The notes under the pieces are model-generated. The model had not been told where the DNA came from, did not search any database, and saw nothing but the letters and a program-made list of their open reading frames with translations. Shown in pieces: positions 1 to 11,715 of a DNA stretch of 11,715 nt. This DNA is from Selenomonas sp. (GTDB lineage Bacteria > Bacillota_C > Negativicutes > Selenomonadales > Selenomonadaceae), in contig NZ_JAILKR010000046.1 in NCBI RefSeq assembly GCF_024693525.1, positions 1 to 11,715 of the forward strand, in the 5' to 3' direction. Numbering within the stretch: the first letter of the stretch is position 1; each line of letters opens with the position of its first letter. Position numbers and translations under genes: made by a program.

Positions 1-216
1 GCGGATAAGGGGCTGCAGTTCTTCATCCGTCAAGCTGTCAATATACTTTGGCATCAGCCGCTCTCCCATCTCAGCTACCGCCTTTTCAACATTGCTCCAA
101 GCAGTATTCTGCACCAGTATAGCCGTAACCATGATGGCATAGGGACTGCCCGGCCACCAGTCCGGTTGACCGTAAGCAGCTATGAGCCTGTCATAAATTT
201 GATTTGATGTCAACAT
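1..216 (-). CDS. HhH-GPD / endonuclease III-like DNA glycosylase, N-terminal part
   Basis: Reading leftward from an ATG at 216-214, 72 codons stay open to the window edge, so the C-terminal part is missing only because the window ends. The N-terminus has YDRLIAAYGQPDWWPG followed by MVTAILVQNTAWSNVEKA. The second segment corresponds to the helix in endonuclease III-like proteins that normally reads 'LSAQT..'. This fits the HhH-GPD base-excision repair superfamily, which removes damaged bases from DNA; the WWPG start resembles the variant often annotated as an endonuclease III-domain protein. The helix-hairpin-helix, catalytic Lys/Asp and Fe-S cysteines would lie beyond the window and cannot be checked. 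The start overlaps the end of the upstream orphan gene by 26 bases, with only a weak GAG Shine-Dalgarno, so translation may be coupled. Substrate is not predictable from this fragment. Confidence 0.8.
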   Translation of the reverse strand, partial: MLTSNQIYDRLIAAYGQPDWWPGSPYAIMVTAILVQNTAWSNVEKAVAEMGERLMPKYIDSLTDEELQPLIR

Positions 217-1183
217 TTTTCTCAGTTATTGTCGTTATTACCATCTGTCTAAACATGTTGTCCGTAGGGAACACATATTTTTTAACGGTACCTTTCTCCT
301 CATACTCCTTTATTCTATAATCTATATTAGACCATATTGCAGCTGTAATTGAAGCAGCTTTAATAGCAATATCAACTGCATTTTGAACATCAAACTGCTC
401 AATCACATACGCTAATAGATTTTTATCTTTTTCCATTTTGTCTAAAAAAGGTTGTGTATATGGTGTCATATTTATAGCAACAGCTGGAGCTGTTTCTTTA
501 TCTTTTAAATCTCCTTTAAGATTACTGCTGAACACATATAATGAACCTTTAAGCGGGCTTTTCTTTATTTCACTTATCCTTTCATCATTAACAGTATCGT
601 AACCAAAAGGCCGCATCCCCACTTTTAAGCCATGTTTATACTGATTATAACATTGAATATATCTTAGATAAAATGATTTTATTTCTGTAAGACTTTCTAC
701 CAAAAAATCTAGTGCATGTTTATATGATGATAATGCTCCAGCATCGCAGTTATCTTCAGAAAGCATTGGCAACCCAAATTCTTTTATAACGTATTCCTTT
801 TTATCCCAACTACCTTTTTTTACATAACTTTTTATCTGTGCTGCATTATAATTTATATGATTCTTAGTTAATTGATGCCATTTTCTTGAATTTTTTATAA
901 GTGCAAACATCTCTTCAATCCCTTGAATTGATTGCGATACTGCTTCATATATAAATCCATTTCTTATTTGATTAAATCTTAAACTTTCTTTATCAACTTC
1001 GTTTGGTATAAATTCAAGGAAATTATCATCTACAAAACCTTCAATATTAGATAAAATTTTCTTTATAGACAACAATGTAACAACTCTCCATTGAAGAAAT
1101 TGTGACGACCCGAAATCTTTAATTTGACTGATATTAGCATTCATTTTTGCCTTATCATCATATTTAAACCGTACACTATTCAC
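191..1183 (-). CDS. AT-rich orphan protein of unknown function
   Basis: A 330-codon frame starts at GTG (1183-1181), 13 bases after the stop of the macro-domain gene, with GGGGG in between as a possible Shine-Dalgarno. I do not recognise the family. The protein is soluble-looking and mostly helical, with no signal peptide or membrane segment. A long helical stretch around residues 150-190 ends in YNQYKHGLKVG. A polar helix closing in (N/Q)xYKHG recalls HEPN-like or abortive-infection helical bundles, but the usual R-x4-H motif is not clearly present, so this is only a hint. The gene is much richer in A and T than the macro gene before it and the glycosylase after it, and overlaps the latter by 26 bases. 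That composition suggests acquisition by transfer and a possible defence or toxin role. Confidence 0.7.
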   Translation of the reverse strand: MNSVRFKYDDKAKMNANISQIKDFGSSQFLQWRVVTLLSIKKILSNIEGFVDDNFLEFIPNEVDKESLRFNQIRNGFIYEAVSQSIQGIEEMFALIKNSRKWHQLTKNHINYNAAQIKSYVKKGSWDKKEYVIKEFGLPMLSEDNCDAGALSSYKHALDFLVESLTEIKSFYLRYIQCYNQYKHGLKVGMRPFGYDTVNDERISEIKKSPLKGSLYVFSSNLKGDLKDKETAPAVAINMTPYTQPFLDKMEKDKNLLAYVIEQFDVQNAVDIAIKAASITAAIWSNIDYRIKEYEEKGTVKKYVFPTDNMFRQMVITTITEKNVDIKSNL

Positions 1184-1196
1184 CTAATCGCCCCCA

Positions 1197-1739
1197 TTAG
1201 TCAGTCTTATTTGGTCTGTATGATGAATATTTCTGTAATGCCCCGTCATACACCAGCTTTGTCCGCTCATCAAACAGTACCCACAGTATCTCGTCAAACG
1301 CCTCCGGGTGCTCTTCAGCAACTGCCTTGACTGCCTGTACCGCAACATTCGCTGCCTGCTGCACGGGATAGGAGTACACTCCCGTGGAGATTGATGGGAA
1401 AGCCACGCTACGAATACCATGCTCCATGGCAAGTTCCAGCGAATGCCGATAGCATCCTGCCAATAGCTCCGCCTCGCCATGACTGCCGCCGTTCCATACT
1501 GGCCCTACTGTGTGGATGATGTAGTCGCAAGGCAGTCTGTACGCCTTAGTGATTTTGGCTTGCCCGGTCATGCAGCCATTCAGCGTCCGGCACTCTGCCA
1601 AAAGTTCCGGCCCAGCGGCTCGGTGTATGGCTCCATCCACGCCACCGCCACCAAGCAGGCTCTCATTAGCTGCATTGACAATGGCATCGGCATAATACTT
1701 TGCCGTAATGTCTCCAAGTTCTGTTCTGATAATAGCCAC
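1197..1739 (-). CDS. Macro domain protein, YmdB-like O-acetyl-ADP-ribose deacetylase
   Basis: This 180-residue protein is a complete single macro domain. Visible landmarks are GDIT at 9-12, DAIVNAAN at 18-25, the [10 protein letters not shown] loop at 30-39, HTVGPVW at 76-82 and the second phosphate loop STGVYSYP at 118-125. Together they form the ADP-ribose pocket of the YmdB/MacroD type. Family members hydrolyse O-acetyl-ADP-ribose or remove mono-ADP-ribose from acidic residues, in the cytoplasm; YmdB is also reported to restrain RNase III. The start is GTG at 1739-1737, supported by GGGGGAG about nine bases upstream. The gene follows the ATPase::DinB remnant by 40 bases and precedes the AT-rich orphan, so it is probably co-transcribed with both. 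The fold assignment is secure; the natural substrate is inferred. Confidence 0.95.
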
Positions 1740-1779
1740 GTTACCTTACTCCCCCTCGTATCCTAAATGCAGTTCACTG

Positions 1780-2720
1780 CTATTCATCATTCCCATCAGG
1801 TAAAGATTCCATCTTCTTCAATACCTTTGATTCTCCCAAATGGGCAATTTTGTCTTCTCCAAATCTCGCCTTTATCTTGTCAATTGCAGTGTACAGTCGT
1901 TCCTTCTTTTCCCTGTTTTTCACCTCAAACAGAGAAATCTCGCTGGGAGCGTCAAAACCGCTGCAACTTACTCCCAACAAGCGTATACCGCTGCCGTAAG
2001 GAATGGTAAATGCCCGAAAGAGTGCTTTTGCTTCCCTAAAGATATCCTCATCATAACAAATCGCATCTGAAAGGGTTTTCTGACGAGTGAATGTGGAAAA
2101 GTCCCCTAGCCTTACCTTTATCTGCACAGTATGGGCATTCTTCCCACTGCGACGCAATCTCCAGCCCACCTGAGAAGATAAGTACAAAAGATGGTGCTCT
2201 GCATCCTGCCGCGATTTCAAGTCTTCCTCAAATGTGGTTTCTTTGCCAATAGATTGTACCTCACGCTCCGGCTCGACAGGACGGTCATCCCTGCCATTTG
2301 CCAGTTCCACAAGGTGCCGTGCCAGTCTTTCGCCTACCTGCTTTTGCAATATATCTGTTCCAGCCTTGGCAATATCTCCTATGCACCTGTACCCAAAAAC
2401 AGCCAGCCTTTCCTCTGTTTTCCTGCCCCCCCCAGATTCTGGATATCGGCAGCGGCCAAAGAATGCTCTGTATGTCCTCTTTACGGATGACAACCAGACC
2501 ATCCGGCTTTTCCAAATCTGATGCCAGCTTTGCCAGGAATTTATTGGGGGCAATTCCCACTGAAGCTACCAGTCCCGTTTCTGTCAGGATAGTCTTTTTC
2601 AGTTTCAAACCATAGTTTCTGGGATTTCCTTGCACAAACCGCTCCATCCCCGTAATATCCAGGAATCCCTCATCAATAGAAAGCGGCTCTACCAAAGGAG
2701 AGAACCGGACCAATACCGGC
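1780..2720 (-). pseudogene. DinB/UmuC-type Y-family DNA polymerase, N-terminally truncated and frameshifted
   Basis: Two overlapping frames together give a Y-family translesion polymerase. The first carries RFSPLVEPLSIDEGFLDITG, the palm segment with catalytic SIDE, and continues to ISRIWGG. The second resumes at GRKTEERLAVFGY (helix-hairpin-helix thumb) and runs through the little finger to the TAG at 1782-1780. The switch falls in a run of eight C on the plus strand (2426-2433), read as G8. Two extra G would restore the usual W-G-x-G-x-K-T spacing; losing one G would restore frame but drop a residue. The first roughly 80-90 family residues, including the initial catalytic Asp and the steric gate, are absent and replaced in frame by a P-loop ATPase fragment, so the gene should be dead even if the frameshift is repaired. 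The left junction is placed by alignment to family memory and is approximate. Confidence 0.85.
2426..2433 (-). other. G8 homopolymer at the DinB frameshift
   Basis: Eight C on the plus strand are read as GGGGGGGG in the DinB remnant, exactly where its two reading frames must be joined. It may be a fixed mutation, a slippage-prone tract or a sequencing error. Because the gene also lacks its N-terminus, restoring the frame would not make a normal polymerase. Confidence 0.85.
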
Positions 2721-2992
2721 GTATTGTTGTAGATGATGTTCAGCGGCAGAGGCGAATCATAGACTGCATACTCAACGCCGTACCGCTCCAGCGTCTTCAG
2801 CCGATGCACCTGCTCGGCAAAGAGATACAGCTGGTCCTACACGATGTCCGTGGCATTCTGGTACCAGAGCCACTTGGCGTACTCGCCTACCAGCTCCGTC
2901 TTATGCCCCTTACGCTTCAGCTTCGAAAAAATATCTGCGGCGATGGTGCTCTTGCCGATGCCAGCACCACCATAAAAATTCAGTACCTTCAA
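2720..2992 (-). pseudogene. P-loop ATPase fragment fused to DinB, interrupted by an amber codon
   Basis: A TTG at 2992-2990, seven bases after GGGAG, begins LKVLNFYGGAGIGKST, a Walker A motif (GGAGIGKST, residues 8-16), followed by ELVGEYAKWLWYQNATDIV. A TAG at 2839-2837 then stops the frame at codon 52. The same frame continues past it with DQLYLFAEQVHRLKTL and YAVYDSPLPLNIIYNN, which is what the family has next: helix, then the DSPL strand. This resembles small AAA_28-like NTPases related to phage and plasmid nucleotide kinases. A GAG (Glu) codon at the stop would be expected. After about 90 codons the ATPase breaks off and DinB begins in the same frame, pointing to a deletion that fused two genes. 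A longer in-frame ATG at 3043 overlaps the predicted -10 box and is not the start. Confidence 0.75.
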
Positions 2993-3031
2993 TGTAAATC
3001 TCCCGTCCGTTCTTAGAATTTTACAATAATC

Positions 3032-3060
3032 ATTATACACCACTACGAGGTGGTTCTCTA
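3032..3060 (-). promoter_or_regulatory. Candidate promoter with dyad operator upstream of the ATPase remnant
   Basis: On the minus strand a perfect TATAAT (3037-3032) lies 39 bases before the TTG start. Directly upstream, in the place of the -35/-10 spacer, is the dyad ACCAC-N6-GTGGT (3054-3039). No good TTGACA is seen 17 bases upstream. The placement fits a repressor or activator site controlling the remnant and the downstream macro gene; the regulator is not known. Confidence 0.45.
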
Positions 3061-3072
3061 CTGATATAGAAC

Positions 3073-3107
3073 AAAAAGACTACCCAGTCAGCTGCTGAGT
3101 AGCCTCA
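3073..3107 (-). terminator. Rho-independent terminator after the vWA gene
   Basis: On the minus strand GGCTACTCAG and CTGGGTAGTC form a 10-bp stem (two G-U pairs) around a 7-base loop, directly followed by TTTTTG. It starts about 20 bases after the vWA stop codon, so it ends the ADP-ribose transcript here and makes the ATPase/macro genes a separate unit. Confidence 0.85.
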
Positions 3108-3126
3108 TTTACTATGCCTATCGATA

Positions 3127-3783
3127 TCAATTTCTTCTCCTGCGCCGTTTTACATCCTCATCAATCCTGCTCTTCCAGCTTGCAGCCAGCGGAGCCGCGC
3201 AACACCGTACATGATGGATGGCCTCTTCCATGACCTCATAGTTGAGCGCCGTTCCCGCCTCATCGCACTGATAGGTAACCGCCCTGTCAGCATGTATGCC
3301 GATATGGCCTGCCGCCTTGATGGCATCCATATTAGCCCCCAGGAACAGGAACTCCCAGCCGTACTTCTCCTTCTGCCGCTCCACCATCTTCTTAACCTTC
3401 TTGTAAGTATAGCGCCGACTGGCATTCTCCATGCCATCTGTGGTGATGATGAACAGCGTCTTCTCCGGCCTGTCCTCATCACGGGCATACTTGTGAATGT
3501 TACCGATATGGTGAATAGCACCACCTACGGCATCCAGCAGTGCCGTACAGCCACGGACGAAGTAGGTATCCTCCGTCAGCTTTGCCACCTTGTCCATCGG
3601 CACCCTGTCGTGGATGACATCGCAACTATCATCAAACAGCACCGTGGAAACAATAGCCTCTCCTGGCTCCTTCCGCTGCTTCTTAATGAGCGAGTTGAAG
3701 CCGCCGATGGTGTCAGACTCCAAGCCGCTCATGGATCCGCTCCTGTCCAGGATGAATACGATTTCTGTTAAGCCTTTCTTCAT
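3127..3783 (-). CDS. vWA (von Willebrand factor A) domain protein
   Basis: The 218-residue protein is almost only a vWA domain. The metal-ion-dependent adhesion site is intact: DRSGS at 13-17, Thr80 in RGCTALLDA, and Asp116 in TTDGMEN. The Rossmann-type strands are clear, for example EIVFILD and KTLFIITTDG. There is no signal peptide, so it acts inside the cell. It resembles the small cytoplasmic vWA proteins of the TerY type, which act as scaffolds for partner proteins. The C-terminus is strongly basic, ending RRRRRN, and could bind nucleic acid or a partner (inference). ATG at 3783-3781 follows AAGGGGGCG. The upstream promoter module is shared with the adjacent glycohydrolase gene, which implies joint regulation and a common pathway; a terminator lies just downstream. 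Confidence 0.9.
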   Translation of the reverse strand: MKKGLTEIVFILDRSGSMSGLESDTIGGFNSLIKKQRKEPGEAIVSTVLFDDSCDVIHDRVPMDKVAKLTEDTYFVRGCTALLDAVGGAIHHIGNIHKYARDEDRPEKTLFIITTDGMENASRRYTYKKVKKMVERQKEKYGWEFLFLGANMDAIKAAGHIGIHADRAVTYQCDEAGTALNYEVMEEAIHHVRCCAAPLAASWKSRIDEDVKRRRRRN

Positions 3784-3858
3784 TGAAAACGCCCCCTTAT
3801 CTTTGATAGTTTTATTCTACCGAAGATAAGGAGGTGTTTGGTCGCCTGCCATGCGACA
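3784..3858 (-). promoter_or_regulatory. Promoter module of the vWA gene with shared dyad
   Basis: In minus-strand order the module is TGTCGCATGGCAGGCGACC (3858-3840), whose core GTCGC-N7-GCGAC is a perfect dyad. It is followed by 20 bases, then TAGAAT (3819-3814), then 30 bases to the ATG at 3783. The -35 region has no TTGACA-like hexamer, so the dyad abuts where an activator would sit. It matches the module at 4799-4873 with identical spacing. A role as operator/activator site is inferred. Confidence 0.6.
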
Positions 3859-3868
3859 TTTCAAAGGT

Positions 3869-4798
3869 TCATGCTTGCGGGTTGTTGCGGAGATATTCAT
3901 TCACATCAGTAAGCATGGTGTGGAATGCCCTGCGGCCACCATTCTTTGCCGCAATGTACTGTCTCCACCGCCGCAACACATCCTTCAACGGCTCATCAAG
4001 ATAGGAATATGCCTTATCCTTAATCCAATCCGGAATACCATAGGCTGCTTCCGCAATGCTGCCGGTGATGGCTGCCAGCGTATCACTGTCACCACCAATG
4101 GAGATGGCATTTCGTATAGCATCCTCAAAATCAGTGCTTTCCAAAAAAGCTATTATTGCCTGTGGCACGGTGTCCTGACAAGTTTCGTTAAACTGGTAGC
4201 CAGGGCGAATTTCATCTAAGGTACGGGACAAATCGTAACCATACTCTTTCTCGATATGTGCCTTGACACGCCGTTTACATTCTTCCGGGTCATCATTGAT
4301 GGGCTTGCTATAATCGATATAATATCCACCAAAGTTAAAGCGGTTCATGAATATGGCATCGGCAGTAGCCATAGCCCCTTTAATTCCCTCCGGATGGTTA
4401 TGGGTAACCTCCGCAGACAGCCTTGCCCCAGCTCTGCCATTTGACGGCCACATTCCCGTCCTGGCACAAAAACCACAGTCCATAGCCCAGGCACAGGGAG
4501 CCACCCTCATAGCCGAGCCATTGCCAAAGCTGTTATACGGCTCACGACTCTCTGAAAACAACCAAGCTCCAAACCTGCCGCCATAACCAGCCTTCGGATA
4601 CATCCTGCCATATTTCTTCATGGCATCGATAAAGTCATCCCTCTCCCCGCCGTTCATGACAGCTTCAGCCACAGCGCAGGTCATGACCGTATCATCCGTG
4701 AAGAAACAGTCCTCTCGGAATAGCGGGAAATCCTTTGTCTTGATATTGTTCCACTCGTAAACGGAACCTACGATGTCACCAACAATTGCCCCTAGCAT
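3869..4798 (-). CDS. ADP-ribosylglycohydrolase family protein
   Basis: This 309-residue protein is a full-length ADP-ribosylglycohydrolase (DraG/ARH fold), a binuclear Mg2+ enzyme that cleaves ADP-ribose from modified proteins or related conjugates. It opens MLGAIVGDIVGS. The metal-binding motifs are FTDDT at 33-37 and GGDSDT at 235-240. Other conserved segments are SFGNGSAMRVAP at 90-101 and THNHPEGIKGA at 132-142. I chose ATG at 4798-4796 because AAGGAG lies eight bases upstream, and because this start makes its upstream region align without gaps to that of the vWA gene. An in-frame ATG eight codons earlier overlaps the Shine-Dalgarno. It lies between the macro-HTH gene and the vWA gene, so it probably works with the macro proteins on the same ADP-ribosylated target. 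Confidence 0.95.
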   Translation of the reverse strand: MLGAIVGDIVGSVYEWNNIKTKDFPLFREDCFFTDDTVMTCAVAEAVMNGGERDDFIDAMKKYGRMYPKAGYGGRFGAWLFSESREPYNSFGNGSAMRVAPCAWAMDCGFCARTGMWPSNGRAGARLSAEVTHNHPEGIKGAMATADAIFMNRFNFGGYYIDYSKPINDDPEECKRRVKAHIEKEYGYDLSRTLDEIRPGYQFNETCQDTVPQAIIAFLESTDFEDAIRNAISIGGDSDTLAAITGSIAEAAYGIPDWIKDKAYSYLDEPLKDVLRRWRQYIAAKNGGRRAFHTMLTDVNEYLRNNPQA

Positions 4799-4873
4799 AG
4801 CAATCACTCCTTTTTCTTTCATGGTTATATTCTAGCAGAAGCATATTGCGGAGCGGTCGCCTGCCGTGCGACA
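4799..4873 (-). promoter_or_regulatory. Promoter module of the ADP-ribosylglycohydrolase gene with shared dyad
   Basis: TGTCGCACGGCAGGCGACC (4873-4855, minus strand) differs from the vWA copy at one base, inside the spacer of the dyad. It is followed by 20 unrelated bases, TAGAAT (4834-4829) and 30 bases to the ATG at 4798. After the -10 the two modules share a further A/T-rich stretch leading into the Shine-Dalgarno. It begins two bases beyond the stop codon of the upstream macro gene. It has no T-run, so it is unlikely to be a terminator. Confidence 0.65.
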
Positions 4874-4875
4874 AA

Positions 4876-5895
4876 TCAGCAACCAAGGAGTGGTTGCTCA
4901 AAAGCAAAGAGCGTTTCATTGATGGCAAAAATATCATATTCTGCCCGCTGGATGAAGTATTCCACGATTATATCTGCCTTGCTGCTATGGGAGAGTGCAT
5001 AGCCTGCCCTGCCTATGAAGTCCCTCGTCTCATCGAGGTTCAGCTCCAGAGCTACAGCAAAGGCCAGTGCCGTTGACTTGCTTGGCTTATACGCTGGGTT
5101 GTTACGTATCTTCGAGAATAGCTTGCGGTCAACATTGGCTCGTTTATAAACTTCCGGGTCAGTCTTGCCCTTGGCATCAATGAGCCGCAGTAGAGCTTCG
5201 GAGAAGGAATCATCTACCTCTGCCAACAAATCTTCTAAGGAGCGCTTTTTCTTGGGTGCCGGACTAACCGCTTTTGCTATAGGAGCTTCATCCCCCAGAT
5301 ATGACTGCGCCTCAAATAGTCTGCGTCTGCCGCGAAAGTCGCCACTATACTCTTCATCAAGCAGTTCCTCGATGTATCTCTCATCAATGAAACTCTGTAC
5401 ATCTTCAAACAGGCTGCTGGATATCCTGAAAGCCTTCTGGTCAAACACCACAAGGTAGACCTCCATCTCATGCTCACAGAGGAAGTCACGTATAGCCTGG
5501 GTTGCCACCGCTATAGCTATCTCCGATGGGCAACTGAACACTCCTGCAGAAATAAGCGGAAAGGCTATAGAGCCGCAGCCGTTGTCTGTCGCCAGCTGCA
5601 AAGAGTTGACATAGCAGCTTGACAGCAGTTCCCGTTCTCCATGCTTGCCATCCTGCCATACTGGCCCCACTGTGTGGATGACGAACTTAGCCTGAAGGCC
5701 ATAAGCCGGCGTAATCTCTGCCTTACCTGTGGCTATGGCACCGATTTTCTTCCGTGCCGCCAGCAGTTCTGCTCCCGCCGCCTTATGTATCGCCCGGTCA
5801 ACGCCCCCACCCACTATTGGCTTTGGGTTCGCCGTATTGACGATGGCATCCACCTGCATTTTCGTTATGTCGTTACGTACAATTTCTAATGGCAC
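4876..5895 (-). CDS. Macro domain protein with C-terminal helical (HTH-like) domain
   Basis: Residues 1 to about 165 form a macro domain: NDITKMQVDAIVNTANP at 8-24, the VGGGVDRAIH loop at 28-37, HTVGPVW at 74-80 and ISAGVFSCP at 115-123. NTANP replaces the usual NAAN, but the catalytic-loop Asn and the glycine-rich loop remain, so ADP-ribose binding is expected. A charged linker with a PKKKR patch (about 214-218) leads to a helical domain at 228-339. This contains VYKRANVDRKLFSKIRNN and ALAFAVALELNLDETRDF, a pattern like an XRE-type helix-turn-helix. The same two-part architecture is common in Bacillota. It could couple ADP-ribose sensing to DNA binding, making this a candidate regulator of the cassette (inference). 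The start is GTG at 5895-5893 with GGAAG upstream; the preceding gene stops 17 bases before it. Confidence 0.9.
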   Translation of the reverse strand: MPLEIVRNDITKMQVDAIVNTANPKPIVGGGVDRAIHKAAGAELLAARKKIGAIATGKAEITPAYGLQAKFVIHTVGPVWQDGKHGERELLSSCYVNSLQLATDNGCGSIAFPLISAGVFSCPSEIAIAVATQAIRDFLCEHEMEVYLVVFDQKAFRISSSLFEDVQSFIDERYIEELLDEEYSGDFRGRRRLFEAQSYLGDEAPIAKAVSPAPKKKRSLEDLLAEVDDSFSEALLRLIDAKGKTDPEVYKRANVDRKLFSKIRNNPAYKPSKSTALAFAVALELNLDETRDFIGRAGYALSHSSKADIIVEYFIQRAEYDIFAINETLFAFEQPLLGC

Positions 5896-5912
5896 TGTTA
5901 TTCACTTCCAAG

Positions 5913-6539
5913 TCATTTGTATTGGCTTTCCTGCCATTTATTGAACACGTTAATCCAGTTGCTACCATGATATTCATCAATTTCTTTCAAAATTTTCTTA
6001 ACCATAGGCTCCGATTCATCCAATGACGGATACCATGTCATAGCACTACCAAAACCATAGCCAACAGAGCGTGACACTGGTGCTGTCCATTTATGCTTAT
6101 CTCGTTCATTTCTTGGCAACAGAATACAATTTTTGCTCTCATCCACAATATTGTAACCAGATTCCATGTCCTCACGATCAATATCTTGAATTTGCCTGTA
6201 AACGGTAGCATTCTTATACCAGCCAACCACTGCGGTCACATTTCTGTCGGTAGTTGCACACCAAATCACTATGACATTTTCAATACAGTCAGTATTCTTG
6301 TCTGATGGGGTTCCGGAGATATTTTCGATATGTATGGTATTGCGGTTTCCCCTATTGGATTTTGGTTCCACAAAGCCAAAACAGTAAGATTTTCCATCTT
6401 TCTCGACAGGAAGAAAATTCCATGCTTCATGTCCCATATCATTTTCCTGCACCCATGAACCTCCGTTGAGCGGTGGATCATCCAGCGATGGGCCTTTGTA
6501 ATATTTCATGGCAGTTATTTTGCAAAACAGTACTCTCAT
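5913..6539 (-). CDS. Conserved protein of unknown function (MKYYKG family)
   Basis: The 208-residue protein starts at ATG 6539-6537, eight bases after GAGG. The N-terminus, MRVLFCKITAMKYYKG then PPLNGGSWV and HEAWNF, and the core VVGWYKNATVYR (104-115), are patterns I recognise from a widespread bacterial family found alone or joined to HNH nucleases and other modules. Its biochemical role is not known to me. The mix of strands and the WYKNATVYR core is reminiscent of PUA-like readers such as the EVE or SRA groups, but this is a guess. Later conserved-looking parts are CILLPRNER (138-146) and GYGFGSAMTWY (160-170). There is no signal peptide or membrane segment. It precedes the macro-HTH gene by 17 bases, so it is probably the first gene of the ADP-ribose operon. 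Confidence 0.75.
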   Translation of the reverse strand: MRVLFCKITAMKYYKGPSLDDPPLNGGSWVQENDMGHEAWNFLPVEKDGKSYCFGFVEPKSNRGNRNTIHIENISGTPSDKNTDCIENVIVIWCATTDRNVTAVVGWYKNATVYRQIQDIDREDMESGYNIVDESKNCILLPRNERDKHKWTAPVSRSVGYGFGSAMTWYPSLDESEPMVKKILKEIDEYHGSNWINVFNKWQESQYK

Positions 6540-6559
6540 GATTCATTCCTCGCTAAAGT

Positions 6560-6886
6560 TCATTCCACTCCCGGAAACGAATTCACATACTTAATTTTGA
6601 TATCCGGAAAGCTATCTACAAACTGGACGGTGAAGTCTTCCCCGCTTTCCACAAACTTCCACTCGCCGATAGCATCCGGAAATGACTCTACGACCTTAAC
6701 TTTGAGGTCTGGGAAGGAATCCACCACCTTGACTTTGATATCGGCAAAGTGCTCCACCACCTTCACCCTGCCGCAAAGTTTGATGCCTTTATAGTAGCCA
6801 TCCTGGTTGATGGCAGATGCCGCCATAGCTGTAACTGTCATAGCCATCAGAAGAATAATCGTGAATATTGCGGTCAGTTTTTTCAT
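6560..6886 (-). CDS. Small secreted protein with SFPD repeats
   Basis: This is a 108-residue precursor. MKKLTAIFTIILLMAMTVTAMA is a clear Sec signal peptide, with cleavage likely near residue 22. The mature part has five near-copies of an 11-residue unit of the form V-K-V-V-(D/E)-S-F-P-D-(L/I)-K, at about 41-51, 52-62, 63-72, 86-96 and 97-107. A W-containing insert, IGEWKFVESGEDFT, lies between the third and fourth copies. The alternating pattern suggests short beta strands, as in a small solenoid or propeller-like sheet. A single Cys38 precedes the repeats. ATG 6886-6884 is chosen over upstream starts because GGAGG lies five bases before it and the signal peptide begins exactly here. Function is unknown; export to the cell surface or periplasm is expected. 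It is not obviously linked to the ADP-ribose genes downstream. Confidence 0.85.
   Translation of the reverse strand: MKKLTAIFTIILLMAMTVTAMAASAINQDGYYKGIKLCGRVKVVEHFADIKVKVVDSFPDLKVKVVESFPDAIGEWKFVESGEDFTVQFVDSFPDIKIKYVNSFPGVE
6563..6766 (-). repeat. Tandem repeats encoding SFPD units
   Basis: This part of the secreted-protein gene carries five imperfect 33-base units that give the VKVV(D/E)SFPD(L/I)K peptide repeat. The two middle copies are the most alike, consistent with expansion by duplication. Confidence 0.75.
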
Positions 6887-7038
6887 GTCCACCTCCACAA
6901 ATATCAATTTCGCTAATACAACCGTAATTCCTGCCTTCATGGCCATTTTGCACACCCTGCAAACGCCCTCCACCAATTTGCAACCCCCTCGGAGCCGCAA
7001 CACTACCAATCCTTGCCTGTAGCCTCCCAGCCCTCTTC
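6887..7038. other. Intergenic region upstream of the secreted-protein gene
   Basis: This 152-base gap should hold the promoter of the secreted-protein gene, since a terminator lies just to the right. A perfect inverted repeat TTTGCA-N5-TGCAAA spans 6947-6963 and may be a regulator site. I could not identify a convincing -35/-10 pair. An open frame runs through the gap in phase with the gene, but it has no Shine-Dalgarno and places the signal peptide internally, so I regard it as non-coding. Confidence 0.4.
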
Positions 7039-7827
7039 CTATGCCACTTCCCCATAAAGCAAAAACACCTCGAAGCCCCTTGTTTCATAGGGTTTCGAGG
7101 TGTTTAGCTCTCTATGTGTTTGTATCAATTCCGCTATGATTTTGTCATAAATGGAAAAAGCAGGTTCCCCCTCCTTGTCTTTGGTCACAATACGCGTGAT
7201 AAGCTCCGAAACCGCCTGTGGCGTGTAGAACTCCCCCGCCTTCTTGCCCGAGCCAGCAGCAAACTGGCCAATCAAAAACTCATACGCATCGCCAAGCGCA
7301 TCCGCGCCATACTGCATGAAATCAATATGCGCCAGCTCCTTCATCACATCCGAAAGCATCGCATTGCGCTTTGCTGGCGTCGTCCCTAGGCTCTTGGAAT
7401 CAATATCAAAGTCCTCGAACAAATCCTCATAAAGCTTCTGCCCGCGGATAGCCTCACCACCCTGCTCAATATCGCGCATAGCCTGACGCAAATGGTCGGT
7501 AGTAAAAGTCTTGTTATTGATTTCATTATATAAAGCCGTAAAAGTATACTGCGGCTCAATCGCAAAGCTGTAATTTTCCTCCAGCTCCGCCTTCAAATCC
7601 TCCCAATCCTCACTCTGCCGCGCTTCCTCATAAAGCAGCTGCGCCTCATCCAAACTCTCCGGCTTCCGATCCTCCAACAGGTCAACCACAGCATAAAGCT
7701 GACGGTCAGACAGATACTTGTAGAAAATCATCCCGAGCAAATAATCCTTATATTCATCCGCACTCATCGTGCTGCGCATAACATTAGCCGCATTCCAAAG
7801 CGCCTGATTCAATTCCTGTGATGCCAT
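7039..7827 (-). pseudogene. hsdM: hsdM, truncated type I restriction-modification methyltransferase subunit
   Basis: The first 228 residues from ATG 7827-7825 (AAAGGTG upstream) match the N-terminal half of HsdM. They include ELNQALWNAANVMR, DYLLGMIFYKYLSD, KRNAMLSDVMKELAHIDF, DALGDAYEFLIG and AGEFYTPQAVSELI. A working protein would follow SIYD with the SAM-binding PTMGSGSL motif and later the NPPF/Y catalytic motif. Here SIYD (ending near 7144) runs directly into KIIAELIQTHREL and stops soon after, so both motifs are lost. Length is about half that of the family. The last residues are encoded by the terminator hairpin, so the tail is the 3' end of what was once a longer operon. A deletion that removed the rest of hsdM, hsdS and possibly hsdR is the simplest explanation. 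It cannot methylate DNA. Confidence 0.85.
7058..7105 (-). terminator. Strong rho-independent terminator inside the 3' end of truncated hsdM
   Basis: The arms 7063-7078 and 7090-7105 pair over 16 bases with only one G-U pair, around an 11-base loop. On the minus strand the stem ends in GGTGTTTTTGC, a good T-run. It closes the Schlafen-AIPR-hsdM transcript. The reading frame of truncated hsdM passes through both arms, which shows that the tail is not ancestral coding sequence. Confidence 0.9.
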
Positions 7828-7872
7828 CTGTAAATTCACCTTTCATCATCTCTATACAGAAAATGTATAAAT

Positions 7873-9603
7873 TTATTCGACCAGACTATTTTTTTCGATA
7901 TCATTTTTATCTAAACATTCATCAATTTTTTTGATAAATTCGCTACTCTTAGCCACGCTGCTGTTTCCGCCTAAATTTATGTATTTCGAATATATTATTT
8001 TTTTTAGATAATCTATATCATCATTTGTTACCGATAATACATTTGCATTTTTCATATCATCAAATGTAACATACTTCTTATTAAAAAGCCTTACAGAAAC
8101 AGCATATATTAAATAATATAATATATCCGTTCGTTCTCCGCTTGTCATCTCTGATGTCTTAGCTAAATTATCTCTTATCCGAGCTCCTATCAACGCCGTA
8201 TTGTAGTATACACTCAAATCAACATTTGATTCATATAGCTTTTTATATGTATCATCATCAGTTAATAATGTAGATGGCCTAGCCCTAGCAAAATCAGGTT
8301 TCCTAAGGAATATACTAATCATACACTGAGCTAAAAATGATACGCTTATAATTTCCGATGCTTTTTTCTTTTTATTTTTATAATAATTTTTTCGTCTATC
8401 ATAATATAGCCCCCTCCTTTTAAAGTACATTTCTATTTGTAAATGAATTATATCTGTAACTCTTAACGAAGACTTCGGAATATTGGTTTGATTATTCGTT
8501 GCAAATATAATTTTATCTCTAGCTTCTTCAGAAGACGGTACGATAATCCTAACTAAAACATTTCTTGTTTCTTGTTTTATCAACTGCTGATTTTCAGAAA
8601 AGAAATTATATATTTCCGTAGAAGTTTGCAATCCATTAACCACTGCTGGATTCGTAATATTATACTCATCAATTCTTATAGGGACTATATTATCGGCCAA
8701 AATTGTTATACCGTTATTCAACCACCAAAAATCTTCTCCAGTTGATGCCTTTAAACTTTCTGCAATGCTTGTATTTACAGAATTTTTCCCTTGATAATCT
8801 CTAACATTCGATTCGAAGAATTTAGCTCTAAGCCGGCCATTTTCATCTGTTATAAACGTATAATATTCTCTCAAATTAACTAGTGCAACATACTCTGAAT
8901 TTTTTCCTCTTGATATCGGATTTCCTGCGAATTTTAGAGGTAACACATTTTCTACATCTGTATTGTATAATTCCATAAGCTTGTCTGCTGTTATAAAATC
9001 GACATCCACCTGTGCAGAACAATAAAGTTCATTAACAATCTCCCGCAATTCATCAGCTTGTGCTTTGACATTAGGGTTCACATCAATGCCTAAAGTTGTA
9101 TAATAATAATTAATAAATATTTTAGGTTGTTTTGTAACTAGTTTAGTAACTGCATTTCTAAACAAACAAAACAAATCAATAACCTGCTCTGTATAACGTT
9201 TTTTATCTCGATAGATTGAAAAATCCTTCGTCATATCTAAAAGATTTCTCGAAACAGTCTTCCATTTCATTAGTACATCTTCGCCAAAACTTGTGGTCAT
9301 TTTAGCTTGAACTATTACAAAATTTATTTCAGCTCCTTTAGGTGCTGTTAAACTATCTAGTTGGTCTTCTGAAATTAATTCATTATTAACAAACAAATAA
9401 ATCCCATCACATCCGCCATCATTTCCGCCTCCTGTAATGCCAGAATTAATTTCTTCGTCACTTAACTCTTTATCTTTCAAAACTTGCGCTGTTGAAAAAA
9501 ATTCAAAAAAGGCATTTTCCGAATCATACATTTCATTTTCCGAAAATTCTTGCCTAATGATTTCTTTTAATAATATTTGATTATTGGTTTGTTTTTTCGC
9601 CAT
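7873..9603 (-). CDS. AIPR family abortive infection protein with predicted PD-(D/E)xK nuclease domain
   Basis: This 576-residue protein has the hallmarks of the AIPR (abortive infection phage resistance) family: FESNVRDYQG at 263-272, FWWLNNGITI at 292-301, VVNGLQTSTEI at 321-331 and TNNQTNIP at 369-376. The N-terminal ~120 residues look like a restriction-endonuclease fold. NDGGCDGIYL at 61-70 supplies Asp66, and a strand ending VIVQAK (96-101) supplies the Q-x-K of a D...(E/Q)xK site. Such proteins act in the cytoplasm and are thought to block phage growth, probably by nucleic-acid cleavage (inference for this one). ATG 9603-9601 is chosen because GGAGG lies eight bases before it; an ATG seven codons earlier lacks a site. 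The gene is markedly AT-rich and sits 69 bases after the Schlafen-type gene and 45 bases before the hsdM remnant. Confidence 0.88.
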   Translation of the reverse strand: MAKKQTNNQILLKEIIRQEFSENEMYDSENAFFEFFSTAQVLKDKELSDEEINSGITGGGNDGGCDGIYLFVNNELISEDQLDSLTAPKGAEINFVIVQAKMTTSFGEDVLMKWKTVSRNLLDMTKDFSIYRDKKRYTEQVIDLFCLFRNAVTKLVTKQPKIFINYYYTTLGIDVNPNVKAQADELREIVNELYCSAQVDVDFITADKLMELYNTDVENVLPLKFAGNPISRGKNSEYVALVNLREYYTFITDENGRLRAKFFESNVRDYQGKNSVNTSIAESLKASTGEDFWWLNNGITILADNIVPIRIDEYNITNPAVVNGLQTSTEIYNFFSENQQLIKQETRNVLVRIIVPSSEEARDKIIFATNNQTNIPKSSLRVTDIIHLQIEMYFKRRGLYYDRRKNYYKNKKKKASEIISVSFLAQCMISIFLRKPDFARARPSTLLTDDDTYKKLYESNVDLSVYYNTALIGARIRDNLAKTSEMTSGERTDILYYLIYAVSVRLFNKKYVTFDDMKNANVLSVTNDDIDYLKKIIYSKYINLGGNSSVAKSSEFIKKIDECLDKNDIEKNSLVE

Positions 9604-9672
9604 TATATTTTCCTCCAACTCCATATCTACTCAAAATCACACAAAATTTGTTCATATTCTCTTCTTTTATCA

Positions 9673-11091
9673 TTACTCAGTTATCTCCCAATATCCCCCG
9701 CGAGCAGCACCGCACCTGATAAGAATTCCTTTTTCACGCAACTCTTTTATATGTCTTTCTGTTGTCCGCTTTGAAACACCTATTACTTCTGCTAATTGGG
9801 TTGCAGATATAGTTTTGTCGGCTTTTATGGCTTCAATAATCTTCTCCTGTATATTACCGCCAATCACCGCCACATCACCGTCATTCACCGCCATTTCACC
9901 GCCATTTGTGGTATTAGCGTCGTTCTCCTGTCCCTCAACGTAATTCAAATTATACAATATCAGCAGGAAATCCTTATGCTCTGCCATGAATTTTGGCATC
10001 AGTTCAGCTGTCGTATGCTCTTGGAAGTCGTAATCTTCCAGTATTTTCTTGAAGCCGCTGCCTCTGCGCTCCATTAGTTGCAACCTGCTAAACACATCAG
10101 CCAGAACTGGATTCCTGCGCTGGGACGATATATGCCGTAGGTCGCGCCCCTCCAGAGAAGAACCATCCACCATTCCACCAGGGGAGTAAATCTCCATACG
10201 GTCATCGAAGATGTCAATATGGACCTCACTGCCGACTATCAGATAGTCGCGATGAATCAAGGCATTGACCAATCCCTCCATCACAGCACGCTTAGGATAG
10301 TCCGGATATTCAATTCTATGAGTAGGTGTTTTCCGCCATGCTTTCCTGTTATGGCGCATGATAAAACTCAGCGCATCTTGATAAAGGGAAATCAGTCCAC
10401 CTGAATACTCCTCATCATCGATGGCATCCATCAAACCAGATGCTTTGGATAATCCATTCCATCTGGTACAGAATACCCGCGAATGCCTTACGGGTGATTC
10501 ATCAGCCAGCAAAGCGCCGGCATTCGTCAGTTTGCCATTGTAATCAACCAAGCCAAAGGATTCAAAGTCCGTCTCTTCAAAGGATTTTCCTGTTCTTTGC
10601 TTGTAGACAGAGCGCAGTTTCGTAAAGGCCATATCCTCAAACTTGAACCGCGACGGCAAGCTGTCATAGCTCTGCCCGCTTCCTCGGATTACCAGCTCAC
10701 GCAGCTGCATGGGATTTGCTGGTACGCTTTCGTTTCCCAAACGCACAAAGGCCACCAACTGCCCTTCACCAGAATAATAGTATGGCGTCTCATCACCGGT
10801 CATGACTTCAACGATTATCAGTTCTTTACCATCCACCGCTTCAAACGATAATTTGAATTTTGGGATTGGATTCATGCGATTCTTAATCGTCTCACTAATT
10901 ATTTCCGCATCTGCCCTGGCATTTTCCAGCCCAATTATCGTATCATCATCACGAATACCAAAAATCAGCTTACCGCCAAAGGTATTAGCAAATGCACTAA
11001 TGCTTTTCAACCAGCTCTTTGGCTTCTTCACTTCCAAAGACTGTTTTTTATCATATTCCGTTGCTTCTCCAATTAAATCTCTAATGTTCAT
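9673..11091 (-). CDS. Schlafen/AlbA_2-type ATP-binding protein with C-terminal helix-turn-helix
   Basis: The order of domains in this 472-residue protein is clear. The AlbA_2 (Schlafen AAA_4) domain covers about 10-125, with Glu20 and SAFANTFGGKLIFGIRDDD at 32-50. An ATP-binding GHKL-like segment follows, with NALIHRDY at 276-283, DDRMEIYSPGG at 296-306 and ERRGSGF at 341-347. A low-complexity linker at about 386-413 leads to a winged helix at 415-460, with SATQLAEVIGVSKRTTERHIKEL as recognition unit. Such proteins are often annotated as ATP-binding or transcriptional regulators and are frequent in type I restriction-modification loci. Here it heads the run leading to AIPR and hsdM and may regulate that transcript or act in defence (inference). 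ATG 11091-11089 has AAGGG about nine bases upstream. Confidence 0.9.
   Translation of the reverse strand: MNIRDLIGEATEYDKKQSLEVKKPKSWLKSISAFANTFGGKLIFGIRDDDTIIGLENARADAEIISETIKNRMNPIPKFKLSFEAVDGKELIIVEVMTGDETPYYYSGEGQLVAFVRLGNESVPANPMQLRELVIRGSGQSYDSLPSRFKFEDMAFTKLRSVYKQRTGKSFEETDFESFGLVDYNGKLTNAGALLADESPVRHSRVFCTRWNGLSKASGLMDAIDDEEYSGGLISLYQDALSFIMRHNRKAWRKTPTHRIEYPDYPKRAVMEGLVNALIHRDYLIVGSEVHIDIFDDRMEIYSPGGMVDGSSLEGRDLRHISSQRRNPVLADVFSRLQLMERRGSGFKKILEDYDFQEHTTAELMPKFMAEHKDFLLILYNLNYVEGQENDANTTNGGEMAVNDGDVAVIGGNIQEKIIEAIKADKTISATQLAEVIGVSKRTTERHIKELREKGILIRCGAARGGYWEITE
9856..9908 (-). repeat. 21-base tandem repeat in the Schlafen-type linker
   Basis: On the plus strand the core ACCGYCA starts at 9856, 9866, 9877, 9887 and 9898, alternating 10- and 11-base steps. 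Two steps make 21 bases, or seven codons, so copy number can change without a frameshift. The protein repeat is visible as GGEMAVNDGDVAVIGGN between the ATP-binding part and the HTH. Confidence 0.75.
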
Positions 11092-11385
11092 AAAATCTAT
11101 CCCTTGCCCTTCATCCTATCCATTTACTCACGATATAGGCAATCCACGCATATAAAGAGTCGGCCATATCGAAATGGCCAACTCCAATTTTTGCTGTTTT
11201 TCCAGCACTTATTATTTTATCATAGTTCAGCGTAATATAACACCTTACAGCTCATAATCGAAAAGCAGGCGCCTATTCTAATTTTGTAAAATTGTATGTC
11301 GCATATGCAGGTACATAAAACCACAGCGTTGAATTAGAATACTATCGACACATGACATATACGCCCGACAAAGGAGCGAAAACCT
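11092..11385. promoter_or_regulatory. Divergent intergenic region between the Schlafen-type and FIST genes
   Basis: These 294 bases must hold promoters in both directions. A perfect 10-base inverted repeat, TATTCTAATT (11274-11283) and AATTAGAATA (11332-11341), places a TAGAAT -10-like box on each strand facing outward, towards its own gene. Between the arms are TGTCGCAT (11297-11304), matching the shared dyad start of the ADP-ribose genes, and a GCATATGC palindrome (11301-11308). The -35 hexamers are poor. The part from 11092 to 11156 has no recognisable structure. No riboswitch consensus was seen upstream of the FIST gene. Confidence 0.45.
11157..11195. terminator. Hairpin with T-run, terminator or leader attenuator
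   Basis: GAGT-C-GGCCAT (11157-11167) pairs with ATGGCC-A-ACTC (11174-11184), a 10-bp stem with one C/A mismatch and a 6-base loop. On the plus strand CAATTTTTGC follows, the form of an intrinsic terminator; on the minus strand the T-run is shorter (TTTATAT). No plus-strand gene ends here, so it may block antisense reading or lie in the 5' leader of the Schlafen-type gene as an attenuator. Confidence 0.6.
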
Positions 11386-11715
11386 ATGCTTCAGAAAAAA
11401 TATGTGTTTCATACATTTGATGAACTAAAGGACATTGCCACCGAGATAACGTCCAGCAATGCTTATAGAAATGCGTCCGGCGTTCTTTTCCAGCTCTACA
11501 ATCCCAAGATTGACGCCGCTGATGAGGAAATAATCACATACCTTCATGATGCCTGTGAAAAAGCCTGTCTCGTAGGGCTTACCTGCGCCAATATCGCAGA
11601 TCAGGAATTTGATATCAAGGATGAGCCCATCGAGCTGAATGTCACCTATTTTCGCACCACAAGGGTTCTGGCCTTTGACTTTGATATGAACCATGAAACC
11701 GGGTTCGTGGCGGGG
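11386..11715 (+). CDS. FIST-domain sensor protein, N-terminal part
   Basis: An open frame from ATG 11386, with AAAGGAG ten bases upstream, stays open to the window edge (110 codons). It starts MLQKKYVFHTFDELKDIA, then has GVLFQLYNPKIDAADEEIITYL, KACLVGLTCANIADQEF and VTYFRTTRVLAFDFD. This matches the start of the FIST N domain, a sensory domain in bacterial signal proteins thought to bind small ligands. In this group of bacteria such domains often precede GGDEF or other cyclic-di-GMP modules; the output domain here lies outside the window. It is the only plus-strand gene, has higher GC than the AIPR gene, and probably marks the chromosomal backbone at the edge of the accessory block. Confidence 0.75.
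   Translation, partial: MLQKKYVFHTFDELKDIATEITSSNAYRNASGVLFQLYNPKIDAADEEIITYLHDACEKACLVGLTCANIADQEFDIKDEPIELNVTYFRTTRVLAFDFDMNHETGFVAG

Follow-up and report, generated by a model that had tools for sequence, protein, structure and literature searches.

The DNA analysed here (11,715 nucleotides of a Selenomonas sp. contig, NZ_JAILKR010000046.1; hereafter the window) carries on its minus strand a macro-HTH gene (4876–5895), an ADP-ribosylglycohydrolase gene (3869–4798; Pfam PF03747, E 2.3e-32) and a vWA-domain gene (3127–3783, ATG at 3783). The macro-HTH gene, proposed as the regulator from co-occurrence, encodes a macro domain (PF01661, E 1.6e-37) and a C-terminal Cro/C1-like HTH domain (4879–5253, minus strand; motif DRKLFSKI), which HTH_26 matched below threshold (E 0.043) and which was delineated by an alignment (A2), an AlphaFold2 model, fold comparison and covariation. 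The vWA assignment relies on a VWA_CoxE match below the Pfam cut-off (E 5.5e-5) and on the clustering of first genes. The ADP-ribosylglycohydrolase ORF has an alternative ATG at 4822, inside the 30-base leader; we place the start at 4798 because a ribosome-binding site is found there and because this agrees with the start in relatives.

Further minus-strand genes of the window are a second, stand-alone macro-domain gene without an HTH (1197–1739, E 5.4e-48), two overlapping ORFs in different frames that resemble parts of a Y-family DNA polymerase and appear by eye to be frame-disrupted (1780–2809), a short HsdM-like ORF with HsdM_N and only the start of N6_Mtase, apparently a type I methyltransferase remnant (7039–7839), a gene for an AIPR protein matching AbiU in PADLOC and thus a candidate phage-defence gene (7873–9624, E 5.8e-187), and a gene for a Schlafen/AlbA_2 protein with a RecG-C-like domain and a winged helix (9673–11091).

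Neighbours in this rumen bacterium, the vWA and ADP-ribosylglycohydrolase genes are preceded by the same switch in identical geometry. Read along the minus strand, both starts consist of TGTCGCAYGGCAGGCGACC, a 20-base spacer, TAGAAT, a 30-base leader and ATG. Before the ADP-ribosylglycohydrolase gene, the operator box TGTCGCACGGCAGGCGACC lies at 4855–4873, directly preceded by the macro-HTH gene, and is followed by the spacer at 4835–4854, whose 3′ end, TGC, forms an extended −10, and by the −10 element at 4829–4834. Before the vWA gene the box TGTCGCATGGCAGGCGACC occupies 3840–3858, the spacer 3820–3839 and the −10 element 3814–3819. The dyad is centred at −42 in both cases, and each promoter has a single dyad; two tandem operators of the kind seen at restriction-modification controller promoters were not found in the window. 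Between the two modules, 18 of 19 box positions, 5 of 20 spacer positions, all six −10 positions and 20 of 30 leader positions are identical, and the description in the initial annotation (box, spacer, 20-base spacing, TAGAAT, 30 bases to ATG) was exact. When up to three mismatches were allowed, GTCGCNNGGCAGGCGAC matched the window at these two places only, each on both strands (four matches, against a mean of 0.12 in 200 shuffles). A degenerate half-site, absent from that scan, was spotted by eye at 11288–11331 on the plus strand, before an ORF at 11386: it has TGTCGC, another half with three mismatches and TAGAAT after 19 bases, is not significant and was left uncounted.

The best relatives of the window came from Selenomonas ruminantium and other Selenomonadaceae or Selenomonadales. 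Upstream sequences were read for 19 of 80 relatives, and the box scan took in all 98 loci collected at that stage. A box was present 19 or 20 bases upstream of the −10 before the ADP-ribosylglycohydrolase gene in 11 of 11 Selenomonadaceae/Selenomonadales loci read (L019–L028, L091), with one changed base in L024 and L025. In L022 the vWA and ADP-ribosylglycohydrolase genes are about 4 kb apart and each retains its own box. No box stands directly before the ADP-ribosylglycohydrolase gene in L029, L048, L049, L051, L054, L056, L085 and L086; L029 and L085 have boxes elsewhere in the locus. In four loci from Lachnospiraceae or similar bacteria (L029, L031, L032, L074) the box precedes the vWA gene, 20 bases from TATGCT or TATCCT. 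As a separate observation made by eye, a sirtuin-like gene of S. ruminantium ATCC 12561 (L136, 10928–12186, minus strand) adjoins a stand-alone macro gene, some 3 kb away from a box-bearing cluster.

The pattern TGTCGC-N7-GCGACC-N(18 to 22)-TANNNT was searched, together with a reversed-pattern control, in three genome sets: 250 genomes from the class to which an Acidaminococcaceae genome belongs (presumably Negativicutes), 291 from that of a Lachnospiraceae genome (presumably Clostridia) and 151 from that of a Streptococcus genome (presumably Bacilli). The motif thus sought beyond the window occurred in 69, 62 and 14 genomes, respectively. Modules outnumbered reversed controls by 129 to 7 in the first set and 73 to 5 in the second; in the third, 14 matches stood against 9 reversed controls, hardly above background, so that this count alone proves little. 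Dropping the −10 requirement gave boxes in 91 of 250 genomes among the matches listed, with a sizeable reversed control, and this count was set aside.

With lengths of 18 to 22 permitted, the spacer was exactly 20 bases in 185 of 202 modules (117/129 and 68/73). For sites matching at both N=20 and N=22 the second register (N=22, 16 cases) had been dropped, which favours 20. A spacer of 19 was seen in 10 of the 129 and 4 of the 73 modules, other lengths in two and one, and 12 of the 14 matches in the third set had 20. The 180 different 20-base modules yielded the consensus box GTCGC(C/T)TG-N-CAGGCGAC, a 17-bp palindrome whose centre, at −42, lies 30 bases upstream of where the −10 begins. TGn is preferred before the −10 (extended −10), the remaining spacer bases are nearly random, and no recognisable −35 was seen at these promoters. 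A site near −42, a fixed distance to the −10 and a poor −35 are what is expected of class II activation. Two points of the initial annotation, that the fixed spacer length reflects constraint and that the dyad has an activator-like position at promoters with no −35, are borne out across genomes, and we regard the box as almost certainly a functional site.

Target genes were clustered from 160 of 177 selected regions plus 11 loci, giving 178 modules, 169 of them with an assigned first gene; clustering was by single linkage, and one six-member cluster contains doubtful ORFs. The main target is the vWA gene (107/169). The initial annotation had suggested a regulon of ADP-ribose-processing genes, which stands in part: the ADP-ribosylglycohydrolase (7/169) and a PARG are both minority targets, but vWA is the commonest, and Vsr, HsdR-like, SIMPL, phosphoesterase, Sel1 and RtcB-operon genes are targets as well. 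Elsewhere, in L283, a box precedes a gene (1384–1974, plus strand) whose small product contains an RNA polymerase alpha C-terminal domain (PF03118, E 1.9e-20).

The HTH domain was followed with a profile (A2) of 20 sequences of the C-terminal stretch, run on the same three genome sets; its sources were box-linked domains, mostly from the first set, with one from the second (L142) and none from the third. Thresholds were E≤1e-20 for the first set and E≤1e-10 for the second and third. In the first set, among the matches listed, from which the eight weakest rows were left out, the domain was found in 67 of 69 box genomes and 21 of 181 box-less genomes (Fisher 2.5e-39), and in the second set in 58 of 62 against 27 of 229 (Fisher 4.9e-35), these values assuming an independence that the genomes do not have. 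A hand tally of the third set gave 11 of 14 against 2 of 137. In 60 of 69 box genomes of the first set, among the matches listed, and in 54 of 62 of the second, a domain and a box were no more than 3 kb apart; the domain ended at most 200 bp upstream on the same strand for 50 of 129 modules (again among the matches listed) and 44 of 73. Modules with no listed domain on their own contig numbered 24 of 129, among the matches listed, and 17 of 73.

Other arrangements were also found. In L160, L170 and L171 the box-adjacent gene has no macro domain yet retains the C-terminal HTH stretch. In five clostridial stretches (L366, L367, L368, L370, L371) a macro-less domain protein is divergent from the box and the vWA gene, and these five together with L305 form a clade in the domain tree (support 98/84). 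Similarly, five genomes of the third class (G560, G591, G616, G648, G690) have a domain ORF of 161–187 residues, divergent beside a box. The domain gene itself lies downstream of a box by 65 bases in L269 and by 270–459 bases in L279, L289 and L297. The domain tree was built on few columns, and its macro/no-macro labels come from a permissive pattern that picks up truncated ORFs as well; we rely on only two of its clades, the divergent one and the Lys-type clade (100/97).

The AlphaFold2 model has a helical Cro/C1-type (XRE) HTH fold resembling SinR, C.Esp1396I and 434 Cro. No sequence relative of the domain was found in the PDB at E≤1, and neither NCBIfam nor PADLOC supplied a name for it. 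Because this DNA-binding domain co-occurs with the box and is usually fused to an ADP-ribose-binding domain, the macro-HTH protein is the likely regulator; it had been named as a candidate binder at the outset and has gained comparative support from co-occurrence in three sets and from covariation of helix and operator.

This covariation concerns the second position of the aligned helix motif. Near GTCGC modules it is Arg in 104 of 104 readable domain rows, and near GGTTGC-N7-GCAACC modules it is Lys in 8 of 8 rows (6 proteins), the rows being drawn from overlapping stretches so that some proteins are counted more than once. The Lys-type motifs are DKALFSKI, DKAVFSKI, TKSHFAKI, TKETFSKI and TKTHFSKI. 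The second pattern emerged from 20 stretches read around domain genes with no exact adjacent box. Five of these (L409, L411, L413, L414, L425) had a one-mismatch box exactly 20 bases from a −10, L428 and L421 a two-mismatch box, and L410 a one-mismatch box distant from the domain; the mismatch scan for the GTCGC box found none in L412, L415–L420, L422–L424, L426 and L427. In L418, L419 and L424, whose domains are of the Lys type, a perfect GGTTGC-N7-GCAACC dyad is placed 20 bases upstream of TATAAT. The pattern derived from these three, which are among the six fitting proteins (G002, G091 and G123 being new), was searched as GGTTGC-N7-GCAACC-N(18 to 22)-TANNNT in the first 250 genomes and occurred in 13 genomes, with six matches in the reversed control. 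Twelve of the 13 have the HTH domain among the matches listed, and a hand count of the 20 distinct dyads gave 18 with a 20-base spacer.

Exceptions are the L411 domain, with Ser at the second motif position, and two genomes with a second-type box: G199, whose sole domain match among the matches listed is on another contig, and G097, with no domain among the matches listed. Since the Lys forms cluster in the domain tree, the covariation may be one event. The Arg/Lys pattern is as expected if the HTH helix reads the box, though perhaps from a single such event, and together with co-occurrence it makes it highly probable that the domain binds the box. The second operator was also noted beside Lys-type paralogues in L429–L452, in addition to L418, L419 and L424. 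Beside two SKEHFAKI paralogues (L420, L421) there is an imperfect dyad of the TGT(A/T)GC type with TATAAT 20 bases downstream, which may represent a third kind of operator.

The putative sensor is the macro domain. In MacroD-type domains the Asp of the GGGVD motif is the catalytic residue. At this position 49 proteins fitting the motif pattern had D in 29 cases, C in 19 and N in one, the window protein having D; 20 further macro-like proteins fall outside the pattern and were left unscored. That much of the family has lost the catalytic residue is more in keeping with a reader of the ligand than with an enzyme, although the window protein retains the Asp. We are inclined to see ADP-ribose or a relative as the ligand.

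According to the model we propose, each box would be the operator of a sigma-70-type promoter that has a −10 but in which no −35 can be recognised. The Cro/C1-like HTH of the macro-HTH protein would occupy the 17-bp palindrome as a dimer and, from its fixed position at −42, would activate by contacting RNA polymerase; the macro domain would probably serve as the sensor of ADP-ribose or a similar ligand, and ADP-ribosylation would thereby turn on both the ADP-ribosylglycohydrolase and the vWA gene. Our computations establish the module with its palindrome and spacing, the co-occurrence and linkage of box and domain, the fold, and the covariation of helix and operator; direct binding, activation over repression, the ligand and the inducing condition we infer. 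Taken as a whole, a macro-XRE one-component activator at a −42 operator, probably sensing ADP-ribose, is the explanation we consider likely.

The same protein on the same box might instead repress, the dyad (−51 to −33) covering the −35 region of an extended −10 promoter until the ligand releases it. Cro/C1-type proteins are often repressors. Negative regulators are moreover predicted for comparable ADP-ribosylglycohydrolase systems in the relevant part of PMC9503650. A site that merely blocks, however, needs no exact distance to the −10, yet 185 of 202 modules keep it at 20 bases. Promoters without a −35 also usually need help. Repression is accordingly the unlikely reading, and activation is well favoured. 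A different regulator, for example a WYL-domain protein, could bind the box and leave the macro-HTH protein as a co-regulated neighbour: in L134 the gene immediately preceding a box encodes a WYL/WCX protein, and WYL proteins are among the regulators predicted for ADP-ribosylglycohydrolase systems in that part of PMC9503650. Relatives of the L134 protein were found in 6 of 15 genomes and not in the box genomes G002, G007, G009, G010 and G011 (E≤1e-5, with a single-sequence query that distant WYL proteins could escape), and it is the HTH helix that covaries with the operator. As a general binder of the box, a WYL protein is unsupported by this single-query genome search, and we judge it very improbable. 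That the dyad is a terminator, an RNA hairpin or a dispersed repeat unlinked to gene starts, as its frequent position just past the macro-HTH stop codon and the sizeable reversed-pattern background of the box without a −10 might suggest, is ruled out for practical purposes by the constant distance to the −10 despite unrelated spacers, by the many unrelated genes that boxes precede, and by reversed controls of 7 and 5 against 129 and 73 modules.

The activator model has precedents in part. The operator of lambda cI at PRM, like those of class II activators, is centred near −42, with a 17-bp dyad and fixed spacing to the −10. The module described here shares the −42 centre, the 17-bp dyad and the fixed spacing with lambda cI at PRM; in contrast to lambda cI, the protein would be a one-component regulator with a macro domain, and no cooperative operator array was seen. 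Restriction-modification controller (C) proteins such as C.Esp1396I have an HTH fold similar to that of the window protein, but C promoters have two adjacent operators that form a switch, where we find one dyad per promoter, and the protein described here differs in usually carrying a fused macro domain and in its targets. C.Esp1396I-type proteins are described, in the portion of PMC4041747 devoted to them, as small Cro/C1-type dimers that bind a palindrome upstream of the promoter and recruit the sigma subunit.

For ADP-ribosylglycohydrolase systems with vWA partners, Nudix or WYL repressors have been predicted in actinobacteria, planctomycetes and proteobacteria (PMC9503650, section 3.8). 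Those NrtR-like or WYL-regulated systems likewise place a possible ADP-ribose-related sensor regulator beside ADP-ribosylglycohydrolase, macro and vWA genes; here, by contrast, the sensor would be a macro domain on a Cro/C1-like HTH, the hosts are Bacillota, and the geometry suggests an activator, whereas the regulators in that section are treated as negative. Pfam and NCBIfam identify a macro domain only, and no NrtR-type Nudix sensor, in the window regulator. The macro-XRE system would be a Bacillota counterpart of the Nudix/WYL-regulated systems. Within the open-access literature searched, we found no description of a macro-domain/XRE regulator.

We lean towards the view that these proteins constitute a third and hitherto unrecognised kind of bacterial regulator responsive to ADP-ribose, in which a macro sensor is joined to a Cro/C1-like activator and which occurs in three Bacillota classes. 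Its protein–DNA code would be readable, Arg in the recognition helix going with GTCGC-N7-GCGAC and Lys with GTTGC-N7-GCAAC, each box placed 20 bases upstream of the −10. The core target would be the vWA gene, while ADP-ribosylglycohydrolase, PARG, Vsr and an RtcB operon would be examples of targets confined to particular lineages; some clades have no macro domain and retain the operator. The operator code would allow targets to be predicted gene by gene, and the Arg/Lys switch, paired with a C-to-T change in the operator, offers a natural specificity contrast. Bacterial control of ADP-ribosylation systems is largely unexplored according to the part of a 2023 review that deals with it (PMC10789625). 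If our reading is correct, proteins annotated as 'macro domain-containing protein' or O-acetyl-ADP-ribose deacetylase would be transcription regulators, and they would give direct entry to how bacteria regulate their ADP-ribosylation systems.
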